DNA from: Nitrospira sp.
Lineage (GTDB): Bacteria > Nitrospirota > Nitrospiria > Nitrospirales > Nitrospiraceae
Length of the DNA stretch: 64,000 bases
Direction: 5' to 3'
Assembly (NCBI GenBank): GCA_030123605.1
Contig: CP126123.1
Location: forward strand, 3,018,001 to 3,082,000
Below, one piece after another: positions 1-64,000 of the stretch. The translations under genes were made by a program, and so were the position numbers. Position 1 is the first letter of the stretch. Each line of letters begins with the position of its first letter. Under the pieces are notes generated by a model. The model was not told where the DNA came from. It searched no databases and was given only the letters and a program-made list of their open reading frames with translations.

Positions 1-261
1 TCGTTTCTTGCCGCACCCTGGTTGATTCCTGCCCTCCTTGCCGGCGCCGTGAGTCTGGTGCTGGTCGGTCTGCTCGGTTCAATGGGGCAAGGTGCCGGGT
101 CTGGCCGTCGCAGAGGCGGAGGCCCCTATGATGGAACCTGGTTCAGTACCCAACAGGGTGGATGGGGGTCGGGTGGTCTCGGCGGATCGTTCGGAGGGTC
201 GGATAGTTTCTCGGGCGGTGGCGGAGATTTCGGAGGCGGAGGCGCAAGTGGCGACTGGTAA
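1..261 (+). CDS. TPM-domain (YgcG-like) protein, C-terminal part, 5' end outside window
   Basis: The reading frame is open from the first base, so this is the last 86 residues of a longer protein. It shows one hydrophobic segment (LLAGAVSLVLVGLLGS) followed by a basic patch and a tail made of Gly, Ser and Phe with repeated GGG and a final SGDW. That membrane segment plus glycine-rich tail is typical of the C-terminus of YgcG/TPM-domain membrane proteins, whose folded domain lies on the outer face of the membrane. The next gene is a second TPM-type protein overlapping this stop codon. This matches the common lemA-ygcG-ygcG-like arrangement; lemA would lie upstream, outside the window. The TPM domain itself is not visible here, so the call rests on tail and context. 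Confidence 0.7.
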   Translation, partial: SFLAAPWLIPALLAGAVSLVLVGLLGSMGQGAGSGRRRGGGPYDGTWFSTQQGGWGSGGLGGSFGGSDSFSGGGGDFGGGGASGDW

Positions 262-910
262 TCGGCCGGTTCTCACGACCGAGGAACGTACGTTGGTCGA
301 GGCGGCGGTGCAGGCGGCGGAGCGGCGGACCAGCGCGGAAATCGTTCCCATGATCGTCGAGCGATCCGGTCTGTACCGCGAGGCCAGACATCGTGCAGGG
401 CTTGTGCTCGCTTTACTGACCTTGACGGCGTTATTGACGGTCGAAAGCGCCTGGCTTCCTTGGGGGTGGCATGCGGCGAATGCAGCCTGGTTGTTGCTTG
501 CGACCGTGGCGGCCTACGCCTTGGGAACGTGGGTCGGGACCTGGTCTCCGATCATCCGGCTCCTCACCTCCCGCGAGCGCATGCATCAGAAGGTGCGGCT
601 GCGGGCGGAACGGGCCTTCGTCCAGCACGGCATTGCGCGGACTCGGGAGCGTATCGGGGTGCTGGTGATGCTGTCGCTGCTTGAACGGCAGGTCTATGTG
701 ATAGCCGACCGGTCTTTGCGGGAACGGATCTCGAGCGACCAGTGGCAGGACGTGGTCGCCGTCGTCGTCGAACGGATGAAGGCGGGCGATCTCGCCGGAG
801 GCCTGTGCCGAGGAATCGAGGCCGGCGGGGCCCTCCTCGCTCGCGCCTGTCCTCACGGCAATGGCGACAACCAGAACGAGCTGCCGAATGAGGTGATTCA
901 GAACCCTTGA
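248..910 (+). CDS. TPM-domain membrane protein
   Basis: 220 residues from a GTG that overlaps the stop of the preceding gene; the purine-rich GGAGGCGGAGG just upstream serves as ribosome binding site. An open frame extends further upstream but would read through the previous gene's glycine repeats. The N-terminal part (LTTEERTLVEAAVQAAERRTSAEIVPMIVE, split around residues 10-40) resembles the start of TPM/Psb32 domains. Two hydrophobic segments lie near residues 50-95. The region near residues 135-195 (RERIGVLVMLSLLERQVYVIAD, then a DQWQDVV helix) is the usual end of the TPM fold. Translational coupling suggests joint action with the upstream protein. Exact function is unknown; some family members are linked to envelope maintenance. 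Confidence 0.75.
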   Translation: MATGNRPVLTTEERTLVEAAVQAAERRTSAEIVPMIVERSGLYREARHRAGLVLALLTLTALLTVESAWLPWGWHAANAAWLLLATVAAYALGTWVGTWSPIIRLLTSRERMHQKVRLRAERAFVQHGIARTRERIGVLVMLSLLERQVYVIADRSLRERISSDQWQDVVAVVVERMKAGDLAGGLCRGIEAGGALLARACPHGNGDNQNELPNEVIQNP

Positions 911-931
911 CGCTCCCCTCTCGCCGGACCA

Positions 932-960
932 TGGACGCCTCCTCGCGGTTTCGCTACAAT
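932..960 (+). promoter_or_regulatory. Probable sigma-70 promoter of murJ, near-leaderless
   Basis: TGGACG at 932-937 (4 of 6 matches to TTGACA), 17-bp spacer, and TACAAT at 955-960. Transcription would start about seven bases later, next to or at the murJ ATG at 968, leaving almost no leader and no Shine-Dalgarno. Confidence 0.5.
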
Positions 961-967
961 CCGGTTA

Positions 968-2596
968 ATGTCCGATCCCTCCGTTTCCGTTGAACCATCT
1001 CGACCAGTGCCGGACGAAACCCATTCCGTCGTCAAGGCGGCCGGTCTCATCGGCGTCGCCACTTTTTCCAGCCGTATTCTCGGTTTCGTCCGGGACATGG
1101 TGTTGGCGAGACTCTTCGGGGCGACCCCGGCGGCCGATGCCTTCTTTGTCGCCTATCGCATTCCCAATCTGTTGCGAGAACTGTTCGCCGAAGGGTCGAT
1201 GTCCGCTGCCTTCATCCCGGTCTTCACCGAGTACCACACCCTCAAGACCAAACGTGATGCCTGGGAACTGGCCAGCGCCACTTTCACGACGTTGCTGACC
1301 ATTGTGACGGCCGTGACGCTGCTCGGTATCCTTGCAGCGCCGGGCATCGTCTGGCTGCTCGCACCGGGTTTTCATGACAATTCCGACAAGCTGGCGCTGA
1401 CCACTCTGCTGACCCGCGTGATGTTTCCCTACCTGCTGTTCATCAGCCTGGCCGCCCTGGCGATGGGGATTCTGAACTCCCTGCGGGCCTTTGCGGCGCC
1501 GGCCTTCTCGCCGGTCTTTTTCAATATCTTCACCATCGGTTGTGCCTTGTTCCTCTCTCCCCTGTTGCCGGAGCCGATCATCGGCGTGGCGATCGGCATC
1601 GTGGCCGGCGGCGTCGCGCAGTTTCTGATGCAGCTTCCGGGCTTGAAGGGCTGCGGCATGTTGTTCGGCCTTCGTTTTCAACCGGCCCATCCAGGCGTGA
1701 AACGAATCGGCCTGCTGATGGTCCCTTCATTGCTGGGGCTGTCGGTGACGCAAATCAACATCACCGTGAGCACGATCCTCGCGTCCTATTTTTCCGGCGG
1801 ACCCACCTACTTGTTTTACGGCATGCGGCTCATCCAGTTTCCGCTCGGCATTTTCGGCGTGGCGCTGGCTACGGCCATTTTGCCGACGCTTTCAGCCCAG
1901 GCGGCCCGCGGCGCGCTCGATGAATTGCGGAACACGCTCGGCTTCGGTCTCCGGATGATTTTTTTCATTATCCTACCGGCGATGCTGGGCCTGATCCTCC
2001 TGCGGGAACCGATCGTGCACCTGTTTTTCGAGCACGGTTCGTTTACGAAGGCCGATACGTCGGCGACGGCGACGGCGGTGCTTTGTTATGCGGTCGGGTT
2101 GTGGGCCTTTGCGGGGGTACGTATCATCGTCTCCGCGTTTTATTCCATGCAGGATACGAAGACGCCGGCGGTGACCGCGGGAATTGCCGTCGGGGCGAAT
2201 ATTCTCTTGTCCCTCTGGTTGATGACCCTGTTGGATGCAGCGGGATTGGCCTTGGCCACTGCCCTCGCGTCGATGCTCAATGGAAGCATCCTGGTGGCGG
2301 TGCTGCATCGGCGGGTAGGGCGAGTCGATTGGGGGGCCATCGGACGGTCGGCCCTCCGCGTCCTCGCGGCTTCTGTTCCGCTGGTGGTGGTCTGTTGGTG
2401 GGTGGCCGGTGCGTCCGTTTGGATGCAGCAGGGTGAATGGCTGGTGAAGTCCGCCCTCTTGGGCGCCGGGATCGGACTCAGCGTCGTCGGGTATTTCGGC
2501 CTGCATCTCCTGTTCGAGTCCGAGGAATTGGATGTGGTGTCCGGAATGGTGAAACGAAAACTGGGGCGGGTGGCACGAAAATTCGGAGCGGCATGA
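968..2596 (+). CDS. murJ: Lipid II flippase MurJ
   Basis: 542-residue polytopic membrane protein of the MurJ/MviN family, which moves the peptidoglycan precursor lipid II across the cytoplasmic membrane. The N-terminal signature is clear: KAAGLIGVATFSSRILGFVR, then DMVLARLFGA and AADAFFVAYRIPNLLRELFAEG. These are the family's substrate-cavity helices with their conserved basic residues. About fourteen hydrophobic helices follow, and the length fits the family (500-550). The ATG at 968 sits immediately after a TACAAT -10 box, so translation may be leaderless. The ogt stop-start gap is a single base, so murJ, ogt and dtd appear to be co-transcribed. Confidence 0.95.
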   Translation: MSDPSVSVEPSRPVPDETHSVVKAAGLIGVATFSSRILGFVRDMVLARLFGATPAADAFFVAYRIPNLLRELFAEGSMSAAFIPVFTEYHTLKTKRDAWELASATFTTLLTIVTAVTLLGILAAPGIVWLLAPGFHDNSDKLALTTLLTRVMFPYLLFISLAALAMGILNSLRAFAAPAFSPVFFNIFTIGCALFLSPLLPEPIIGVAIGIVAGGVAQFLMQLPGLKGCGMLFGLRFQPAHPGVKRIGLLMVPSLLGLSVTQINITVSTILASYFSGGPTYLFYGMRLIQFPLGIFGVALATAILPTLSAQAARGALDELRNTLGFGLRMIFFIILPAMLGLILLREPIVHLFFEHGSFTKADTSATATAVLCYAVGLWAFAGVRIIVSAFYSMQDTKTPAVTAGIAVGANILLSLWLMTLLDAAGLALATALASMLNGSILVAVLHRRVGRVDWGAIGRSALRVLAASVPLVVVCWWVAGASVWMQQGEWLVKSALLGAGIGLSVVGYFGLHLLFESEELDVVSGMVKRKLGRVARKFGAA

Positions 2597-2597
2597 C

Positions 2598-3104
2598 ATG
2601 ACACAAGCGATCACCTTCAAGGCGCCTTGGGGCTGGATTGAGATCGCGGCAAGCGAGGAGGGCCTCACCTCCATCGACCTCTCCCCCTCGAACCGACGAG
2701 CATTCCCTCGACAGGGGCAGGCCGTAGAGAATGGCACGGTCGCGGCCCTGTTGGCCGAGGCACAGAGGCAACTCTTGGACTATCTCGATGGCAGGCGTCG
2801 TGAGTTTTCCCTGCCGGTGGACCTGTCCGCCGGTACTCCGTTTCAACGGAAAGTCTGGAAGGCGATCAGGCAGATTCCCTACGGCCGTGTTCGGTCCTAT
2901 CAATGGGTGGCGACCAAGGTCGGGGGTAAACAGTACGCGAGGGCTGTGGGCATGGCGCTCGGAGCGAATCCGGTGCCGATCGTGATACCCTGCCACAGGA
3001 TCATTGCGCATGACGGCTCGCTGGGAGGTTTTGGTTGCGGCCTGCCGATGAAGCGGCGGCTGCTCAAGCTGGAAGGAACGTTGGCGCAACTCACACTGTC
3101 ATGA
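2598..3104 (+). CDS. ogt: Methylated-DNA--protein-cysteine methyltransferase
   Basis: 168 residues. This suicide enzyme repairs O6-methylguanine by moving the methyl group to its own cysteine. The active site IPCHRII is present near residues 131-137, with the preceding winged-helix segment (FQRKVWKAIRQIPYGRVRSY, arginine finger region) and the trailing GGFGCGLPMKRRLLKLEG. The N-terminal part is short and degenerate, as in Ogt rather than Ada. It starts one base after the murJ stop and its last codons overlap the dtd ATG (ATGA), indicating translational coupling with both neighbours. Confidence 0.93.
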   Translation: MTQAITFKAPWGWIEIAASEEGLTSIDLSPSNRRAFPRQGQAVENGTVAALLAEAQRQLLDYLDGRRREFSLPVDLSAGTPFQRKVWKAIRQIPYGRVRSYQWVATKVGGKQYARAVGMALGANPVPIVIPCHRIIAHDGSLGGFGCGLPMKRRLLKLEGTLAQLTLS

Positions 3105-3550
3105 AAGCCGTTCTTCAGCGTGTCACCAAAGCATCGGTCGAGGTGGATGGAACCATCGTCGGTCGGATCGGGGCCGGCCTCCTGGTCTTCTTGGGCGTGG
3201 CGAAGGGTGACGAAGAGCGCGACCTGCTCTATCTCATCGAGAAGATCAGGACGCTCCGTATCTTCGGCGACGATCAGGGCAGGATGAACCGCACCGTGAC
3301 CGATGTCGGTGGGGCGCTGTTGCTGGTTTCGCAATTCACCCTGCTCGGCGATACCACGAAGGGTCGCAGGCCGGGGTTCGATCAGGCCGCTCCGCCGGAC
3401 GAAGCCCGCGCTTGGTATGAGCAGGCGGCGAGCCGATTACGGGCCGCCGGCTTGGTTGTGGAGACCGGCCGTTTCGGGGCGCACATGCAGGTGGAGTTAC
3501 TCAACGATGGTCCCGTGACGTTTCTCCTGGACAGCAAGCATGGATCCTAA
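3101..3550 (+). CDS. dtd: D-aminoacyl-tRNA deacylase
   Basis: 149 residues from the ATG inside the ATGA overlap with ogt; the frame is open further upstream but only through ogt. The protein begins MKAVLQRVTKASVEVDG, the hallmark start of Dtd. It also has the SQFTLLGDTTKGRRPGF segment and the NDGPVTFLLDS end that contribute the Gly-cisPro chiral proofreading pocket. It hydrolyses D-amino acids (and mischarged glycine) from tRNA. Length agrees with the family (about 145-150). Confidence 0.95.
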   Translation: MKAVLQRVTKASVEVDGTIVGRIGAGLLVFLGVAKGDEERDLLYLIEKIRTLRIFGDDQGRMNRTVTDVGGALLLVSQFTLLGDTTKGRRPGFDQAAPPDEARAWYEQAASRLRAAGLVVETGRFGAHMQVELLNDGPVTFLLDSKHGS

Positions 3551-3607
3551 GCCGCTGCCGTAGTCAAGTCTCCGGCGCAGGTACCGATAGAGACAGAGGG
3601 AGAAAGG

Positions 3608-3636
3608 TCGATGGTTCGCAAGTAGTCTGCTATACT
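3608..3636 (+). promoter_or_regulatory. Possible sigma-70 promoter for the 188-aa hypothetical
   Basis: TATACT at 3631-3636 is a strong -10 match. At 17 bp spacing the -35 position reads TCGATG (3608-3613), only 3 of 6, so the -35 is weak. The leader to the ATG at 3673 would be about 30 bases. Confidence 0.35.
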
Positions 3637-3672
3637 ACTTTTCAATGGGCAGGGATTGCCCGGGAGGTGGCG

Positions 3673-4239
3673 ATGGGAAGTCCCGTTCCGCGCAGCCATC
3701 CACTCCGTCAATTGTTCGGCACGTTGACCGAGAAGAGCTTTACCGAACACCTCGGCTGGCCCGATCTCAACGTGACCGACTATGTCTCCAATCTGCTCGT
3801 CGAATTTTCCCACACGGACCAACTCTACAAGATCCACGATCGGCAGGACCGTCCGGTCGATTCGGTGGTCGAGATGCTGTTCGAATCCGAGGTGCTCTTG
3901 GAGGCGCAATCGTTCGACCGTGAACGCGAAGTCCATCGGCATATCGGCGACTTTACGCTCTTTATGACGGGGTTGTTCCCCGAATATCTCCGCCGCCTCA
4001 AGACGGCGGGCCTCATCTATCACAAGGATTTTCTGGTGGATTATGTGAAGACCGGCAAACGGTCCTATGGGCTGGTGGCCGAATACGGGGGCTACGATCC
4101 GGAGCAGGACTCTCCGCTGTTCCGAAAGCTGTCCGAAAATTTCGAACTCTGCGTGACCGGCTTGGGATTTGTCCGTTGTGACTTGGACCGCATGCAAGAT
4201 CCCGCCTACCGCCGCGTCAAGAATCTTCTGCTCAATTGA
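3673..4239 (+). CDS. Conserved hypothetical protein, 188 aa
   Basis: The start ATG is preceded by GGGAGG at 5-bp spacing; a GTG two codons earlier is less likely. The protein is soluble with no signal peptide or membrane segment. It is rich in aromatic and acidic residues (HLGWPDLNVTDYVSNLLVEF, later LFMTGLFPEYLRRLKTAG and DFLVDYVKTGKRSYGL). No catalytic motif is recognised. The helical layout and the FYLRRL/YVKTGKRSY segment suggest an all-alpha fold, but I cannot name a family. The last codon overlaps the TTG start of the isoaspartyl peptidase gene (TTGA), so the two are translationally coupled. Confidence 0.8.
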   Translation: MGSPVPRSHPLRQLFGTLTEKSFTEHLGWPDLNVTDYVSNLLVEFSHTDQLYKIHDRQDRPVDSVVEMLFESEVLLEAQSFDREREVHRHIGDFTLFMTGLFPEYLRRLKTAGLIYHKDFLVDYVKTGKRSYGLVAEYGGYDPEQDSPLFRKLSENFELCVTGLGFVRCDLDRMQDPAYRRVKNLLLN

Positions 4240-5174
4240 AACGATCGCGACCGATTCTGCTCATCCACGGTGGCGCAGGACGCCGCGCCATGACCGTCGC
4301 GCAAGCGGCCTGCATCGAGTCCGCGCTGACCCACGGGCATCGGTCGCTCATGGCCGGTGAACCGGCGCTTTCGGCGGTCGAGGCAGCGATCGGCCTGTTG
4401 GAACAATCGGGACTCTTCAATGCGGGGCGAGGGTCGAACCGCCAGCTCGATGGGGTACGCCGGATGGATGCGTCGATCATGGAGGGGCGCGATCTGCGGG
4501 CAGGGGCCGTGGCTTCCATCGAGGGCATCGTCCATCCTATTTCCGCGGCACGTTTGGTCATGGAGAAGACCGCGCATGTGCTCTTGGTCGGGCGATCGGC
4601 TTCTCTGTTTGCACGGTATTTTGGGCTGGAACGGATCACGCGCGACGCTGGATTGCGAAGGAAACTGCCGCAGCAGGGCGTGCGGCGCTCGGCGTTGCGG
4701 GAGACGCTCCGGTTGCATCGGGCGATCATGCAGGCCGGACGTCTTCATGCACGGACTCTCGGCAAAGAAACGGTGGGAGCGGTGGCATTGGATCGCGCAG
4801 GAACGGTAGCGGCGGGAGCCTCGACCGGCGGGATCGATGTCATGTTGCCCGGTCGAGTCGGCGATACGCCCTTGATCGGTTGTGGCGTCTATGCGGACAA
4901 CGAATCGGGAGCTGTTTCGATGACGGGTTTGGGAGAGAGCATCATGCGGGTGGCCGTGGCCAAGGAGATCACCGATCTGCTGGCGAGCGGAGTCAGTCCG
5001 GTCTTGTCGGCCAAGCGAGTGTTGCGGAAGGTCGTGGATCGCGTTCAAGGAGCAGCGGGGCTGTTGGTCTTGTCCCCGGATGGTCGTTTCGCGATCAGAC
5101 ACAGCACGCCGCACATGGCGGCGGGATTTGTCGGCCACGACGGGCGGCCTGTCGTGCAAGGCCGGTTTGCGTAG
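4236..5174 (+). CDS. Isoaspartyl peptidase/L-asparaginase (T2 Ntn-hydrolase)
   Basis: 312 residues. Begins PILLIHGGAG, the glycine loop typical of plant-type asparaginases. FNAGRGSN (about 61-68) and MDASIMEGRDLRAGAVAS follow. The autocleavage site is at residues 178-180 (E-T-V, within KETVGAVALD), where Thr179 becomes the N-terminal nucleophile of the beta subunit. AAGASTGGI and GCGVYADNESGAVSMTGLGE complete the substrate pocket. The enzyme hydrolyses isoaspartyl dipeptides and asparagine. The start is TTG overlapping the upstream stop. Confidence 0.88.
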   Translation: MKRSRPILLIHGGAGRRAMTVAQAACIESALTHGHRSLMAGEPALSAVEAAIGLLEQSGLFNAGRGSNRQLDGVRRMDASIMEGRDLRAGAVASIEGIVHPISAARLVMEKTAHVLLVGRSASLFARYFGLERITRDAGLRRKLPQQGVRRSALRETLRLHRAIMQAGRLHARTLGKETVGAVALDRAGTVAAGASTGGIDVMLPGRVGDTPLIGCGVYADNESGAVSMTGLGESIMRVAVAKEITDLLASGVSPVLSAKRVLRKVVDRVQGAAGLLVLSPDGRFAIRHSTPHMAAGFVGHDGRPVVQGRFA

Positions 5175-5214
5175 ACGAAGGCGGACTTGATACAGTGACG
5201 TGAGGCGCCACGTC

Positions 5215-5643
5215 ATGCCGACTCTTTTTCACCTCGCATTCCCTGTTCACGACCTTGCTGCCGCCAAGCACTTTTATGTCGACGGCCTGGGTTGTGTGCT
5301 GGGCCGGGAATCTTCCAAGGCCGTCACCCTCGGACTCGCCGGGCATCAATTGGTCGCCCACTTGGCCGCCGAACCGACCGTTCTTCAGAAAGGCATCTAT
5401 CCCCGTCATTTCGGACTCGTGTTGACCCTGGAGGAAGAGTGGCAGGCCTTGGCCGATCGCGCGAAGGCCAAGGGGTTGTCCTTCTATCAACAGCCTCGGA
5501 GGCGGTTCGCCGGCACGCCGATCGAGCACCTGACGTTCTTCCTGGAAGACCCCTCTCACAATCTTCTTGAATTCAAACATTATCTCCGCGAGTCGGCGAT
5601 CTTCGGGGAACGGGACTTCACGGCAGTCGGGGATACGGAATAG
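5215..5643 (+). CDS. VOC-family (glyoxalase/dioxygenase fold) protein
   Basis: 142 residues from an ATG with GAGG about nine bases upstream; an earlier in-frame GTG at 5200 is possible. The vicinal-oxygen-chelate fold is suggested by the opening FHLAFPVHDLAAAKHFYVDGLG, with a potential metal His. The second half has the characteristic ending HLTFFLEDPSHNLLEFKHY with a Glu ligand. HFGLVLTLEEEWQAL supplies another possible ligand. Family members include glyoxalases, dioxygenases and resistance proteins, so the substrate cannot be told. It stands alone, convergent with mtgA. Confidence 0.8.
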   Translation: MPTLFHLAFPVHDLAAAKHFYVDGLGCVLGRESSKAVTLGLAGHQLVAHLAAEPTVLQKGIYPRHFGLVLTLEEEWQALADRAKAKGLSFYQQPRRRFAGTPIEHLTFFLEDPSHNLLEFKHYLRESAIFGERDFTAVGDTE

Positions 5644-5645
5644 GC

Positions 5646-6470
5646 TTAGTCAGTTGCCGATGGTCTGTGTACGGCGAGATCTTCAACAGCCTCGCTGGAG
5701 AGTGACGGTTCTGCGTCGGCCGGGCGTGGTGTACGAGAAAGGGTGACCGGCCGCTTACCGTTGCCTCGTTCCAGCCAGCGGATGATGTGGTGCTGCCGTC
5801 GGTTCAGGTAGGCGGTGTGGCGGATGGGATCATAACGTCGTGGTGAAGGCAGAATTGCCGCCAGAAGGGCCGCTTCGTCGATCGTCAGGTCTTTGGCAGA
5901 TTTTCCGAAATGGTGCCGCGCTGCCGCTTCGGCGCCGAATACCCCCTGTCCCCACTCGGCGACGTTCAGATATAGTTCCAGGATCCGCTCCTTCGTCAAG
6001 TGATGTTCCAGGGAGCGGGTGATCAGGGCTTCCCGGGCTTTGCGCAAGAGCGAGCGCTCCGACGAGAGGTACAGGTTTTTCGCGAGTTGCTGGGTGATGG
6101 TGCTTCCTCCCCGTTTGAACTCGCCGACCTCCAGGTTGTACAGCGCGGCATCCTTGATGCCTTCCCAATCGAATCCTTCGTGGGCGAAGAACGAGGCATC
6201 CTCTGCCGCCACGACCGCCCGTTGCAGCGCGGGAGCGATCCGTCCCAATGGAACCCAGACGAATTGCGTACGCAGGGTGCGGCCCTGCTCCTTGGCCTGT
6301 GCCCGCCGCGCTTCCATCAGGGCCGTCTCCGTCGGGTGGTGCTTGACCAGATGCGCCACGTCGGGCAAGGTCGCCAGCCAATACAGGGCCAAGGCTGCCG
6401 CCGGCAGACCGATCAGTACGGTCAGCCAGAACAATATCCGCCCGAACAGACTGCCGGTTGACTTGCGCAT
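5646..6470 (-). CDS. mtgA: Monofunctional biosynthetic peptidoglycan transglycosylase
   Basis: 274 residues, GT51 family; polymerises lipid II into glycan strands at the periplasmic face. One N-terminal transmembrane anchor (residues about 10-32) is followed by the GT51 motifs in order: AAEDASFFAHEGFDWEGI with the catalytic Glu; RGGSTITQQLAKNLYL; RSLEHHLTKERILELYLNVAEWG with the second Glu; and AALLAAILPSPRRYDP. There is no transpeptidase domain, which separates it from class A PBPs. It is about 30 residues longer than E. coli MtgA because of a C-terminal tail. Confidence 0.92.
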   Translation of the reverse strand: MRKSTGSLFGRILFWLTVLIGLPAAALALYWLATLPDVAHLVKHHPTETALMEARRAQAKEQGRTLRTQFVWVPLGRIAPALQRAVVAAEDASFFAHEGFDWEGIKDAALYNLEVGEFKRGGSTITQQLAKNLYLSSERSLLRKAREALITRSLEHHLTKERILELYLNVAEWGQGVFGAEAAARHHFGKSAKDLTIDEAALLAAILPSPRRYDPIRHTAYLNRRQHHIIRWLERGNGKRPVTLSRTPRPADAEPSLSSEAVEDLAVHRPSATD

Positions 6471-6571
6471 TCCCTACACTCTATCTATGAGCGAGCAGAC
6501 TGTCCCGCCGAACCGGTGCCGATCACCGGCGGTGAGGGTACGGTCTGCACGGTGGTTCGGAATCCATTACG

Positions 6572-7174
6572 ATGAAACTACTCAGCGCCGAGTTTATCAA
6601 AAGTTGCGGAGCTCCAGAACAGTTTCCTGCGGACCGGTTGCCGGAGATCGCGTTCGTCGGCCGGTCGAACGTCGGGAAGTCGTCCCTGATCAATTCACTG
6701 CTTCATCGAAAGAAGCTGGCCAAAGTCAGTAAGACCCCGGGGAAAACGCGCGCTGTGAACTTCTTCACGGTTCGGACGTCGGACCCGCACCTCTCCACGC
6801 TGTCGCTGGTGGACCTGCCCGGCTACGGTTATGCCAAGGTCTCGAAAAGTACGCGGGCGCAATGGGGGCCCCTGATCGAGCAGTATCTCACGCAGCGTCA
6901 GACGCTCGGGGCGGTGATTCTGTTGATCGAGGCACGCGTGTGGATGCCGCAGGACGTGACGACGGTGCAGTGGGTCCAGTCCCTCGGGTGCGGCCTCATC
7001 ATCGTGTTGACCAAAGCGGACAAGTTGCGGCGAAGCGAGCGGGAGGCCAGCCTCACCGCAGTGCGGACCGCGTGCGGGTTGAGCCAGGAGGTGCCGATCC
7101 TGTTGTATTCGGCCGACACGCACGAAGGACGGGACGCGCTCTGGGGCGAGATTCGCACGCGGCTTAAAACTTGA
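6572..7174 (+). CDS. engB: Ribosome-biogenesis GTPase EngB (YsxC/YihA)
   Basis: 200 residues. Walker A (G1) is GRSNVGKSS, with a TPGKTRAVNFF switch I region, VDLPGYGYAKVSK (G3, DxxG) and LTKAD (G4). The final SADTHEGRDALW region stands in for G5. EngB assists assembly of the 50S ribosomal subunit. Length is standard. Its 3' end overlaps the 3' end of the convergent SurA-like gene by 11 bp. Confidence 0.95.
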   Translation: MKLLSAEFIKSCGAPEQFPADRLPEIAFVGRSNVGKSSLINSLLHRKKLAKVSKTPGKTRAVNFFTVRTSDPHLSTLSLVDLPGYGYAKVSKSTRAQWGPLIEQYLTQRQTLGAVILLIEARVWMPQDVTTVQWVQSLGCGLIIVLTKADKLRRSEREASLTAVRTACGLSQEVPILLYSADTHEGRDALWGEIRTRLKT

Positions 7175-8186
7175 TCTCGATATAGGCTTTGTTTTTCAGA
7201 TCGGCCATCCAGATCTGGTACTGGTCCTCGGTCTTTTGCTGAAACACGAGCGACTGGATTTCGGCCTTCACCTGCTCGAAGGGGCGGAACTGGCGCGGTT
7301 TCTTATCGTCGACGCGCACGATGTGCAACCCTTCCGGCGTCTCCACGATTCCCGTGATCTCTCCGATTTTCAGGGAGGTCAGCGCCTGTTCCAACGCGGG
7401 AATCAACTCGCCCTGACGCACTAACCCCAATCGTCCGCCGCGCGCGGCATCCGCTCCATCGGAAAAACGCAACGCCAGTTCCTCGAACGATTCGCCCTGT
7501 TTCAAGGTCGCCAGCAGGGCCTCGGCCCGTCCCTGGGCGACGGAGAGGTCGTCCGGGTTGCGAGGTTTGATCAGGATCTGACTCAGTTGATATTCCTCCG
7601 GGTAGGCGAAACGATCCCGGTGCTCCTCGTAGTACCGTTTCATCTCCGAGGTCGCCACCATGATGACGCCGCGGACCTCCCGATCGACGACGCGCATCAA
7701 GGTCAGTTGTTCGCGGACGTTTCTGGTGGTGTTGGGATCGGCGCCATCGATCTGCTCACCCTGCTTCTTCATCTCCGCCACGGCCTGTACGACTTCCTGG
7801 TCAGACACATCCAGGCCCTTGTTCTTGGCGGCCTGAAGTTGCAGTTTGCGTTCGATCATCTTCGTGACGGCCATCGCTTCGGCGGCTTTCAGGCGCCGTT
7901 CCAACTCTTCCCCCTTATAGAGTTTGCGGAGTCGCTCTTGATCGGACAGAAGGTCGCGCTTCAGCTCCGACAGCATGATGAGGTCTTTGTTGACGACCGC
8001 CACGATACGGTCTTCCAGCTTCGCGGCTTCCCCGGAGAGGGTCGGGACGAGGCTCAGCCAGAACCACAGCAACAGCCAACCGACCGCCGGCCTGCCGTCT
8101 GGTGCGTGGGGTGCCCGCCTTCGGAAGCAGGAGAAGAACCGTAGGATGGCGCGGCCTGTTGTCGGGACGATGGGTTGGGCGTTCAT
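7164..8186 (-). CDS. SurA-like peptidyl-prolyl isomerase
   Basis: 340 residues from the ATG at 8186; the frame is open 19 codons further but those codons lack family features. A hydrophobic signal segment near residues 35-52 (WLLLWFWLSLVPTLSG) precedes the SurA N-domain opening EDRIVAVVNKDLIMLSELKRDL. A single parvulin (PpiC) domain follows, with YQLSQILIKP, RFSDGADAARGGRLGLVRQGELIP and VETPEGLHIVRV. E. coli SurA has two parvulin domains, so this is the shorter form. It is a probable periplasmic chaperone for outer-membrane proteins. It is last in a run hldE-mfd-ppiC-surA, 110 bp after the lipoprotein isomerase. Confidence 0.85.
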   Translation of the reverse strand: MNAQPIVPTTGRAILRFFSCFRRRAPHAPDGRPAVGWLLLWFWLSLVPTLSGEAAKLEDRIVAVVNKDLIMLSELKRDLLSDQERLRKLYKGEELERRLKAAEAMAVTKMIERKLQLQAAKNKGLDVSDQEVVQAVAEMKKQGEQIDGADPNTTRNVREQLTLMRVVDREVRGVIMVATSEMKRYYEEHRDRFAYPEEYQLSQILIKPRNPDDLSVAQGRAEALLATLKQGESFEELALRFSDGADAARGGRLGLVRQGELIPALEQALTSLKIGEITGIVETPEGLHIVRVDDKKPRQFRPFEQVKAEIQSLVFQQKTEDQYQIWMADLKNKAYIEIKF

Positions 8187-8296
8187 GGAGTTGGTGGAAT
8201 TGTACACAATCGGCGGTGCAGAAAGGGAGCGCTCAAGAGGCAAAAAAGACCGCAGGGTTGAGCGGGAGGGGACGCAGGAGCGGGATGGACGGACGA

Positions 8297-9193
8297 TCAG
8301 GGGCGGCCGGATTCATCGGTCACATAGCGGGCTGCGTCAGCCATCCGGATCGTCGCGCCGGAGCGGAGTTCGGCGAAGATATCGTCCAGCCGTTTCCGGC
8401 GTTTCTCGGCCAGCAATTCCTGCCGGAGCCGTTCGCGGGTAGCTTGGTCTGCTTGGAGGATTTCCGGTTCCAGCGGACTCACCTTCAGGAGATAATAGCC
8501 CTTGTCCGTTTTGATCGGGTCGCTGACGGCTCCCGGATGCAGGGTGGGGATCACCGCATCGAGCTCCGGTTCCAACAGACCCTTGCGATAGGGGCCGAGG
8601 TCGCCGCCCTTGGCGCGGCTCCGTTCATCGACCGAATACCGCAGGGCAAATCGAGCGAAGTTGCCGCCGGCCTCCACCTGCCGCTTGAGATCCTTGGCCG
8701 CATAGATGTTCGGCAACAGCATGGTTGAGACCTGCACCTTGGGATTGGCCAGGAGCTGGTTGGCATGTTTGCCCAAGTATGCGTCCAACTCCTCTTTCGA
8801 GACCTCGACCTTCGTCTTGATCTTGTCCTTGAGCAACTCATCCAGAATCAATTGTTCACGATACCGCTGGGTCTTTTCACGGATCTCGTCCGATTGATCC
8901 AACCCCTGTTTGCGCGCCTCCTGCATCAACAACTCGCGCATGATCAATTCGTCGAGGAACCGACGTTTACCGCCTTCTTTCTCATAGCGGGCGCGCGTGG
9001 CTTCGGAGAGGTCTCCCCAACGCATGTCGAACTCGGACTGGGTGATGGAGCGGCCGTTGATCATGGCGACCACCGGCTCTTCTTGCGGAGGCTCGGTGCA
9101 GCTTGCCAGCGATCCCAGGGCGCAGAGCCCCAGTACGGCCCACGCCAGGCTTGCTCGCCGGTCAGAACTGTGCGGCTTAGGCGGTAACGTCAT
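8297..9193 (-). CDS. Lipoprotein PpiC/SurA-N-domain peptidyl-prolyl isomerase
   Basis: 298 residues. Signal peptide with lipobox LASC at about residues 29-32, so the mature protein should be lipid-anchored. The SurA-type N-domain (VAMINGRSITQSEFDMRWGD) leads into long charged helices with MRELLMQEARKQGLDQ. One parvulin domain follows: VSTMLLPN, FARFALRYSVDERSRAKGGDLG, and PIKTDKGYYLLKV. The pairing with a second SurA-like gene suggests a two-component folding factor for the periplasm or outer membrane, similar in idea to PrsA. It begins 29 bp after mfd and is probably co-transcribed. Confidence 0.87.
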   Translation of the reverse strand: MTLPPKPHSSDRRASLAWAVLGLCALGSLASCTEPPQEEPVVAMINGRSITQSEFDMRWGDLSEATRARYEKEGGKRRFLDELIMRELLMQEARKQGLDQSDEIREKTQRYREQLILDELLKDKIKTKVEVSKEELDAYLGKHANQLLANPKVQVSTMLLPNIYAAKDLKRQVEAGGNFARFALRYSVDERSRAKGGDLGPYRKGLLEPELDAVIPTLHPGAVSDPIKTDKGYYLLKVSPLEPEILQADQATRERLRQELLAEKRRKRLDDIFAELRSGATIRMADAARYVTDESGRP

Positions 9194-9222
9194 GCGGTCG
9201 GAAGGAACATCCTCTGCGAAAG

Positions 9223-12200
9223 TCAGGTCGAGCCGCTCTGTAGGCCCTCTGTGTTGGTACCATAGACGTGGAGGGTTTGCAAGGTTGCGTTGAGTTCCTG
9301 AAAGACCAAACTCCAGTCTTCATGCGGCATCTGGAGTTCGAACGACAGGGGAGACAGAAAACGCAGCCGTTTCTTGTACCGGTCCATCAAGGCCTGCACG
9401 GCGGCTTCAGATACCGCGGCCTTAGGATCGAAGGTGATCACGACGGCCTGGGGCTGTTCGACGACGGAACTCAACCGAAGCTGTTTGGCCATCAGCCGGA
9501 TCTGCATCAGTTCGAACAGGCGTTCGACCGGTTCAGGCGGATGGCCGTAGCGATCTTCGATTTCCCCGTGCATCATGGCCAGATCGCCGAGTTGCCCGCA
9601 GGAAGACAGCCGCTTGTAGAGCGACAGCCGTTGATGGCTGTCCGCCACGTAGTCTTCCGGGATAAAGGCGGAGACGCTGAGCCGCAATGTAGGGTCCGGC
9701 TCCTCCTCGACGACCTGTCCCTTGAGGCGCTGCACGGCCTGTTCCACCATTTGCAGATAGAGATCGAGCCCCACGGCCGCGATGTGACCGGACTGCTGCT
9801 TGCCGAGCAGATTTCCCGCGCCTCGGATTTCCAGGTCCGCTGCGGCGATGCGGAAGCCCGATCCCAGCTCCGTAAACTGCTGGATGGCGGTCAGCCGCTT
9901 CTGTGCGTCGTCCGAGAGCGAGCCTTCGTCCGGCACCAGAAAGTAGGCATAGGCCTGCTCCCCTCCACGTCCCACACGGCCGCGCAGTTGGTAGAGCTGC
10001 GCGAGTCCGAACGTATCGGCGCGATTGACGATGATCGTGTTGGCGGTCGGCACGTCGAGGCCTGATTGAATGATGGCCGAGGCCACCAGAATATCGGCTT
10101 CCCGGTGGAAGAACTTCAGCATCACGGCTTCCAGCGGTTTGGAATCCATCTGGCCGTGCGCCATCACGATGCGGGCTTCCGGCACCAATTCCTGCAGCCA
10201 GGCGCCGGTCCGTTCCATGGTCTCCACGCGATTGTGGACATAGTACGTTTGGCCGCCGCGGCCGAGTTCACGGAGAATCGCTTCCCGGATGGCCTTCTCG
10301 CTGAATCGCAGGACCTGCGTGCGGATCGCCAGGCGTCCCGACGGGGGCGTATCGATGATCGAGAGGTCGCGCACGGTCGCCATGGTCATTTGCAGCGTGC
10401 GCGGAATCGGCGTCGCCGTCAGGGTCAACACATCGACTTGCGTGCGCAATTGTTTCAACCGCTCTTTATGTTTCACGCCGAACCATTGCTCTTCGTCGAT
10501 GATGACGAGGCCGAGATTGCGGAACTGCACGTCCTTCTGCAGCAGCCGGTGGGTGCCGATGAGCACGTCCACCACCCCAGCCGCCGCGTCCTTCAGAATC
10601 GCCTTCGTGTCCTTGGAGGATTGAAACCGAGACAGCAGCGCGACGCGGGTGGGAAAGGGTGCAAACCGTTCGGCGAAATTATCATAATGTTGATGGGCGA
10701 GCAGGGTGGTCGGCACGAGGACGGCCACTTGGCGGTTTTCTTCGACCGCTTTGAAGGCGGCGCGCATCGCCACCTCGGTCTTGCCGTACCCCACGTCGCC
10801 GCAGACGAGGCGGTCCATCGGTTTGGTCGATGCCATGTCGTTCGCGATGTCTTCGATCGCCCGGCGCTGATCGGGAGTTTCTTCATATTCAAAGGCCGCT
10901 TCGAACTCGTGGTAGAGCAGGCTGTCCTTCCCGTAGGACGTACGATGGACCAATTCCCGATTGGCGTGGAGATCGACCAGTTCCTGCGCCATTTCCTCGA
11001 TGTCTTGTTTCACCCTCGCGGTCGTTTTGGCCCAACTGGTACCACCCAGCCGGTCCAGGCGGGGGACATGGGCGTCGGCCCCTGCGTAACGTTGGACCTG
11101 ATTCAACCGATCCAGCGGCACATAGAGCTTGTCCGTCCCGGCGAATTCGAGGACGAGAAAGTCGCTGTCGAAGTCTTGAACCGACAGGCGTCGCAACCCC
11201 TGATATTTGGCGATGCCGTATTGCACGTGCACGACAAAGTCGCCGACATTGAGATCCTCCAGCGAGGACAGGAACGTGGCCGCCTTGCTCTTGGGCGGGG
11301 GTTTGTGGCGGGCACCCTTGGCGAACAGTTCTTCTTCGGTCAGGACCACCAGGCGGAGGTCGGACGAGAGAAATCCGGCCGACACCTCGCCGTTCAATAC
11401 CGAAAACGGAGCCTTCTGTGTCGCGGCGGACGAAAGCGCCGAGGATTTCCATTCCACGGCGGGCCGATCATGTTCGCCGAAGAGGGCGAGCAGTCGGCCC
11501 ACTTGGCCTTGGCTGCGGGCAACCAACACGACCGGTCCGCTTTCGCGCAGGCGATCGAGAACCTCCAGCGTATGGCTGAACGCGGTGCCACGCAGGCCGA
11601 GGCCGACACTGGCCGGGGTTTGGGCCGGGCAGGCGATCACGGGGGTCCAACTCGCATCCGGCTCGGTCACCGGCTCAAGCGCGAGGGTGGCATACCCTTG
11701 CGTCGCGGCAAGGATCTGATCCCAGGTGAGGTACAGTCGGTCCGGAGTCGGATAGGGATTCGGGTCCGAGCGATCTTCGTGGCGAAGATAACCCTCTTCG
11801 ACGGCCTGCCAACATTCCGCGTTGTGGGCCTTGAGGACGTTTGGTTGATCCAGGACAAGCACCGGCGGCTGAGGAAAATAGTCGAGCAGGCTGTCCATCG
11901 TTCCGTAGACGGACGGAGCGTGCCATTCGGCGTCCGCAGCCAATGGAGTGAGGGCATCGGGCGCATCGTCCGGACGAATGAGTTCGCGGGCCGGCAACAC
12001 CACGGCTTGCTTGATTCTGTCGGTGGACTGTTGGGTGGAGGGGTCGAACAACCGGAGTGATTCGATCGTGTCGCCGAGAAATTCCACCCGCAAGGGGTCG
12101 GGATAGGCGGTGGAATAAATATCGACGATCCCGCCGCGAATGCTGAACTCGCCGGGAATTTCCACCACGGAACTCTTGCGATAGCCCACACGCAGCAGAC

Positions 12201-12696
12201 CGGAGACCAGTGTCTCCCGTTCCAGAGTGCCGTTCGGCTGAAACTGCAAGACGGCGTCGGTGAAGACCAGGGCCGGCAAGACTCGTTGCGTCAACGCCGG
12301 GATAGAGGTGAACAACACCGTACGCGCCGTCGTGCAGAGGCGATTGAGCGTCTGCATGCGGCGGGCCACCAGATCGATGTGCGGAGCGGTCGATTCGTAG
12401 GGCAGCGTTTCCCATTTCGGAAAGAGTGCCAGATCGTCGCCGGACAGGCCGCACAGGGTTCTGTAAAACAGCGTATCGCGGTAGAGCCGCTCCGCATCGT
12501 CATCGGTCTTGGAGACGACCAGCCAGCTGCGTTCGGCGAGGGGGCGGCTTGGTGCGTTCTGCGTGAGGACAGCGAGACTGAAGCCGGCCGTCGATCCGTG
12601 CAGACCTGTGAGGCAGGGCTTGCCCCCTCCGGTGCGGAGAGCCTCGATCGCAGGTGCGAGCCAGTTGGTGAGATGCGATGGAGGGATAGGCGGCAC
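9223..12696 (-). CDS. mfd: Transcription-repair coupling factor Mfd
   Basis: 1157 residues, the expected size. Mfd displaces RNA polymerase stalled at DNA lesions and recruits UvrA. Visible in order: the UvrB-like N-terminal module (TLPYESTAPHIDLVARRMQTL); the RNA-polymerase-interacting region starting at DFVVHVQYGIAKYQGL; and the RecG-like translocase with Walker A GDVGYGKTEVAMRAAF, DEEQWFGVKHKERLK and LTATPIPRTLQM. Next come SGLDVPTANTIIV and QLYQLRGRVGR, then the C-terminal TRCF domain (LSVSAFIPEDYV). It starts 7 bp after the adenylyltransferase gene. Confidence 0.97.
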   Translation of the reverse strand: MPPIPPSHLTNWLAPAIEALRTGGGKPCLTGLHGSTAGFSLAVLTQNAPSRPLAERSWLVVSKTDDDAERLYRDTLFYRTLCGLSGDDLALFPKWETLPYESTAPHIDLVARRMQTLNRLCTTARTVLFTSIPALTQRVLPALVFTDAVLQFQPNGTLERETLVSGLLRVGYRKSSVVEIPGEFSIRGGIVDIYSTAYPDPLRVEFLGDTIESLRLFDPSTQQSTDRIKQAVVLPARELIRPDDAPDALTPLAADAEWHAPSVYGTMDSLLDYFPQPPVLVLDQPNVLKAHNAECWQAVEEGYLRHEDRSDPNPYPTPDRLYLTWDQILAATQGYATLALEPVTEPDASWTPVIACPAQTPASVGLGLRGTAFSHTLEVLDRLRESGPVVLVARSQGQVGRLLALFGEHDRPAVEWKSSALSSAATQKAPFSVLNGEVSAGFLSSDLRLVVLTEEELFAKGARHKPPPKSKAATFLSSLEDLNVGDFVVHVQYGIAKYQGLRRLSVQDFDSDFLVLEFAGTDKLYVPLDRLNQVQRYAGADAHVPRLDRLGGTSWAKTTARVKQDIEEMAQELVDLHANRELVHRTSYGKDSLLYHEFEAAFEYEETPDQRRAIEDIANDMASTKPMDRLVCGDVGYGKTEVAMRAAFKAVEENRQVAVLVPTTLLAHQHYDNFAERFAPFPTRVALLSRFQSSKDTKAILKDAAAGVVDVLIGTHRLLQKDVQFRNLGLVIIDEEQWFGVKHKERLKQLRTQVDVLTLTATPIPRTLQMTMATVRDLSIIDTPPSGRLAIRTQVLRFSEKAIREAILRELGRGGQTYYVHNRVETMERTGAWLQELVPEARIVMAHGQMDSKPLEAVMLKFFHREADILVASAIIQSGLDVPTANTIIVNRADTFGLAQLYQLRGRVGRGGEQAYAYFLVPDEGSLSDDAQKRLTAIQQFTELGSGFRIAAADLEIRGAGNLLGKQQSGHIAAVGLDLYLQMVEQAVQRLKGQVVEEEPDPTLRLSVSAFIPEDYVADSHQRLSLYKRLSSCGQLGDLAMMHGEIEDRYGHPPEPVERLFELMQIRLMAKQLRLSSVVEQPQAVVITFDPKAAVSEAAVQALMDRYKKRLRFLSPLSFELQMPHEDWSLVFQELNATLQTLHVYGTNTEGLQSGST

Positions 12697-12703
12697 GAGG
12701 TCC

Positions 12704-13195
12704 TTAGGCTGTGGAGGCGCGGATCCGTTGCATCAACGTGGTCGTCGACACGCCGGGAACGAGTGGGATCGTTTGCACCAGTCCGCCGCGGGCCTCGACC
12801 GTCTCCCGTCCCACGATCCGATCGAGAGACCAGTCTCCGCCCTTGACGAGGATATCCGGTTGAATGGTTGCGATCAGCGCACCAGGGTCCGGCTCCGGAA
12901 AGATCACCACATGGTCCACGCAGGCCAGCGCGGCCAGGACCTCGGCCCGTTGGGCCTCCGGCACGATCGGGCGGTCGGTGCCTTTGTTCAAGGCACGCAC
13001 GGAATCGTCTGAATTCACGCCGACCACCAACAGATCACCGAGGTTGCGGGCTGCCTGCAGATAGCGGGTGTGGCCGATATGCATCAGGTCGAAACAACCG
13101 TTCGTGAACACGATCCTGCGTCCCTGCCGACGCTGTTCCGCCAGCAAGGGTGCGAGTCGGTCCCGCCCGATGACTTTGTTGTTCATACGATCCAC
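12704..13195 (-). CDS. rfaE2: D-glycero-beta-D-manno-heptose 1-phosphate adenylyltransferase (HldE C-domain type)
   Basis: 163-residue stand-alone nucleotidyltransferase. FTNGCFDLMHIGHTRYL holds the HxGH motif that binds the nucleotide phosphates. VGVNSDDSVRALNKG, RPIVPEAQRAEVLAAL and DILVKGGDW are hallmarks of the RfaE2 family. It makes ADP-D-glycero-D-manno-heptose for the LPS inner core. gmhA, the first enzyme of the pathway, lies 3 kb upstream on the same strand. The kinase domain (RfaE1/HldA) is not fused here and not in the window. Confidence 0.93.
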   Translation of the reverse strand: MDRMNNKVIGRDRLAPLLAEQRRQGRRIVFTNGCFDLMHIGHTRYLQAARNLGDLLVVGVNSDDSVRALNKGTDRPIVPEAQRAEVLAALACVDHVVIFPEPDPGALIATIQPDILVKGGDWSLDRIVGRETVEARGGLVQTIPLVPGVSTTTLMQRIRASTA

Positions 13196-13241
13196 CGTCG
13201 ATCCGAGGAAATCTCATCTTAGGGGGAGGTCGCCCCGCGAA

Positions 13242-14465
13242 TCAATGCCCGTCTTCCCGCGTGTCGGGCTTCACGCCTCCTGGTCGGCCTTTCCGTGTAG
13301 CAGGGCCGTCACGAACCTGGGGAAGGCCCCCCAAACGGACGACGCCGTTGCCGTGCCGTTCGATCAATTGATCGAGCACGGCGACGGCGTCTCGTTGTCG
13401 CCGGTCAAAGAGTGGTTCAGGGGCGGGGGTGAGGTCCGACAGGCCCAGGCCTACGAGACGATAGCGTGTTCTCGGCTGCAGCAGGTTTTTCAACGCCCGG
13501 CTGATGTCGGGCCACATGTCCGGATCGTAGTTCAAGGGCGTGGAGAATTTCCGTTGCCTCGTGGTGATGTGGAAATGCGCGTCCTTCAGCTTCACCGTGA
13601 ATGAACCAGCGGCCAGCCCGTCAAGCCGCAGGTCGTGCGCCAACTGCTCGAGAAAGCCATGGACGATCGGCTCCAGCAGGGCCGGATCATCGGTATCCTG
13701 GTCGAAGGTCGTCTCATGGCTCACACTCTTGGTCTCGCGGTCTGCGACTACCGGCTCGTTGTCGTGGCCTTGGGCGAGCGACCGGAGCGCCGTCAGCCCG
13801 GTGCCGAACAGGCGGAGCAAGGAGGTGGTGAAACGAGGTTCCAACAGATCACCGATGGCACGGAGTCCGATCCGTTCGAGTGCCTCGGCCGATTTGGGAC
13901 CGATGCCTGGTAACGAGCGGACCGACAACGGTGCGAGAAACGACGCTTCGGAACCGGGCTCGATCACCGCCAGCCCGTCCGGCTTGTGCGAGTCGGCGGC
14001 GATTTTTGCGACGGTTTTGCCGGAGGCCAGGGCAATGGTGCAGGTCAGGCCGGTTGTCCGGTGAATGTCGGTCTTGAGGGCCAGCCCCAACTCATGCGGA
14101 TCGGGATGGCGGGTCTGCAGCCTGGTCGTCTCCGCATAAAATTCGTCGATACTCGTCCACTCGGTTTCCGGGAAAAATCGATCTACGACTTCCTGTAATC
14201 GACGGTGTAATCGAGAGTAGAGCGGTCGATCGGGCGGCACGAGGATGAGGTCGGGGCAGAGTCGCAGGGCCTGGATGGTCGGCATGGCGGATCGCACCCC
14301 GAACCGGCGGACCGTGTAGCTGGCGGCCGCGATGGTGCCGCGCGGAGGTGGTCCTCCGACGGCGACCGGCTTACCCGCCAGCGACGGATCGGCCAGGGCA
14401 GCGGCCGAGGCAAACATGGCGTCGATGTCACCGAAGAGAATTTGTCTTGCCCAGCGTGCGGACAT
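13242..14465 (-). CDS. dinB: Y-family DNA polymerase IV
   Basis: 407 residues from the ATG at 14465, giving MSARWARQILFGDIDAMF; the catalytic Asp pair lies in DIDAMF and the Asp-Glu in WTSIDEFYAE. An open frame extends 77 codons upstream but is just the antisense of the SprT-like gene. Thumb and HhH region: VRSLPGIGPKSAEALERIG. The little-finger domain follows, with SVSHETTFDQDT. It performs error-prone bypass of damaged templates. The variant ILFGDIDAMFAS instead of the usual FHVDMDAFFAS is slightly divergent. The start overlaps the end of the SprT gene by 38 bp. No beta-clamp box was confirmed. Confidence 0.9.
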   Translation of the reverse strand: MSARWARQILFGDIDAMFASAAALADPSLAGKPVAVGGPPPRGTIAAASYTVRRFGVRSAMPTIQALRLCPDLILVPPDRPLYSRLHRRLQEVVDRFFPETEWTSIDEFYAETTRLQTRHPDPHELGLALKTDIHRTTGLTCTIALASGKTVAKIAADSHKPDGLAVIEPGSEASFLAPLSVRSLPGIGPKSAEALERIGLRAIGDLLEPRFTTSLLRLFGTGLTALRSLAQGHDNEPVVADRETKSVSHETTFDQDTDDPALLEPIVHGFLEQLAHDLRLDGLAAGSFTVKLKDAHFHITTRQRKFSTPLNYDPDMWPDISRALKNLLQPRTRYRLVGLGLSDLTPAPEPLFDRRQRDAVAVLDQLIERHGNGVVRLGGLPQVRDGPATRKGRPGGVKPDTREDGH

Positions 14466-15081
14466 GGAAGCCTTCTGCGAGCGTGAATGGAAGGACAAGC
14501 TGCGGGCCGGTGTCGATCGTCCGTACCTGGTCCGGTCGTCCGTCGTCCACTGCAATGACCACCTCACGCAGCGGCCCACGGCAGGACCCGCAACGGTGCC
14601 GGCGGGGCTGGATGGTCCGGCGTTGCCGTCGGTAGAGGTCTCCGCACTGTTGGCAGCGCCAGGCATATCGAGCCAGGGCGGCCACCTCCCTGCCAAGAGA
14701 ATGGTAGACCGTGATGCCGAGGCCGTCTTGATTCATCCGCGCCATCATACGGCGAAAATCGGCGCCATGGTTCGGGCGGCGCTTCAGGATATCGTACTGC
14801 CATTGATGGATCATTTCATGCGCGAGTGTGGTCATGGTCTCGCGGTCTTGGTGAGGGCCGTTCTCCCGGAGGAGAACCGCTGAGAGTTTGATGCAACGTC
14901 TGGTCGCATCACCCGTGCTCTGTGGGTGAGCCTGTCTCGGTCCGACCCGACAGACGAACATGCCGGCGGAGGAGGTCAGCCGCCGGCTCCATTCGATTCG
15001 AATCGCCGGCAGGGCGCCGCGAAAATAGCGGTTGTTCAGATCTGCCCAGATGGTGAGCAGCGGTTCAGTGGAGATCGACAT
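14428..15081 (-). CDS. SprT-like zinc metalloprotease
   Basis: 217 residues. The metal-binding motif is HEMIHQWQ (HExxH) in the middle of the protein, preceded by IWADLNNRYFRGALP. A C-terminal zinc ribbon has two Cys pairs, CQQCG and CGSCRG. That order is typical of SprT/Spartan-like proteins. The eukaryotic Spartan protease degrades DNA-protein crosslinks; the role of bacterial SprT proteins is less certain. Lying directly before and overlapping dinB, and near mfd, it fits a DNA-damage tolerance role, but that is inference. Confidence 0.88.
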   Translation of the reverse strand: MSISTEPLLTIWADLNNRYFRGALPAIRIEWSRRLTSSAGMFVCRVGPRQAHPQSTGDATRRCIKLSAVLLRENGPHQDRETMTTLAHEMIHQWQYDILKRRPNHGADFRRMMARMNQDGLGITVYHSLGREVAALARYAWRCQQCGDLYRRQRRTIQPRRHRCGSCRGPLREVVIAVDDGRPDQVRTIDTGPQLVLPFTLAEGFHVRTLGKTNSLR

Positions 15082-15134
15082 GACGGCCGGTAGTCTCGAC
15101 GACGAATGACTAGCACGAACGCCGGGCGGTGCTG

Positions 15135-16130
15135 TCAGCGGCCGGACAGTTCCTCCAGCACGGCGGCCGCTAACAGCGGCACCATGATCTCGTGATGGCC
15201 TGTTAGGGCGTATCCCTTGCCGCCCTTCTGGGTCGGCCTGCGCACGACGTTGGTCATGGGGCGATAGTGCGTGAGGAAATCCATGTTCACGGTCGTGATG
15301 TCCGTCAGCGGGTGGCCGAGATTGCGCCCGAGCGAGACGGCCTTCAGAAACACCTCCGGCAAAATGACGGCGGATCCGAGATTCAGATAGACCCCGCCTT
15401 CCATGCCGGAGACGACGGCGGTCAGGCGGCGAAAGTCGAGCAGTGAGCCCGCGCCGATCGCGGCCCCGTCGGCGGAGGGGTGCATGTGGATGATGTCGGT
15501 GCCGACGGCGACGTGCACGGTGACGGGAAGGCCCAGCCTGGTTCCGGCTGCCAGCAGGCTGGTGGCGCGATGCGGAAATTGCTGCTTGTGTCGATTGATG
15601 TAATGGCCGAGCGATTCGCCAAGGCCTTGGCCTGCTTTCATGCCCAGCGTGATGGCCTCGTTGAGCATGCGGCCGGTTTCTTCCGCCATGCCGAACCGGC
15701 CGGAGTCGATCTCCGCGTCCACTTCTTCGGAGGTGTGCCCCATGAAAGCCAGTTCGAAGTCATGGATGATCACGGCCCCGTTCATGGCGATTGCGGTCAC
15801 GATGCCGCGTTCCATCAGATCCACGAGGAGAGGCCCCAACCCCACCTTTACCACATGGGCGCCCATGCCGACGATGACCGGTCGTCCGCGGTGATGGGCC
15901 TTGGCAATGGCCTGCGCCACGTCCCGCAACGTCTTGACCGCGAGGATGTCGGGGAGCGAGTCGAGAAAGCGCTTGAACGATCCGCCGGTCCAGACCTTGG
16001 CGAAGTTCGAAAGTTGGACTTTGCTGTGACGACGTTGGAGCGGATAGGTCTTCAGACGCGATGCATCGATCGGCGGTATGATCGCACGCGGAGCAGAGGG
16101 GCTATCGTTGCGCTTACGCCTGGTCGGCAA
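15135..16130 (-). CDS. Conserved protein of unknown function in heptose/repair operon
   Basis: 331 residues from a TTG at 16130 preceded by GAGGA; an ATG at 16163 would overlap gmhA by 50 bp. Soluble, alpha/beta in appearance. Conserved-looking stretches are GMGAHVVKVGLGP, AIAMNGAVIIHDFELAFMG, GTDIIHMHPSADGAAIG and VVSGMEGGVYLNLGSAVILPEVF. Glycine-rich turns (GMGAH, GSAV) and several His residues suggest a nucleotide- or sugar-binding enzyme. I considered a deoxyhypusine-synthase-like fold but cannot confirm it. Its position straight after gmhA hints at a role with phosphosugars. Confidence 0.8.
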   Translation of the reverse strand: MPTRRKRNDSPSAPRAIIPPIDASRLKTYPLQRRHSKVQLSNFAKVWTGGSFKRFLDSLPDILAVKTLRDVAQAIAKAHHRGRPVIVGMGAHVVKVGLGPLLVDLMERGIVTAIAMNGAVIIHDFELAFMGHTSEEVDAEIDSGRFGMAEETGRMLNEAITLGMKAGQGLGESLGHYINRHKQQFPHRATSLLAAGTRLGLPVTVHVAVGTDIIHMHPSADGAAIGAGSLLDFRRLTAVVSGMEGGVYLNLGSAVILPEVFLKAVSLGRNLGHPLTDITTVNMDFLTHYRPMTNVVRRPTQKGGKGYALTGHHEIMVPLLAAAVLEELSGR

Positions 16131-16692
16131 GAACCTGGTCCTCGATGAGTTCGCAGAGCACATGGCCTAAGGTGATGTGACTTTCCTGAATGCGGGCGGT
16201 GACCGTCGAGGGCACGACAAAGGCATAATCGACCATTCCCGCCAGCTTGCCTCCTGATCCACCGGTCCAGGCGACGGTGGTGAGGCCGCACTCGCGCGCC
16301 GTGTCGATTCCTCTCAAGACGTTCGGCGAGTTGCCGCTGGTGCTGATCGCGATCGCGATGTCGCCCTTCTGCCCATGGGCGTGGACCTGGCGGGCGAAGA
16401 GTTCCTCGAAGCCGTAGTCGTTGGCGATGCAGGTGATGGCGGCAATGTCGGTGGCGAGGGCGATGGCCGGCAGGGGGGCGCGCTCGCGTTTGTAACGGCC
16501 GACGAACTCAGCCGCGATGTGCGCGGCGTCGGTCGCACTGCCGCCGTTGCCGAAGAGCAAGACTTTGCGACCTTCGCGGAAGGCGCGGCCCATCAGCTGC
16601 GCGACCTGGGCGATCTTGTCGGCATGCTCCCGCGCGAACCGCCGCTTGATCTCGGCGCTCTCGTCGAAGGCCTTGATGGCGAAGTCTTTCAT
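16114..16692 (-). CDS. gmhA: Sedoheptulose-7-phosphate isomerase
   Basis: 192 residues, SIS domain. VLLFGNGGSATDAAHIAAEFVGRY, residue 45 onwards, is the GmhA sugar-phosphate signature. AITCIANDYGFEELFARQV, ISTSGNSPNVLRGI and the C-terminal HITLGHVLCELIED with the catalytic His/Glu residues follow. It converts sedoheptulose 7-phosphate to D-glycero-D-manno-heptose 7-phosphate, first step of ADP-heptose synthesis for LPS. It heads the minus-strand run that reaches the HldE-type gene and mfd. Confidence 0.95.
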   Translation of the reverse strand: MKDFAIKAFDESAEIKRRFAREHADKIAQVAQLMGRAFREGRKVLLFGNGGSATDAAHIAAEFVGRYKRERAPLPAIALATDIAAITCIANDYGFEELFARQVHAHGQKGDIAIAISTSGNSPNVLRGIDTARECGLTTVAWTGGSGGKLAGMVDYAFVVPSTVTARIQESHITLGHVLCELIEDQVLADQA

Positions 16693-16781
16693 CGGTGGGA
16701 TTGTAGGGAAGCCGCTGTTTCTCTGTCAAACGACAAGGAGGTGCGGTAGAGCTTCATTTTGAAATGGTCAATAGGTGAAAT

Positions 16782-16815
16782 AAAAACGGCGACCCGATTG
16801 CAACCGGATCACCGT
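16782..16815 (-). terminator. Rho-independent terminator after the trypsin-like protease
   Basis: On the minus strand an imperfect hairpin (arms 16786-16796 and 16805-16815, pairing ACGG/CCGT, GA/TC and CCG/CGG) is followed by a T run (TTTTTA). It lies 45 bp past the stop of the protease gene. Confidence 0.6.
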
Positions 16816-16861
16816 CAGAAGAATGTGAGAGAAAACCTGAAGGGCCTGAAACGCGGCGAGA

Positions 16862-18094
16862 CTAAGGTGCCGTGGTCACTGGTTCACGAAACATCGGTCT
16901 CTTATTGCGAACAGGCTCTTTGTCCTCGGAAACCGGAGCCGGCGGGGGAAGCTTGAGCGTCTTGAGTCCTTGCAGCTCGCGATCAAGGTCGGAGCTGAAT
17001 TCCTCGCTTAAGCTCATTCGCTTAGGAGGCTCTTTCTCTCTCGCGCCACGCGTCCCATATTTATTGCGCCAATAGGTGATGAGCTCTTCATCAGGCACAC
17101 CAGGGTTGTCAGCTCGCGCTATAGGCAGCCACACTTGTAGGGATGGAAGAGAGCCGCCATGATCATTAGGACGATTCTTAGCGTTTTTGAATGATTGGAG
17201 CGCGAGCTTGATGACTTGTGGATCCCATGAGGCCGCGACAACCTCTTGGTAGTTCCTCGGTTGCGCCGCCAACCACTCTTTAAAGTCTTCACCATTCACG
17301 ATTGTCCGCCAGTCAGGAGAGTCCCGATCCATCACATCCAAAAGAAGCCGACGCAATTTTTCCATCTCCGCGTCATCCGACTTGGCAAAAGGCTGATCAT
17401 GACAAGTTAGCGGTACAGTATAGCGTCGTGCGACCAACGCGATTTCTGCACGGGTTTTCCGCTGCCCCGCTTTCAATCCTTCATATGGCACCGCATACGC
17501 ATCGAGGAACGTCTTGGCTAATCCTGCGTGAATGGCGAAATTCACGTTCTGAGGGATCACGCTGTCTTTTCCTACCATTTTGACCGCATTCAGAATGCTG
17601 GTCACAACCCCTACAACAAGACCATTCTCATCAATCGCTGGCCCCCCACTATTCCCCGGTTGGATCGGTGCGGATATCTGCATGAAAGTGGAATTGTTAT
17701 GCATTCCAGATAACGCACTAACTGTGCCTGTCGTGACTTTCGCTTCCGAAGCTAATTTCCCCGGCAGCGGGAAACCTATTGCCATCACATCTTCACCAGG
17801 CTGGACTGATCGACCTTCCCGGAAGAATGCGATGGTGGTGGGAGTCATTTGAATCTGCAACACCGCCAAATCATTCAGCGCATCTGTGCCTATGATTTTG
17901 GCCTCATACCGCGCACCATTCACGGTCGTCGTGATGGCCCTACAATCTACGATAACGTGATGATTCGTCAGAATATGGCCGTCTTTACTGACAAAAAACC
18001 CGGTACCGTAAGCGGTTTCTGTGGCATAGGAATGAATGGGAAACAAGGCGGGAAGGATGGCGGCAATAAGGAGAAATGCCCTTGCGGAAAACAT
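16862..18094 (-). CDS. Secreted trypsin-like serine protease with C-terminal extension
   Basis: 410 residues from ATG at 18094 (a TTG six codons upstream is possible). Signal peptide MFSARAFLLIAAILPALF. The S1C/HtrA-like protease domain has ILTNHHVI (His), DALNDLAVLQI (Asp) and PGNSGGPAI (Ser). No PDZ domain follows, unlike DegP. Instead there is a 200-residue charged extension with DFKEWLAAQPRNYQEV and SWDPQVIKLALQSFK. That pattern resembles a short motif common in phage and mobile-element proteins. Codon use and base composition are visibly more AT-rich than the flanks, suggesting acquisition. A terminator follows it. Confidence 0.85.
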   Translation of the reverse strand: MFSARAFLLIAAILPALFPIHSYATETAYGTGFFVSKDGHILTNHHVIVDCRAITTTVNGARYEAKIIGTDALNDLAVLQIQMTPTTIAFFREGRSVQPGEDVMAIGFPLPGKLASEAKVTTGTVSALSGMHNNSTFMQISAPIQPGNSGGPAIDENGLVVGVVTSILNAVKMVGKDSVIPQNVNFAIHAGLAKTFLDAYAVPYEGLKAGQRKTRAEIALVARRYTVPLTCHDQPFAKSDDAEMEKLRRLLLDVMDRDSPDWRTIVNGEDFKEWLAAQPRNYQEVVAASWDPQVIKLALQSFKNAKNRPNDHGGSLPSLQVWLPIARADNPGVPDEELITYWRNKYGTRGAREKEPPKRMSLSEEFSSDLDRELQGLKTLKLPPPAPVSEDKEPVRNKRPMFREPVTTAP

Positions 18095-18200
18095 GCCTGT
18101 GATTTTATCCAATCATCTCATCCGCGCAAGTTCACTGGACAGATAAGGCACTGCTCTCGTATAGCACGACGCCTCACACGATCATTGTGGTGCACGCAAT

Positions 18201-18228
18201 AATATAATATGACACCCGAACGACTCAA
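18201..18228 (-). promoter_or_regulatory. Probable sigma-70 promoter of the trypsin-like protease
   Basis: On the minus strand TTGAGT (18223-18228), 16-bp spacer, TATATT (18201-18206). The transcript would have a leader of roughly 80-100 bases before the protease start. Confidence 0.5.
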
Positions 18229-18302
18229 TCTCGGATTCAAGCCACCGCACGCTTGGGCCACAGGAACAGGGTATTTACATTGGAAATTTCCCCGTAGTGG
18301 TC

Positions 18303-18647
18303 TCAACGATCCCTCCCCTCTGCCTTCGGTGACATGGGCGGCATCAATAAGCGACCGTGAGCTATGTCTACCAGCAACTCGATCTGATTCATCAAATGGA
18401 TGCTGATACGCTCCTGCTTCAGGAGGAAGGCCTCCGCCAGACGCTCCAGTGATAAGCGCTCAGCTCGTGACAGTTTGTGCGCGAGCGTTGCGAGACGAGC
18501 ATCCGTGGGCGCAGGCCCAGACATCGGAGCCGCCTCCTGTCGCTGCTGATTCCCAAATCGCGCCGTATACCGGGCCATCGATTGTGGTTGTTCATCGTGC
18601 ACTACCGCGAAAAATTTCTCACGAGGAATACGCAAACCCGCAATCAA
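18303..18647 (-). CDS. Hypothetical protein, 114 aa (doubtful)
   Basis: An open frame of 114 codons in the AT-richer insert. The middle part (LATLAHKLSRAERLSLERLAEAFLLKQERISIHLMNQIELLVDIAHG) looks like a real amphipathic helical hairpin rather than random translation. The N-terminal third is unconvincing, so the real start may be internal. No family is recognised. It lies between the protease promoter and the divergent XRE regulator. Confidence 0.35.
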   Translation of the reverse strand: MIAGLRIPREKFFAVVHDEQPQSMARYTARFGNQQRQEAAPMSGPAPTDARLATLAHKLSRAERLSLERLAEAFLLKQERISIHLMNQIELLVDIAHGRLLMPPMSPKAEGRDR

Positions 18648-18757
18648 GGCATCAAATTAATCAGGAGGAACAAGCAATTCTCCTGATTCCCGCTTGGAGA
18701 TGTTGGCCGGTCGAATCCCATCATATGCTACAGCAATTTCCTTCGTGAATGTTAGTT

Positions 18758-18773
18758 TTCATTCATGAATGAA
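18758..18773. promoter_or_regulatory. Perfect 16-bp palindrome overlapping the start of the XRE gene
   Basis: TTCATTCATGAATGAA is its own reverse complement. It covers the first possible ATG of the HTH gene. A copy with one mismatch sits just after the same gene at 18975-18990, so this is a likely operator bound by that regulator. Confidence 0.6.
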
Positions 18774-18965
18774 GCATCAAAAATTCACATGGGATACCAA
18801 CTTCGTCGGCGTCTCGCGGCCCTGAATCTCTCACAGTCCGACTTCGCCAAACGCTTAGGTTACACACGACAAGAAGTCTCTCGACTCATCGATGTTCGAC
18901 AATGGTACGTCAAGACCATCTATCGCCTCACTAAGCCCATCAAAGTGTCCGCGACCTATTTTTAA
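18765..18965 (+). CDS. XRE-family HTH regulator, 66 aa
   Basis: Small protein consisting of little more than a helix-turn-helix: LRRRLAALNLSQSDFAKRLGYTRQEVSRLID, with the recognition helix around TRQEVSRL. The ATG at 18765 lies inside the palindrome; the ATG at 18789 (starting MGYQLRRRL) is the alternative. The protein resembles antitoxin-type HicB/XRE C-termini, but no toxin partner is present next to it. Flanking palindromes suggest autoregulation. Confidence 0.7.
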   Translation: MNEASKIHMGYQLRRRLAALNLSQSDFAKRLGYTRQEVSRLIDVRQWYVKTIYRLTKPIKVSATYF

Positions 18966-18974
18966 ATGAAAAGT

Positions 18975-18990
18975 TTCACTCATGAATGAA
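18975..18990. promoter_or_regulatory. Second copy of the 16-bp palindrome
   Basis: TTCACTCATGAATGAA, identical to the site at 18758-18773 except one base, starting ten bases after the XRE stop codon. The gene is thus bracketed by near-identical sites 217 bp apart. Confidence 0.55.
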
Positions 18991-19027
18991 TGTGTCTTTA
19001 CCTGTGCGTCAACACCGGCGGCGCGCT

Positions 19028-19981
19028 TCACTTCGCCGGAGGCGTCGTCGAAGGCCGTTTCCCGATCATGTTCATCGCCAGCGTCAGCATGGAGCCGACA
19101 TCCGACAGGTTGGCCGGGAGCACGAGGGTGTTGCCGGCCTTGGCGAGTTCACCGAACTTCCCGATGTACTGCTCCGCCACGCGCAGTTGCACGGCTTCAT
19201 AGCCGCCGGGAACCTGCGTGGATTCGGCGACTTTTCGCAGGCCTTCGGCGGTGGCGCCGGCGATCGCCATGATGGCGGCCGCCGCTCCTTCGGCTTCGTT
19301 GATCTGCTGCTGCTTCTTGGCCTCGGAAGCTTTGATGACCTGCTGCTTCTCACCCTCCGCCTGGTTGATGGCGGCGTCGCGCTCGCCTTCTGAGGTCAGA
19401 ATTACCGCCCGCTTCTCCCGTTCGGCGCGCATCTGTTTTTCCATCGCGGCGAGCACGTCTTTCGGCGGGGTGATGTTCTTGATCTCGTAGCGCAAGACCT
19501 TCACGCCCCAGGGCTCCGTGGCCTTGTCCAGTTCATTGACGACCTGGCTGTTGATGTTGGTGCGTTCCTCGAACGTGCGGTCCAGCTCGATCTTGCCGAT
19601 TTCGCTGCGGAGCGCGGTCTGAGCGAGTTGGGTGATGGCGAAGCGATAGTCGCTGATACCGTAGGAGGCCCGTTGCGGGTCCAGCACCTTCGAATACAAA
19701 ATGCCGTCCACGCCGACTTGGACGTTGTCGCGGGTGATGCAGATCTGTTCCGGAATGTCGATGGCCGTTTCCTTCAACGAATGTTTGTATTGGACACTGT
19801 CGAGGAACGGCAGCAGGATGTGAAACCCCGCCCCGAGCGTCCGCGAATACCGCCCCAGACGTTCGACGACGTAGGCGCTCTGTTGCGGCACCACGCGTGC
19901 GGTTTTTGAAATCACCAGCAGGACGAGACCTGCGAGAAACACGAAGACCCAGAGTCCGCCCGGCAAGCCGCTATCCTCCAT
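19028..19981 (-). CDS. SPFH/Band-7 membrane protein (stomatin/QmcA-like)
   Basis: 317 residues. One N-terminal transmembrane helix (WVFVFLAGLVLLVI) is followed by the SPFH domain: VVPQQSAYVVERLGRYSRTLGAG, LPFLDSV and YEIKNITPPKDVLAAMEKQM. A long Glu/Ala/Lys coiled coil (EREKRAVILTSEGERDAAIN, then repeated AEGEKQQ units) and a short hydrophobic tail follow. Such proteins form oligomeric membrane microdomain scaffolds. The upstream NfeD gene 12 bp away is the standard partner, so the two act together in membrane organisation or proteostasis. Confidence 0.92.
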   Translation of the reverse strand: MEDSGLPGGLWVFVFLAGLVLLVISKTARVVPQQSAYVVERLGRYSRTLGAGFHILLPFLDSVQYKHSLKETAIDIPEQICITRDNVQVGVDGILYSKVLDPQRASYGISDYRFAITQLAQTALRSEIGKIELDRTFEERTNINSQVVNELDKATEPWGVKVLRYEIKNITPPKDVLAAMEKQMRAEREKRAVILTSEGERDAAINQAEGEKQQVIKASEAKKQQQINEAEGAAAAIMAIAGATAEGLRKVAESTQVPGGYEAVQLRVAEQYIGKFGELAKAGNTLVLPANLSDVGSMLTLAMNMIGKRPSTTPPAK

Positions 19982-19993
19982 GATGGTGTGACC

Positions 19994-20428
19994 TCATTCA
20001 GGTGTGATCCAAAGGGTAATTCCGTCCACACGGTCCACACGGCTGCGTTGGCCTTTGGACAGGGATCGATCGCTTCCATTGCGTGCGTTCCAGATGCTGC
20101 CGCGGCATTCGGCCTTTCCCAAGGTGCCGGGAGTGAGGTCGTCCAGCGCGAGGGCCGTTTCCCCCACCATGGTATCCATGGGCGACAAGCCGCCCAAGTT
20201 GGCCGACATGAGGCGGCGCAAAGGCGGGCGCAGTATGACGAGGGAGGCGACCGAGATGACCGAAAACAACAGCCAGGAGATCCAACCGGCTTCGATCAGA
20301 CCCAAGCCGACCAGCAAGCCGACGACCAACGCGCCGATGCCGAAAAACAACATATAGAACCCGCCCGGCGTGACGACTTCGCCGCCGAGCAGAAACAGGC
20401 CGAACAAGGCCCAGAGCCACCAGGTCAT
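19994..20428 (-). CDS. NfeD-family membrane protein
   Basis: 144 residues with three to four transmembrane helices in the first 75 residues (WLWALFGLFLLGGEVVTPGG, MLFFGIGALVVGLLVGLGL, WLLFSVISVASLVIL). A C-terminal OB-fold domain follows, starting near LGGLSPMDTMVGETALALDDLTPG. It is the truncated NfeD1b type without the ClpP-like protease domain. It sits just upstream of the SPFH gene and is probably co-transcribed. Confidence 0.9.
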   Translation of the reverse strand: MTWWLWALFGLFLLGGEVVTPGGFYMLFFGIGALVVGLLVGLGLIEAGWISWLLFSVISVASLVILRPPLRRLMSANLGGLSPMDTMVGETALALDDLTPGTLGKAECRGSIWNARNGSDRSLSKGQRSRVDRVDGITLWITPE

Positions 20429-20521
20429 CGCACCTCCTCAGGCATGATCACATCGGGATTCTGGCGAAAGTCTATGCGTCTTTCCTGAGAGCGTCAAGAA
20501 TTGTGCGGGAAGGCTCGCGCG

Positions 20522-20550
20522 TTGAAGCGGCCCGATTGCGGTGGTATAGT
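20522..20550 (+). promoter_or_regulatory. Sigma-70 promoter of the CARF-type gene
   Basis: TTGAAG (20522-20527), exactly 17 bp, TATAGT (20545-20550). The predicted transcription start falls about three bases before the ATG at 20560, so the mRNA would be practically leaderless. Confidence 0.6.
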
Positions 20551-20559
20551 CCGTCGGTC

Positions 20560-21816
20560 ATGCCGCCCGATACGTCCGTCAAAGCCCTCATTCTCGCGTT
20601 CACCGACGCGCCGTCGCTCGCCGCTTACGTGATCAACCGGCTGCAACCGGAACTGCTCTGCTTTTTCGTGCCGGAGTCGGCGAAAACGCTGGTCGAGGAA
20701 GCCGTGCAGCCGAAGGTGCAGCAGATGCCGAAGCGGTGGGATTGGATCGTGACGCCCGATCCGGCCGACGTCATCACCTGCCACCAGGTCCTGTCGCGAA
20801 CGATGCACGATCTTTTCCGCACCTGGGAGGTGCAGGTGGGCGAGGTGGTGGTGGACCTGACCGGGGCCACGCCGGCCATGGCCGCGGCGCTGGCGACTGC
20901 GAGCCAGCCTTGGACCTCGCGGGTTGTCAGTCTGGTCGATGTGAAGGGCCAGGAAGAGGGTGAATCGATCGTCATCGACTGCCTCACCAAACGCTGGCTT
21001 CAAGGGAATCCCTGGGACGAGGCGGCGATCGTTATGCGCCGGGAGGCCTGCGAGGCCTTCAATCACGGATCGTTCAAAAGCTCCGCCGCCATGTTTCATA
21101 CTCTGGAGACGCGCGTGAGCGGGGGGCAGAAGCCGCTCTACCGCGCGCTGGGCGACCTCGCGTCGGGCTATGCCCTCTGGGAACAGTTTCACTATCGGCA
21201 GGCCTGGGAGAAGCTCAAGACTTCGCTGAAGGCGCTCGACATGGCGTCGCTCTGGGGCGGGCCTCCGGGACTGAAAGGGCTCCTGCCCTCCATCAAGGCC
21301 AACAGCGGCTTCCTGGAGAAGTTGGTCTTGGACCCGGCCGAAGTGAAAGAGGGCGTCGCACTCGATCTTCTGGCCCATGCGCATCGTCGTGCCCAGGTGG
21401 ACCATGACCACGAACGGGCCATGGTCGCGCTCGTGCGTGCCTTGGAAGCCTGTGCTCAACGGCAGCTGTTTAAGCAGTACAAGATCAAGACCTGGGATGT
21501 GCAGCCGGAACAACTTCCGGAAGCCCTGCGCGGCACCTGTCGCACCTGTTATCTGGACGATGTGGACGGCAAGTACAAATTGCCGCTCCAAGCTCAGTTC
21601 CGCTTGCTGGCCGGTCTTGGCGATCAGATGGGGCAGGCCTATCTTCGGGATTGGCCCAAGATGAAACCGTTGCTGGATGCCGCCAACCAGGCAGTCCTCG
21701 GCCACGGGTTCGAGGCGATCAAGGCCGAGCGGGTGCAGCAACTGTCCGACGTGGTCATGAAGCTCACCGGCATGAGCGACAGTTCGTTGCCGAAGTTTCC
21801 AGTGTTGAATTTGTGA
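20560..21816 (+). CDS. TIGR02710/Csm6-like CARF-domain protein, no CRISPR locus nearby
   Basis: 418 residues from the ATG directly after a good -10 box. The N-terminal part has a Rossmann-like CARF look: KALILAFTDAPSLAAYVINR, VVDLTGATPAMAAALATAS, SRVVSLVDVKG. The C-terminal part carries the pattern I associate with TIGR02710 proteins: LDLLAHAHRRAQVDHDHERA then VALVRALEACAQRQLF, together with HYRQAWEKL. CARF proteins sense cyclic oligoadenylate made by type III CRISPR complexes, and many have HEPN RNase activity. A canonical HEPN RxxxxH was not confirmed. No cas genes or repeats occur in the window, so it may be an orphan nucleotide-sensing effector. Confidence 0.72.
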   Translation: MPPDTSVKALILAFTDAPSLAAYVINRLQPELLCFFVPESAKTLVEEAVQPKVQQMPKRWDWIVTPDPADVITCHQVLSRTMHDLFRTWEVQVGEVVVDLTGATPAMAAALATASQPWTSRVVSLVDVKGQEEGESIVIDCLTKRWLQGNPWDEAAIVMRREACEAFNHGSFKSSAAMFHTLETRVSGGQKPLYRALGDLASGYALWEQFHYRQAWEKLKTSLKALDMASLWGGPPGLKGLLPSIKANSGFLEKLVLDPAEVKEGVALDLLAHAHRRAQVDHDHERAMVALVRALEACAQRQLFKQYKIKTWDVQPEQLPEALRGTCRTCYLDDVDGKYKLPLQAQFRLLAGLGDQMGQAYLRDWPKMKPLLDAANQAVLGHGFEAIKAERVQQLSDVVMKLTGMSDSSLPKFPVLNL

Positions 21817-21822
21817 GGAGCG

Positions 21823-21860
21823 GTCAGCGATCAGCCGTCAGGTTCGGAGCTGAAAGCTGC
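21823..21860 (+). repeat. Short intergenic repeat (copy 1)
   Basis: The stretch sharing TCAGCGATCAG and an AGCTGA-type tail recurs in inverted orientation at 61343-61392. Both copies lie between genes, in front of a start codon. Confidence 0.45.
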
Positions 21861-21871
21861 TGGTTGCTGCC

Positions 21872-22273
21872 ATGGAGATCCGCATCTACTACGAGGACAC
21901 CGACTGCGGCGGGGTGGTGTATTACGCGAACTATCTCAAGTATTTCGAACGGGCCAGGACGCACTATCTCGAAGATCGGGGCCTCTCGGTGGCGGGGCTC
22001 CGCGATCAAGGGACGCAGTTCATGGTCGTGCATGTGGAACTGGATTATCGCTCGCCTGCCCGGTATGGCGATACCTTGATCATCGAGACCAAGCTTGCGG
22101 CGGTGGGCCAGGCGTCTCTTACCTTCGCCCATGTTCTGCGGGAACGGACAAGCGGGCGCATGGTGGTGGAAGGCTCGGCGAAGCTGGTGGCGGTGGACGA
22201 CCAGCTGAAAGTGACGCGGCTCGACAAACCCACTCTGACCGCATTACAAGGACCTCCACAGACGAGGAGCTAA
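21872..22273 (+). CDS. YbgC-type acyl-CoA thioesterase
   Basis: 133-residue hotdog-fold protein. It opens with RIYYEDTDCGGVVYYANYLK, where the Asp and Tyr residues form the 4-hydroxybenzoyl-CoA/YbgC thioesterase active site. YFERARTHYLEDRG and VVHVELDYRSPARYGD follow. Acts on short acyl-CoA or acyl-ACP thioesters; in some bacteria YbgC is linked to the Tol-Pal envelope system, which is not in this window. Its stop codon shares one base with the next small gene. Confidence 0.9.
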   Translation: MEIRIYYEDTDCGGVVYYANYLKYFERARTHYLEDRGLSVAGLRDQGTQFMVVHVELDYRSPARYGDTLIIETKLAAVGQASLTFAHVLRERTSGRMVVEGSAKLVAVDDQLKVTRLDKPTLTALQGPPQTRS

Positions 22274-22386
22274 TGGATAAACTCGGCACATGGTTGGCTG
22301 TGACCGGTGTGGCGATCGGCTTCGTCGTCCTCGCCTGGTTGCTCTTCTCGGATAATCCGAAGGACAAGACCAAGAAAAAACCTTGA
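22273..22386 (+). CDS. 37-residue single-span membrane peptide
   Basis: Begins at an ATG that shares its A with the thioesterase TAA stop; GAGGAG lies a few bases upstream. The sequence has a short N-terminus, one hydrophobic helix (WLAVTGVAIGFVVLAWLLF), then DNPKDKTKKK, a strongly basic cytoplasmic tail. Positive-inside charge distribution and coupling to the thioesterase gene make it credible. Function unknown. Confidence 0.6.
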   Translation: MDKLGTWLAVTGVAIGFVVLAWLLFSDNPKDKTKKKP

Positions 22387-22396
22387 TCGCGCCTCT

Positions 22397-24055
22397 CTAC
22401 GCGCCGACTGGAACTTGCTGCCTCGACAGCCCTTTCAGAAGCCACGATTGGTTGTCATAGACGAATTGGTTCCGTTGCCGGACCAGGGTCGATACGATCT
22501 GCTCGCGGATCGTGTCAAGTTGTGGGTAACCCTCACCCTCGCCCGCGTCGTCTCGGAAGGCGGCGGCGATGTTCTCGACGGTCGAAAACAGGACGTCGTT
22601 ACTGAATCGGGTCAGGGTGCTCAGTGAAGTCTTGTAGGCCGTGAGATCGATCGTCGGCTCAAAGAGGCGTTCCGTCACGAAAACTTCATGCCAGGCATGG
22701 TTGATCATCGCTGCGACGCTGTCCGATCCCCTGACCCATTCACCCACGGTTCTTCCGATGGCCTCGTAACAGGGCCCGATGCGCGGATCGAGAAAGTCAT
22801 AGTCAGGATTGCACACATCACCATTGAACCGCCCTTGCGCGACTAAGGTCTCCTTAATGGGAGTCCCGTCATAGGGCAACATTTTGCAAAAGACCGCCGC
22901 CACACTCCCGTCTTCTACAATCCGCCGTAGAAATCCGACATTTTCTTTGATCGAATCGAAGGTGCTCGACGGATCGAATAACATGAACCCGAACTCCCAC
23001 ATGAGTCCCAACGCTTTGAGCGTATCAACGGCCTTCAGATTTTGCTCCACGGTGATTTCTTTGTGGAGCACGTCCAACCCCTCCTCCGATCCCGACTCTA
23101 AGCCCATGTAGACCAGGTACAGCCCCGCGTCGCGCAATGTCGTAAAGAGTTCAGGTTCGACCACGTCCGCCCGGCAACTGATTTTCCAGATGATTTTCCC
23201 GACGAGGTCCTGTCGATGAAGTTCCTCAACCAACCTGAGCGCCCAGCGGCGCCATGATGGGCCGAAGAGCGGAAAATCATCGTCCTGGAACAGGAAGACC
23301 GTAATGCCCCGATCGTGATACAGACTCTTCATTTCGCGGACCACTTCGGACACTTTTCGAATGCGGACCACCCGCCCCGGGGCGGCACGGTAAAACATGT
23401 GAATGGAACAGAACGAGCATGTCCGCGAGCAACCGCGTGAAGCCAGGATGGGCATCGTCCGTTGCCCCAATATGGTGGTTGGCTCGTACTGTCTGTAAGG
23501 GAAGGGCAACGCATCGAGGTTATCCAGGAGGCGGCGGAGTGGGTTGGCGACGATGTTCCCGTCCCGTCGGTAGGCGATCCCTTCGATCGTGCGCCACTCG
23601 CGAGCATGAATCAGAGATTCGACAAGTTCGAGCAGCGTGAGTTCTCCCTCGAATCGAACCACACTGTCTATCTCCGGAATCAGGTCAAGCGTTCGCTCGT
23701 GACTCAAACTGGGAAAATGTCCGCCGATCGTAAAGTGACAACGGATGCCATGATCCCGTAGGTGGTGCATCAGCGCACGAAACCGCGGCAGGTAAAACTG
23801 GAAAATCAGGGAAAACCCGACGACAACGGGATCTTCGGCTTCAACGGTCGCCAAGATCGTATCCGCCGGATCTTCAAAATCGAGGACCTTCACGCGATAG
23901 CCGCGATGCATCAGCGTGGCGGCGAGATAGCCGATTCCCAAGTTGCCTTGCTTCTGGAACCCGATCAGCACGACGGATTTGGTCGATTCCTGTTCATTCA
24001 AAGGCTGGAGGCGGGACAGGTCTTCCGCGCCGTTGAGCACCGTGAGTGCACGCAT
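22397..24055 (-). CDS. B12-binding radical SAM enzyme
   Basis: 552 residues from ATG 24055, preceded by GGGGAGGACACT. An N-terminal cobalamin-binding-like domain begins SVVLIGFQKQGNLGIGYLAA and includes FTIGGHFPSL. The radical SAM core has the cluster motif CSRTCSFC (CxxxCxxC) near residue 210, with FQDDDFPLFG and MGLESGSEEGLDVL later. The helical C-terminal domain is rich in aromatic residues. The class includes methyltransferases and C-C bond-forming enzymes on peptides, lipids and cofactors. A 77-residue protein is encoded 148 bp upstream on the same strand with a sigma-54 promoter before it, so the pair may act together. Confidence 0.88.
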   Translation of the reverse strand: MRALTVLNGAEDLSRLQPLNEQESTKSVVLIGFQKQGNLGIGYLAATLMHRGYRVKVLDFEDPADTILATVEAEDPVVVGFSLIFQFYLPRFRALMHHLRDHGIRCHFTIGGHFPSLSHERTLDLIPEIDSVVRFEGELTLLELVESLIHAREWRTIEGIAYRRDGNIVANPLRRLLDNLDALPFPYRQYEPTTILGQRTMPILASRGCSRTCSFCSIHMFYRAAPGRVVRIRKVSEVVREMKSLYHDRGITVFLFQDDDFPLFGPSWRRWALRLVEELHRQDLVGKIIWKISCRADVVEPELFTTLRDAGLYLVYMGLESGSEEGLDVLHKEITVEQNLKAVDTLKALGLMWEFGFMLFDPSSTFDSIKENVGFLRRIVEDGSVAAVFCKMLPYDGTPIKETLVAQGRFNGDVCNPDYDFLDPRIGPCYEAIGRTVGEWVRGSDSVAAMINHAWHEVFVTERLFEPTIDLTAYKTSLSTLTRFSNDVLFSTVENIAAAFRDDAGEGEGYPQLDTIREQIVSTLVRQRNQFVYDNQSWLLKGLSRQQVPVGA

Positions 24056-24203
24056 AGTGTCCTCCCCAGGTCTCGACACAAGAAGGCGAATCGGAACAAC
24101 AGCTCATGTCGCGCTCGGATCGAGCGCATGCCCAGATCCTCTGGAAAGGGAGCGGCTCAAGGCCGAGTGACTACCGCTCCCTCTGCAAGGAAAGGGGAGC
24201 CGG

Positions 24204-24437
24204 TTACCTGCCGCCGAACTTCTTGACCAGTTCCATCGATTGCTCAATGGCTTTCATGTTTTGCTGCAGGATCGCCCGTTGATTCTCCAACTGAATCAGC
24301 GCGAGTTGAGACAGGGCTTCTTTCGGCAGGTTCGCCCGCTCGAAAAACCACCACGGTACCGGATCCCAATTGATCGGTACTCGCCACTTGAAGATTTCCG
24401 GCAATTGCAATTCAGGATTGATGCTTGCCTTTTCCAT
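24204..24437 (-). CDS. 77-residue protein preceding radical SAM gene
   Basis: The start is fixed by a strong AAAGGAGG a few bases before ATG 24437. Residues about 15-40 are rich in Trp, Phe and Pro (IFKWRVPINWDPVPWWFF), and the rest is a charged amphipathic helix (LIQLENQRAILQQNMKAIEQ) ending KKFGGR. There is no signal peptide. Possible roles: partner subunit of the radical SAM enzyme, or a substrate peptide. It has a sigma-54-like promoter at 24586-24601 and tandem palindromes at 24688-24724. I recognise no family. Confidence 0.8.
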   Translation of the reverse strand: MEKASINPELQLPEIFKWRVPINWDPVPWWFFERANLPKEALSQLALIQLENQRAILQQNMKAIEQSMELVKKFGGR

Positions 24438-24585
24438 CTCGTCCTCCTTTGATTTGGTGAGATCGGAACCCGCTGAGGTGCTGTCCGATAGCGTCCACGC
24501 CCTCACCTCCTACGGAGGTCCTCTCGACGGGGAAATGCGTAGGGCGGCGGGGGCCGGACAATCGTGCGAGCGCGAGAATTACTTA

Positions 24586-24601
24586 AGCAATGCGTATGCC
24601 G
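24586..24601 (-). promoter_or_regulatory. Sigma-54 promoter of the 77-aa protein/radical SAM operon
   Basis: Minus strand reads CGGCATACGCATTGCT: GG at 24600-24599, ten bases, GC at 24588-24587, with the TTGC core. The predicted leader is about 140 bases. Confidence 0.75.
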
Positions 24602-24687
24602 GGAAAGGTTGGGGAACGGCTTTGCTTACTTTTCCGATTGATGCGAATGGAAGGCACGGTTGAAGAGAAAATTCGTGAGCTTACACT

Positions 24688-24724
24688 GTATCCGAATGAA
24701 TACGTGCGTTATCGAATGGGATAC
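24688..24724. promoter_or_regulatory. Tandem GTATC-N6-GATAC sites (enhancer-like)
   Basis: GTATCCGAATGAATAC (24688-24703) and TTATCGAATGGGATAC (24709-24724), 21 bp apart. The outer flanks also form an inverted pair ACACTGTATCC/GGATACAGTGT. They lie about 100 bp upstream of the sigma-54 promoter. Confidence 0.75.
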
Positions 24725-24794
24725 AGTGTCGAAACCGTTGAGTCCTAAGAGACGGACTCCTGGAACTTGGTCCACCGAATCTGCAGTCAAGAAG

Positions 24795-25475
24795 TCAGCC
24801 GTGACAACTGCCCTTGTGGCGGGGTTCCGAATCGATGGCAGAGGCGGGCCGTGCTTCAGCCGCAACTGCCGGAAGGCCGTCCTGCGCATCGGAAGCCAGT
24901 ACCAGTTTCTTCAAGCGCGCCCAAGGAAACGACTTTCCCGGATCACTCCGGCGGGCGGGGTCGAGCTTCGCGTGGGACACCACGTGTTTCAGGTTGGGGT
25001 ACTTGGCCCAACAGTAGCGAATGATCCGTGCCGTCGTCAGAACCTGCCAGTCTGAAACCCCATCGCGGACCGTTTGACTGTTGACCACCTCGATGCCGAC
25101 GGACCAGTGATTGACCTTGGTCGCGCCGGCATTGACATCCGGGTGGCTACAAGCGTTTCGGACATGCCAAGCAGCCCTGGCTTCCGGCGCGCAGGCCCAC
25201 ACCAATTGTCCATGCTGCGGCTCGTCTTCATCGGGCAGCAGCCAGTGGAATGAAGCCTGGCCCTCCTTCATCACCGAAATGGCCCCCGCTGAACCGGCCC
25301 CGGCAGTCGCGTGGATGACGACCGCTTTGACGCCCAGGATGGCGTCGTAGATGCGACTGGACGTGCTGATCTCCCAATAGGCCTGGATGTCCGGGTACCA
25401 GACTTCGTTGAGCAGCACGTCCATCGGACGGCCCGTTTCGGGCAGATCGAATTGGTACTTGGTGGGATCAGCCAT
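24795..25475 (-). CDS. N-acetylmuramoyl-L-alanine amidase (amidase_2 type)
   Basis: 226 residues. Amidase_2/PGRP zinc-site features: VVIHATAGAGSAGA with the first His, SFHWLL, AAWHVRNACS, GIEVVNS with the Glu, and VVSHAKLDPARRSDPG with the last His and Lys. It cleaves the bond between muramic acid and the stem peptide. No signal peptide or wall-binding repeat is visible, as in phage endolysins, so export would need another route or lysis. The short C-terminal tail is Ala-rich. A near-consensus sigma-54 promoter (25513-25528) and palindromes lie upstream. Confidence 0.88.
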   Translation of the reverse strand: MADPTKYQFDLPETGRPMDVLLNEVWYPDIQAYWEISTSSRIYDAILGVKAVVIHATAGAGSAGAISVMKEGQASFHWLLPDEDEPQHGQLVWACAPEARAAWHVRNACSHPDVNAGATKVNHWSVGIEVVNSQTVRDGVSDWQVLTTARIIRYCWAKYPNLKHVVSHAKLDPARRSDPGKSFPWARLKKLVLASDAQDGLPAVAAEARPASAIDSEPRHKGSCHG

Positions 25476-25512
25476 GGATCATTTCCCGATTCAGGTTGTG
25501 TGTATTGGAATC

Positions 25513-25528
25513 AGCAAGCCCCGTGCCG
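25513..25528 (-). promoter_or_regulatory. Sigma-54 promoter of the amidase gene
   Basis: Minus strand CGGCACGGGGCTTGCT, nearly the full consensus: GG at 25527-25526 and GC at 25515-25514 with ten bases between. The predicted leader is about 25-30 bases. Confidence 0.82.
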
Positions 25529-25615
25529 TTAGCAACGAGGAGGAGATCTCTGCCCGTTTATCAGATAGATATGAATGGACGGATGGTTCACCACGCAATG
25601 CGGTGGGAGGGAATT

Positions 25616-25652
25616 GTATCCAGGACCGCCACAGCCTTATCGAAACAGATAC
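25616..25652. promoter_or_regulatory. Tandem GTATC/GATAC sites upstream of amidase
   Basis: A full site TTATCGAAACAGATAC (25637-25652) and a GTATC half-site at 25616, offset exactly 21 bp. They lie 90-125 bp upstream of the sigma-54 promoter of the amidase. Confidence 0.72.
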
Positions 25653-25724
25653 AACCTGTGAAGGTTCCGGCGAATGGAGGGAAGGTCGGATGAGTGAACG
25701 GACGAGGGTACGTTCGACGCGTTC

Positions 25725-26423
25725 TTACGGCGGTGCCGTCAGGTCGGTACGAATCCAGGTGAGGTAAAAAAGCGCAGTGTATTGATCGTAGTTGGTGCGT
25801 CCGATGATCGTGGCGGAGGAGCCTTTGTATTCGCCGGTGAGGTTGTCGAAAACATCGAGATGGAACCGGGCATAGCCGCTCTGGGCTTGAAGTTTGTAGA
25901 GGGTCAGCTCCGGAAGCGCAAAAGGAATGACGACGCTTTGGACGGGCGGCATGCCGACGAAGGTCAAGCCCTGCATCGTCCCCAACGCCTCGATGGAGAT
26001 TTTCACCAGATATGGCGGTTGATCCTCACGGCGTCTGATGCGGTAGCCCATTTGTCCGAGGGCCACGGCCACGCTGTCCTTCACGATTTGAAAGTCCACC
26101 GTGGGGTCCTGCACCGTGCCGGCGGTCTGATCGCGCATCGTCAGGCGTGCGCGGTCGATATAAAACCCGCTGATCTCGAGATGCAGGCCGGCCTGTGGCG
26201 GAAGCGTCAAGGTCAGGTTCGTCAAGGCGCGCTCCACCGCCTTCGTCAGCAAGAGTTGTTCGACGGCCGTACGCGGCGTGCGCGAGATCTCCTGCTCGAT
26301 CGCGCAGCCGGGAAAGCATAAGAGGATGACAGCCCATAACAGGGTCCAAATGGGGTGCGGAATAGTCGACTCCTGACTGGTGGTGTTTCTTGGAGGGTAC
26401 GCGAACCGGTTCCTCGTTCGCAA
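25725..26423 (-). CDS. Putative lipoprotein, DUF6655-like
   Basis: 232 residues. A hydrophobic stretch ends in FPGC, a lipobox at about residues 37-40, so the mature protein is probably membrane-anchored. The segment SRTPRTAVEQLLLTKAVERAL is what I remember as the start of DUF6655 proteins. The remainder is beta-rich (FYIDRARLTM, PPYLVKISIEALGTMQG, ARFHLDVFD). Function unknown. It is encoded 34 bp downstream of the glycosyltransferase gene on the same strand. Confidence 0.72.
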   Translation of the reverse strand: MRTRNRFAYPPRNTTSQESTIPHPIWTLLWAVILLCFPGCAIEQEISRTPRTAVEQLLLTKAVERALTNLTLTLPPQAGLHLEISGFYIDRARLTMRDQTAGTVQDPTVDFQIVKDSVAVALGQMGYRIRRREDQPPYLVKISIEALGTMQGLTFVGMPPVQSVVIPFALPELTLYKLQAQSGYARFHLDVFDNLTGEYKGSSATIIGRTNYDQYTALFYLTWIRTDLTAPP

Positions 26424-26457
26424 GGTGGCGTGGCTCGGAGCGACCGCCGTTCGTGGG

Positions 26458-27714
26458 CTATGTGTGAGAGGAAGTCACGGTCACCCCAACTGCCGGCGGC
26501 CGGCGTAGCTGCCGGAAGAGGCGCACCATCCGGTCCGGTCTGGTGAAAGCGCGCGGGTCATTAAGCACGGCCCTTGCCGCGACCATCCAGGCGCGCCGGG
26601 GGGAACCGGGTTTCAGGGCAATGGCGGCGGCCGACAAGAGCTTGCCCAAGAGGTATCGGTCCTGTACGGACGATACCGAATTCTCCATAGGGCGTTCCTG
26701 TTTGATCTCCCGCCAGAAAGCCTTCACCGCCTGCTCAGGATGGTCTGCCGCGGTCGCGAGCCCACCGGCCACTCGTTCGACCCAATGCAGGACCACGGAC
26801 TCCGACAGGAGCCATGGTGCCGTTTTCAAGGTGGTGAGCAGGTATTGCCTGGTCGAGGCGACGCCGCCGGTCCACCACCTCTGACCCGCGATCGTGGCAC
26901 ACACGGCGGCCCGCGCCTTCCGCCTGACCTGATCCGCTTCCGGCGTCGCCGGGAGGCGCGTCAGTACGCCCTCGATAATTCGAGGCAGCCGTTGCTCATT
27001 GGTGCCGTTGACGATGTTGCTGTACCACTTGCCCTGTTTGGAGAACCGTCCGCGCGCCACCGGGCCGCCGGATAGAAAGGTCCATCGCGTCAACGATGCC
27101 AATCGGAGGGCCATGTCATAATGTTCCATCGTTCGGTGCGTTTCGTCAAACCACCCGGCGGCCTCGAATAATTCACGCCGGACAAGCCAGGTGGGGGGAT
27201 GGAGAAAATCGTCGGTTCGCGTGAGAAACTCCTCAAACACCTGCCCCGACGGACCCCAGTCCGGCCACAGCAGAAGCGGATTGTCGCTGCCGGTCACCAC
27301 GCTTTGCCCATAGACCACTCCCACCTCCGGATCGGCCTCGAGGATCGGAACCTGGACCATCAGTTTGTGGGTGAGAAACTCGTCGTCATCGTCGAGTAAC
27401 GCCACATATTTCCCCTGCGCGCGCTTGATGCCGGCATTTCTCGCGCCGGACGCACCCAGGTTTTTCGGGAGCCTGACATATTGAACGCCGGGGTACTTAG
27501 CTGCTATGTCGGCCGTCTCATCGGGAGAACAATCGTCGACCACGATGATCTCCAAGTCGAACAGTTCTCCTTTCTGCTCTTGAGCCAGAGCGGACTCGAT
27601 GGCCTTCGTGAGCAACGGGCCGCGGTTGTACGTCGGGATGACGACCGTGACAAGCGGGCGTCCGGCAGTCTTTTCGATGGTCGTGGTCGATGGTTGGGTG
27701 GTTGGAGTCGCCAT
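26458..27714 (-). CDS. Family 2 glycosyltransferase
   Basis: 418 residues. The GT-A nucleotide-sugar-binding half is textbook: LVTVVIPTYNRGPLLTKAIE, EIIVVDDCSPDETA, LGASGARNAGIKRAQG and ALLDDDDEF with the DxD metal site. FSKQGKWYSNIVNGTNEQR may shape the acceptor side. There are no transmembrane segments. The C-terminal 150 residues are helical, rich in Arg and Trp, with no recognised domain. Likely adds sugars to a surface polysaccharide or glycolipid; substrate unknown. It appears to head a two-gene transcript with the DUF6655-like lipoprotein. Confidence 0.9.
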   Translation of the reverse strand: MATPTTQPSTTTIEKTAGRPLVTVVIPTYNRGPLLTKAIESALAQEQKGELFDLEIIVVDDCSPDETADIAAKYPGVQYVRLPKNLGASGARNAGIKRAQGKYVALLDDDDEFLTHKLMVQVPILEADPEVGVVYGQSVVTGSDNPLLLWPDWGPSGQVFEEFLTRTDDFLHPPTWLVRRELFEAAGWFDETHRTMEHYDMALRLASLTRWTFLSGGPVARGRFSKQGKWYSNIVNGTNEQRLPRIIEGVLTRLPATPEADQVRRKARAAVCATIAGQRWWTGGVASTRQYLLTTLKTAPWLLSESVVLHWVERVAGGLATAADHPEQAVKAFWREIKQERPMENSVSSVQDRYLLGKLLSAAAIALKPGSPRRAWMVAARAVLNDPRAFTRPDRMVRLFRQLRRPPAVGVTVTSSHT

Positions 27715-27926
27715 GGTCCGGTCCTCTATGAAAACCCTACACGCTGTCCTGTGGACAGTCGAAGGCCTATGGGCCTAGCTCTGTGTCATACCGATCAAGA
27801 GGCGACCTGTTCTGAACAAGCGCTGCAAGCACCTCCTTAGACTAAAGACGTTCCAGTAAATGGAATCCACAATGAGCGCTCAAGAAAATGTGCCTTCGCT
27901 CGCCTCAAAAGCAACGATTTGCTGGT

Positions 27927-27942
27927 ATATCGGAAAAGATAC
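27927..27942. promoter_or_regulatory. GTATC-N6-GATAC-type site upstream of lipoprotein
   Basis: ATATCGGAAAAGATAC, one clear copy, about 85 bp before the sigma-54 promoter at 28015-28030. No second copy is obvious at 21-23 bp. The 417-bp gap 27715-28131 holds this site and promoter and no convincing gene. Confidence 0.6.
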
Positions 27943-28014
27943 AGCCTTCGTTCCCCGTAAAGTCGGTTCCCCAATGGTTCAATAACTTCGTGGCAATACA
28001 ACCAAATCAGGTGC

Positions 28015-28030
28015 TGGCTCGCTCTTTGCT
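28015..28030 (+). promoter_or_regulatory. Sigma-54 promoter of the Cys-rich lipoprotein
   Basis: TGGCTCGCTCTTTGCT: GG at 28016-28017, ten bases, GC at 28028-28029. The leader to ATG 28132 would be about 90 bases. Confidence 0.75.
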
Positions 28031-28131
28031 CACCTCCATAGTCAAGAGCGAGAGACCTGGATTAAGCGATTGGGAGCATCATGCACATCGTATGAGTCCC
28101 CATGACGGACGTTCCGAGGGGAGGATCGGCC

Positions 28132-28542
28132 ATGAAACACCTACTGACGATTCTTGGTTCCGTCGGTATCCTGGTTCTTGTCAACGGTTGTGTTGCGACT
28201 CACACTTGCAGCAGTCAGGAAATGATCAACATGAAGGAACAGGGGTTCGGCGTCGACGAAATCAGCAACCTTTGCACCAGCTACAAAATTTCGGAGGAAG
28301 CGGTTCAGGCTTTATCGCAGACCATGCAAAGCCAACTCCAAAAAAATCGCCAGAACGGAAGCCAGTCGATGCAGGCTGTAGCGCCGAGTTCGTATCAGGC
28401 GCCCTCGTCTTGGGCCGTGCAGAGCCATGGGAGTTTCTGCGCGACACAAGCCGGCTCCTGTCGCCTGATGCAACCAGGCCCCAATGGCGCACCCTGCGTC
28501 TGCAATACGCCTTACGGACAGATTCCCGGAGTCGTGCGGTAG
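28132..28542 (+). CDS. Cysteine-rich lipoprotein, 136 aa
   Basis: The ATG at 28132 follows GGGGAGGATCGGC. Signal peptide with lipobox VNGC at about residues 17-20. The mature part has a helical segment around EMINMKEQGFGVDEISNL, a Ser/Gln-rich linker, and a C-terminal module with four cysteines (FCATQAGSC, then CVCNTPYGQIPG). The last motif recurs in small secreted proteins of unknown role. Under apparent sigma-54 control with an upstream palindrome. Confidence 0.8.
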   Translation: MKHLLTILGSVGILVLVNGCVATHTCSSQEMINMKEQGFGVDEISNLCTSYKISEEAVQALSQTMQSQLQKNRQNGSQSMQAVAPSSYQAPSSWAVQSHGSFCATQAGSCRLMQPGPNGAPCVCNTPYGQIPGVVR

Positions 28543-28589
28543 GCGGCGGCAGGATCAGAGAATCGCAAGGAAGGCAAGATCGTGGTGGA

Positions 28590-29159
28590 TCAGCGTTCGC
28601 CTGTCGTCAGAATGTCCCAGACGAGCAGGCCAAGGGCCACATAGAGGCTGCTCATGAGCCACAGTTTGATGATCGTGGCACAGCTGGAGACTCGGATCCA
28701 TGCACCCTGTAGGTTGCCGTCACCTTCCGACCCATCCTGAAAGCGGCCGAGCTGGTTCAGTTGGACGAGGTTTTCCGTCCAGTCTGCGGCCAATGCGATC
28801 GCGAGGGGCGCCGTGAGCCATACCAGAGGAAACGGATTGTTCAACGTCACCCACACCCACCAGAGGCTTGCTGAGAGTGCTCCGCCATAGAGAAAAGGGA
28901 ACAGGAGGTCGAGTCGGAGGAACGTTCTCTCAGTCAGGCGCCCAGGCTTTTGGAGTGCGCGCCAGTAAATCCGTACTGCTGCAGGCCCGTAACCAAGCCA
29001 CCGCATGTTTAATGGTTTGGGGACTGTGTGGCCGGCTTGCGTCAAACGCTTGATCGTGGATGCCCGCCCGCTGATTCGATTCAAAACCGGGCCGCCGCCG
29101 AGCAGCACCGCTATAGGAAATCCTAAAGCAATAACAGCGTTCAGGGTTGTGCCGGTCAT
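28590..29159 (-). CDS. Hypothetical membrane protein, 189 aa
   Basis: Starts at ATG 29159 (MTGTTLNAV); an open frame 18 codons longer lacks support. About four hydrophobic helices: ALGFPIAVLLGGG at the N-terminus, LLFPFLYGGALSASLWWVWV, PLVWLTAPLAIALAADWTEN and WLMSSLYVALGLLVWDIL at the end. The ADWTENLVQLNQL stretch is distinctive. No catalytic motif or known family recognised. The gene is convergent with the Cys-rich lipoprotein gene. Confidence 0.75.
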   Translation of the reverse strand: MTGTTLNAVIALGFPIAVLLGGGPVLNRISGRASTIKRLTQAGHTVPKPLNMRWLGYGPAAVRIYWRALQKPGRLTERTFLRLDLLFPFLYGGALSASLWWVWVTLNNPFPLVWLTAPLAIALAADWTENLVQLNQLGRFQDGSEGDGNLQGAWIRVSSCATIIKLWLMSSLYVALGLLVWDILTTGER

Positions 29160-29267
29160 GAATGGGCTCCCCAATCTTGTTCTCGTGCGCGCCTGAAAGA
29201 TCGGCAAGGCCAATGCCTGGATTCATGAACAAGGGCGTTTCGCGACCGGTCTTGCATGCGAGAAGCA

Positions 29268-29711
29268 TCAATCCGGCGGGCGGCGATAAAACTCCAGCGG
29301 CGGGGCGATCTCGCTTGCGAATGACAAGCTTTCACCGTCCAGGCGGTAACGGGTCGAGGCTTCAAACGCCCGGATGAACGAGGCTTCAAACTCCATGGAT
29401 CGGGGCTCGCAGGCCATGCGCGTGGTGATTCCAGGAGACACCTTCACGTCTCCCGCATGGGGTCCGAAGACGACGGCGGCACTATAATGATTGCAGCCCG
29501 CATGGCCCGAGACCCTCCCATCTTTGAACGTGAGGATCACGGGTTCTCCATCGTCGCCGTGCGGAACGAGACGATCGCCCCAGTGCGCCAGTTCCCATCG
29601 GTTCTTCTCGGCGCGCCGAGTCATGTCCTCCGGCGAAGGCGGGGAGACGCAGGATGTCAGCATCAGACCGGCACATGCCGTGAGGAAGAAGTGAAGTAAG
29701 GACGTTCGCAT
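29268..29711 (-). CDS. META-domain (HslJ-like) lipoprotein
   Basis: 147 residues. Signal peptide with lipobox LTSC at about residues 18-21. The META/HslJ fold signature is GHAGCNHYSAAV, followed by ITTRMACEPRSMEFEASFI and YRLDGESLSF. The proline-rich end is short. META proteins are secreted or lipid-anchored and in E. coli HslJ is tied to novobiocin tolerance and heat shock; the role here is unknown. Confidence 0.85.
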   Translation of the reverse strand: MRTSLLHFFLTACAGLMLTSCVSPPSPEDMTRRAEKNRWELAHWGDRLVPHGDDGEPVILTFKDGRVSGHAGCNHYSAAVVFGPHAGDVKVSPGITTRMACEPRSMEFEASFIRAFEASTRYRLDGESLSFASEIAPPLEFYRRPPD

Positions 29712-29744
29712 AGGTCGGGCCTCCTGCGTATGGCGGCCTAGCGC

Positions 29745-30110
29745 TCAGCCGATAGCGCTTGTGAACGTCAAACGGTTCCTGAACGGATCGTGCACCGACA
29801 TGTCGTGACTGCCCCAGGGTGTTTCTTCAATTTCGGGTCGGGCATATCGATACTGCTTCGTTAGAAGTTCCCGCTGAAGCGCTTCCAGGTCATGCGTTTG
29901 AATTCTCATCGCTATGCCGGGACTTCCGTCGCCGTAGTGTTCTGATAGATGAAGGATGCAACCGTCTCTCGACACTTGCATGTAGAGCGGCAAGCCGGCC
30001 TCAAAGCGATGTTCCCAATCCAGTGTGAAGCCGAGAAAATCAAGATAGAACTCTTTCGCCTTGGCTTCATCGAAGATGCGCAGGATCGGGATGGGGTTTC
30101 CGAGTCTCAT
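29745..30110 (-). CDS. VOC-family protein, glyoxalase/bleomycin-resistance type
   Basis: 121 residues from ATG 30110 (MRLGNPIPILRIFDEAKAKE); the frame runs 45 codons further upstream but that part does not look protein-like. Two beta-alpha-beta-beta-beta repeats can be seen: AKEFYLDFLGFTLDWEH with GCILHLSEHYGDG, and the ending GSHDMSVHDPFRNRLTF, which is typical of bleomycin-resistance proteins. Ligand unknown. No Shine-Dalgarno precedes the start. Confidence 0.82.
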   Translation of the reverse strand: MRLGNPIPILRIFDEAKAKEFYLDFLGFTLDWEHRFEAGLPLYMQVSRDGCILHLSEHYGDGSPGIAMRIQTHDLEALQRELLTKQYRYARPEIEETPWGSHDMSVHDPFRNRLTFTSAIG

Positions 30111-30350
30111 GAAGGAGGGTTTTGCGGAAGAGTCGCTCGTCGGGCAACAGATAGGTGCCCGATGGTACGGCGTTCCGTGAGGATACGCGAAATCACAGGT
30201 CCTTGTCCAGTGAGGTGACCTCCCGAAGCGTTGGAGGTGCCTCATCGGACTCCTGTGAATCCTGCAGGCTATTCAGGGATTCGCAAAACAGCATGGTGGC
30301 CACTTGGTCGAGTCCCCTTCAGCCTAGGCAATGTGCGTAGGCATTGATCT

Positions 30351-30388
30351 GTATCAAGACGGATACGGAAGAGTATCGGAAGAGATAC
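30351..30388. promoter_or_regulatory. Two perfect GTATC-N6-GATAC palindromes, 22 bp apart
   Basis: GTATCAAGACGGATAC (30351-30366) and GTATCGGAAGAGATAC (30373-30388). They lie about 75-110 bp upstream of the sigma-54 promoter of the NUC endonuclease. The 479-bp gap 30111-30589 holds this regulatory block and no convincing gene. Confidence 0.82.
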
Positions 30389-30462
30389 GCCTCCATGTTG
30401 CATTTCTCAAGGGCAGTGCAGCGGGCCTCATGTTTTTACGGAGTTTTCAGGCGGCACTATCA

Positions 30463-30478
30463 TGGCGGGCAGTTTGCA
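30463..30478 (+). promoter_or_regulatory. Sigma-54 promoter of the endonuclease/S8 protease pair
   Basis: TGGCGGGCAGTTTGCA: GG at 30464-30465, ten bases, GC at 30476-30477. The leader to ATG 30590 is about 100 bases. Confidence 0.78.
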
Positions 30479-30589
30479 GGATCATGTTCACGAGTGATCG
30501 TATGTTCGGCAGGCCTTGTGCGGCGGGATATCCGAACGTCGTCTTGCCGACCTCGCCGGCGCACGGGTATTTCCAGAAAGGAAGCAGCC

Positions 30590-31540
30590 ATGATCGTTGC
30601 ACACTCAACCGAGCTTGAGCAGATGAAAACACTGGGTGAATTGGCCGAGCGGGCCTCAACCATCCCCCGCTACCAGGAGGAGGCCGATCTGGCTCCGCTT
30701 GTGAGGGACGTTCGCGACTATGCCGGGCGAACGGGATATGCCGCGCAATTTCTCCACGAATTCGATGTGCCGCACCCGACACCGGTCGGAGTCCGGGAGC
30801 AGGACGTTGCCCCTCTGTTGCATGGATCCGAAACGGAACTCAAGTACGAACATTTTTCCGTCGTGATGTCGAAGTCACGGCGGCTCGCCATCTATGTGGC
30901 CTGCAACATCGACGGCCGGCGTTCGCAACGCATCAAACGCGGCAAGGATCGTTGGAGCCTCGATCCGCGCATGGATCGGGACTATCAGACCGGAGAAGAC
31001 CTCTATGCGGGCAACGAATTGGACCGTGGTCATCTCGTGCGACGTGAGGATCCGGTGTGGGGCCAGAAGCACGAAGCGGCCGTTGCGAACGAGGACACCT
31101 TCCACTTCACCAATTGTTCCCCGCAACATGAAAAGTTCAATCAACAAACCTGGCTGGGGCTCGAAGACTATATTCTGCGGAACAGCCGCGCGCATAAATT
31201 GAAGGTGACCGTGTTTACGGGACCGATTTTTCAGGACGACGATCCGGAGTATCGCGGGGTGCTTCTGCCGCGCCAGTATTGGAAGGTGGTTGCGGTGGTT
31301 TCCGACGGGAGGAAGTCGGCCACGGCCTACATGATCAGCCAATCGGAGGTACTCGAACATCTGCGGGCCTTTGGGTTCGGCCGATACAAGACCTATCAGG
31401 TGAGCATCGACCAGATTGAGCGACTGACGGACTTGGACTTCGGGCCGCTGAAGCACTATGACGGTTTCACCACCGAGGAAGCGCACACCAGGCAGGCGAT
31501 GCGGGCCGAGATTCGTTCCTGGAAAGACATTCGGATCTGA
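30590..31540 (+). CDS. DNA/RNA non-specific endonuclease (NUC family)
   Basis: 316 residues from ATG 30590, preceded by AGAAAGGAAGCAGCC; the longer open frame upstream covers the regulatory region. The betabetaalpha-metal nuclease signature DRGHLVRREDPVWG carries the catalytic His, with the metal-ligand Asn within FTNCSPQHEKFNQQTWLGLE. GPIFQDDDPEY follows. Unlike Serratia nuclease there is no signal peptide; about 90 N-terminal residues form an extra helical region (MKTLGELAERASTIPRYQEE). The protein may be released by lysis or act inside the cell. The subtilase gene follows after 66 bp. Confidence 0.9.
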   Translation: MIVAHSTELEQMKTLGELAERASTIPRYQEEADLAPLVRDVRDYAGRTGYAAQFLHEFDVPHPTPVGVREQDVAPLLHGSETELKYEHFSVVMSKSRRLAIYVACNIDGRRSQRIKRGKDRWSLDPRMDRDYQTGEDLYAGNELDRGHLVRREDPVWGQKHEAAVANEDTFHFTNCSPQHEKFNQQTWLGLEDYILRNSRAHKLKVTVFTGPIFQDDDPEYRGVLLPRQYWKVVAVVSDGRKSATAYMISQSEVLEHLRAFGFGRYKTYQVSIDQIERLTDLDFGPLKHYDGFTTEEAHTRQAMRAEIRSWKDIRI

Positions 31541-31606
31541 GGCGCGTCGAACGTCGTCTCATCGACGCACCAGTTGCCAGCACTCACAGACGGGAGGAGG
31601 ACGGTC

Positions 31607-33736
31607 ATGCCTGAACTCACAGAGGTGCGACTCGGCAAGAAAACAGAACCCCCGATCGTGCTTCGCAAAAGCGATGATCTGATCGCAGTCCGGACCCGAT
31701 CGACACGATCCATCAGAGCCGGAGCCGTTCGAACCCCTGAATCCGGAGAAGTAGCGGACGGACATCTCGTGTTCACGGTTCCCGAGGCCGGTGTCGAAAT
31801 CTACCGCGTTCCTCCCGGAGCCGGGCGTCGGTCGCTGAAAAGCCGGAAAGAGGCACTTCGTGCGGCTGCCGATGTCAGGTTTGCCGGTGGCGTGATGGTG
31901 GATGAGCAGTCCAGAGAACCGGTGCTATATACCGAAAACCTGTTTATCAAATTCGTCGATGAGATGGATTTGGAAGACTGCCGGGCCGTGATCCGGGAAG
32001 CGGGCCTCGTCATCAAGAAAGAGCTGACCTACGCCACCAACGCGTTTTTCGTCGCTGCGCCGGAGGGCACAGGCACCAGGGTCTTCGAGACCGCGGCGTC
32101 GCTCTTGAATCGCCCGGATGTCGAATATTGTCACCCGGAGCTTGTCCGGCCGAAAGGCCGTCGCGTGATCGCCGTGGAGCAATGGCATCTCAAAACCACT
32201 ACGATCGACGGGACAGCGGTATCAGCCAGCGCCAGCGTCGAGGCGGCGCATCAGGTTACCCAAGGGGAGGGAGTGGTGATCGCCGTCATAGACGACGGCG
32301 TGGATATCGACCATCCGGAGTTCAGCGGTGCGGGGAAGATTGTCGCGCCTCGTGATGCCAGCCTCGGCACCAGCGATCCACGGCCGAAGGATCCCCATCC
32401 GACCTTCACGGAAGACCATGGCACCGCCTGCGCAGGCGTGGCCTGCGCGGCCGGCCTCGTGCGCGCTTCCGGCGTGGCGCCGAAGGCCAAACTGATCCCG
32501 ATCCGACTGAGTTCGGCGCTCGGATCACAACAAGAAGCCGAGGCGTTCGAATGGGCTGCCAACAACGGCGCCGACGTGATTTCGTGCAGTTGGGGACCCG
32601 AGGACGGAGACTGGTGGAATCCGAACGATCCAACGCACAATCAGAAAGTTCCCATTCCCGCCAGTACGAGACTGGCCGTGGATTACGCGACGACCAAAGG
32701 ACGGGGAGGGAAGGGGTGCGTCGTGCTCTTTGCCGCGGGGAACGGGAACGAGAGCGTGGATAACGACGGGTACGCGAGTTACGAACGCATCATCGCGGTG
32801 GTGGCTTGCAATGATCGTGGGAAACGTAGTGTCTATAGCGATTTCGGTAAGGCCGTCTGGTGTTCGTTTCCAAGCAGCGATCGAGGCCATGCGCCGTTTC
32901 AGCATCCGGCTCCCCTTACGAAAGGAATATTCACGACGGATCGCGTGGGAGCGTCGGGCTACAATCCCGGAACGTCGGGGGCCGGCGACAGTCGCGGGAA
33001 CTACACGAACAGCTTCGGCGGGACATCCAGCGCCTGCCCCGGCGCGGCGGGCGTTGCCGCACTGGTGCTATCGGTCAATCCTGAATTGAAATGGCAGGAA
33101 GTGCGGGAAATCCTCAAGCAATCCTGCGACAAGATCGATCCGCAGGGCGGCAATTACACGGCAGAAGGGTGGAGCCGATTCTACGGTTACGGCCGTCTCA
33201 ATGCCGAGAAGGCCGTCGCCCTGGCCAAGCCGGGGACACAGAACCGCATCCTCATCAGCCGCACATTCAACGAGCTCATTCCGGATCTCCAGATGGTGAC
33301 GGTCTCGCTGGATGTGAATGACGCCACGCCGATCGAAAATTTGATCGTCCATCTCGATCTTGCGCACACGTATATCGGAGACTTGGTCATTACCTTGATG
33401 CCGCCGACCGGGTTGAGTCCGGCCAAGGTCGTGCTGCACGATCGAACGGGCGGTGCGACGCAGAATCTCAAGCGGACCTACGACATGCTGGATACCCAGG
33501 CGCTGGCTCCGCTGAAGGGTAAAGGCCTCAAGGGAACATGGACGCTCAATATTGAAGATGCGGAGGTTCGGGACGAGGGGACGCTGAAGCAATTCGGTCT
33601 CGAACTGGTCTTCGGCTCCGTTGGTCCGCGTGTGGAAGCCGCGCGAAGCACCGGTGCGATGAATCACGGAAGGCGAGCCGCCGACGGTCGTGCGAGCAAG
33701 ATGAGCAGTCGGCGCGCACCATTCCGTCGAGCCTGA
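31607..33736 (+). CDS. S8 subtilisin-like protease with propeptide and P domain
   Basis: 709 residues, start fixed by GGGAGGAGG before ATG 31607. Residues 1-185 form a propeptide-like region whose second half (CRAVIREAGLVIKKEL, then DVEYCHPELV) resembles fervidolysin-type inhibitors. The catalytic triad is Asp229 (VIDDGVD), His271 (EDHGTACAG) and Ser474 (GTSSACPG), with oxyanion Asn379 (AAGNGN). A proprotein-convertase P domain occupies about 565-690 (IENLIVHLDLAHTYIGDLVI, GTWTLNIED). There is no signal peptide, unusual for a subtilase with a P domain. It is probably co-transcribed with the nuclease from the sigma-54 promoter. Confidence 0.92.
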   Translation: MPELTEVRLGKKTEPPIVLRKSDDLIAVRTRSTRSIRAGAVRTPESGEVADGHLVFTVPEAGVEIYRVPPGAGRRSLKSRKEALRAAADVRFAGGVMVDEQSREPVLYTENLFIKFVDEMDLEDCRAVIREAGLVIKKELTYATNAFFVAAPEGTGTRVFETAASLLNRPDVEYCHPELVRPKGRRVIAVEQWHLKTTTIDGTAVSASASVEAAHQVTQGEGVVIAVIDDGVDIDHPEFSGAGKIVAPRDASLGTSDPRPKDPHPTFTEDHGTACAGVACAAGLVRASGVAPKAKLIPIRLSSALGSQQEAEAFEWAANNGADVISCSWGPEDGDWWNPNDPTHNQKVPIPASTRLAVDYATTKGRGGKGCVVLFAAGNGNESVDNDGYASYERIIAVVACNDRGKRSVYSDFGKAVWCSFPSSDRGHAPFQHPAPLTKGIFTTDRVGASGYNPGTSGAGDSRGNYTNSFGGTSSACPGAAGVAALVLSVNPELKWQEVREILKQSCDKIDPQGGNYTAEGWSRFYGYGRLNAEKAVALAKPGTQNRILISRTFNELIPDLQMVTVSLDVNDATPIENLIVHLDLAHTYIGDLVITLMPPTGLSPAKVVLHDRTGGATQNLKRTYDMLDTQALAPLKGKGLKGTWTLNIEDAEVRDEGTLKQFGLELVFGSVGPRVEAARSTGAMNHGRRAADGRASKMSSRRAPFRRA

Positions 33737-33745
33737 TCTTGCGAT

Positions 33746-34900
33746 TCATGAGCGTGGGATGACTGACGAGTTGCCCGCATCAGGGGGCACGACTTCTGAC
33801 CGGCCAAGGTTACGGTAAACGGCTTGCGACTGTTCGGAGGAAAATCGAATCCCTCTTTCCTCCAAGAATGCCGCAATGCGCTCGGCAACCGAACGGTTCA
33901 TTGCCGGGGAGTAGTGGCCACCGGGCAGAAACAGATTCTGCAGCCGGCTGGGCTGGAGCTGCAGCATTTCCGTTGACAAATCCAACACCGTGACGCCATT
34001 CTTTCTCGCACGTGTGACAAGGTTTGGAAGTCGGGTGTTGCCTCCGATGCGGCCATTTGTCGCCAAAGCGACAGCGATGAATTGACTCCTCCGGCCTTTT
34101 GCGAGATCGTCCAAACGAACCAGGAGGTCGGCGCTGACCTCTTCACCGTCGTGATGGATCTGCTCAATGACCGGGAGATTTTGCCACCATTGACGGGCTA
34201 TCCTGTCGAGAACGGCATCGGCAAGAACACTGTACCCCAGCACATGACGCAAGGTTTGAAAGCCCTGAAAGCCGCGAGGAGCGGGTTCTTGTGGAACAGG
34301 GACATTTCGCAAAATGAGCGAACCGTCCCCATATTCGAAATAGGGTTTCCATCCCCGGCCGTATGGATAGTAGGAGTATTCGGTTCGATTGATGTCGTCG
34401 GAAATGAACGACAGGATCACGACATCCGGATCGTAGGTATCCAAAAGAAGTTCGGCCCGAAGGAAGGCTTGGTCGATCCCATACGCTCCGACACCGGCGT
34501 TGACCACGCGCTTGTTCAGAATGTCCTCCAGATGCGCCGCCCACGTCTCACGATCTTCCACCTCATCTCCAAAGGTGAATGAATCGCCGACCGCGAGAAT
34601 AGCCCGACTTGTGGTCGAGAGCGATCGACCGTTGCTTCGGACGCCGGATGCGTCGACATTCGAAGTCCAGTCACTGCTGAATCGACCGGGTCTCGGAACC
34701 CAGCCCAGCCGAGGATGGTAGACCATGCGGCCGATTCTATTTTGGGGTTCAGCGGTCGAGGACTGAAACTGGAGCACCGTTCCATGATGAACTCGAACGG
34801 CGAGTTCCAGGCCCAGCAGAGTCAGGCACAGGCTGATGGACGTCAAAACGATGTTGTGTACGCTGGACGTTTTCATCGCGTGTGTCGCCCGCGACATCAT
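33746..34900 (-). CDS. SGNH/GDSL hydrolase, membrane-anchored
   Basis: 384 residues. One N-terminal hydrophobic anchor (IVLTSISLCLTLLGLELAV) is followed by an SGNH-type fold: ILAVGDSFTFGDEVEDRETW with the nucleophile Ser, VNAGVGAYGIDQ with the Gly and its loop, VVILSFISDDINR, and the ending LPGGHYSPAMNRSVAERI with the catalytic His. Such proteins deacylate sugars or lipids, often in polysaccharide pathways. Two starts are possible (34900 or 34876). It is convergent with the S8 protease gene, 9 bp apart. Confidence 0.8.
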   Translation of the reverse strand: MMSRATHAMKTSSVHNIVLTSISLCLTLLGLELAVRVHHGTVLQFQSSTAEPQNRIGRMVYHPRLGWVPRPGRFSSDWTSNVDASGVRSNGRSLSTTSRAILAVGDSFTFGDEVEDRETWAAHLEDILNKRVVNAGVGAYGIDQAFLRAELLLDTYDPDVVILSFISDDINRTEYSYYPYGRGWKPYFEYGDGSLILRNVPVPQEPAPRGFQGFQTLRHVLGYSVLADAVLDRIARQWWQNLPVIEQIHHDGEEVSADLLVRLDDLAKGRRSQFIAVALATNGRIGGNTRLPNLVTRARKNGVTVLDLSTEMLQLQPSRLQNLFLPGGHYSPAMNRSVAERIAAFLEERGIRFSSEQSQAVYRNLGRSEVVPPDAGNSSVIPRS

Positions 34901-35190
34901 GTGTGGTTATCGTCGATAAATCAAATCCTCACGAACGAGCGCGTCCACGCCTCGGAATCGTGTTGTCGCCGGCGTAGGGTTCGGCGCGTTTCCCAATCCG
35001 CCGCGTCGCAAGAGCGAAGTTCGCTCTCAAGACCGCACGCGTAGCTGGATTCGATCGTTCAGGAGGACCTGTCGAGATGTTTTTGGATCGGTGGAAAGAT
35101 GATGCGAGCGGTTGCCATACGTGTGCCACGTTACGCGAAGCCAAACATTTGATTCGAAGAAAGGAAAGGGAAATGAAAGGAGGGAAATTA
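34901..35190. other. Intergenic stretch without convincing gene
   Basis: Upstream of the SGNH hydrolase. It contains an AGGAGG at 35061-35066 before an ATG at 35077 that opens the same frame as the 53-residue ORF below, but no recognisable promoter, terminator or RNA gene. Confidence 0.4.
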
Positions 35191-35352
35191 ATGGGCCGGG
35201 AGTCTGTGTGGGACCAACGTTTTGCGGGTCCGGCTCCCGCAGGTTTGAATCTGACCGGCAGCGTTGCCGTTCACATGGTCAGATTCTCAGAATCGCCGGC
35301 AAACAATGACTCCCTTTCTTTCTCTGAGCAACGGTCTCAAGCCGGAAGGTAG
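35191..35352 (+). CDS. Small hypothetical ORF, 53 aa (doubtful)
   Basis: A textbook AAAGGAGGG sits five to six bases before ATG 35191, and an alternative start with AGGAGG occurs at 35077 in the same frame (91 aa). The predicted peptide (MGRESVWDQRFAGPAP then AGLNLTGSVAVHMV) has no recognisable feature. It is listed because of the ribosome binding site only. Confidence 0.3.
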   Translation: MGRESVWDQRFAGPAPAGLNLTGSVAVHMVRFSESPANNDSLSFSEQRSQAGR

Positions 35353-35417
35353 TCCTGTTGCTTGAGGAGTCGCTCGTACTTATTGTGAGGATCGATTCAA
35401 ACCCAAAGAAATCCGCC

Positions 35418-35528
35418 TCATCTTTGATCAGCAAATACCGCCGCGATGTGCGGTGCGTCACGAGCGATGAAGAGGCAGATCGCCTCAAGGTCATCGAGAG
35501 CCTGTAGCGTCCACCTTACTTGAGCCAT
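35418..35528 (-). pseudogene. Truncated RelE/ParE-type toxin
   Basis: On the minus strand an ATG inside the last codons of the antitoxin gene opens a frame beginning MAQVRWTLQALDDLEAI and continuing CLFIARDAPHIAAVFADQ before a TGA. This is the typical first third of a ParE/RelE toxin, including the overlapping start. Full toxins are 90-100 residues, so about two thirds are gone. A nearby in-frame stretch after two stops (IDPHNKYERLLKQQ) may be unrelated debris. Confidence 0.7.
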
Positions 35529-35698
35529 TTCGCCATCCGCTGGCGAGCCTCTTCCTGACCGATGAGTTCACCACGGTCTGCTTGGCGAAGGCCTCTGTCA
35601 ATCTTGTAGAGCAGGTATAGCCGGTCGATGGCGTCCTCAACGGTAACGTCGTCCGGCAGCTCTTCGATTACCTTCAAGATCTGTTGTTTGGTTTCCAC
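35516..35698 (-). CDS. Antitoxin-like protein, 60 aa
   Basis: METKQQILKVIEELPDDVTV is followed by EDAIDRLYLLYKIDRGLRQA and a C-terminal EEARQRMAKWLK. It matches the small helical antitoxins found directly before ParE/RelE toxins; the ELPDDVTVEDA segment is characteristic. The partner overlapping its end is truncated, so the antitoxin may now be a leftover. A possible Shine-Dalgarno (GGAGG) precedes the start on the minus strand. Confidence 0.75.
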   Translation of the reverse strand: METKQQILKVIEELPDDVTVEDAIDRLYLLYKIDRGLRQADRGELIGQEEARQRMAKWLK

Positions 35699-35800
35699 AA
35701 CTTAGCCTCCAATCAAATTTTCGGCGGTATCGTAGCATACGCTCTCTGGGGGACCAAGCTCGCTCGCGGCGATCGGTCTGTAAGTGCTCATTGGGCCACG

Positions 35801-36493
35801 TCACCGAACGACACCTACATTGCTTTGCGTCAGCGGCGTGATAAGAGGCCGCGGTATAGGCACGGGTTCAGTTGGGTCGAGGGAGATTCCGGCCACCTTG
35901 AAGATCTTTAAGGGGATCTCAAGGCGCTGCTCCGTTGAAAGGACGAGCTCATTGAGAGGGAGCGTCTTGCCTTCCCTAAGCTCTTGGCCGTTCTTGACGA
36001 CGAAGTTTAGCCCGTTCGCCCAAGGATCACTAAGTTTCATTTCTGGGTAGAGGCGCCCCGTGACGCCTGCCGCCCCTAGGGTGATGTCCGCGAGTTTGAG
36101 CAGGCATGAAACAGTGTCTCTGTTGGGTTGCAGCCATTCTTCACGAAGCTTGAAGGCGCGGTACACCAACCACACAACATCGATACCGGTCTTCGTGTGG
36201 GGATGTAACTGTTCGACAAGCAGGTCGGCGATTGAACGAAGGAGGTCGAGATCTTTATCGTAGGCAAATATCGCTGACATCTCCTTCGGAGGAACCACGA
36301 TACAGGGGGCCCCGGAAAGGCCGGCCTTGTCCCTGGAACCTGTGATCGCGTGGCGTAAAGCCTGGTTCTGGCTCATTAGCGACTGCGCATCCATGATGAA
36401 CCCTGGCGTTCCTTTTCCGTCCCCAACATCTGCCAGAAGCTCCGCTTGTAACGATCTCGGTATATACGCAGGTCTAGCCTGCTGTATTTCCAT
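35801..36493 (-). CDS. Hypothetical protein, 230 aa, cassette-like
   Basis: Start ATG 36493 is preceded by GGAGGATGGAA. Mostly helical soluble protein: SAIFAYDKDLDLLRSIADLL, then VVWLVYRAFKLREEWL and LADITLGAAGVTGRLYPEMK. No family recognised. It follows, on the same strand, another unknown gene and an attC-like dyad, downstream of a broken integron integrase, so it could be a gene cassette. Its base composition is lower in GC than the core genes around it. Confidence 0.7.
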   Translation of the reverse strand: MEIQQARPAYIPRSLQAELLADVGDGKGTPGFIMDAQSLMSQNQALRHAITGSRDKAGLSGAPCIVVPPKEMSAIFAYDKDLDLLRSIADLLVEQLHPHTKTGIDVVWLVYRAFKLREEWLQPNRDTVSCLLKLADITLGAAGVTGRLYPEMKLSDPWANGLNFVVKNGQELREGKTLPLNELVLSTEQRLEIPLKIFKVAGISLDPTEPVPIPRPLITPLTQSNVGVVR

Positions 36494-36521
36494 ATTCCAT
36501 CCTCCGATTTACATTCTTCGG

Positions 36522-36594
36522 CCCCCGACTCAAGCTCGGCGACGTCGGCTCAGGATCGCTCCTGCCGCCGTCGGTTGCAAGCGGTGGTTAGCCG
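36522..36594 (-). repeat. attC-like imperfect dyad between two cassette-like genes
   Basis: On the plus strand CGACGTCGGC and GCCGCCGTCG (one mismatch) face each other around a 14-base loop, and the outer end is GTTAGCC (36587-36593), like an attC core site. In one frame it encodes the LQPTAAGAI stretch that I remember from many environmental hypothetical proteins and take to be translated repeat. The partner core site is degenerate. Confidence 0.4.
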
Positions 36595-37395
36595 GCAGGT
36601 CGATGTTGCTTGCCATGTGTCGCCAGTCAAGTGTCTCAGAATGGCTTGTCCACCAGAACTGGCAGGCGATAAATGCGCTGCACGAGCTTGCGGTCCGTTG
36701 TAGCGCACGATTCCCCGATGAGTGGGGAGATTCCATGTGCGTGCCTGTCGGGTCGCTATCAGAAGGGCCTCGCCACTTCGCACACGTCGCACCACGACGT
36801 CGTGGACAAACGCTCGCGCAAGCTTGACCGAGGGAAGCTCGCGCAGCCATCGACCGGAGCCCCGAAGGCTCGGGCTGTGATAGGGAACAAGCTCAATACT
36901 GGCCAAGCTCTGTGCCAGGCGGTGTCTGGCTTCGGCAAATGGTATATCCCAGAGAGAGGCTAGCCTCGTGATGACCCCTGCTAACTTCGAATGCCACCAA
37001 GCAAAACCACCGTGCCACGAAAACGCCGGGTCGAGAAACAGGAATGGCGGTCTGCTTTTCGGGAATCGTTGCCTTAGGTTCGCGATCAGTGCCCGACGAT
37101 AGGCGGCGACCTCGAACTCGGCGTAGTAGTCTGTTGGCCCGATGTGAGGGTTCAGCATCAAAACATAGATGGATGCCCGACGGAGGTCGCCCCAGAACGG
37201 TTGTGGTAGAAGCCCGAGGTGCAGCCGATGGTCGCCCGGCTCAAGAAAGTCAGGGGCTCGGTAGACGCTCGACCAGCCGGTCCTGACAGTGATGGCTCGG
37301 GCGCTTCTCCGCGATTCAATCACGGGTCGATCTGCGGCCAGAACGTAAGGCGGGCCCGCAACCCTCCATCCGGCCCACTCGCGTAATAGATCCAT
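36550..37395 (-). CDS. Hypothetical protein, 281 aa, tail overlapping an attC-like repeat
   Basis: Soluble protein with ASIYVLMLNPHIGPTDYYAEF in the middle and PPFLFLDPAFSWHGGFAWW further on. Near the end is ALLIATRQARTWNLPTHRGI. LMLNP recalls the loop of uracil-DNA-glycosylase-like folds, but nothing else supports that. The last 30-40 codons are encoded by the repeat, so the ancestral protein probably ended earlier. Likely a mobile gene-cassette product of unknown role. Confidence 0.65.
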   Translation of the reverse strand: MDLLREWAGWRVAGPPYVLAADRPVIESRRSARAITVRTGWSSVYRAPDFLEPGDHRLHLGLLPQPFWGDLRRASIYVLMLNPHIGPTDYYAEFEVAAYRRALIANLRQRFPKSRPPFLFLDPAFSWHGGFAWWHSKLAGVITRLASLWDIPFAEARHRLAQSLASIELVPYHSPSLRGSGRWLRELPSVKLARAFVHDVVVRRVRSGEALLIATRQARTWNLPTHRGIVRYNGPQARAAHLSPASSGGQAILRHLTGDTWQATSTCRLTTACNRRRQERS

Positions 37396-37545
37396 AACGC
37401 AGGCCTCGGTTTCTGCAGGCTAACTAATAAGTCTGCTGCATGCTACCTGTGCCGCATAGCATCGTAGATTCAGTATTCCACCGGGGAGCAAGCCTACTGA
37501 CACATCCAATCCGTATCAATATTTCATCCTGCTTCGCCTACCGGC

Positions 37546-37572
37546 GATAGACTGCGACTTCCGCAGTCTATC
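37546..37572. other. Perfect 11-bp stem-loop next to the integrase remnant
   Basis: GATAGACTGCG, loop ACTTC, CGCAGTCTATC. Another CAGTCTATCC occurs about 20 bases further right. It is a strong hairpin with no T run on either side, in the 216-bp gap after the integrase remnant; it could be a recombination-site relic or an RNA structure. Confidence 0.5.
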
Positions 37573-37611
37573 CGACGATCAGCGTACAGTCTATCCAGTC
37601 AATCACTGGAG

Positions 37612-37821
37612 TCAGAGGCGGTCTGCCGGGCTTGCCACGCTATGTCCGCCTCGATTGATCACATGCGTAGAGATCATCGTTGTCCTAACGTCTTTGTGTC
37701 CGAGCCGCTCCTGGATGATCCTGATGTCGTACCCATCCTCAAGGAGATGGGGTCCGAATGAATGACGGAACGTGTGGCAGCTCGCTGGTTTGGGAGCCCA
37801 GTGTGTTCGGGAAGACAACAC
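37612..37821 (-). pseudogene. Integron integrase IntI remnant, catalytic Tyr lost
   Basis: 69 codons matching the C-terminal end of integron integrases: [39 protein letters not shown] and [18 protein letters not shown]. The HxxR box and the second His box are present, but the position of the catalytic tyrosine (normally MIYTHV) reads Ser (TCT). The N-terminal three quarters, including the first catalytic Arg, are absent. The NRGG-SP-D-L ending is diagnostic of IntI rather than XerC/D. Confidence 0.85.
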
Positions 37822-37838
37822 GACTTTTTAAACGGTCA

Positions 37839-38468
37839 CTATCCTTTCCTGCCGAATCCCTCCCCCGTCATCACCTCCGCCACGTTGTGCCCGTTCACGA
37901 AGACATCGGCCAGGGTGCGGCCGTAGACGTCGTGGCCGTAGGGCACGATACGGATCTCGCCCTCGTGCAGGAGTTGTTGGAGACGCAGGGTTGCTTCGAG
38001 GCCTCCCGGTTCCGATCGTTCCGGGGCGTTGTATCCACGGATGCGAATACGGTCGGGGCCGTAACGAAGCGTGTCTCCATCGATCGCACGAACCAGTTGT
38101 CGCTCAATGCTGTGTCCCGGCCGCTCCTGCTCCAGATGGTAGTGAGGGAGCAGGCGGAAATGGCTGCCGCCTGAATGCGATTTCTTTGCAAACGGGTTCT
38201 TGTGCGGGCGGGGTCCCCTCTCATGATGTCCGCGCCGATATCGTTGCGCCTGATGTTGAGGCAGCGGCGTACGTTCCTCCGGCTTCAGCGTCCAGCAATC
38301 GTGGCAGTGGAAGGGCCCCGGATCGCTCGGGCCCGCCGGGGTATAGGTGTGCAGGGTGGAACGACTTTCCTCCACCGTGCCGACGGCTTGTGTAGCCGGT
38401 GACGCGATCAGAAACAACAGGGTCAGCCGGTTCAGGAGGCGAGAATTTTGTAAGGCCGTCGGCAGCAT
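37839..38468 (-). CDS. Secreted thermonuclease-family (SNase) protein
   Basis: 209 residues from ATG 38468, preceded by GGAGGAACCGATCAC. Signal peptide (LLNRLTLLFLIASPATQAVG), then a His/Pro/Arg-rich linker of about 90 residues with HCHDCW. The C-terminal SNase domain follows: VRAIDGDTLRYGPDRIRIRG, YNAPERSEPGGLEATLRLQ, and YGHDVYGRTLADVFVNGHNV. These hold the Asp, Arg and Glu catalytic residues. A sigma-54-like element lies 37 bp upstream. The gene may have been cut into by the integrase remnant, which ends 17 bp away. Confidence 0.85.
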   Translation of the reverse strand: MLPTALQNSRLLNRLTLLFLIASPATQAVGTVEESRSTLHTYTPAGPSDPGPFHCHDCWTLKPEERTPLPQHQAQRYRRGHHERGPRPHKNPFAKKSHSGGSHFRLLPHYHLEQERPGHSIERQLVRAIDGDTLRYGPDRIRIRGYNAPERSEPGGLEATLRLQQLLHEGEIRIVPYGHDVYGRTLADVFVNGHNVAEVMTGEGFGRKG

Positions 38469-38503
38469 GTGATCGGTTCCTCCGGTTCTCTGCTGAGGGA
38501 TAA

Positions 38504-38519
38504 AGCACGCTCCATGCCA
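38504..38519 (-). promoter_or_regulatory. Possible sigma-54 promoter of the SNase gene
   Basis: Minus strand TGGCATGGAGCGTGCT: GG at 38518-38517, GC at 38506-38505, one T of the -12 box missing. No GTATC-N6-GATAC site is at the usual 85-105 bp; the nearest tandem pair is 38972-39008. Confidence 0.5.
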
Positions 38520-38690
38520 TGGCCACGCTCCAGACATCCTGAGGTTGACAAGCCGAAAAACCGCATGCTCAAATGCCGTCCGATCATCGTATCTCGTGAA
38601 GCGCGAAGTGTGGTTCGCCAGAGGCTCTCACCGCAGGGTCTTTCTTCACGAGGTACGGGATACGAACGACGACTTACGGAGGTGTAACTC

Positions 38691-38924
38691 ATGGATATGT
38701 TTGGAAAGGTGGGGTTGGTCGAGATTCCTGTCTTGATCGCTCCGGATCAGAAGGCCTGGATGGATCGGATGATCAAAGAAGGCAAGATCGCGATTCCTCC
38801 CGGAGGAACCTTGGAAAAGGGTTCGCTCTATTCGATGTTTGTCCGCATGCTCCTGCACAACGCGATGGAAGAACAGAAGCGGCAGGAAGCGTTGGAGATG
38901 GACGACGAGGACGACGACGAGTAA
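38691..38924 (+). CDS. Small acidic-tailed hypothetical protein, 77 aa
   Basis: A good GGAGGTGTAACTC precedes ATG 38691. The sequence GLVEIPVLIAPDQKAWMDRM is followed by GGTLEKGSLYSMFVRMLLHN and a terminal run of Asp/Glu (DDEDDDE). No signal peptide, no cysteine. The acidic tail may bind basic partners or metal ions. I recognise no family; the shape (one beta hairpin, two helices, acidic tail) suggests a small regulatory or accessory protein. Confidence 0.75.
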   Translation: MDMFGKVGLVEIPVLIAPDQKAWMDRMIKEGKIAIPPGGTLEKGSLYSMFVRMLLHNAMEEQKRQEALEMDDEDDDE

Positions 38925-38971
38925 GCGACTGTGAATCGTGAAGCGTTGAATCCGGTCCGGATGCCTGGGCT

Positions 38972-39008
38972 GTATCCGAATGGATGCATTTCGTATCGGT
39001 TTCGATAC
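38972..39008. promoter_or_regulatory. Tandem GTATC-N6-GATAC sites without an evident promoter
   Basis: GTATCCGAATGGATGC (38972-38987) and a perfect GTATCGGTTTCGATAC (38993-39008), 21 bp apart. They lie between two gene ends (the 77-aa gene and hemL). No GG-N10-GC was found within about 100 bp on either side. Confidence 0.7.
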
Positions 39009-39070
39009 GGGAGACGTTACGAACGACGCTTCACGAGTGGCGAGCGGCGCCCAGGGCTCTCAACGGCGGG

Positions 39071-40354
39071 TCAGAGATTCTTGAAAGCGGCTTGAGCAGC
39101 CTTGATGGTCCGGTCGATATCCTTCGGCGTATGGGCCAGTGACATGAACGCGGCCTCGAACTGTGATGGTGCGAGATAGACGCCTGCCTCCAGCATTTGG
39201 TGAAAGAACTTCGCATAGACCTTTGTATCTGACTTCTTCGCCGATCCCCAATCCGTCACCGGCCCCTGCGTAAAGAAGGCACCCATCATCGACCCGACGC
39301 GGGTTTGCGTGAGTGGGATGTTGGCTTTTCGCGCGGCCTTGCCGAGCCCGTCGGCCAGTTTGGCCGACCGTTCTTCCAGTTGCTCATAGACCCCAGGTTT
39401 CTTGAGACGCTTCAACGTCTCAATACCGGCGGTCACGGCCAGCGGGTTGCCTGACAAGGTACCGGCCTGATAGACCGGCCCTGACGGCGCGATCATCTTC
39501 ATGATGTCCTTCGCTCCGCCGTACGCACCCACCGGCAGCCCCCCGCCGATGATCTTGCCGAGGATCGTGAGGTCTGGCGTGATGCCGTAGAGCGTTTGCG
39601 CCCCTCCGTATTGCACGCGAAACCCCGTGATGACTTCGTCGAAGATCAGCAGCATGCCGTGGGCATCGGTCAGTTTGCGCAAGGCCTGGAGAAATTCCGG
39701 TGTGGGCGGGATCACGCCCATGTTGCCGGCGATGGGTTCGACGATGACGCAGGCCAGTTGCCGGTGATGTTTCGTGATGAGTTGTTCGACCGCTTGAAGG
39801 TTGTTGTAGGGCGCGGTCACGGTGTGCTTCGTGAAGTCTTCCGGCACGCCGGGGCAGTCGGGAATGCCCAGCGTGGTGAGGCCTGACCCGGCCTTCGCGA
39901 GCAGGTAATCGCTGTGGCCGTGGTAACAACCTTCAAATTTGAGGATGCCGTCGCGTTTCGTATAGGCGCGCGCAACGCGGACCGCACTCATGACCGCTTC
40001 GGTTCCTGAGCTCACCAGCCGCACCAACTCCATGGAGGGGAGGGCTTCGCGAATCATCGTCGCCAGCTGGATTTCCAACTCGGTCGGCGCACCGTAGCTC
40101 GTGCCGTTGGCGGCCGCCTGCTGAATGGCCTTGGTCACCGTGGCTGGTGCATGGCCGAGGATCATCGGTCCCCAGGACAGGACGTAGTCGATGTAGCTGT
40201 TGCCGTCGGCATCATAGAGGCGCGAACCCTTGGCCTTTGCGATGAAACGAGGTTGCCCTCCTACCGAGCGGAAAGCCCGCACCGGGCTGTTCACGCCGCC
40301 GGGAATGATCTGTTGCGCTGTTGCGAAGAGCTGTTCCGATCGTTGTGTGTTCAT
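39071..40354 (-). CDS. hemL: Glutamate-1-semialdehyde 2,1-aminomutase
   Basis: 427 residues, PLP enzyme of the C5 route to 5-aminolevulinate for haem, sirohaem and B12. Begins with FATAQQIIPGGVNSPVRAFR. YVLSWGPMILGH, RLVSSGTEAVMSAVRVAR and LIFDEVITGFR are clear. The PLP lysine lies in ILGKIIGGGLPVGAYGG, and VYQAGTLSGNPLA follows. Full length. It is transcribed away from the small zinc-type gene at 40649, and the tandem palindromes at 40487-40525 lie between the two. Confidence 0.96.
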   Translation of the reverse strand: MNTQRSEQLFATAQQIIPGGVNSPVRAFRSVGGQPRFIAKAKGSRLYDADGNSYIDYVLSWGPMILGHAPATVTKAIQQAAANGTSYGAPTELEIQLATMIREALPSMELVRLVSSGTEAVMSAVRVARAYTKRDGILKFEGCYHGHSDYLLAKAGSGLTTLGIPDCPGVPEDFTKHTVTAPYNNLQAVEQLITKHHRQLACVIVEPIAGNMGVIPPTPEFLQALRKLTDAHGMLLIFDEVITGFRVQYGGAQTLYGITPDLTILGKIIGGGLPVGAYGGAKDIMKMIAPSGPVYQAGTLSGNPLAVTAGIETLKRLKKPGVYEQLEERSAKLADGLGKAARKANIPLTQTRVGSMMGAFFTQGPVTDWGSAKKSDTKVYAKFFHQMLEAGVYLAPSQFEAAFMSLAHTPKDIDRTIKAAQAAFKNL

Positions 40355-40486
40355 AGGCCTCTTTCAGCGAGCCGGAAGTTGGGGCGCCAACCTACCATGG
40401 GAAATTCGAGACGGTCAATTGCAGCGGATGGCCGAGGCCTGTGCTGCGGATGGACCATCAACGGGCCTATTGTTCGGGAATCAATT

Positions 40487-40525
40487 GTATCTGTTTCGAT
40501 ACGGCCGGACGGACGAAGAGGATAC
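40487..40525. promoter_or_regulatory. Tandem GTATC-N6-GATAC sites upstream of small zinc-type gene
   Basis: GTATCTGTTTCGATAC (40487-40502, perfect arms) and CGGACGAAGAGGATAC (40510-40525, one arm kept), 23 bp apart. They lie 75-115 bp before the sigma-54 promoter at 40601-40616. hemL diverges on the other side. Confidence 0.75.
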
Positions 40526-40600
40526 AGTCCTGATGGGTTAAAGTGATATGCAGGTCCCTTTTTTACGGAAAAATAGGAGGTTAAGCGGAGTCGACGCGAA

Positions 40601-40616
40601 TGGCGCAGGTCTTGCT
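40601..40616 (+). promoter_or_regulatory. Sigma-54 promoter of the 76-aa protein
   Basis: TGGCGCAGGTCTTGCT: GG at 40602-40603, ten bases, GC at 40614-40615. The leader is about 23 bases to ATG 40649, which has a GTAGGAGGAAACA ribosome site. Confidence 0.78.
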
Positions 40617-40648
40617 GAAGACTGGGTGTCACTTCGTAGGAGGAAACA

Positions 40649-40879
40649 ATGAAGGTCATCTGTTCCTGGTGTCAAGGCGAGGGGCGTCCGGCGTTGGTAC
40701 GGGAAAAGGCTCCGTTTGCCGATGCGCGTGAAACCCACGGTATCTGCCCCTTCCATCTCCTGCAAATGGGCGCCGGGCGAGACCCGTTGGTTCCCTGCCG
40801 CAACGACTCGAGCGTGCCGCGTCGTGAAACGGTCCTGATCCGTCGGATGTGGGAGGCCGTTGCGGTCGGCTACGAATGA
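40649..40879 (+). CDS. Small zinc-ribbon-like protein, 76 aa
   Basis: Begins MKVICSWCQGEGRPALVREK with a CxxC, then HGICPFHLLQMGAG holding a Cys and two His residues. These four to five side chains could bind one zinc ion. The C-terminal half is basic (RNDSSVPRRETVLIRRM). No signal peptide, so it is probably cytoplasmic. Transcription from a sigma-54 promoter with upstream tandem palindromes is predicted. Function unknown; partial zinc finger or a nucleic-acid-binding adaptor are options. Confidence 0.8.
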   Translation: MKVICSWCQGEGRPALVREKAPFADARETHGICPFHLLQMGAGRDPLVPCRNDSSVPRRETVLIRRMWEAVAVGYE

Positions 40880-40942
40880 ACAGTCTGCACGGCGACGAGG
40901 AAGCGGGATGGTCCGGCGATTCACCGCTCGGGGGCGTCTTTC

Positions 40943-41353
40943 TTATCCGAGCTTTCCCCGCAAGAGATTCAGCCCCTGCTCGATCAATGTCGTATCGGGG
41001 AGTTTGCCCTCCGGTGTGAGCCTATCGATCAAGCCGGGAAGGAGATTCGCCAGTTGGCCGCCTGCGGCTTCAGAACTCACGCCGGCCTGAGCCGCCAGTT
41101 GCTTCAGGAGATCACCGCCCAAACCCTGTTGAATCTGTTCCGCAGAGATCGGTAGGTTCTTGCCGGTGCCGACCCAGGAATTCACGATGTCCCCCAGGCC
41201 GTTCTTCTGAAAGGCTTGAACGAGGCCGCCGAGTCCGCCGACGGAACTGTTCTGCCCCAGCAGGCCGATCACGGCTTGCATCAAGGGATTCTGCTTGTCG
41301 CCTCCTCCCGCCATGCCTGCTGCCGCCTGTCCGAGTTGATCCAAGAGACCCAT
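40943..41353 (-). CDS. YidB-like (DUF937) protein
   Basis: 136 residues, Gly/Gln/Leu-rich. MGLLDQLGQAAAGMAGGGDK is followed by LMQAVIGLLGQNSSVGGLGG and LVQAFQKNGLGDIVNSWVG; ISAEQIQQGLG and LPGLIDRLTPEGKLP follow. These are YidB family hallmarks. The role of YidB is unknown. It lies 28 bp downstream of the barstar gene on the same strand and may share its transcript. Confidence 0.88.
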   Translation of the reverse strand: MGLLDQLGQAAAGMAGGGDKQNPLMQAVIGLLGQNSSVGGLGGLVQAFQKNGLGDIVNSWVGTGKNLPISAEQIQQGLGGDLLKQLAAQAGVSSEAAGGQLANLLPGLIDRLTPEGKLPDTTLIEQGLNLLRGKLG

Positions 41354-41381
41354 GGTGACCTCCTTGCGGTGGAAAGATGAA

Positions 41382-41918
41382 CTAGCGAACCGACTTTTTC
41401 GACCCCTTGGACCGTGATGTGTTCCCGCCCTTGTGTTCCATCGCCAGCGGCGGTGCGAACCAATTGTGGCGGGCGTGTTTATGGCGGTCGGACACGACCA
41501 GCACCGCGTGAAACGGCAGGCCGTTTCCCGTCGCCTCGTCGGATTCCTTGAGGCTCCAGGCTTCGCCGGCTTCGTTCAAAATTTCGACGAAGGTTTCGAA
41601 ATCGTCCTCTTCATCCGGTTTCGTCAGGACCTGATCGGCATCCGTCACCACTACGAGGTAACCGGTAGCCGGTAACCAGTCGAGGTCGGCTAAACATTCT
41701 TCGAGGGCGTCCCAGTTATGGCCGAAATACTCCGGGAAGGAGAAGACCCGGCTGAATTCCGCCAGCAGTCCCGCCTTGGTTTTGCATTTCTTGCCCGAGA
41801 CGGTCTTGGTCAGAAAATGCGACGGAACCGACAGGATCTTATCAAGCGGTTGCCCTTCGGCATGGACCAACAGATGTGCCCAGGGTTTCTTGATCGATTG
41901 AAGCGCGGTAATCGACAT
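41382..41918 (-). CDS. Barstar-family ribonuclease inhibitor
   Basis: 178 residues. The barstar fold is seen in TKAGLLAEFSRVFSFPEYFG, HNWDALEECLADLDWLP and YLVVVTDADQVL. In barstar the Asp and Trp of the NWDAL segment contact the nuclease active site. The protein is cytoplasmic. It is longer than classical barstar (about 90) at both ends, with a basic C-terminal tail. The gene directly upstream encodes a secreted RNase, so this is its immunity protein. Confidence 0.88.
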   Translation of the reverse strand: MSITALQSIKKPWAHLLVHAEGQPLDKILSVPSHFLTKTVSGKKCKTKAGLLAEFSRVFSFPEYFGHNWDALEECLADLDWLPATGYLVVVTDADQVLTKPDEEDDFETFVEILNEAGEAWSLKESDEATGNGLPFHAVLVVSDRHKHARHNWFAPPLAMEHKGGNTSRSKGSKKSVR

Positions 41919-41924
41919 GGATCC

Positions 41925-42395
41925 TCAATTCATCGGAACGAAGGAGTTGTAGTGGTCGGCTGTGTAGTAAGCCTTGCCGCTGCGCTGTTCGATGACGATC
42001 CGTTCGGCCCCGCGATGTTTCCCCGGCACCTTGGGATGCACGTCATATTCTCGGTAGCGGCCGCGGGGAAGTTTGTGCTCTCGATTCTGAAAGGGACGCC
42101 CTCCGACGTACCCCGGCAACGGCTCGCCCTGTCTGGCCTCGATGGCCTGCAAGGTTTCACGTGCGGTATCCGGAATCGTTTGTCTGGCGCCCGGCGCCTT
42201 CTGGTCCGGACCGGCGCGGGCCGATCCGTTCTGCGGCTGGGGCGCGTGGCTTGGAACCGGTGCGAGCTGTGGGGTCGGTTGGTCGAGGAGCGCAGGGCCC
42301 GGGTCATTTGCGAACGAAACGCCCAGGTGAAGCAGGAACGTGACATACAGCAACAGCAGGAGACGAGTGATGTATCGAACGGGCATGGTGATCAC
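41925..42395 (-). CDS. Secreted guanyl-specific ribonuclease (RNase Sa/barnase type)
   Basis: 156 residues. N-terminal signal peptide or anchor (ITRLLLLLYVTFLLHLGVSFA), a Pro/Gln-rich linker, then a microbial RNase domain. The RNase Sa-like catalytic set is recognisable: the Glu in YREYDV, the Arg in RGAERIVI and the His in YTADHYNSF. FQNREHKLPRG is the substrate loop. It cleaves RNA after guanosine. Encoded 6 bp before barstar, forming a toxin-immunity unit that could act as a secreted antagonistic or scavenging RNase. Confidence 0.88.
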   Translation of the reverse strand: MITMPVRYITRLLLLLYVTFLLHLGVSFANDPGPALLDQPTPQLAPVPSHAPQPQNGSARAGPDQKAPGARQTIPDTARETLQAIEARQGEPLPGYVGGRPFQNREHKLPRGRYREYDVHPKVPGKHRGAERIVIEQRSGKAYYTADHYNSFVPMN

Positions 42396-42487
42396 AACCC
42401 ACAGCCTCGACCGCGCAAAACCCTAACATGTCGCACAAGAGGGGTCAACGTGACCCGGCCGTGCGTTTGGTTGATGGCGCGTTGGGG

Positions 42488-44827
42488 TCAGGATGGCTCG
42501 ATCGCCAGCTCCGCCCCATGCATGCGGCTGAACAGTTCCCAGTCGAAGGGCTTGGGCGCCACGGCATGGAGGGGAATCGTGTCGAGCTGGTGGGGATCTC
42601 GATAGGCCACCATGCACCCGACGATGCTTTCCGGTTGTTCGACCAGGCGGCGGACCGTCTCATAGGCGAGGTGTTGCGCGATCATCTTGTCTTCCGGGGT
42701 CGGCGGCGCGCCTCTGAGCGTATGTCCCAGGATCGTCGCCTTGGTGGCGGAGGCCAGCGAATACTGGCCGACGTTCTCACGGCGCTGCGGCCATGTCGCA
42801 ATCGTATTGGCCACATAGTCCACCAGGCCGTGGACGCCGCCTTCCCGGTGGTGCCGGTGGGGGGTCCGCTCCGCCACCACGAAGATGTGGCTTTTGTTCG
42901 GCACACCCAACGTGCGTTTCAAGGTGCCGAGGATGATGTCCTCGATGTAGGCATCGGGGTCGGGATGCTCGTTCACCAGGATGCCTTCCGCCCGAGCCTG
43001 GTAGGCACAGGCCAGCGCGAGGTGGCCGGAACCGGCGCCCATGACCTCGACGAAAAAGACACTGCCCATGGCGGCGCTGGTGGCCTTGAGGGATTCGATC
43101 GACTGGTTCGCGAGCGTGACGGCGGAATGAAAGCCCAGCGAGGTCGTGCCGGCGATGTTGTTGTCGATCGTGCCGGGAATACCGACGACCTGCAGACCGA
43201 AGGTCTCATGGATGGCGCGGGCGCCGCGCAAACTGCCGTCGCCTCCCAAGACGACGAGGGCGGAGTCTTCGAGGTAGGGAGCCAGCGAGCGCATGGCGGC
43301 TTGCTGCACCTGCTCGTCCTTGAAATCTTCGAAGCGGCTGCTGCCGATGGGGCTGCTGGCGTGGCTGCTCATGCCGCGTGTGTCTTCTTCCGTCACGGCA
43401 TCGATCCAATTGTTGGCGAGACCCAGAAATCCGTGCCGGACGAACCGCACGTCGAGTCCGAACCGATTGCCGGTGACACGCAGCTCTTTCAAGGCGGCGC
43501 CGCCGCCCGCAAAGTCTCCGCCCGACACCAGCGCGAGGAGCCGTTTGATGCGTCGCGGCTTGAGCGTCACGCGCCGGCTCCGTTCCTGTTCGACCGTGAC
43601 CCAGGTCTCGCGGGCGATCCGTTCGCTTTCGATCAAGCCGACCGCGGTGGAATAGCCGGAGAGCTTGCCCTGTTCCAGTGTGAGGAGGACGACGTTGTCC
43701 TGCCCTTCTTTGTATTCGCCGAATTCGGAAAAGGCCTCACGAAACGGCCGTGGATCGAGATAGATGCGGAGCGCGCGCAGGGTCGAACTATGAGTATAGA
43801 GACAGAGCACCTCCCCTGGGTGGGAGCGGCCCAGCCGGTGCAGGCCGTCGATCACATCCACGTAGAGATCGAAAAACGAGTGCCCGCCGGGATAACTGTA
43901 GAGCGGATGTTTGATGAGGCGCTTCGCGGTCTTTTCATCGACTCCGAAGGCCTGTGCCGCCGCCTCGACCTCCGCTTGTTTTTCCATGCCGGTGACCCAG
44001 CCGAAATCTTGCGACTCCAAGGTCGGTTCGAGGTGGGGATGGGCGGCATCGGCCCGGTCCGGCATCAGCGCGTTCGTGATCCGCCGGCACAACTGTTCCG
44101 TGTTCGGGCTGTGGCTGATGAGGTGCAGGAACGTGCGGGGATCCAAATAGTTGTGCAGGTGCAGGTACCCTAATTGCTGACCGACCACGCCCACCATGCG
44201 TGCCAGAGCCGTTCCGACCGCGTCCGCTCTTGGAACCCCACGCTCAGGATCCAGCACGTTCGCGAGCCGTCGCCCGACTCGATGGGTCTTGCTCTCGACT
44301 TCCGAGACGCCATGACGCATGGTGAAAAACAAGGTGCGGTCGCCCAAGTCGCGGGGCAACAGCCAGAAACGGTCGTCGCCGAGATCGAGTACGATGCGGC
44401 CTTCGGCCAACTGTGGAGTCAGTTGAGCCCTCGGCACGATGGCGACCGGACGGCGATAGGTCGGTTTTTGCACCGATCCGATGGGGGCGCGGTACAAGGG
44501 CGCGAGTTCTCCGCGCGCCAGCAGGAAGTTCCAGGCGGCATAGAAGACCACGCCATCGTCTCTGCAGGCGCCCGTGATCAGCTCATGGCGCGCGGTGCGA
44601 TAGGCCTCGGCGCTGGGTAGACCGGCCTGCAGGTGTTGGATGTAAGCCTTGATTTGACCGGTCGCTTCCTCAGCCGGCCGCCGCCGGTCCGCTGCGGGCG
44701 AGGGCGAAGGCGGCAACACAAACCTCCCGCTTGAGGACCGTCGTGCGAGGGCTGCTCCATACGCCAGCAATCCGTCGATGGTGACAAAATCCAATTGCTC
44801 GGTTGACTGTGCGCCGGATGAATTCAT
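42488..44827 (-). CDS. Histidine phosphatase-phosphofructokinase fusion protein
   Basis: 779 residues, two enzymes in one chain. Residues about 165-400 form a histidine phosphatase domain: FTMRHGVSEVE (RHG at 171-173), THRVGRR, and second His346 in CLYTHSSTLRAL. That set recalls the bisphosphatase half of PFKFB enzymes. From about 430 an ATP-type 6-phosphofructokinase follows: LVSGGDFAGGG, VLGGDGSLRGA (GGDGS near 528) and GIPGTIDNNIAGTTSLGF. The catalytic Asp of TIDN is kept; the usual next Asp is Asn557. The N-terminal 160 residues are extra. It should interconvert fructose phosphates, and the phosphatase may act in its regulation; pyruvate kinase is divergently encoded next door. Confidence 0.88.
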   Translation of the reverse strand: MNSSGAQSTEQLDFVTIDGLLAYGAALARRSSSGRFVLPPSPSPAADRRRPAEEATGQIKAYIQHLQAGLPSAEAYRTARHELITGACRDDGVVFYAAWNFLLARGELAPLYRAPIGSVQKPTYRRPVAIVPRAQLTPQLAEGRIVLDLGDDRFWLLPRDLGDRTLFFTMRHGVSEVESKTHRVGRRLANVLDPERGVPRADAVGTALARMVGVVGQQLGYLHLHNYLDPRTFLHLISHSPNTEQLCRRITNALMPDRADAAHPHLEPTLESQDFGWVTGMEKQAEVEAAAQAFGVDEKTAKRLIKHPLYSYPGGHSFFDLYVDVIDGLHRLGRSHPGEVLCLYTHSSTLRALRIYLDPRPFREAFSEFGEYKEGQDNVVLLTLEQGKLSGYSTAVGLIESERIARETWVTVEQERSRRVTLKPRRIKRLLALVSGGDFAGGGAALKELRVTGNRFGLDVRFVRHGFLGLANNWIDAVTEEDTRGMSSHASSPIGSSRFEDFKDEQVQQAAMRSLAPYLEDSALVVLGGDGSLRGARAIHETFGLQVVGIPGTIDNNIAGTTSLGFHSAVTLANQSIESLKATSAAMGSVFFVEVMGAGSGHLALACAYQARAEGILVNEHPDPDAYIEDIILGTLKRTLGVPNKSHIFVVAERTPHRHHREGGVHGLVDYVANTIATWPQRRENVGQYSLASATKATILGHTLRGAPPTPEDKMIAQHLAYETVRRLVEQPESIVGCMVAYRDPHQLDTIPLHAVAPKPFDWELFSRMHGAELAIEPS

Positions 44828-44910
44828 GAGATTCCTCGCTGGGTCCTAGTTCGTAAGAAAATTTTAATGGGATCGGTGCCGTTTTCTTCTGCCTGAAGGG
44901 GGATGTTCTT

Positions 44911-44939
44911 TTGCTGCATGGGAAGGTGTTTGTTAGAAT
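44911..44939 (+). promoter_or_regulatory. Sigma-70 promoter of pyruvate kinase
   Basis: TTGCTG (44911-44916), 17-bp spacer, TAGAAT (44934-44939). Transcription would begin about 95 bases before the pyk ATG at 45040. Confidence 0.6.
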
Positions 44940-45039
44940 GACGCCATTGCCGATCGAACGAAGTGGTCACCAAGCCCACCTCTCACAGAGAACAAGATGG
45001 TGTGCGGAGTCCGGCTTGTCAAGATGGAAGAACGGGACC

Positions 45040-46494
45040 ATGCGAAAAGCGAAAATCGTCTGCACCATCGGTCCGGCAAGCGATAGCGCAGCCGTGCTGG
45101 AGAAGCTCATCCGCAGCGGCATGAATGCCGCACGATTGAATTTCTCTCACGGCACACATGAATCGCATGGTCGGGCGATCAAGGCCGTCCGCGAGGCCGC
45201 CGATCGGCAAGGGGTGGCGGTGGCGGTGATTCAGGACCTGCAGGGGCCGCGCATTCGTCTGGGGGAGATTCCGGAGGGCGGTCTGGAACTGGTTTCTGGA
45301 CAGGTCGTGCAGTTACGGACGATGGCCATGCGGTCCGGCGGGCAACTCGGCGCGAGGACCGTCATCGGCGGTGGCGCGCCCTGTGAGATTCCCGTCACCT
45401 ACCATGCCTTGACCAGAGACGTTCGACCGGGCGCTAGGATTCTCATCGATGACGGCCTGGTGGAGTTACGGGCGGATCGAATCGTCGAGGGGGCGGTGGA
45501 ATGTACGGTCGTGACAGGGGGCCGCATCACCTCTCACAAGGGCATGAACCTGCCCGGCACTGCGGTGAGCGCCCCGACCCTGACGGACAAGGATCGCGAC
45601 GATGTCCGGTTCGGTGTCGCACAGGGCGTGGACTATATCGCTCTCTCGTTTGTCCGTGGAGCGGAGGACATTCTCGCTGCCAAGCGGTTGATCGCCGATT
45701 GCGGCGGAGATGTGCCGGTCATCGCCAAGATCGAGCGGCAAGAGGCGGTGACGGAACTGGAGGCGATCCTCGCGCAGGCGGACGGGGTGATGGTTGCGCG
45801 CGGTGACTTGGGGGTGGAATTGGGACCGGAAGCGGTGCCGGTCATACAGAAACGCATCATTGCGACGGCGAATCGCCGTCGGCGGCTGGTGATCACCGCC
45901 ACGCAGATGCTGGAGTCGATGACGCAGCACATGAGACCGACCAGGGCGGAAGCGTCGGATGTGGCCAATGCCGTGTTCGACGGCACCGATGCCGTCATGC
46001 TCTCCGCCGAGACGTCGATCGGACGTTATCCTGTCGAAGTGGTGCTGGTCATGGATCGTATCGTGCGTGCGGCCGAGGCCGAAACTGATCCGAGGTTCAT
46101 CAGGCGGGCGGAAACGGATCTTGGGCACGTGTCGTTTCCGGAAGCCATCTGCCTGTCGGCCTCATCCGCCGCAGCGGCGACCGGTGCCGGAGCCATCGTC
46201 GCCTTCAGCGAACGGGGAACGACCGCCAGGTTGGTATCCAAGCAACGTCCTGTCGCGCCGATCATCGCCTTTACTCCCTTTGTTCCGATTCGTCGGCAGA
46301 TGGCCCTCTATTGGGGTGTCCTTCCCCACACGATGCCGCAGATCCGGACGACCGACGAACGGGTGGATGAGGCGGAGCGTCGTTTGAAAGCCGAAGGGCT
46401 CGTGAAGACGGGACAACGCATCGTGATCTTGTCCGGAACCAGGATCGGTGAGCCGGGTCAGACGAATCTCATGAAACTGCACGAGGTGAGGTAG
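45040..46494 (+). CDS. pyk: Pyruvate kinase
   Basis: 484 residues from ATG 45040 (MRKAKIVCTIGPASDSAAVL); the frame is open further upstream through the promoter. Motifs: ARLNFSHG, the effector-linked DLQGPRIRLGEI, LTDKDRDDVRFG, then VIAKIERQEAV with the catalytic Lys. MVARGDLGVELG and TATQMLESM complete the active site, and the C-terminal regulatory domain ends near TRIGEPGQTNLMKLHEV. It turns phosphoenolpyruvate and ADP into pyruvate and ATP. The next gene starts 3 bp later. Confidence 0.96.
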   Translation: MRKAKIVCTIGPASDSAAVLEKLIRSGMNAARLNFSHGTHESHGRAIKAVREAADRQGVAVAVIQDLQGPRIRLGEIPEGGLELVSGQVVQLRTMAMRSGGQLGARTVIGGGAPCEIPVTYHALTRDVRPGARILIDDGLVELRADRIVEGAVECTVVTGGRITSHKGMNLPGTAVSAPTLTDKDRDDVRFGVAQGVDYIALSFVRGAEDILAAKRLIADCGGDVPVIAKIERQEAVTELEAILAQADGVMVARGDLGVELGPEAVPVIQKRIIATANRRRRLVITATQMLESMTQHMRPTRAEASDVANAVFDGTDAVMLSAETSIGRYPVEVVLVMDRIVRAAEAETDPRFIRRAETDLGHVSFPEAICLSASSAAAATGAGAIVAFSERGTTARLVSKQRPVAPIIAFTPFVPIRRQMALYWGVLPHTMPQIRTTDERVDEAERRLKAEGLVKTGQRIVILSGTRIGEPGQTNLMKLHEVR

Positions 46495-46497
46495 CGC

Positions 46498-47061
46498 ATG
46501 GAGAGAGGGCGACGCAGATTCATGCCGGGTCTGGCGCTGGCGATCGTCTGGCTGGCGGCATCGGTTCAGGCCGGTTTCGCGCAGACCAATGCCGTGTCAC
46601 ATTCGCCGGCGGAGGTCGTGGAGAAATACTTCGCCCTCGACAACAAGGGAGTGCGGCTCGATGCGAGTTCCTTCGAGTCGGTGGCCGGGTATGTGGAGTG
46701 GAAGGAGGAGCCGGCCTGGGGCAAGGTGATCGTCATCAACGGCTTCACGGTGCCGGACGATTTCCGCAAGTGGGAGATCGTGACGCCCCTGGAGGTCCTG
46801 GTTCCGGTGGAGTTTCGCGTGTTGGGTGTCATGTATCTGGATACCGCCGGTTTTGTGCCGGAACCGGGAACGGAACAGGTGCGCGTGCGAGTCAAGGTGA
46901 ATAATTCGCGGTGGAAAATCATCGAGCCGATCCTCCCGCCTCATGTGGGGCAGAAACGGATGCTGAACGTCGTCCGTCAGGCCCTGTTGGAAGAGAAGGA
47001 CGGCGCGAGACAGGCGTCGTTGGCGGCCCTACAGGCCGAATTGCGAAAGGCGAAAGAATGA
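46498..47061 (+). CDS. Secreted hypothetical protein, 187 aa
   Basis: Signal peptide (MPGLALAIVWLAASVQAGFA) with cleavage expected before QTNAVS. The mature part is beta-rich: VEKYFALDNKGVRLDASSFE, VAGYVEWKEEPAWGKVIVIN and EVLVPVEFRVLGVMYLDTAG. It may be an NTF2-like or immunoglobulin-like fold; no family is recognised. It ends with a charged helix (LLEEKDGARQASLAALQAEL). The stop overlaps the gph start. Confidence 0.8.
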   Translation: MERGRRRFMPGLALAIVWLAASVQAGFAQTNAVSHSPAEVVEKYFALDNKGVRLDASSFESVAGYVEWKEEPAWGKVIVINGFTVPDDFRKWEIVTPLEVLVPVEFRVLGVMYLDTAGFVPEPGTEQVRVRVKVNNSRWKIIEPILPPHVGQKRMLNVVRQALLEEKDGARQASLAALQAELRKAKE

Positions 47062-47708
47062 CGAAGAAAGCCGATGTCGATTTGCTCATTTTCGATCTCG
47101 ACGGTACGCTGATCGAATCGAAATGGGACATTGCCGACAGCGTCAATTTGACGTTGCGCGAGCTGGGTGTGCCGGAACGGTCGCAGGAGGAAATTTTCGG
47201 ATTCGTCGGCGACGGCGTCAAGAAACTCCTGCGGTTGGCGGTCGGGGAGAGCAACAGGGGTTTGTACGACGAAGCGTTACGGGTGTTCCGCGGCCACTAC
47301 CTGGCCCATTGTCTCGATCGCACCAAATTTTATCCGGGGATCGAACAGGTGCTGGAACATTTTTCCGCCAAGCCGAAGGCCGTGGCCACCAACAAGGCCA
47401 TCGAATACACGAATGTGATTTTGAACGGCCTCGGCGCTCAACATTTCGCCTACGTGGTCGGTGGCGACAACGGATTCGGGTTAAAACCGGAGCCGGGTAT
47501 GTTGGAGCATGTGATGGAACGACTCGGGGCCGAAAAGGACCGTACGGTGTTGATCGGCGACAGTACCAACGACATCAACGGCGGTCACAATGCGGGCATC
47601 CGGGTCTGCGCGGTGGGGTACGGCATGGGAAACCGTCAGAAGATGGCGGCCTGTCGGCCCGATTGGTTCATTGAACGACCGGAAGAATTGATGGAGCTTT
47701 TTCTATGA
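47058..47708 (+). CDS. gph: Phosphoglycolate phosphatase-type HAD hydrolase
   Basis: 216 residues from the ATG in the ATGA overlap with the preceding gene. HAD motifs: LLIFDLDGTLIES (two catalytic Asp residues), VATNKAIEYTNV, GLKPEPGMLEHVM with Lys, and VLIGDSTNDINGGHNAG with the last acid pair. A helical cap domain lies between motifs 1 and 2. It dephosphorylates 2-phosphoglycolate and similar small phosphates. The stop overlaps the start of the M16 peptidase gene. Confidence 0.88.
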   Translation: MTKKADVDLLIFDLDGTLIESKWDIADSVNLTLRELGVPERSQEEIFGFVGDGVKKLLRLAVGESNRGLYDEALRVFRGHYLAHCLDRTKFYPGIEQVLEHFSAKPKAVATNKAIEYTNVILNGLGAQHFAYVVGGDNGFGLKPEPGMLEHVMERLGAEKDRTVLIGDSTNDINGGHNAGIRVCAVGYGMGNRQKMAACRPDWFIERPEELMELFL

Positions 47709-49276
47709 TCAGTCTTGCACGAATGCGAACGGTGAGCAGCTTGATCCTGGTCTGGTACTTGGCGGCGACCACGCCGACGCAGGCCGATTCTCCCAGCCTG
47801 GCAGATCGGGTCATCGAGCATAAACTGGCCAACGGCATGACGGTCTTGATGGTGGAGCGGCATCAAGCCCCGATCGTCAGCATCAACATGACGTTCGGCG
47901 TCGGCGGCGTCAACGAACAGGTCGGGCAGACCGGACTGGCCCACCTTTACGAACACATGGCCTTCAAAGGCACGAGGACCATTGGAACGAAGGATTACGA
48001 AAAGGAACAGGCGGTGCTCGCCGAGTTGGACAAGGTCGGCACCGAACTCGACCGGCGCGAGCGGGAAGAAGCGGCTCTCGCATACACGGAGGGAAAGCGG
48101 GCGGCTCCCTCCGAGGCAGTGCAACAGCTGCAGCGACGATTCAAGGATCTGCAGGACAAGGCGGGTGACTATGTCGTGGGGAATGAGATGGCGTTGCTCT
48201 ATCAGCGCCACGGCGGCGTCGGACTCAACGCCTCGACCGGTAAGGACATCACCAGATACGTGATCAGCCTGCCGGCGAACCGGTTGCCGCTCTGGGCGGC
48301 GTTGGAGTCCGACCGGATGGCGCACCCCGTCCTGCGCGAATTTTACAAGGAGCGGGGTGTCGTGATGGAGGAGCGGCGGCTGCGGACCGACGACAGCCCG
48401 AACGGCCTACTGTACGAAACCTTCACCTCCACGGCGTTCCTGGCTCATCAGTACGGCGTGCCGACCATCGGCTGGGGCTCCGACATCCTCTCCCTCACGC
48501 CGGCTGAGACCGAGGCCTTCTTCAAGACCTACTACGGGCCGAACAACGCCACGGTGGCCATCGTCGGCGACATCGATCCGAAAGCAGTCATCGCCCTGAT
48601 CGAGCAGACGTTCGGGAAGATTCCCGCCGCGCCTCCGATTCCGGCGTTGGTGACGGAAGAGCCGCCGCAGCGCGGCGAACGGCGTGTCGAAATCGAATTC
48701 GACGCCGAACCGGCGGTGGCGATCGGCTATCACAAGCCGACCATCGGCGACCCGGACGACTTCGTGTTCGACGTGATCGACGAAGTGTTGACCGAAGGTG
48801 TGACCTCGCGGCTCTACAGCAAGCTCGTGCGCGACAAACGATTGGCGGCCTCGGTGTTGTCCGATACGAACTATCCCGGCGTGCGCGCCCCGAACCTGTT
48901 CGTGATCGCCGCCACGCCGTTGGCGCCCCATACGACTTCGGAGGTGGAAACGGCGATCTACGAGGAACTCGAACGGTTGAAGACCGAACCGATTTCGGCC
49001 AAGGAGTTCGAGCGGGTCTTGAACGGATTGGATGCGGACCTGGTGCGGTCGTTGCGTTCCAACAGCGGGCTCGCCTCGCAGTTGGCGTTCTATCAGACGG
49101 TGGCCGGGAGTTGGCGGTATGTGGTGAATGCGCGGGACCGGATCGCGGCCGTCACACCGGCCGATGTGCAGCGGGTGGCGACGCAGTACCTGATCAAGTC
49201 GAATCGAACCGTCGGTGTGCTGGTCAAGAAGGCACCGGATAAAAAGATCGCGGCGGCCGGTGAGGTGGCGCGATGA
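47705..49276 (+). CDS. M16 zinc metallopeptidase, catalytic subunit
   Basis: 523 residues. Signal peptide (LILVWYLAATTPTQA). The inverted zinc motif is HLYEHMAFKG (HxxEH) near residues 80-90, with the third ligand Glu expected downstream. It has the usual M16 fold in two homologous halves, including FYKERGVVMEERRLRTDDSP. It overlaps gph by 4 bp. The second M16 gene after it lacks the zinc motif, as in two-subunit processing peptidases, so this is the active partner, probably periplasmic. Confidence 0.92.
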   Translation: MISLARMRTVSSLILVWYLAATTPTQADSPSLADRVIEHKLANGMTVLMVERHQAPIVSINMTFGVGGVNEQVGQTGLAHLYEHMAFKGTRTIGTKDYEKEQAVLAELDKVGTELDRREREEAALAYTEGKRAAPSEAVQQLQRRFKDLQDKAGDYVVGNEMALLYQRHGGVGLNASTGKDITRYVISLPANRLPLWAALESDRMAHPVLREFYKERGVVMEERRLRTDDSPNGLLYETFTSTAFLAHQYGVPTIGWGSDILSLTPAETEAFFKTYYGPNNATVAIVGDIDPKAVIALIEQTFGKIPAAPPIPALVTEEPPQRGERRVEIEFDAEPAVAIGYHKPTIGDPDDFVFDVIDEVLTEGVTSRLYSKLVRDKRLAASVLSDTNYPGVRAPNLFVIAATPLAPHTTSEVETAIYEELERLKTEPISAKEFERVLNGLDADLVRSLRSNSGLASQLAFYQTVAGSWRYVVNARDRIAAVTPADVQRVATQYLIKSNRTVGVLVKKAPDKKIAAAGEVAR

Positions 49277-49320
49277 GGCGGGTGATTCGTGAAGCGTATC
49301 TCGTGAAACGTGAACGTGAC
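49277..49320. repeat. Short TTCACG/CGTGAA-type repeat
   Basis: Three direct CGTGAA motifs (GATTCGTGAAGCG, ATCTCGTGAAACG, GTGAACGTGACGG) between the two M16 genes. The block CGTATCTCGTGAA also occurs at 38588-38600, and CGTGAAGCG at 38937-38945. Confidence 0.4.
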
Positions 49321-49332
49321 GGAGGATGTGGA

Positions 49333-50772
49333 ATGAGAAGATGGGCATCGGTGCTGGCGGTGGTCGTCGTGATCGCCTTGCAGGCCATGGTCGGACTGGC
49401 GGCGGACCTTGCACTGGATAATCCCCGTACCATGCGGTTTCCGACGGTGGAATTCAACCCGCCGGATGCGGAGCGGCTGGTGCTGGAAAACGGCATGGTC
49501 GTCTACCTGCTTGAGGATCATGAATTGCCGCTCGTGACGATCAATGCCACGCTTAGGACCGGCAGCTGGCTGGACCCGGCGGACAAGGTCGGCTTGGCCG
49601 GCATGACCGGAGCCGTGATGCGGACGGGCGGGTCGGCGCGGATGTCCCCCGAAGAGATCGATGAGGAACTCGAGCAGTTGGCCGCGACCGTGTCCGTCGG
49701 GTTCGCCAAGGAGTCCGGCTCCGCCTCACTCGACGTGCTGAAAAAGGACTTGAAACGGGGCTTGCAGATCTTTGCCGATCTGTTGCGCCGGCCGGCGTTT
49801 GATCGGAGCCGGGTCGAACTGGCGAAGTTGCAGGCGCTGGAAGGTATCAGACGCCGCCAAGACAGTCCCGGCGCCATCGTCGGGCGGGAGTTCGCCAAGC
49901 TTCTCTATGGCGCCGAACACCCCAGCGCTCGGGAGACATCGATCCGTTCGATCGATTCGATCACCCGAGAAGACCTCGTGGCCTTCCATCAACAGACGGT
50001 TCACCCGAACGGCATCATTCTCGGCGTGACCGGCGATTTCGACAAGCTTGCAATGATGGCCCTGCTGCGCGAAGTCTTCGGCGATTGGGCGAAGGGTACG
50101 GTGCCGGAGGTGACGATTCCGGCCGTGCCGGAGACCGACTTCAAGACCGGCGCCGTGCGGTTCGTGAACAAGGATACGTCGCAGACGCATCTGCGGGTGG
50201 GGCACCTGACCATCAAGGAAACCGACCCGGATTATGTCGCGGTGGCGATCGCCAACGACATCCTGGGCGGCAGTTCCTTCCGCAGCCGGCTCTTCAACGA
50301 TGTGCGTACGAAGCGCGGGCTGGCCTACTCCGTCGGCAGCGGCCTGCGGGCCAGCGTCTATGATGAAGGGGTGTGGCTGATGCGGGCGGAGACCAAGTTG
50401 TCTTCCACCCAGGAGGTGGTGAATCGCTTCGTGGCGAACATGGAACGGATGAGGAATGAGCCGGTGACGGATGCCGAACTCGCGGAGGCGAAGGAAGCCT
50501 ATGTGAACTCGTTCGTCTTTTCCTTCACCAGTGCGTCGAGCATCGTGAGCCGCTTGATGGACCTCGAATACGACGGCTTGCCGAAGGACTGGCTCCAACA
50601 GATCCGCGACAAGGTGGTGAAGTTGACCAAGGAGGACATTCAACGGGTGGCGAAGGCCCATTTCAATCCGGAGCGGCTGCGGATTCTCGCCGTCGGGTCT
50701 GGCGAGGCCCTGTCGAAGGTGCTGGCGAGTTTCGGGGAAGTGAAGGAGATTACGCTGGCGCCGGAGAGTTGA
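49333..50772 (+). CDS. M16-family protein, zinc site absent
   Basis: 479 residues from ATG 49333 with GGAGG at 8-bp spacing; an open frame 20 codons longer is the repeat. Signal peptide (SVLAVVVVIALQAMVGLAA). The equivalent of the zinc motif reads GMTGAVMRTGG, so no metal is bound. Its M16 fold is otherwise complete: LLRRPAFDRSRVELAKLQAL and FNDVRTKRGLAYSVGSG. It should be the substrate-binding partner of the upstream active peptidase, like the alpha subunit of mitochondrial processing peptidase. Confidence 0.9.
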   Translation: MRRWASVLAVVVVIALQAMVGLAADLALDNPRTMRFPTVEFNPPDAERLVLENGMVVYLLEDHELPLVTINATLRTGSWLDPADKVGLAGMTGAVMRTGGSARMSPEEIDEELEQLAATVSVGFAKESGSASLDVLKKDLKRGLQIFADLLRRPAFDRSRVELAKLQALEGIRRRQDSPGAIVGREFAKLLYGAEHPSARETSIRSIDSITREDLVAFHQQTVHPNGIILGVTGDFDKLAMMALLREVFGDWAKGTVPEVTIPAVPETDFKTGAVRFVNKDTSQTHLRVGHLTIKETDPDYVAVAIANDILGGSSFRSRLFNDVRTKRGLAYSVGSGLRASVYDEGVWLMRAETKLSSTQEVVNRFVANMERMRNEPVTDAELAEAKEAYVNSFVFSFTSASSIVSRLMDLEYDGLPKDWLQQIRDKVVKLTKEDIQRVAKAHFNPERLRILAVGSGEALSKVLASFGEVKEITLAPES

Positions 50773-50799
50773 GAAGTGGACGTCGTTGAGCGAGGGGCA

Positions 50800-50884
50800 A
50801 TGGCCACAGGTCCTTCTTGCTCGCAGAGCGCGCACGATCAGAATGTGCTCGCTCGATGCGCGCAGGGAAGGACCATGCGGCCAT
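50800..50884. repeat. Long imperfect palindromic repeat
   Basis: Outer arms ATGGCC (50800-50805) and GGCCAT (50879-50884), inner arms GGTCCTTC (50809-50816) and GAAGGACC (50867-50874), and GC-rich inner palindromes with GCGCGC near the centre. A related GGACGCGCGCAGTGAGAG segment lies to the right. The 310-bp gap 50773-51082 holds this repeat and no convincing gene. Confidence 0.55.
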
Positions 50885-51082
50885 GCCCCTCACCAAGAAG
50901 TTCCGCTCACGGCCCTCTCACGCGCCAGCGGGGTGGCGATAGGATGTAGAGGACCCTCGTTGGACGCGCGCAGTGAGAGCCACATTGACCTGCCCGCTAG
51001 AGTAGCTTGGTGCGTGATTGGAGCAGAAGCGGTCGTGAATAATGCGGGCTAGCAGCTGCACAGAAGGCAAAGGTTAAGATAC

Positions 51083-51919
51083 ATGCCGCTTGAAGACGAA
51101 CTGAGCGATATCATCAAGAAGGCCCGCACGGGGCAGCAACGGTCGGTTGCGGACGTGGCGCGCGCGAGCGGTTTGCCTGAAGTCGAACTGACCGATCTGG
51201 AGCGCGGCCATGCTCCGCGTTGTCGTGAACAGGTACAGGCCGTCGCCCAGGCGCTCGGCCTGCGGGTGGACCCGCTTGTGCAAGTTGCCGATGGGTGGAC
51301 TCCTCAGGCGCTGCCCGCATCGGTCCCCCATGTCGAAACCCTGCTGGGGTCGATCGGCGGCTACGAGGTCAAGGGCTACATCGTGCATGATCGCGGCGAA
51401 GCCATCGTGATCGATACGGCCTATAACCCCACTGCGATGTTGGATTTTCTGGCGCAGCGGAATCTCCGACTGCGCGCGATCTGTCTCACCCACGGCCATT
51501 CCGACCATGCCGAAGGCATCGAGAGTATTTTGAAAGCCGTGCCTGTGCCTGTGTATCTCGGTCCGGACGATCTCGCTCTCCTCAATTGGCGCCCGTCAAA
51601 CGAAGTACTGAAGGTGCCGCAGGATGGAGAAATATTGCAGGTCGGAGGGCTCGCGGTTCGGTTCATGACGACACCGGGCCATACGCCGGGCGGGATCTGC
51701 TACCGCGTGGAGCAGGCTGGCCGGCCGATCTGTTTCGTGGGCGACACCCTGTTCGCCGGGTCGATCGGCCGTTCGAATCCGTCCGGGCTGTACCAGACCC
51801 ATCTGGACTCGGTCCGGCAGCGGGTGTTGACGCTCTCCCACGACACACTGCTCTTCCCGGGGCATGGGCCGGCCACAACGGTCCGAGAAGAATTGCTCCA
51901 CAACCCGTTCGCAACGTAA
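51083..51919 (+). CDS. HTH domain fused to metallo-beta-lactamase-fold hydrolase
   Basis: 278 residues. Residues 1-65 look like an XRE-type helix-turn-helix: VADVARASGLPEVELTDLER followed by VQAVAQALGLRVDPLV. From about 85 a glyoxalase-II-like hydrolase follows: YIVHDRGEAIVIDTAYN, LTHGHSDHAEGIESI (the HxHxDH zinc motif), TTPGHTPGGI, CFVGDTLFAGSIG and LFPGHGPATTVREE. A DNA-binding module joined to a metallohydrolase is uncommon and may sense a metabolite. It is first in a run with the M50 protease. Confidence 0.87.
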   Translation: MPLEDELSDIIKKARTGQQRSVADVARASGLPEVELTDLERGHAPRCREQVQAVAQALGLRVDPLVQVADGWTPQALPASVPHVETLLGSIGGYEVKGYIVHDRGEAIVIDTAYNPTAMLDFLAQRNLRLRAICLTHGHSDHAEGIESILKAVPVPVYLGPDDLALLNWRPSNEVLKVPQDGEILQVGGLAVRFMTTPGHTPGGICYRVEQAGRPICFVGDTLFAGSIGRSNPSGLYQTHLDSVRQRVLTLSHDTLLFPGHGPATTVREELLHNPFAT

Positions 51920-51934
51920 CGTCAGAGGCGTTGC

Positions 51935-52894
51935 ATGATCCGTGACGAGTCGGATGAGAGCCGGTCTCCCGATGAGTTGAGCCCCGCCTCAGCCGAGGAG
52001 AGCGAGGAAGACGAATGGGTGGAAGGCGAGCGTTCGTCGGTCTCCGGCTTGCTCCTGCCTGGCCTCTTGTTTTTATCGACCGTCTTTACCGTGCTCTGGG
52101 CCGGCGCCTACCAAACCAACAGCAATCCACTGGTCGGACCCTGGAATTTTCTCGTCGATGATCCGCAGGCCTTATGGCGGGGAGTTCCGTTCGCCGCCAC
52201 GCTCCTGGGCATCCTGGTGACCCATGAGCTCGGCCATTATGTGCTCTCGCGCATCCATTGTGTGCCGGCATCGCTTCCGCTGTTCATCCCGGGGCTGCCG
52301 CATTTCGTCGGGACGTTCGGTGCCATCATCCGAATGAGGGCCCCGGTGACCGACCGCCGGGCGCTGTTCGATATCGGAGTCGCCGGCCCGATCGCCGGCT
52401 TTGTGGTGGCGGTGATCGCGTTGGTGATCGGCCTTCGGCTCTCCACGGTGGTGCCGGTTCAAACCGGTTACGGCCTCCATCTCGGAGAGCCCCTGCTCCT
52501 CCAATTCGTGTCGTGGCTGGTGATCGGTCCGCTTCCGCCCACCGCGGATGTGATCCTCCATCCGATCGGGTTTGCCGCCTGGTTCGGACTCTTCATCACC
52601 TCGCTCAACCTGCTTCCGATCGGGCAACTCGACGGCGGCCACGTCGCCTACGCCCTATGGGGGGCCAGGCAACGCAATGTCGCGATCGCTCTCGTGCCGA
52701 TCCTCATGCTGTTCGGTTGGCTGGGATGGAAGGGCTGGTTCCTGTGGGTGGGATTGGCCGGCATGATGGGGTTGGCCCATCCTCCCGTGCGAAACCCCGA
52801 CCGTGAGCTGGGGGGTATCCGTGTGCTTGTCGGATGGGTCGCGCTGGTTATTTTTGCGGTGACGTTCTCATGGGAACCGTTCGTGCTGCGTTGA
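51935..52894 (+). CDS. Site-2-type (M50) membrane metalloprotease
   Basis: 319 residues. N-terminal acidic cytosolic stretch, then several membrane helices. The zinc motif THELGHYVLSRI (HExxH) and the second site NLLPIGQLDGGHVAYALWG (Asp ligand) are present with conserved flanks (FIPGLPHFVGTFGAIIRM). It cleaves within the membrane, typically activating regulators or processing signal peptides. It is 15 bp after the HTH-hydrolase gene and 3 bp before the next one. Confidence 0.9.
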   Translation: MIRDESDESRSPDELSPASAEESEEDEWVEGERSSVSGLLLPGLLFLSTVFTVLWAGAYQTNSNPLVGPWNFLVDDPQALWRGVPFAATLLGILVTHELGHYVLSRIHCVPASLPLFIPGLPHFVGTFGAIIRMRAPVTDRRALFDIGVAGPIAGFVVAVIALVIGLRLSTVVPVQTGYGLHLGEPLLLQFVSWLVIGPLPPTADVILHPIGFAAWFGLFITSLNLLPIGQLDGGHVAYALWGARQRNVAIALVPILMLFGWLGWKGWFLWVGLAGMMGLAHPPVRNPDRELGGIRVLVGWVALVIFAVTFSWEPFVLR

Positions 52895-52897
52895 GCG

Positions 52898-53626
52898 ATG
52901 CGTTGTCCGACGTGCGGGTGGGAGCAGGATGAGGGCAATTCGGAATGCGATCGCTGCGGCATTATTTTTGCCAAATTCGCCGTAGCGCAACGACGCGCAA
53001 AGGCCGGGGTGCAACGTCCACCGGTTCAGGAGTCGAATAAACTGCGGCTCGTCCGGGAATGGCTGCTCGCGGTGGAGGAGTCGATCAACCCCTTCCATTT
53101 CGTGGGGCGGGTGCTGGTCTTTGTCTTGCTGGTCGCATGGGGCTGGAGATTCGTCACCACGCCGCTCGACACGAACTATACGGGCGAATCGTTTTTGCAT
53201 TTGATCAACCTGCCGTTTCATGAAGCGGGCCATCTGTTATTCATGCCGTTCGGCCGATTCATGACCATCCTCGGCGGCAGTCTCGGGCAGATCCTCATGC
53301 CGCTCGTCTGCCTGGCTGCGTTTCTCTTCAAGACCCGTGACCCATTCGGCGGCTCGGTCGCGCTTTGGTGGACGGCCGAAAACTTCATGGACATTGCGCC
53401 GTACATCAACGATGCCCGTGCGATGGAGCTCATATTGCTGGGCGGTTTCACCGGCCAGGAAGTCGATGCGCATGACTGGAACAATCTGCTCACCATGCTC
53501 GGCTGGTTGCAGCAGGATCATCGCTTGGCCAAGTTGTCCTACGGGATCGGCACGACGCTGATGCTGGTATCTCTCTTCTGGGGTGCGGTGCTGCTCAGAC
53601 GGCAATATCGGCGGCTGGACTGGTGA
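52898..53626 (+). CDS. Membrane protein with zinc ribbon and HExxH motif
   Basis: 242 residues. The N-terminal zinc ribbon has CPTCGWEQDEG and CDRCGIIF (two CxxC pairs). Membrane helices follow with FHEAGHLLFMPFGRFMT at about 107-123, an HExxH that could bind zinc, and further transmembrane helices. It may be another M50-like protease, but the second metal-ligand region (NxxPxxxLDG) is not seen. The preceding gene 3 bp away is a site-2 protease, suggesting a related membrane role. Confidence 0.78.
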   Translation: MRCPTCGWEQDEGNSECDRCGIIFAKFAVAQRRAKAGVQRPPVQESNKLRLVREWLLAVEESINPFHFVGRVLVFVLLVAWGWRFVTTPLDTNYTGESFLHLINLPFHEAGHLLFMPFGRFMTILGGSLGQILMPLVCLAAFLFKTRDPFGGSVALWWTAENFMDIAPYINDARAMELILLGGFTGQEVDAHDWNNLLTMLGWLQQDHRLAKLSYGIGTTLMLVSLFWGAVLLRRQYRRLDW

Positions 53627-53636
53627 GGAGTACCCC

Positions 53637-54176
53637 ATGCCGTCGGCCTGCAAGTCGCGCCACCGTTGCAAAGCCGATCGACATCGGGCACACTGCCGGC
53701 CTATGAACTCCATCATCATGCGGGCGATCGTCGCGGCGCTGTTGCTGAGTAGCTGGTTGTCGGACGGAGTTGCGGCCGAAGAAGGATCGGGGCGCTTTAC
53801 CCTGGTCCTCGACGGCGAGGCCGTCAAGGACAGTGTCACCGGCTTGGTCTGGGAACGGGAACCGGATTACATCTTCGATGTATGGGACCGCTCTCTCGCA
53901 CGATGCGCGACGAAAACCGTGGGTGGCAGGCAGGGTTGGCGCGCGCCGAGCATCGACGAAATCAAAACGTTGGTCGATCCTGAGCAACAGGATCCGTCGC
54001 TGCCGACAGGCCATCCGTTTCGCAATATCAAATCCGGTATCTATTGGACCGCCACGGCCCATCCCACCGACGAGATCGTGGCCTGGCAGCAGAGTTTCTT
54101 TTCCGGCCAGGCCGTCACCGATCAAAAGTCCGGCACGCGCCGTCTCTGGTGCGTGTTGGGAGACGCGCGCAAGTAA
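53637..54176 (+). CDS. Secreted DUF1566-type protein
   Basis: 179 residues from ATG 53637, which has GAGGAG at 6-bp spacing; ATG 53703 (MNSIIMRAIV) would give a more normal signal peptide. Signal: IIMRAIVAALLLSSWLSDGVAA. The mature domain has the Lcl/DUF1566 pattern: VKDSVTGLVWERE, WRAPSIDEIKTLVD and SGIYWTATAHP, ending RRLWCVLG. The family is found on secreted and cell-surface proteins; role unknown. Confidence 0.83.
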   Translation: MPSACKSRHRCKADRHRAHCRPMNSIIMRAIVAALLLSSWLSDGVAAEEGSGRFTLVLDGEAVKDSVTGLVWEREPDYIFDVWDRSLARCATKTVGGRQGWRAPSIDEIKTLVDPEQQDPSLPTGHPFRNIKSGIYWTATAHPTDEIVAWQQSFFSGQAVTDQKSGTRRLWCVLGDARK

Positions 54177-54429
54177 CCCTCCCCGTCCCGCTCGCGATCA
54201 TCCTCTTCCCTCCGACGCTCGTCGTGTGATGCTGCGAGTGTGCCCTCAGGCTGTGCTGCGTGGTCGCCGTTCGATCCTTGCCGTCAAGTTGCGTAGAAAG
54301 CAAGAAGGTGATACATGAAAAGGTAAGACGACCGGTTTCACCGTACTTTGACAAATGCAAGAGCTGGCGTGTCTCTTGATCCATCGGTGAGCATCGCGAT
54401 GCCGAGCGTGAGCGCAGGGTAGCGTCGTG

Positions 54430-56457
54430 ATGACCACCCTTTTGACCGTGCTTCTCGCCTGTTACCTCTTCGGGGGGCTCGCGCCCTTGTGTTTACCGAG
54501 GCGTTCCAACCTGCAGAATCTTCTGGCCCATGGATGCGCCGCTGCAGGGGGAGTCGTCGGGCTAGCCCTGGGTGTCGTCGGGCTCCTCGCAGCCGATCCC
54601 CTGACCGGTTCGCTCTCCTCCAACATTCCCTACCTTGTCTTTGCGCTTCGCCTGGATGCGCTGGCGGCCTTCTTCGTCCTGACCATCTCGCTGGTCGGTC
54701 TGGCCGCTTCCATCTATGCGCTCGGTTACATGGCTGAGTTCTCCGGCCGGTTGTCGCTTGCGGCGATCGGCTCCCTCCTGAACGGGTTTTTGCTCTCCAT
54801 GACCCTGGTGGTCCTTGCCGACAACGGGTTCTTCTTTCTGATCCTGTGGGAGATGATGTCTTTGCTCTCCTATGCCTTGGTGGTGACGGAATACGAACAG
54901 CCCGGCGTGCGCGAAGCGGGATTGTTTTATCTGATCATGACGCATGTCGGGACGGCGTTTATCATCCTGACGTTTTTGATCCTGTTCCAGGAAACCGGCT
55001 CGTTCTCCTTCGAGGGCTTCCGTCATCCAGACCAACGGCTGCCCGAAGGCCTGCGATCGCTCGCCTTCTTCACGGCGTTGGTCGGATTCGGCGCCAAGGC
55101 CGGTATCGTTCCCCTCCATGTGTGGCTGCCCTATGCGCACCCGGCCGCCCCGTCACACGTATCGGCCTTGATGTCGGGCGTCATGATCAAGACCGCGGTC
55201 TATGCGCTCATCCGGGTCTATTTTGATTTCCTCGGAGGGCAGTTCCCCTGGTGGTGGGGCTTCACGATTCTGGTGGTCGGGTCGGTGTCGGCGCTCCTGG
55301 GCGTCATGTACGCGCTCATGGAGCATGACCTGAAGAGCCTCCTCGCATTTCACAGCGTGGAAAATATCGGGATCATTCTCTTGGGGATCGGCGCAGGGAT
55401 GATCTTCCACACCTACGGCCTGCACGAACTCGCCGCACTCGGCCTGTTGGCCGGTCTCTACCACACCATTAACCATGCGGCGTTCAAGGCGCTTCTCTTT
55501 ATGGGAGCCGGGTCGGTTCTCTTCGTCACCCACACGAGAAATATCGAGGAGTATGGCGGATTGCTTCGGCGCATGCCCTGGACCGGTGCCTGTTTCCTGA
55601 TCGGTGCCTGGTCCATCGCCGCATTGCCGCCCACCAATGGATTCGTCAGCGAGTGGCTGGTGTTTCAAAGCCTGTTCCTCAGCTTCCAGTTGCCAACCTT
55701 GTTTCTCAAGCTGATGTTGCCGATTGCCGCTGCGATGCTGGCGCTCACGGGCGCGTTGGCGCTGGCCTGCTTTGCGAAGGCCTTCGGCATGTCGTTTCTG
55801 GCGCAACCGCGCAGCACGCATGCCCGTCATGCGAGGGAGGTGCCGATGTCGATGCGCATCGGGATGGGCCTCTTGGCCGGGGCCTGTGTCCTGCTCGGAC
55901 TGGCTCCCATGCTGGTCGTCCCCTTGTTGGACCGGATCACCGGGTCGTTGACGGGGGTGGCGATCGGCGCAAAGGTGCTGGCGCTCGACGGCTGGGTCGT
56001 CGCGCCGGTGACGGTGGAGTTCTCAAGTATCTCGATGCCGGTGTTGGCCGCGCTCCTGGTCGGTGTGGGCCTCTTGGGATTGCTGTTGGCCAGGATGATC
56101 GGGAAGCCTCTGCGTATGCGCTACTACAAGACGTGGGGTTGCGGACTGAATCTCACGCCTCGCATGGAATATACCGCCACCGGCTTCGTCCAACCGATCA
56201 AGCGGGTCTTCGGGACCATCTATCGGCCCACAGTGAAACTGGAGACGGAGTTTCTGGAACAGTCGAAGTATTTCATCAAGCACCAGCGGTTCGAATTCCA
56301 CATCGAGCCGCTCTTCGAGAAATATCTGTACAAGCCGGTCGTGGCCTTTCTGCTGGCGATGGCGGACCGGCTGCGCATCATCCAGGCCGGCAGCCTCCAT
56401 CTCTACCTTGCCTATATTTTTGTGACGCTGGTCCTGTTGTTGCTGTGGGCCGTCTAG
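54430..56457 (+). CDS. hyfB: HyfB/NuoL-like antiporter-type membrane subunit
   Basis: 675 residues from ATG 54430 (a GTG one codon earlier is possible). About sixteen transmembrane helices. The antiporter fold shows LWEMMSLLSYALVV with the conserved Glu, then FGAKAGIVPLHVWLPYAHPA with the helix-7 Lys. LYHTINHAAFKALLFMGAG and WSIAALPPTNGFVSEWLVF follow. The C-terminal part (KTWGCGLNLTPRMEYTATGF) is typical of HyfB/HycC rather than NuoL. It should translocate protons or Na+ as part of the complex encoded downstream. Confidence 0.9.
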   Translation: MTTLLTVLLACYLFGGLAPLCLPRRSNLQNLLAHGCAAAGGVVGLALGVVGLLAADPLTGSLSSNIPYLVFALRLDALAAFFVLTISLVGLAASIYALGYMAEFSGRLSLAAIGSLLNGFLLSMTLVVLADNGFFFLILWEMMSLLSYALVVTEYEQPGVREAGLFYLIMTHVGTAFIILTFLILFQETGSFSFEGFRHPDQRLPEGLRSLAFFTALVGFGAKAGIVPLHVWLPYAHPAAPSHVSALMSGVMIKTAVYALIRVYFDFLGGQFPWWWGFTILVVGSVSALLGVMYALMEHDLKSLLAFHSVENIGIILLGIGAGMIFHTYGLHELAALGLLAGLYHTINHAAFKALLFMGAGSVLFVTHTRNIEEYGGLLRRMPWTGACFLIGAWSIAALPPTNGFVSEWLVFQSLFLSFQLPTLFLKLMLPIAAAMLALTGALALACFAKAFGMSFLAQPRSTHARHAREVPMSMRIGMGLLAGACVLLGLAPMLVVPLLDRITGSLTGVAIGAKVLALDGWVVAPVTVEFSSISMPVLAALLVGVGLLGLLLARMIGKPLRMRYYKTWGCGLNLTPRMEYTATGFVQPIKRVFGTIYRPTVKLETEFLEQSKYFIKHQRFEFHIEPLFEKYLYKPVVAFLLAMADRLRIIQAGSLHLYLAYIFVTLVLLLLWAV

Positions 56458-56542
56458 GGACATGGGTGGAGGGCAGAGCAAGATGAGGGAATGGATTGCG
56501 CCGGGTTGTCCGGCGATTGAGTGACGAGGGGAATTCCGTTCG

Positions 56543-57490
56543 ATGCTGCAGGTGCTGCTGGTCGCCGTTCAATTGATCATGTTGTTGTCCCTCTCTCCGT
56601 TCATCGTCGGGCTGATTCGAAAGGTCAAGGCACGACTGCAATGCCGTCGCGGCGCCAGCGTACTCCAGCCCTACGCCGACTTGGCCAAGTTGTTCAGAAA
56701 AGAGCCGGTGATCTCCTCGACCACATCCTGGATTTTTACCGCCGCCCCCTACATCGTGTTCGCCTCCACGGTCGCGGCAGGCCTGTTGATGCCGGTGTTT
56801 GTCTCTCGCAGCCCGCTCAATTTCGCCGGCAATATCATCGCACTTGTCTATCTGCTGGCACTGGGGACGTTCTTCATGATTCTGGCCGGACTGGATGCGG
56901 GATCGGCGTTCGGAGGAATGGGCAGCAGCCGAGAGGCCATCGTCGCGACGCTGGCCGAACCGGCCATGATGCTGTCCATCCTGGCCATCGCGCTCACGGC
57001 CGGGTCCACGAATTTGAGCACCATCGTCCACAAGTCCGCATTGCTGGAAGGGGTCGTGCTGGCCCCGCCTGCACATTTGATGGCGCTGGCGGCGCTGTTC
57101 ATCGTGACCCTTGCGGAGACCGGCCGCGTGCCGGTGGACAATCCCGCGACGCACCTCGAGCTGACGATGATCCACGAAGCCATGGTCCTCGAATATTCCG
57201 GACGGTACCTGGCGCTGATGGAATGGGCGGCGGGGATCAAGTTGCTCGTGTTCCTGACCTTGATCGTGAATGTGTTCGCGCCCTGGGGGATTGCGACGAG
57301 CCTGACGCCGTCGTCGGTGGCACTGGGCGTCGTGGTGTATCTGCTGAAGGTATCCGGCCTCGCCGTCGTGATCGGCGTGATCGAATCGATGTTCGCCAAG
57401 TTGCGGCTGTTTCGGGTGCCGGAATTGTTGGGCGCAGCGTTCATTCTGTCGCTGCTCGCGCTGGTGTTCTTCTACACGTTGAGAGGGTGA
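56543..57490 (+). CDS. hyfC: HyfC/NuoH-like membrane subunit
   Basis: 315 residues, about eight transmembrane helices. It links the ion-pumping arm to the soluble arm. Conserved segments: VKARLQCRRGASVLQPYADL, FRKEPVIS, TLAETGRVPVDNPATHLELT with the Glu/Asp residues of the quinone-entry region, and MIHEAMVLEYSGRYLALMEW. A GAGGGG ribosome site lies upstream, 85 bp after hyfB. Quinone or ferredoxin as the partner cannot be decided from this gene alone. Confidence 0.92.
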   Translation: MLQVLLVAVQLIMLLSLSPFIVGLIRKVKARLQCRRGASVLQPYADLAKLFRKEPVISSTTSWIFTAAPYIVFASTVAAGLLMPVFVSRSPLNFAGNIIALVYLLALGTFFMILAGLDAGSAFGGMGSSREAIVATLAEPAMMLSILAIALTAGSTNLSTIVHKSALLEGVVLAPPAHLMALAALFIVTLAETGRVPVDNPATHLELTMIHEAMVLEYSGRYLALMEWAAGIKLLVFLTLIVNVFAPWGIATSLTPSSVALGVVVYLLKVSGLAVVIGVIESMFAKLRLFRVPELLGAAFILSLLALVFFYTLRG

Positions 57491-57494
57491 TGCG

Positions 57495-58160
57495 GTGCCG
57501 GTCTCGACTCATCTCGGTTCGCAACTCGTAGACCTCTGCTCGGTGCTGCTGTTGCTCTGTTGTTTTGCCATCGTGGCGCAACGCCGTCTTTCCGCCTGCG
57601 TGGATCTGTTCGCGCTTCAGTCGGTCTTCCTCGCTGCGACCGCGGCGCTCGTCGCGTTTCTGACCGGCCATCGACACATCTATTTCGCGGCAGCTCTTAC
57701 GATCGTCATCAAAGTCATCGTGCTCCCCCGCATTTTGCGGAAGGTCATCGAACGGCTCAATGTGTCGCGGGAACTGGTGATGAACGTCAACGTTCCCGCG
57801 GGCCTGTTGATCTGCGGAGCGCTGGTGATCGTCTCTTTCTTCATCACACAGCCCATCATTCCCTTGGGATATCTCCTGACGCGGGATTCCCTGGCCATTG
57901 CCTTGGCCATCGTCTTGATCGGATTTTTTACCATGATCGCGCGCAAGAAAGCGGTCACGCAAATGGTCGGCTTCCTGGTCATGGAGAACGGCGTGTTTCT
58001 GGGGGCGACCGCGGCTGCCTATGGGATGCCGCTGATCGTCGAACTGGGTGTCTTCTTCGATGTCCTGGTGGCGGGTTTGATCGTCGGGATCTACACGCAC
58101 CGGCTCCAGGACGCCTTCGACAGCGTCGATACCAGCACCTTGACGGTGCTGAAGGAATGA
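57495..58160 (+). CDS. hyfE: HyfE-like membrane subunit
   Basis: 221 residues starting with GTG, about seven hydrophobic helices. Related to NuoK in its C-terminal half: IALAIVLIGFFTMIARKKAV, then QMVGFLVMENGVFLGATAAA with the conserved Glu, and VELGVFFDVLVAGLIVGIYT. It begins 4 bp after hyfC and ends 37 bp before hyfF. HyfE forms part of the proton-conducting membrane module. Confidence 0.88.
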   Translation: MPVSTHLGSQLVDLCSVLLLLCCFAIVAQRRLSACVDLFALQSVFLAATAALVAFLTGHRHIYFAAALTIVIKVIVLPRILRKVIERLNVSRELVMNVNVPAGLLICGALVIVSFFITQPIIPLGYLLTRDSLAIALAIVLIGFFTMIARKKAVTQMVGFLVMENGVFLGATAAAYGMPLIVELGVFFDVLVAGLIVGIYTHRLQDAFDSVDTSTLTVLKE

Positions 58161-58197
58161 GAGGATCCATGGCCAAGCTACCGGGAGTGGTTGATAC

Positions 58198-59730
58198 ATG
58201 TGGCCGGTGATCGTGTTGTTGGCCGGGCCGGTGGTCGCAGGGCTGCTCAGCCTGGTGATCCATCGTGCGCGCCTGCTGCATGTCGTGAATTTTTCGACCA
58301 TGCTGGCGCTGGCCGTCGCCGAGACGGCCCTGACCGAGCGGGTGCTGGCGGATGGGTCGATCACGACACTGGGGACCCTGGTCTACGTGGACGCGCTGTC
58401 GGATTTTATCCTGGCCATCATCACCGCCATCGGATTGTCCTGTTCGCTCTACATGTGGTCCTACATGGACGACCAGGTCGCCAGAGGGGTCATCGCGCCG
58501 AAACGCCTGAGCCTCTTCTTTTTCCTCTTCCACATGTTCCTCTTCGCGATGGTGGGGGCGACGATGGCGAACAGCCTGGGTGTGCAGTGGGTGGCGTTGG
58601 AGGGTACGACGCTGGCGACGACGTTCTTGATCGCCTTCTTCCGGAGGCGCGAATCCCTGGAAGCGGGCTGGAAATATTTGATTCTCTGTTCGGTGGGCAT
58701 CGCCCTCGCCCTGTTCGGTGTCGTCCTGACCTACTACTCCTCCGTGCGAGTCCTGAGTGATGTGAGTGCGGCACTCAACATCACGGCGTTGACCGCGGTG
58801 GCGAATCAGTTGGACCCCAATGTGCTCAAGCTGGCGTTTATTTTCGTCCTCGTCGGGTACGGCACGAAGGTGGGCCTGGTTCCCATGCATACCTGGCTGC
58901 CGGACGCCTATGCGGAGGCGCCCGCGCCGATTGCAGCGATGTTGGCCGGGGTGTTGGAGACCGTCGCGGTCTATACCCTGCTGCGCAGTAAGGTTCTTGT
59001 GGACCAGGCGATTTCTCCGACGTTCAGCGGCAACTTACTCATCACGTTCGGGCTCCTCTCATTCGTCGTGGCGGCCCTGTTCGTACTCATCCAGCACAAC
59101 TACAAACGGCTCTTCGCCTATTCGAGCATCGAACATATGGGGTTGGCCATGATCGGCTTCGGAGTCGGCGGATTTGCCGGCACGTTCGGCGGGCTCTTCC
59201 ACCTGCTGAATCACGCCCTGGCCAAGGCGCTGGCATTTTTCGTCGCCGGCAATATTCACCGGCGATTCGACACGTTGGAAATCGACGGCGTGCGGGGTCT
59301 GGCGCGATCGCAGCCGATTACTGCCGCGGCGATTCTGGTGGCCGGTTGCGCGCTGGCCGGCCTGCCGCCGTTTTCGCCCTTCGTCAGCGAGTTGCTGGTC
59401 GTGTCGGCGGTGGCTGCGCAGGACTTCGCGTCCGATACGGTGCATGTCGGACGATTCGTGACGCTGGCGATCTCCGACGAGATGCGGAGCCTCGGCATCG
59501 TGGCGTTGTTTCTGTCATTCGGCGTCGTCCTGTTCGGGGGATTCATGTATCGCATCGGCATGATGGTCTGGGGCACTCCACCGCCAGGCAGCCTACAGGG
59601 CGAATCCTGGACGGTCGGCCATGTGCCGGTGATGGTGATCGTCGGGGCCTTGATCGGATTGGGATTCATGCTTCCTGAGCCGATCCGGATCCTGCTGACC
59701 AGGGCCGTCAACGTGATTGTGGTGAGGTGA
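58198..59730 (+). CDS. hyfF: HyfF-like antiporter-type membrane subunit
   Basis: 510 residues, about fourteen transmembrane helices. NuoN/NuoM-type motifs: WVALEGTTLATTFLIAFFRR with the conserved Glu, FVLVGYGTKVGLVPMHTWLP with the helix Lys, AYAEAPAPIAAMLAGVLE, and LLNHALAKALAFFVAGNIHR. It is the second ion-channel subunit of this complex besides HyfB, so at least two ion-translocating units are present. The downstream large-subunit gene starts 4 bp later. Confidence 0.9.
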   Translation: MWPVIVLLAGPVVAGLLSLVIHRARLLHVVNFSTMLALAVAETALTERVLADGSITTLGTLVYVDALSDFILAIITAIGLSCSLYMWSYMDDQVARGVIAPKRLSLFFFLFHMFLFAMVGATMANSLGVQWVALEGTTLATTFLIAFFRRRESLEAGWKYLILCSVGIALALFGVVLTYYSSVRVLSDVSAALNITALTAVANQLDPNVLKLAFIFVLVGYGTKVGLVPMHTWLPDAYAEAPAPIAAMLAGVLETVAVYTLLRSKVLVDQAISPTFSGNLLITFGLLSFVVAALFVLIQHNYKRLFAYSSIEHMGLAMIGFGVGGFAGTFGGLFHLLNHALAKALAFFVAGNIHRRFDTLEIDGVRGLARSQPITAAAILVAGCALAGLPPFSPFVSELLVVSAVAAQDFASDTVHVGRFVTLAISDEMRSLGIVALFLSFGVVLFGGFMYRIGMMVWGTPPPGSLQGESWTVGHVPVMVIVGALIGLGFMLPEPIRILLTRAVNVIVVR

Positions 59731-59734
59731 CCGT

Positions 59735-61327
59735 ATGATCGACGCACGTCCAGCGGTCGAGCAACTGAGGGTGGCCTTCACGCAAGCCATCATCGGGGTG
59801 GGCTCCCTGCACGGTATCCCGATACTGAGGCTGGATAAGAGAGACGTGCCGACAGTCGCCCATTTCATCCATACACATCCCGGTCTGCGCGGGTCGCTCT
59901 CACTGCTCTGGGCGGTCGATCATCGCCCTCGCGAGGCGCGCGACGAACTCTGCTATCTCTTCACCCTGGCGGCGCGCAAAGACTGGCTATTGCTCGCCAC
60001 GGATCTTCCGGACGGTGAACGGGAATTTTCGTCGATCACGCCGACCCTCCATGCGGCGAAATGGTACGAACGCGAGGTCCGTGACCTGTTCGGCCTGATT
60101 CCCGTCGGGCATCCTGACATGCGGCGACTTGTCCGTCACGAACATTGGCCGAAAGGCACCCATCCGCTCAAGAAGGATTTTTCCTGGAACAGGGTGTTGG
60201 AGCGGGTGCAAGGGCAGTACGCGTTCCGGAAGATTCAAGGCGAGGGTGTCTTCGAGGTTCCCGTCGGCCCGATCCATGCGGGCATCATCGAGCCGGGCCA
60301 TTTCCGGTTCTCGGTCGCCGGTGAGCCGATCATGCAGCTCGAACTGCGTCATTTCTGGAAACATCGAGGGGTTGAAAAATTGTTCGAGCAGCAGCAGCTG
60401 ACGGCGGCGGTACCGTTGTCCGAACGAGTCTCCGGCGATACGACCGTCGGCCACAGTCTGGCCTATTGTCAGGCGGTCGAGATATTGCTCGGAATGGAAG
60501 TGCCGCAGCGTGCCCGCTACCTGCGCAGTCTCTTCCTTGAACTCGAGCGGTTGCACAACCACATCGGCGATGTCGGGGCCATCTGCAACGATACAGCCTA
60601 TGTTCTCGCCCATGCCCACTGCGGGCGGATGAAAGAGCAACTCATGCAGCTCAATGATCGCCTTGCCGGTTCGCGCTTTCTCCGTGGTGTCAATTGCGTG
60701 GGAGGAGTCGCCGTCGACGTGACCGACGCGCAGGCCGCCCAGGTGGTGACGGAGTTGGATGCCATCGAGCGGGACTTTACCACGATCGAGAAGATTCTGT
60801 TTGCGAATGCCTCTCTCACAGAACGGTTGGAGAACACGGGGATCCTCACGGAACGTATTGCCTGGGACCATGCGGTGGTGGGGGTCGTCGGCCGCGCATC
60901 CGGCATGGACAGGGATATCCGGCGCGATCGACCCTTCGCCGCCTATGGCGAACTTCAGCCGCAAGTGCCGTTCTATCGGTACGGTGATGTTCGTGCCAGG
61001 ATGCGGGTGAGATTGGATGAGGTGCACGAGTCGATCCGGCTCGTTCGTGAGATCCGCCGGCGTCTGCCGCAGGGGCCGTTGACTGTCCGGCCGAGGCGGG
61101 AACCGGTGGCGGGCGAATGGGCGATCTCGGCTGTCGAAGGCTGGCGAGGCGAGATTCTGTATGTGGTTATGGCAGGAGAGCTGGGACGAATTCATCGGTG
61201 CAAAGTGCGCGACCCGTCCTTCGTCAATTGGCCGGCGATTCAATGGGCGGCGCTCGGCAATATCGTGCCGGATTTCCCGTTGATCAATAAGAGCTTCAAC
61301 CTGTCCTATGCGGGGAACGATTTGTAA
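59735..61327 (+). CDS. HyfG/NuoCD-like large subunit lacking NiFe-site cysteines
   Basis: 530 residues: an N-terminal NuoC-like domain (AKWYEREVRDLFGLIPVGHP, then HWPKGTHPLKKDF) fused to a NuoD/hydrogenase-large-subunit domain. In NiFe hydrogenases the first CxxC would lie where this protein reads ERVSGDTTVGHS (about 230). The C-terminal CxxC place reads KVRDPSFVNWPA (about 490). So no Ni-Fe centre can form and the name hydrogenase would be misleading. ELRHFWKHRGVEKLFEQQQL and LELERLHNHIGDVG are conserved. It is probably a redox-coupling subunit of an Ehr-type complex. Confidence 0.88.
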   Translation: MIDARPAVEQLRVAFTQAIIGVGSLHGIPILRLDKRDVPTVAHFIHTHPGLRGSLSLLWAVDHRPREARDELCYLFTLAARKDWLLLATDLPDGEREFSSITPTLHAAKWYEREVRDLFGLIPVGHPDMRRLVRHEHWPKGTHPLKKDFSWNRVLERVQGQYAFRKIQGEGVFEVPVGPIHAGIIEPGHFRFSVAGEPIMQLELRHFWKHRGVEKLFEQQQLTAAVPLSERVSGDTTVGHSLAYCQAVEILLGMEVPQRARYLRSLFLELERLHNHIGDVGAICNDTAYVLAHAHCGRMKEQLMQLNDRLAGSRFLRGVNCVGGVAVDVTDAQAAQVVTELDAIERDFTTIEKILFANASLTERLENTGILTERIAWDHAVVGVVGRASGMDRDIRRDRPFAAYGELQPQVPFYRYGDVRARMRVRLDEVHESIRLVREIRRRLPQGPLTVRPRREPVAGEWAISAVEGWRGEILYVVMAGELGRIHRCKVRDPSFVNWPAIQWAALGNIVPDFPLINKSFNLSYAGNDL

Positions 61328-61342
61328 GAAACGAGCCATGAG

Positions 61343-61392
61343 CCACCGGCCTCAGCTTCGAGCCGGAAACTGATCGCTGAAGGTTGACAGCG
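61343..61392 (-). repeat. Short intergenic repeat (copy 2, inverted)
   Basis: The reverse complement shares TCAGCGATCAG and AGCTGA with the element at 21823-21860. It fills most of the gap between the large- and small-subunit genes. Confidence 0.45.
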
Positions 61393-61403
61393 GAGGAGGC
61401 CGC

Positions 61404-61925
61404 ATGTTTCGCATCATCAAGAAAAGTCTCAAGACCGGCGTCGTTACCGGGCATCATCCGGACGTGAACGTACCTCACGAGCCGGTCAGCCGTGAGGCCA
61501 TCGAAAAGGCCAGGCCCTTCAGGCGGTCGATGACCATCCGTGAAGTGGACACCGGTTCCTGCAATGCCTGCGAGATGGAAATGAATGCGCTGGTCAATCC
61601 CATCTATGACGTGGAGCGGTTTGGAGTCCACATTGCGGCGTCACCACGTCATGCCGACGCCCTGGTCGTCACTGGCCCTGTGACCGTGAACATGGAACGG
61701 GCACTGAAAGATGTGTACAAGGCGACGCCCGATCCGAAGCTCGTCATCGCGTTGGGAGATTGTGCCGTTCACTGCGGCATGTTCAAGGGAAGTTATGCGG
61801 TGACCGGGCCGGTCGAACGGCACATTCCCGTCGATGTCCGTATTCCCGGCTGCCCTCCGCGCCCGGCGGAGATTCTCGCGGTCCTGGAAGCGCTACGTAA
61901 AGATCCACCGGATTCAGCCCGGTAG
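61404..61925 (+). CDS. hyfI: HyfI/NuoB-like iron-sulfur small subunit
   Basis: 173 residues, start fixed by GGAGGAGG before ATG 61404. Cluster ligands typical of the N2-type [4Fe-4S] centre: Cys53 and Cys56 (GSCNACEME), Cys120 (LGDCAVHCG) and Cys150 (IPGCPPRP). The intact cluster site shows that electron transfer to the large subunit is retained. No ferredoxin-like subunit (HyfH/HyfA) is encoded in the window, so the electron donor is unclear. Confidence 0.92.
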   Translation: MFRIIKKSLKTGVVTGHHPDVNVPHEPVSREAIEKARPFRRSMTIREVDTGSCNACEMEMNALVNPIYDVERFGVHIAASPRHADALVVTGPVTVNMERALKDVYKATPDPKLVIALGDCAVHCGMFKGSYAVTGPVERHIPVDVRIPGCPPRPAEILAVLEALRKDPPDSAR

Positions 61926-62301
61926 CGCCCGCAGACAATCACCCTCTCTGGCGTTCATCCAACATCTCTTTGCGGCCTGCTCAATAGACGATCACACCTG
62001 CGTCCACATACCTGCTTCCACCCTCGCGAGCTGACCTGTTTCGACTGCTCGGTCATGTGAAGCGAGCCGTCTCAAATGCGTGAACAGCGGTTCGAGAAGA
62101 CCTTCTCAGAACCTCTATTCTCTTAGCCGACTGCGTCACAGGCATTCCTTCTGGACGCCTCCATTTTTATGCCGTCTTAACGCGCGAGGGGCCCGGCTTA
62201 ACACCGTTCTGATGCCCTGCTTGATACGCTTCCAGCATACGAAGATACGTTGAATTCGAAGACGGCATATCCATAGTAACTCAAAAACGAAGGAGCCATT
62301 G
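61926..62301. other. Intergenic region before the porin gene
   Basis: 376 bp without a convincing gene. Contains two GATAC half-sites exactly 21 bp apart (62223-62227 and 62244-62248), each lacking a good left arm. No clear GG-N10-GC promoter follows at the usual distance. An AAGGAG just before 62302 serves the porin ORF. Confidence 0.4.
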
Positions 62302-63720
62302 ATGCTGCTGGTTGTACTGAGCTTGCTGTTGGGAATGGCCGGACTCCTGTGGATCTTGGTGCTCGCCGTCATGCAAGCGGATCGGCAAATCGATAGGAAG
62401 GACTTGCGAGAGGCGAATCAGGCCATTGTGGAGGCACCTCCTTGTGAAGCAAAGGCCACATACGCAGAAGTAGGTGCACAGGAAGGAAGGGCCGCGGTCA
62501 TGACGTCGACGCTCTGGTGGATGACGAGAGCAACAGTACTCACCGTGGGGACGATGGCACCTCCGGCGCTCGGGCAAGACATCGTCGGTCCCGCAAGTGA
62601 GGGGCAGTCGATGAATAGTGCACCGTCGGACTCGGTGGAACAGGAAAAGAGTCAGCCACCGCCGTGGCACTATGGCGGATTCGTCGACTTGGGCTATTCG
62701 CTCGACTTCAACTTTCCGGAAAACCATGTGTTCCGCAATCGCGGGACCACGCCGCGTGTGAATGAGCTCGACATCAATATGGCGGGAGCCTATGTCAGGA
62801 AAGATCCGTCCGAGCAGTCGCGCTGGGGGACGGAATTGCTGGTGCAAGGCGGAATGGATGCCAAGGATTTCGGATTCGGAGTCAATTTGCCCAAGGTGCA
62901 AGGCTCCGATGCCTTGCGCCATTTCGGTCGCGCGAATGTGTCCTATCTCGCCCCGGTCGGGAACGGCGTGACCCTTCAAGCGGGACTCTTCAATAGCTTC
63001 ATTGGGTACGAGTCGCTCTACGCCAAGGACAATGTGAACTACACACGCGCTTGGATCGCCGATTATTCTCCATACCTGATGTTCGGGGCCAATGCCGTGT
63101 ATCCCTTCAACGAGCAATGGACCGGGGCGGTCTTCGTGATCAACGAGTACTTCCATCTCCAAAACTCGAACAATCTTCCGAGTTATGGCGCCCAGGTCGC
63201 CTACAAACCCAGTGGATCCTGGACGTTTAAGGAAACGATCTATTATGGACCGGATCAATCACACACTGCACTGGAGTTTTGGCGATCCTTTTCGGACTCC
63301 ATCGTGGAATGGAAGGTGACTGACGACGTGACCATTGCGGGCGACTACCAGATTGGGACGCAGAAAAATGCGACGGCTGCGGGCAACCCACGACAGTTTT
63401 ACATGGGGGCGACCATTCCGGTGCGGTGGCATATCGGCGGGCCATGGACGGTGGCGGTGAGGCCGGAGTTTTACTGGGACCGGAACGGTCTCATGACCGG
63501 CGCGGAGCAGTTGGTCAAAGCGGTTACCACGACGACTGAATACAAGGTGCCCTACAAATGGACCAACATGATCATGCGGCTGGAATATCGCTACGACGAG
63601 TCCAGGGGAGCGGGGGGAGGATTTTTCAAGGGCAACGAAATAGCACCAGGAGTCATCGGCTTGACGCCGGCTCAACACCTGCTGATCTTCGGTCTGATCT
63701 GGACGCTCGATTCACCATAG
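62302..63720 (+). CDS. Outer-membrane beta-barrel porin (OmpL/bbp2-like)
   Basis: 472 residues from ATG 62302 (AAGGAG at 6 bp). Odd N-terminus: one hydrophobic helix (LLLGMAGLLWILVLAVMQ), 40 polar residues, then a normal signal peptide starting at an internal Met (ATG 62500, MTSTLWWMTRATVLTVGT, cleavage near ALGQ). The true start may be 62500. The barrel has alternating strands such as YGGFVDLGYSLDFNFP, ELLVQGGMDAKDFGFGVN, WTFKETIYYGPDQ and NMIMRLEYRYDE, and ends LLIFGLIWTLD. It may let ions through the outer membrane; the KdpF-like peptide next door suggests potassium supply. Confidence 0.85.
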   Translation: MLLVVLSLLLGMAGLLWILVLAVMQADRQIDRKDLREANQAIVEAPPCEAKATYAEVGAQEGRAAVMTSTLWWMTRATVLTVGTMAPPALGQDIVGPASEGQSMNSAPSDSVEQEKSQPPPWHYGGFVDLGYSLDFNFPENHVFRNRGTTPRVNELDINMAGAYVRKDPSEQSRWGTELLVQGGMDAKDFGFGVNLPKVQGSDALRHFGRANVSYLAPVGNGVTLQAGLFNSFIGYESLYAKDNVNYTRAWIADYSPYLMFGANAVYPFNEQWTGAVFVINEYFHLQNSNNLPSYGAQVAYKPSGSWTFKETIYYGPDQSHTALEFWRSFSDSIVEWKVTDDVTIAGDYQIGTQKNATAAGNPRQFYMGATIPVRWHIGGPWTVAVRPEFYWDRNGLMTGAEQLVKAVTTTTEYKVPYKWTNMIMRLEYRYDESRGAGGGFFKGNEIAPGVIGLTPAQHLLIFGLIWTLDSP

Positions 63721-63885
63721 GGCAGTGGTTTTTACACCGTTTTTATTTTCTACGCGATACCTTGAGCATGAAGTGGCAGGGAGGAGGACATGAGCAGGAG
63801 GTGTGGGACGGTCGTCTGTACCCTGCTCATGTGTTCCGTGCGGATCGGTCCACATCAGGGTGTCCTTCCCGTAAGGAGCAGTCAC

Positions 63886-63966
63886 ATGGATCTCATCTAC
63901 TTGGCAATCGTCGCGGCGTTTTTCCTGTTGTCCGGCTTGCTCATCTCGGCGCTGGATCGGCTCTAG
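63886..63966 (+). CDS. kdpF: KdpF-like membrane peptide, 26 aa
   Basis: MDLIYLAIVAAFFLLSGLLI then SALDRL, a single transmembrane helix, with AAGGAG at 7-bp spacing before the ATG. Size and layout match KdpF, the small stabilising subunit of the K+-ATPase that precedes kdpA. kdpA would lie just outside the window. An in-frame ATG at 63790 with a strong GGGAGGAGG would add 32 residues (58 aa in total). Both starts are possible; the short form fits the family better. Confidence 0.55.
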   Translation: MDLIYLAIVAAFFLLSGLLISALDRL

Positions 63967-64000
63967 CAGGATGCGGAAAACGTCCGCCAGCGGTGTTCTC

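What the first reader, a model, noticed from the sequence alone, without database searches (positions are those of the whole stretch)
24795..33736. Amidase, nuclease and protease, all without signal peptides, under the same apparent control
Three degradative enzymes (amidase_2, NUC endonuclease, S8 protease with P domain) show no N-terminal signal, yet such families are usually exported. Shared sigma-54 elements suggest joint expression. A programmed lysis, DNA and protein recycling, or kin-antagonism role would explain cytosolic storage and release on lysis. This is a hypothesis from gene families and control regions only.
Basis: inference. Interest (0 to 1): 0.7.

Follow-up and report, generated by a model that had tools for sequence, protein, structure and literature searches.

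The report
Sigma-54 regulon of leaderless lytic enzymes
In a nitrite-oxidising Nitrospira, a wall-cutting amidase and a nuclease-protease gene pair, none with an export signal, share one sigma-54 enhancer system that also fronts protein-injection machinery; the shared switch is real and genus-wide, but the three enzymes are two separate units rather than one lysis machine.

Summary
Amidase_2 (24795-25475), Endonuclease_NS (30590-31540) and S8+P-domain protease (31607-33736) are catalytically complete and lack a hydrophobic N-terminus. The -24/-12 motif alone is at chance genome-wide. However, both promoters (amidase; nuclease-protease operon) also carry an upstream palindrome, GTATC-N6-GATAC: 38 perfect sites in the genome against 1 in the reversed control, enriched in all 29 Nitrospira genomes. 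63% of site groups have a good sigma-54 element nearby, against 5% of random positions. Site-promoter spacing is conserved across relatives. This is a sigma-54 enhancer regulon; its activator was not identified. It also fronts a type VI secretion operon, an activator next to an extracellular injection system, and other leaderless hydrolases. The three enzymes are not one inherited unit: the amidase occurs in 16 of 29 Nitrospira genomes, the nuclease in 2, plus 2 other genera without the amidase. The nuclease-protease pair best fits the published NucA-peptidase conflict system, with an S8 protease in place of trypsin, and probably acts inside cells. Type VI delivery is not supported: 3 of 4 nuclease genomes lack it. 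Function rests on families and neighbourhoods only.

The parts
24795..25475 (-). Amidase_2 (AmpD/AmiD-like), 226 aa, no signal peptide
   Evidence: Pfam PF01510 59 bits; PDB relatives AmiD, AmpDh3, AmpD; catalytic motifs intact, no hydrophobic N-terminus; orthologues in 16 of 29 Nitrospira genomes
25514..25528 (-). sigma-54 -24/-12 element CGGCACGGGGCTTGC of the amidase
   Evidence: 9 of 10 consensus bases; conserved in G001, G011 and G020 at a fixed 122-124 bp from the enhancer site
25637..25652 (-). enhancer site GTATCTGTTTCGATAA of the amidase (1 mismatch)
30351..30388 (+). tandem enhancer sites GTATCAAGACGGATAC and GTATCGGAAGAGATAC, 22 bp apart, of the nuclease-protease operon
   Evidence: tandem kept in G019 and G040, one site kept in G048
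30463..30477 (+). sigma-54 -24/-12 element TGGCGGGCAGTTTGC of the nuclease-protease operon
   Evidence: present upstream of all four orthologues
30590..31540 (+). Endonuclease_NS (NucA/EndoG family), 316 aa, no signal peptide
   Evidence: PF01223 181.6 bits; PDB NucA, EndoG, Serratia nuclease; orthologues 93, 85 and 70% identical
31607..33736 (+). S8 serine protease with kexin/furin-type P domain, 709 aa, no signal peptide, same operon
   Evidence: PF00082 and PF01483; PDB furin, kexin, mirolase
24688..24724 (-). tandem enhancer sites (1 mismatch each), upstream of the small gene 24204-24437(-)
   Evidence: sigma-54 element CGGCATACGCATTGC at 24587-24601
27927..28029 (+). enhancer site (27927-27942) and sigma-54 element TGGCTCGCTCTTTGC (28015-28029) of the lipoprotein gene 28132-28542(+)
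38972..39008 (.). tandem enhancer sites, conserved next to the aminotransferase gene in other Nitrospira; target gene unclear
40487..40615 (+). enhancer site (40487-40502) and sigma-54 element TGGCGCAGGTCTTGC (40601-40615) before a 76-aa reading frame

Best explanation
The three enzymes are members of a large sigma-54 regulon. An as yet unidentified enhancer-binding activator binds GTATC-N6-GATAC (often two copies 21-22 bp apart) and, from about 75-125 bp upstream, activates sigma-54 RNA polymerase at a -24/-12 promoter. The amidase is one unit, old in Nitrospira. The nuclease and protease are a second unit, an operon that moves as a block with its own enhancer and promoter. In that operon the S8/P-domain protease most likely controls, by cleavage, a cytosolic NucA-type nuclease, as proposed for NucA-peptidase conflict systems. 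The lack of signal peptides then means action inside cells: self-killing or defence, with release on lysis possible. The amidase would attack peptidoglycan from inside, or recycle muropeptides. Shown: domain content, missing signals, enhancer and promoter sequences, regulon size, conservation. Inferred: binding by one activator, the protease-nuclease cascade, site of action.
For: Palindrome: 38 perfect sites against 1 reversed control in this genome; 160 against 42 with one mismatch; 14-38 against 0-2 in all 29 Nitrospira genomes. 22 of 35 site groups have a sigma-54 element of >=8/10 within 20-175 bp, against 5.2% of random positions; the groups were not picked by that element. Upstream of the nuclease, enhancer and sigma-54 element are kept in 4 of 4 orthologues down to 70% protein identity. 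Upstream of the amidase, both are kept in 4 genomes with the spacing fixed at 122-124 bp although the distance to the start codon varies; in five others (G014, G018, G019, G022, G023) a tandem site precedes the adjoining upstream gene 28590-like. The cassette 30251-33775 matches G019 as one block at 91%. Nuclease relatives are Trypsin_2 fusions in Paenibacillus, Pseudomonas and Rhizobium, have a Trypsin_2 gene next door in a cyanobacterium and Hymenobacter, and form a serine protease-NTPase-nuclease operon in Polaromonas. Kaur et al. 2020 (PMC7159879) define a NucA-peptidase system, including S8 peptidases, with a proposed proteolytic cascade.
Against: The activator was not found. The activator with sites upstream of its own gene occurs in only 2 of 29 Nitrospira genomes at the threshold used. 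No expression data exist. G048 keeps the nuclease and its enhancer without this protease next door. Eleven of the 15 amidase orthologues read lack an enhancer within 420 bp. Trypsin, a defining part of the published NucA-peptidase system, is absent from this operon.
Confidence: 0.55

Rival explanations
1. Antagonism regulon: the leaderless enzymes are payload of contractile injection machines (type VI secretion or eCIS) expressed by the same activator, and act in other cells.
For: A complete type VI operon starts just below tandem sites in this genome. tssJ of the same subtype has a perfect site upstream in G004 and G025. hcp of the second subtype has enhancer-like and sigma-54-like elements in four genomes. 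A site-preceded activator lies directly beside an eCIS locus with two eCIS_core proteins, and G048 has tandem sites upstream of its eCIS cluster. A Tle1-type phospholipase gene is another target. The eCIS tube gene is present in all four nuclease genomes.
Against: TssC is absent from 3 of 4 nuclease genomes and from 12 of 16 amidase genomes. eCIS frequency in genomes without these enzymes was not measured. The eCIS regions fetched from G019, G040 and G023 have no perfect site. No delivery domain was found on the three proteins. Nuclease relatives occur in Gram-positives.
Confidence: 0.2
2. Programmed lysis and recycling: all three are stored in the cytosol and jointly dissolve wall, DNA and protein when the cell dies.
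For: All three are leaderless and share an enhancer. An amidase and an S8 relative of the protease are neighbours on a Pantoea plasmid, and an amidase remnant lies beside an S8 gene in G017.
Against: Amidase and nuclease-protease have different distributions. No holin or other lysis trigger was recognised at either promoter. The regulon is far broader than lysis.
Confidence: 0.1
3. General surface/exterior regulon, as proposed for sigma-54 in many bacteria; the three enzymes do housekeeping (muropeptide recycling, nutrient scavenging).
For: Targets also include a TonB receptor, MauG- and cytochrome-type haem proteins and a polysaccharide deacetylase-like protein. Francke 2011 (PMC3162934) describes sigma-54 as a controller of the bacterial exterior.
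Against: Many targets are leaderless hydrolases, and the nuclease family is tied to conflict-type operons.
Confidence: 0.15

Closest known systems
NucA-peptidase conflict system ('System 3' of Kaur et al. 2020, PMC7159879)
   Same: Endonuclease_NS coupled to serine peptidase; S8 peptidases already noted in some members
   Different: peptidase is S8 with a kexin-type P domain in a separate downstream gene; no trypsin, EAD domain or NTPase in the operon; sigma-54 enhancer control
RhpR regulon of Pseudomonas syringae (PMC4191427)
   Same: identical binding element GTATC-N6-GATAC, shown there by footprint
   Different: no sigma-54 -24/-12 element is reported as part of RhpR promoters in the passages read; no RhpR orthologue was sought here
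PEP-CTERM/PrsR sigma-54 regulon (Haft 2006, PMC1569441)
   Same: repeated upstream sites about 60 bp before a sigma-54 element, many scattered single-gene targets
   Different: the motif there contains TTTACA, and none of the nine activators scanned reaches the PrsR model cut-off
Sigma-54 control of type VI secretion in Aeromonas, Marinomonas and others (cited in PMC3162934)
   Same: type VI genes under a sigma-54 activator
   Different: here one enhancer motif also covers many scattered leaderless hydrolases and occurs in genomes without type VI

Membership tests
sigma-54 / enhancer-binding-protein regulon | -24/-12 GG-N10-GC element near an upstream activator site | tested here: met
   22 of 35 site groups against 5.2% background; conserved in orthologues
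sigma-54 / enhancer-binding-protein regulon | genome encodes enhancer-binding activators | tested here: met
   29 strong Sigma54_activat loci
sigma-54 / enhancer-binding-protein regulon | cognate activator identified | tested here: inconclusive
   only one candidate was followed; it is in 4 of 81 genomes at E <= 1e-100 and is ruled out as the common regulator
NucA-peptidase conflict system | Endonuclease_NS with an intact DRGH site | tested here: met
NucA-peptidase conflict system | trypsin-like peptidase fused or in the operon | tested here: not met
   the adjacent peptidase is S8+P domain; relatives elsewhere do have trypsin; therefore filed as works-like, not as a member
NucA-peptidase conflict system | proteolytic activation of the nuclease | not testable with these tools
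   needs biochemistry
type VI effectors | host genome has the type VI machine | tested here: not met
   TssC in 1 of 4 nuclease genomes and 4 of 16 amidase genomes
type VI effectors | linked PAAR/VgrG or delivery domain | tested here: not met
   no such Pfam domain on the three proteins and no vgrG or PAAR hit among the Pfam-scanned neighbours
eCIS cargo | host genome has an eCIS | tested here: inconclusive
   tube gene in 4 of 4 nuclease genomes, but base rate unknown
AmpD (cytosolic anhydro-muropeptide amidase) | NCBIfam AmpD cut-off | tested here: not met
   46.4 bits against cut-off 143
PrsR regulon | activator reaching TIGR02915 cut-off 502.6 | tested here: inconclusive
   best 403.7 among nine activators scanned, out of 29

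The most novel reading that the evidence does not exclude
One activator, conserved across Nitrospira, runs a weapons regulon that switches on contractile injection machines (type VI and eCIS) together with a changing set of leaderless lytic enzymes, which reach other cells through those machines or through lysis.
Probability: 0.2. Interest if true: 0.8.

Novelty: new variant of a known kind. Interest (0 to 1): 0.58.

Why it matters
Nitrospira are key nitrifiers in soil and wastewater and very hard to manipulate genetically. A defined enhancer motif predicts, from sequence alone, which of their genes are switched on together, and links injection machinery with leaderless hydrolases in an organism known mainly for its metabolism. 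It also adds a possible S8/P-domain version to the NucA-peptidase family.

Tried and rejected
The -24/-12 motif as sole evidence: 41 matches against 41 reversed controls, rejected. The 235-kb response-regulator activator as master regulator: in 2 of 29 Nitrospira genomes at the threshold used, rejected. PrsR: no activator scanned reached the model cut-off. Histidine kinase-activator pair at 1.37 Mb: its site lies inside a reading frame with no sigma-54 element nearby, dropped. PADLOC: only a weak subtilase match. Type VI delivery: phyletic profile does not fit. A clean empty site in G001: the neighbouring genes are also rearranged there, so no simple insertion could be shown. An early orientation error in the promoter alignment was found and redone. 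Literature on a calcium-dependent cyanobacterial S8 protease gave nothing usable.
Full report
What is there. The window lies in a 4.32-Mb single-contig genome (G000:C1:3018001-3082000). A same-genus genome, G019, holds a contig of 116713 bases, the same length as a record titled Nitrospira sp. that encodes the same nuclease, so the genus is taken as Nitrospira. The three enzymes are as described: Amidase_2, Endonuclease_NS, and Peptidase_S8 with a P domain. Solved relatives are AmiD/AmpDh/AmpD for the amidase, NucA/EndoG/Serratia nuclease for the nuclease, and furin, kexin and mirolase for the protease. Active-site motifs are intact and no hydrophobic N-terminal stretch is present, whereas the exported controls show one. 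The nuclease starts at 30590 and the protease at 31607; the two are taken as one operon because they are 66 bp apart on one strand with no promoter found between them. Unrelated genes separate them from the amidase.

Shared control. GGCAC-N5-TTGC occurs 41 times in the genome and 41 times when reversed, so on its own it proves nothing. Aligning upstream regions of orthologues exposed a second element, the palindrome GTATC-N6-GATAC, often in two copies 21-22 bp apart. It has 38 perfect sites against 1 in the reversed control, 160 against 42 with one mismatch, and 9 in the window against 0.61 expected. Around 35 site groups, chosen without regard to sigma-54, 63% have a -24/-12 element with at least 8 of 10 consensus bases, against 5.2% at random positions. 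This is the anatomy of a sigma-54 enhancer. All 29 Nitrospira genomes examined have 14-38 perfect sites with 0-2 in the control, and some related genera share the enrichment.

Conservation at the two promoters. Upstream of the nuclease, enhancer and promoter are kept in all four orthologues, including G048 at 70% protein identity. Upstream of the amidase, four genomes keep both elements at 122-124 bp from each other although the distance to the start codon differs by up to 49 bp. In G014, G018, G019, G022 and G023 a tandem site precedes the neighbouring gene (28590-like) that lies just before the amidase on the same strand. The remaining amidase orthologues show no site within 420 bp, so control of the amidase by this enhancer is not universal.

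Not one unit. The amidase is intact in 16 of 29 Nitrospira genomes and was found in no other genus searched. The nuclease is in 2 of 29 Nitrospira genomes and, at high identity, in two other genera that lack the amidase. The block 30251-33775, which includes enhancer and promoter, aligns to G019 as one piece at 91%; in G040 the same operon sits in a different context. It behaves like a cassette that carries its own regulation.

What the nuclease-protease pair works like. Relatives of the nuclease are Trypsin_2 fusions in Paenibacillus, Pseudomonas and Rhizobium, sit beside a Trypsin_2 gene in a cyanobacterium and Hymenobacter, and form a serine protease-NTPase-nuclease operon in Polaromonas. 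Kaur et al. 2020 describe NucA-peptidase conflict systems, sometimes with S8 peptidases, and propose that a proteolytic cascade deploys the nuclease (PMC7159879). Here the trypsin is replaced by an S8/P-domain protease, so this is filed as working like that system, not as a proven member. In G048 the nuclease stands without this protease, with a caspase-family gene and a patatin-like gene a few kilobases away.

What else the regulon fronts. Candidate targets in this genome include a complete type VI operon (most components were named from sequence and order, TssJ and TssK by Pfam), an M64 peptidase, a Tle1-type phospholipase, a trypsin-like protease, a patatin-like protein, a haem peroxidase, a tyrosinase and a second S8 protease, most without signal sequences, but also exported haem proteins and a TonB receptor. 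Not all of these have a sigma-54 element of 8/10 or better; the haem peroxidase and second S8 protease score 7. tssJ of the same type VI subtype has a perfect site upstream in G004 and G025, and hcp of the second subtype has enhancer-like and sigma-54-like elements in four genomes. An activator gene preceded by tandem sites lies directly beside an eCIS locus with sheath, tube, spike, baseplate and two eCIS_core proteins; that activator is present in only four of 81 genomes at the threshold used and cannot be the master regulator.

Delivery. Type VI delivery of the three enzymes is not supported: TssC is in 1 of 4 nuclease genomes, 4 of 16 amidase genomes and 5 of 13 Nitrospira genomes without an intact amidase. 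An eCIS tube gene is in all four nuclease genomes and 13 of 16 genomes tested, but the base rate among genomes without these enzymes is unknown and most eCIS regions fetched lack a perfect site. The eCIS route therefore stays open.

Known or new. The motif equals the RhpR element of Pseudomonas syringae (PMC4191427), where no sigma-54 element is described as part of it in the passages read; whether this is convergence was not tested. It differs from the PEP-CTERM/PrsR motif. The literature searches made here found no description of this regulon in Nitrospira; that is a limited search of open papers. The result is judged a new variant of a known kind.

Noticed in passing
G000:C1:1005000-1030100 (L141, L142): Complete type VI secretion operon with vgrG and downstream PAAR-like genes, starting just below tandem GTATC-N6-GATAC sites.
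   Followed up: partly
G000:C1:235194-265000 (L173, L174): Sigma-54 activator gene preceded by tandem sites, directly followed by an eCIS locus with two eCIS_core (PF13699) proteins.
   Followed up: partly
window 41382-41918: Barstar-family (barnase inhibitor) gene with no ribonuclease partner recognised nearby.
   Followed up: no
window 37839-38537: Staphylococcal-nuclease homologue; a fragment of a second copy lies beside the nuclease cassette in G019 (L057).
   Followed up: partly
L186 3018-6617: Pantoea plasmid run of leaderless amidase, unnamed protein and S8 protease (48% identical to the window protease).
   Followed up: partly
L059 6475-13255: In G048 the nuclease stands alone, with a patatin-like and a caspase-family gene a few kilobases away.
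   Followed up: no
L113 4297-4893 and L133 3424-4077: Two related leaderless proteins (MALxQQxLxPGxGDQL...) of no known Pfam family, each next to enhancer sites.
   Followed up: no
L130 2475-4037: 520-aa protein of no known Pfam family opposite a tyrosinase gene, with three enhancer sites between them.
   Followed up: no
window 24204-24437: Small 77-aa gene with its own tandem enhancer and sigma-54 element, upstream of a B12-binding radical SAM gene.
   Followed up: no
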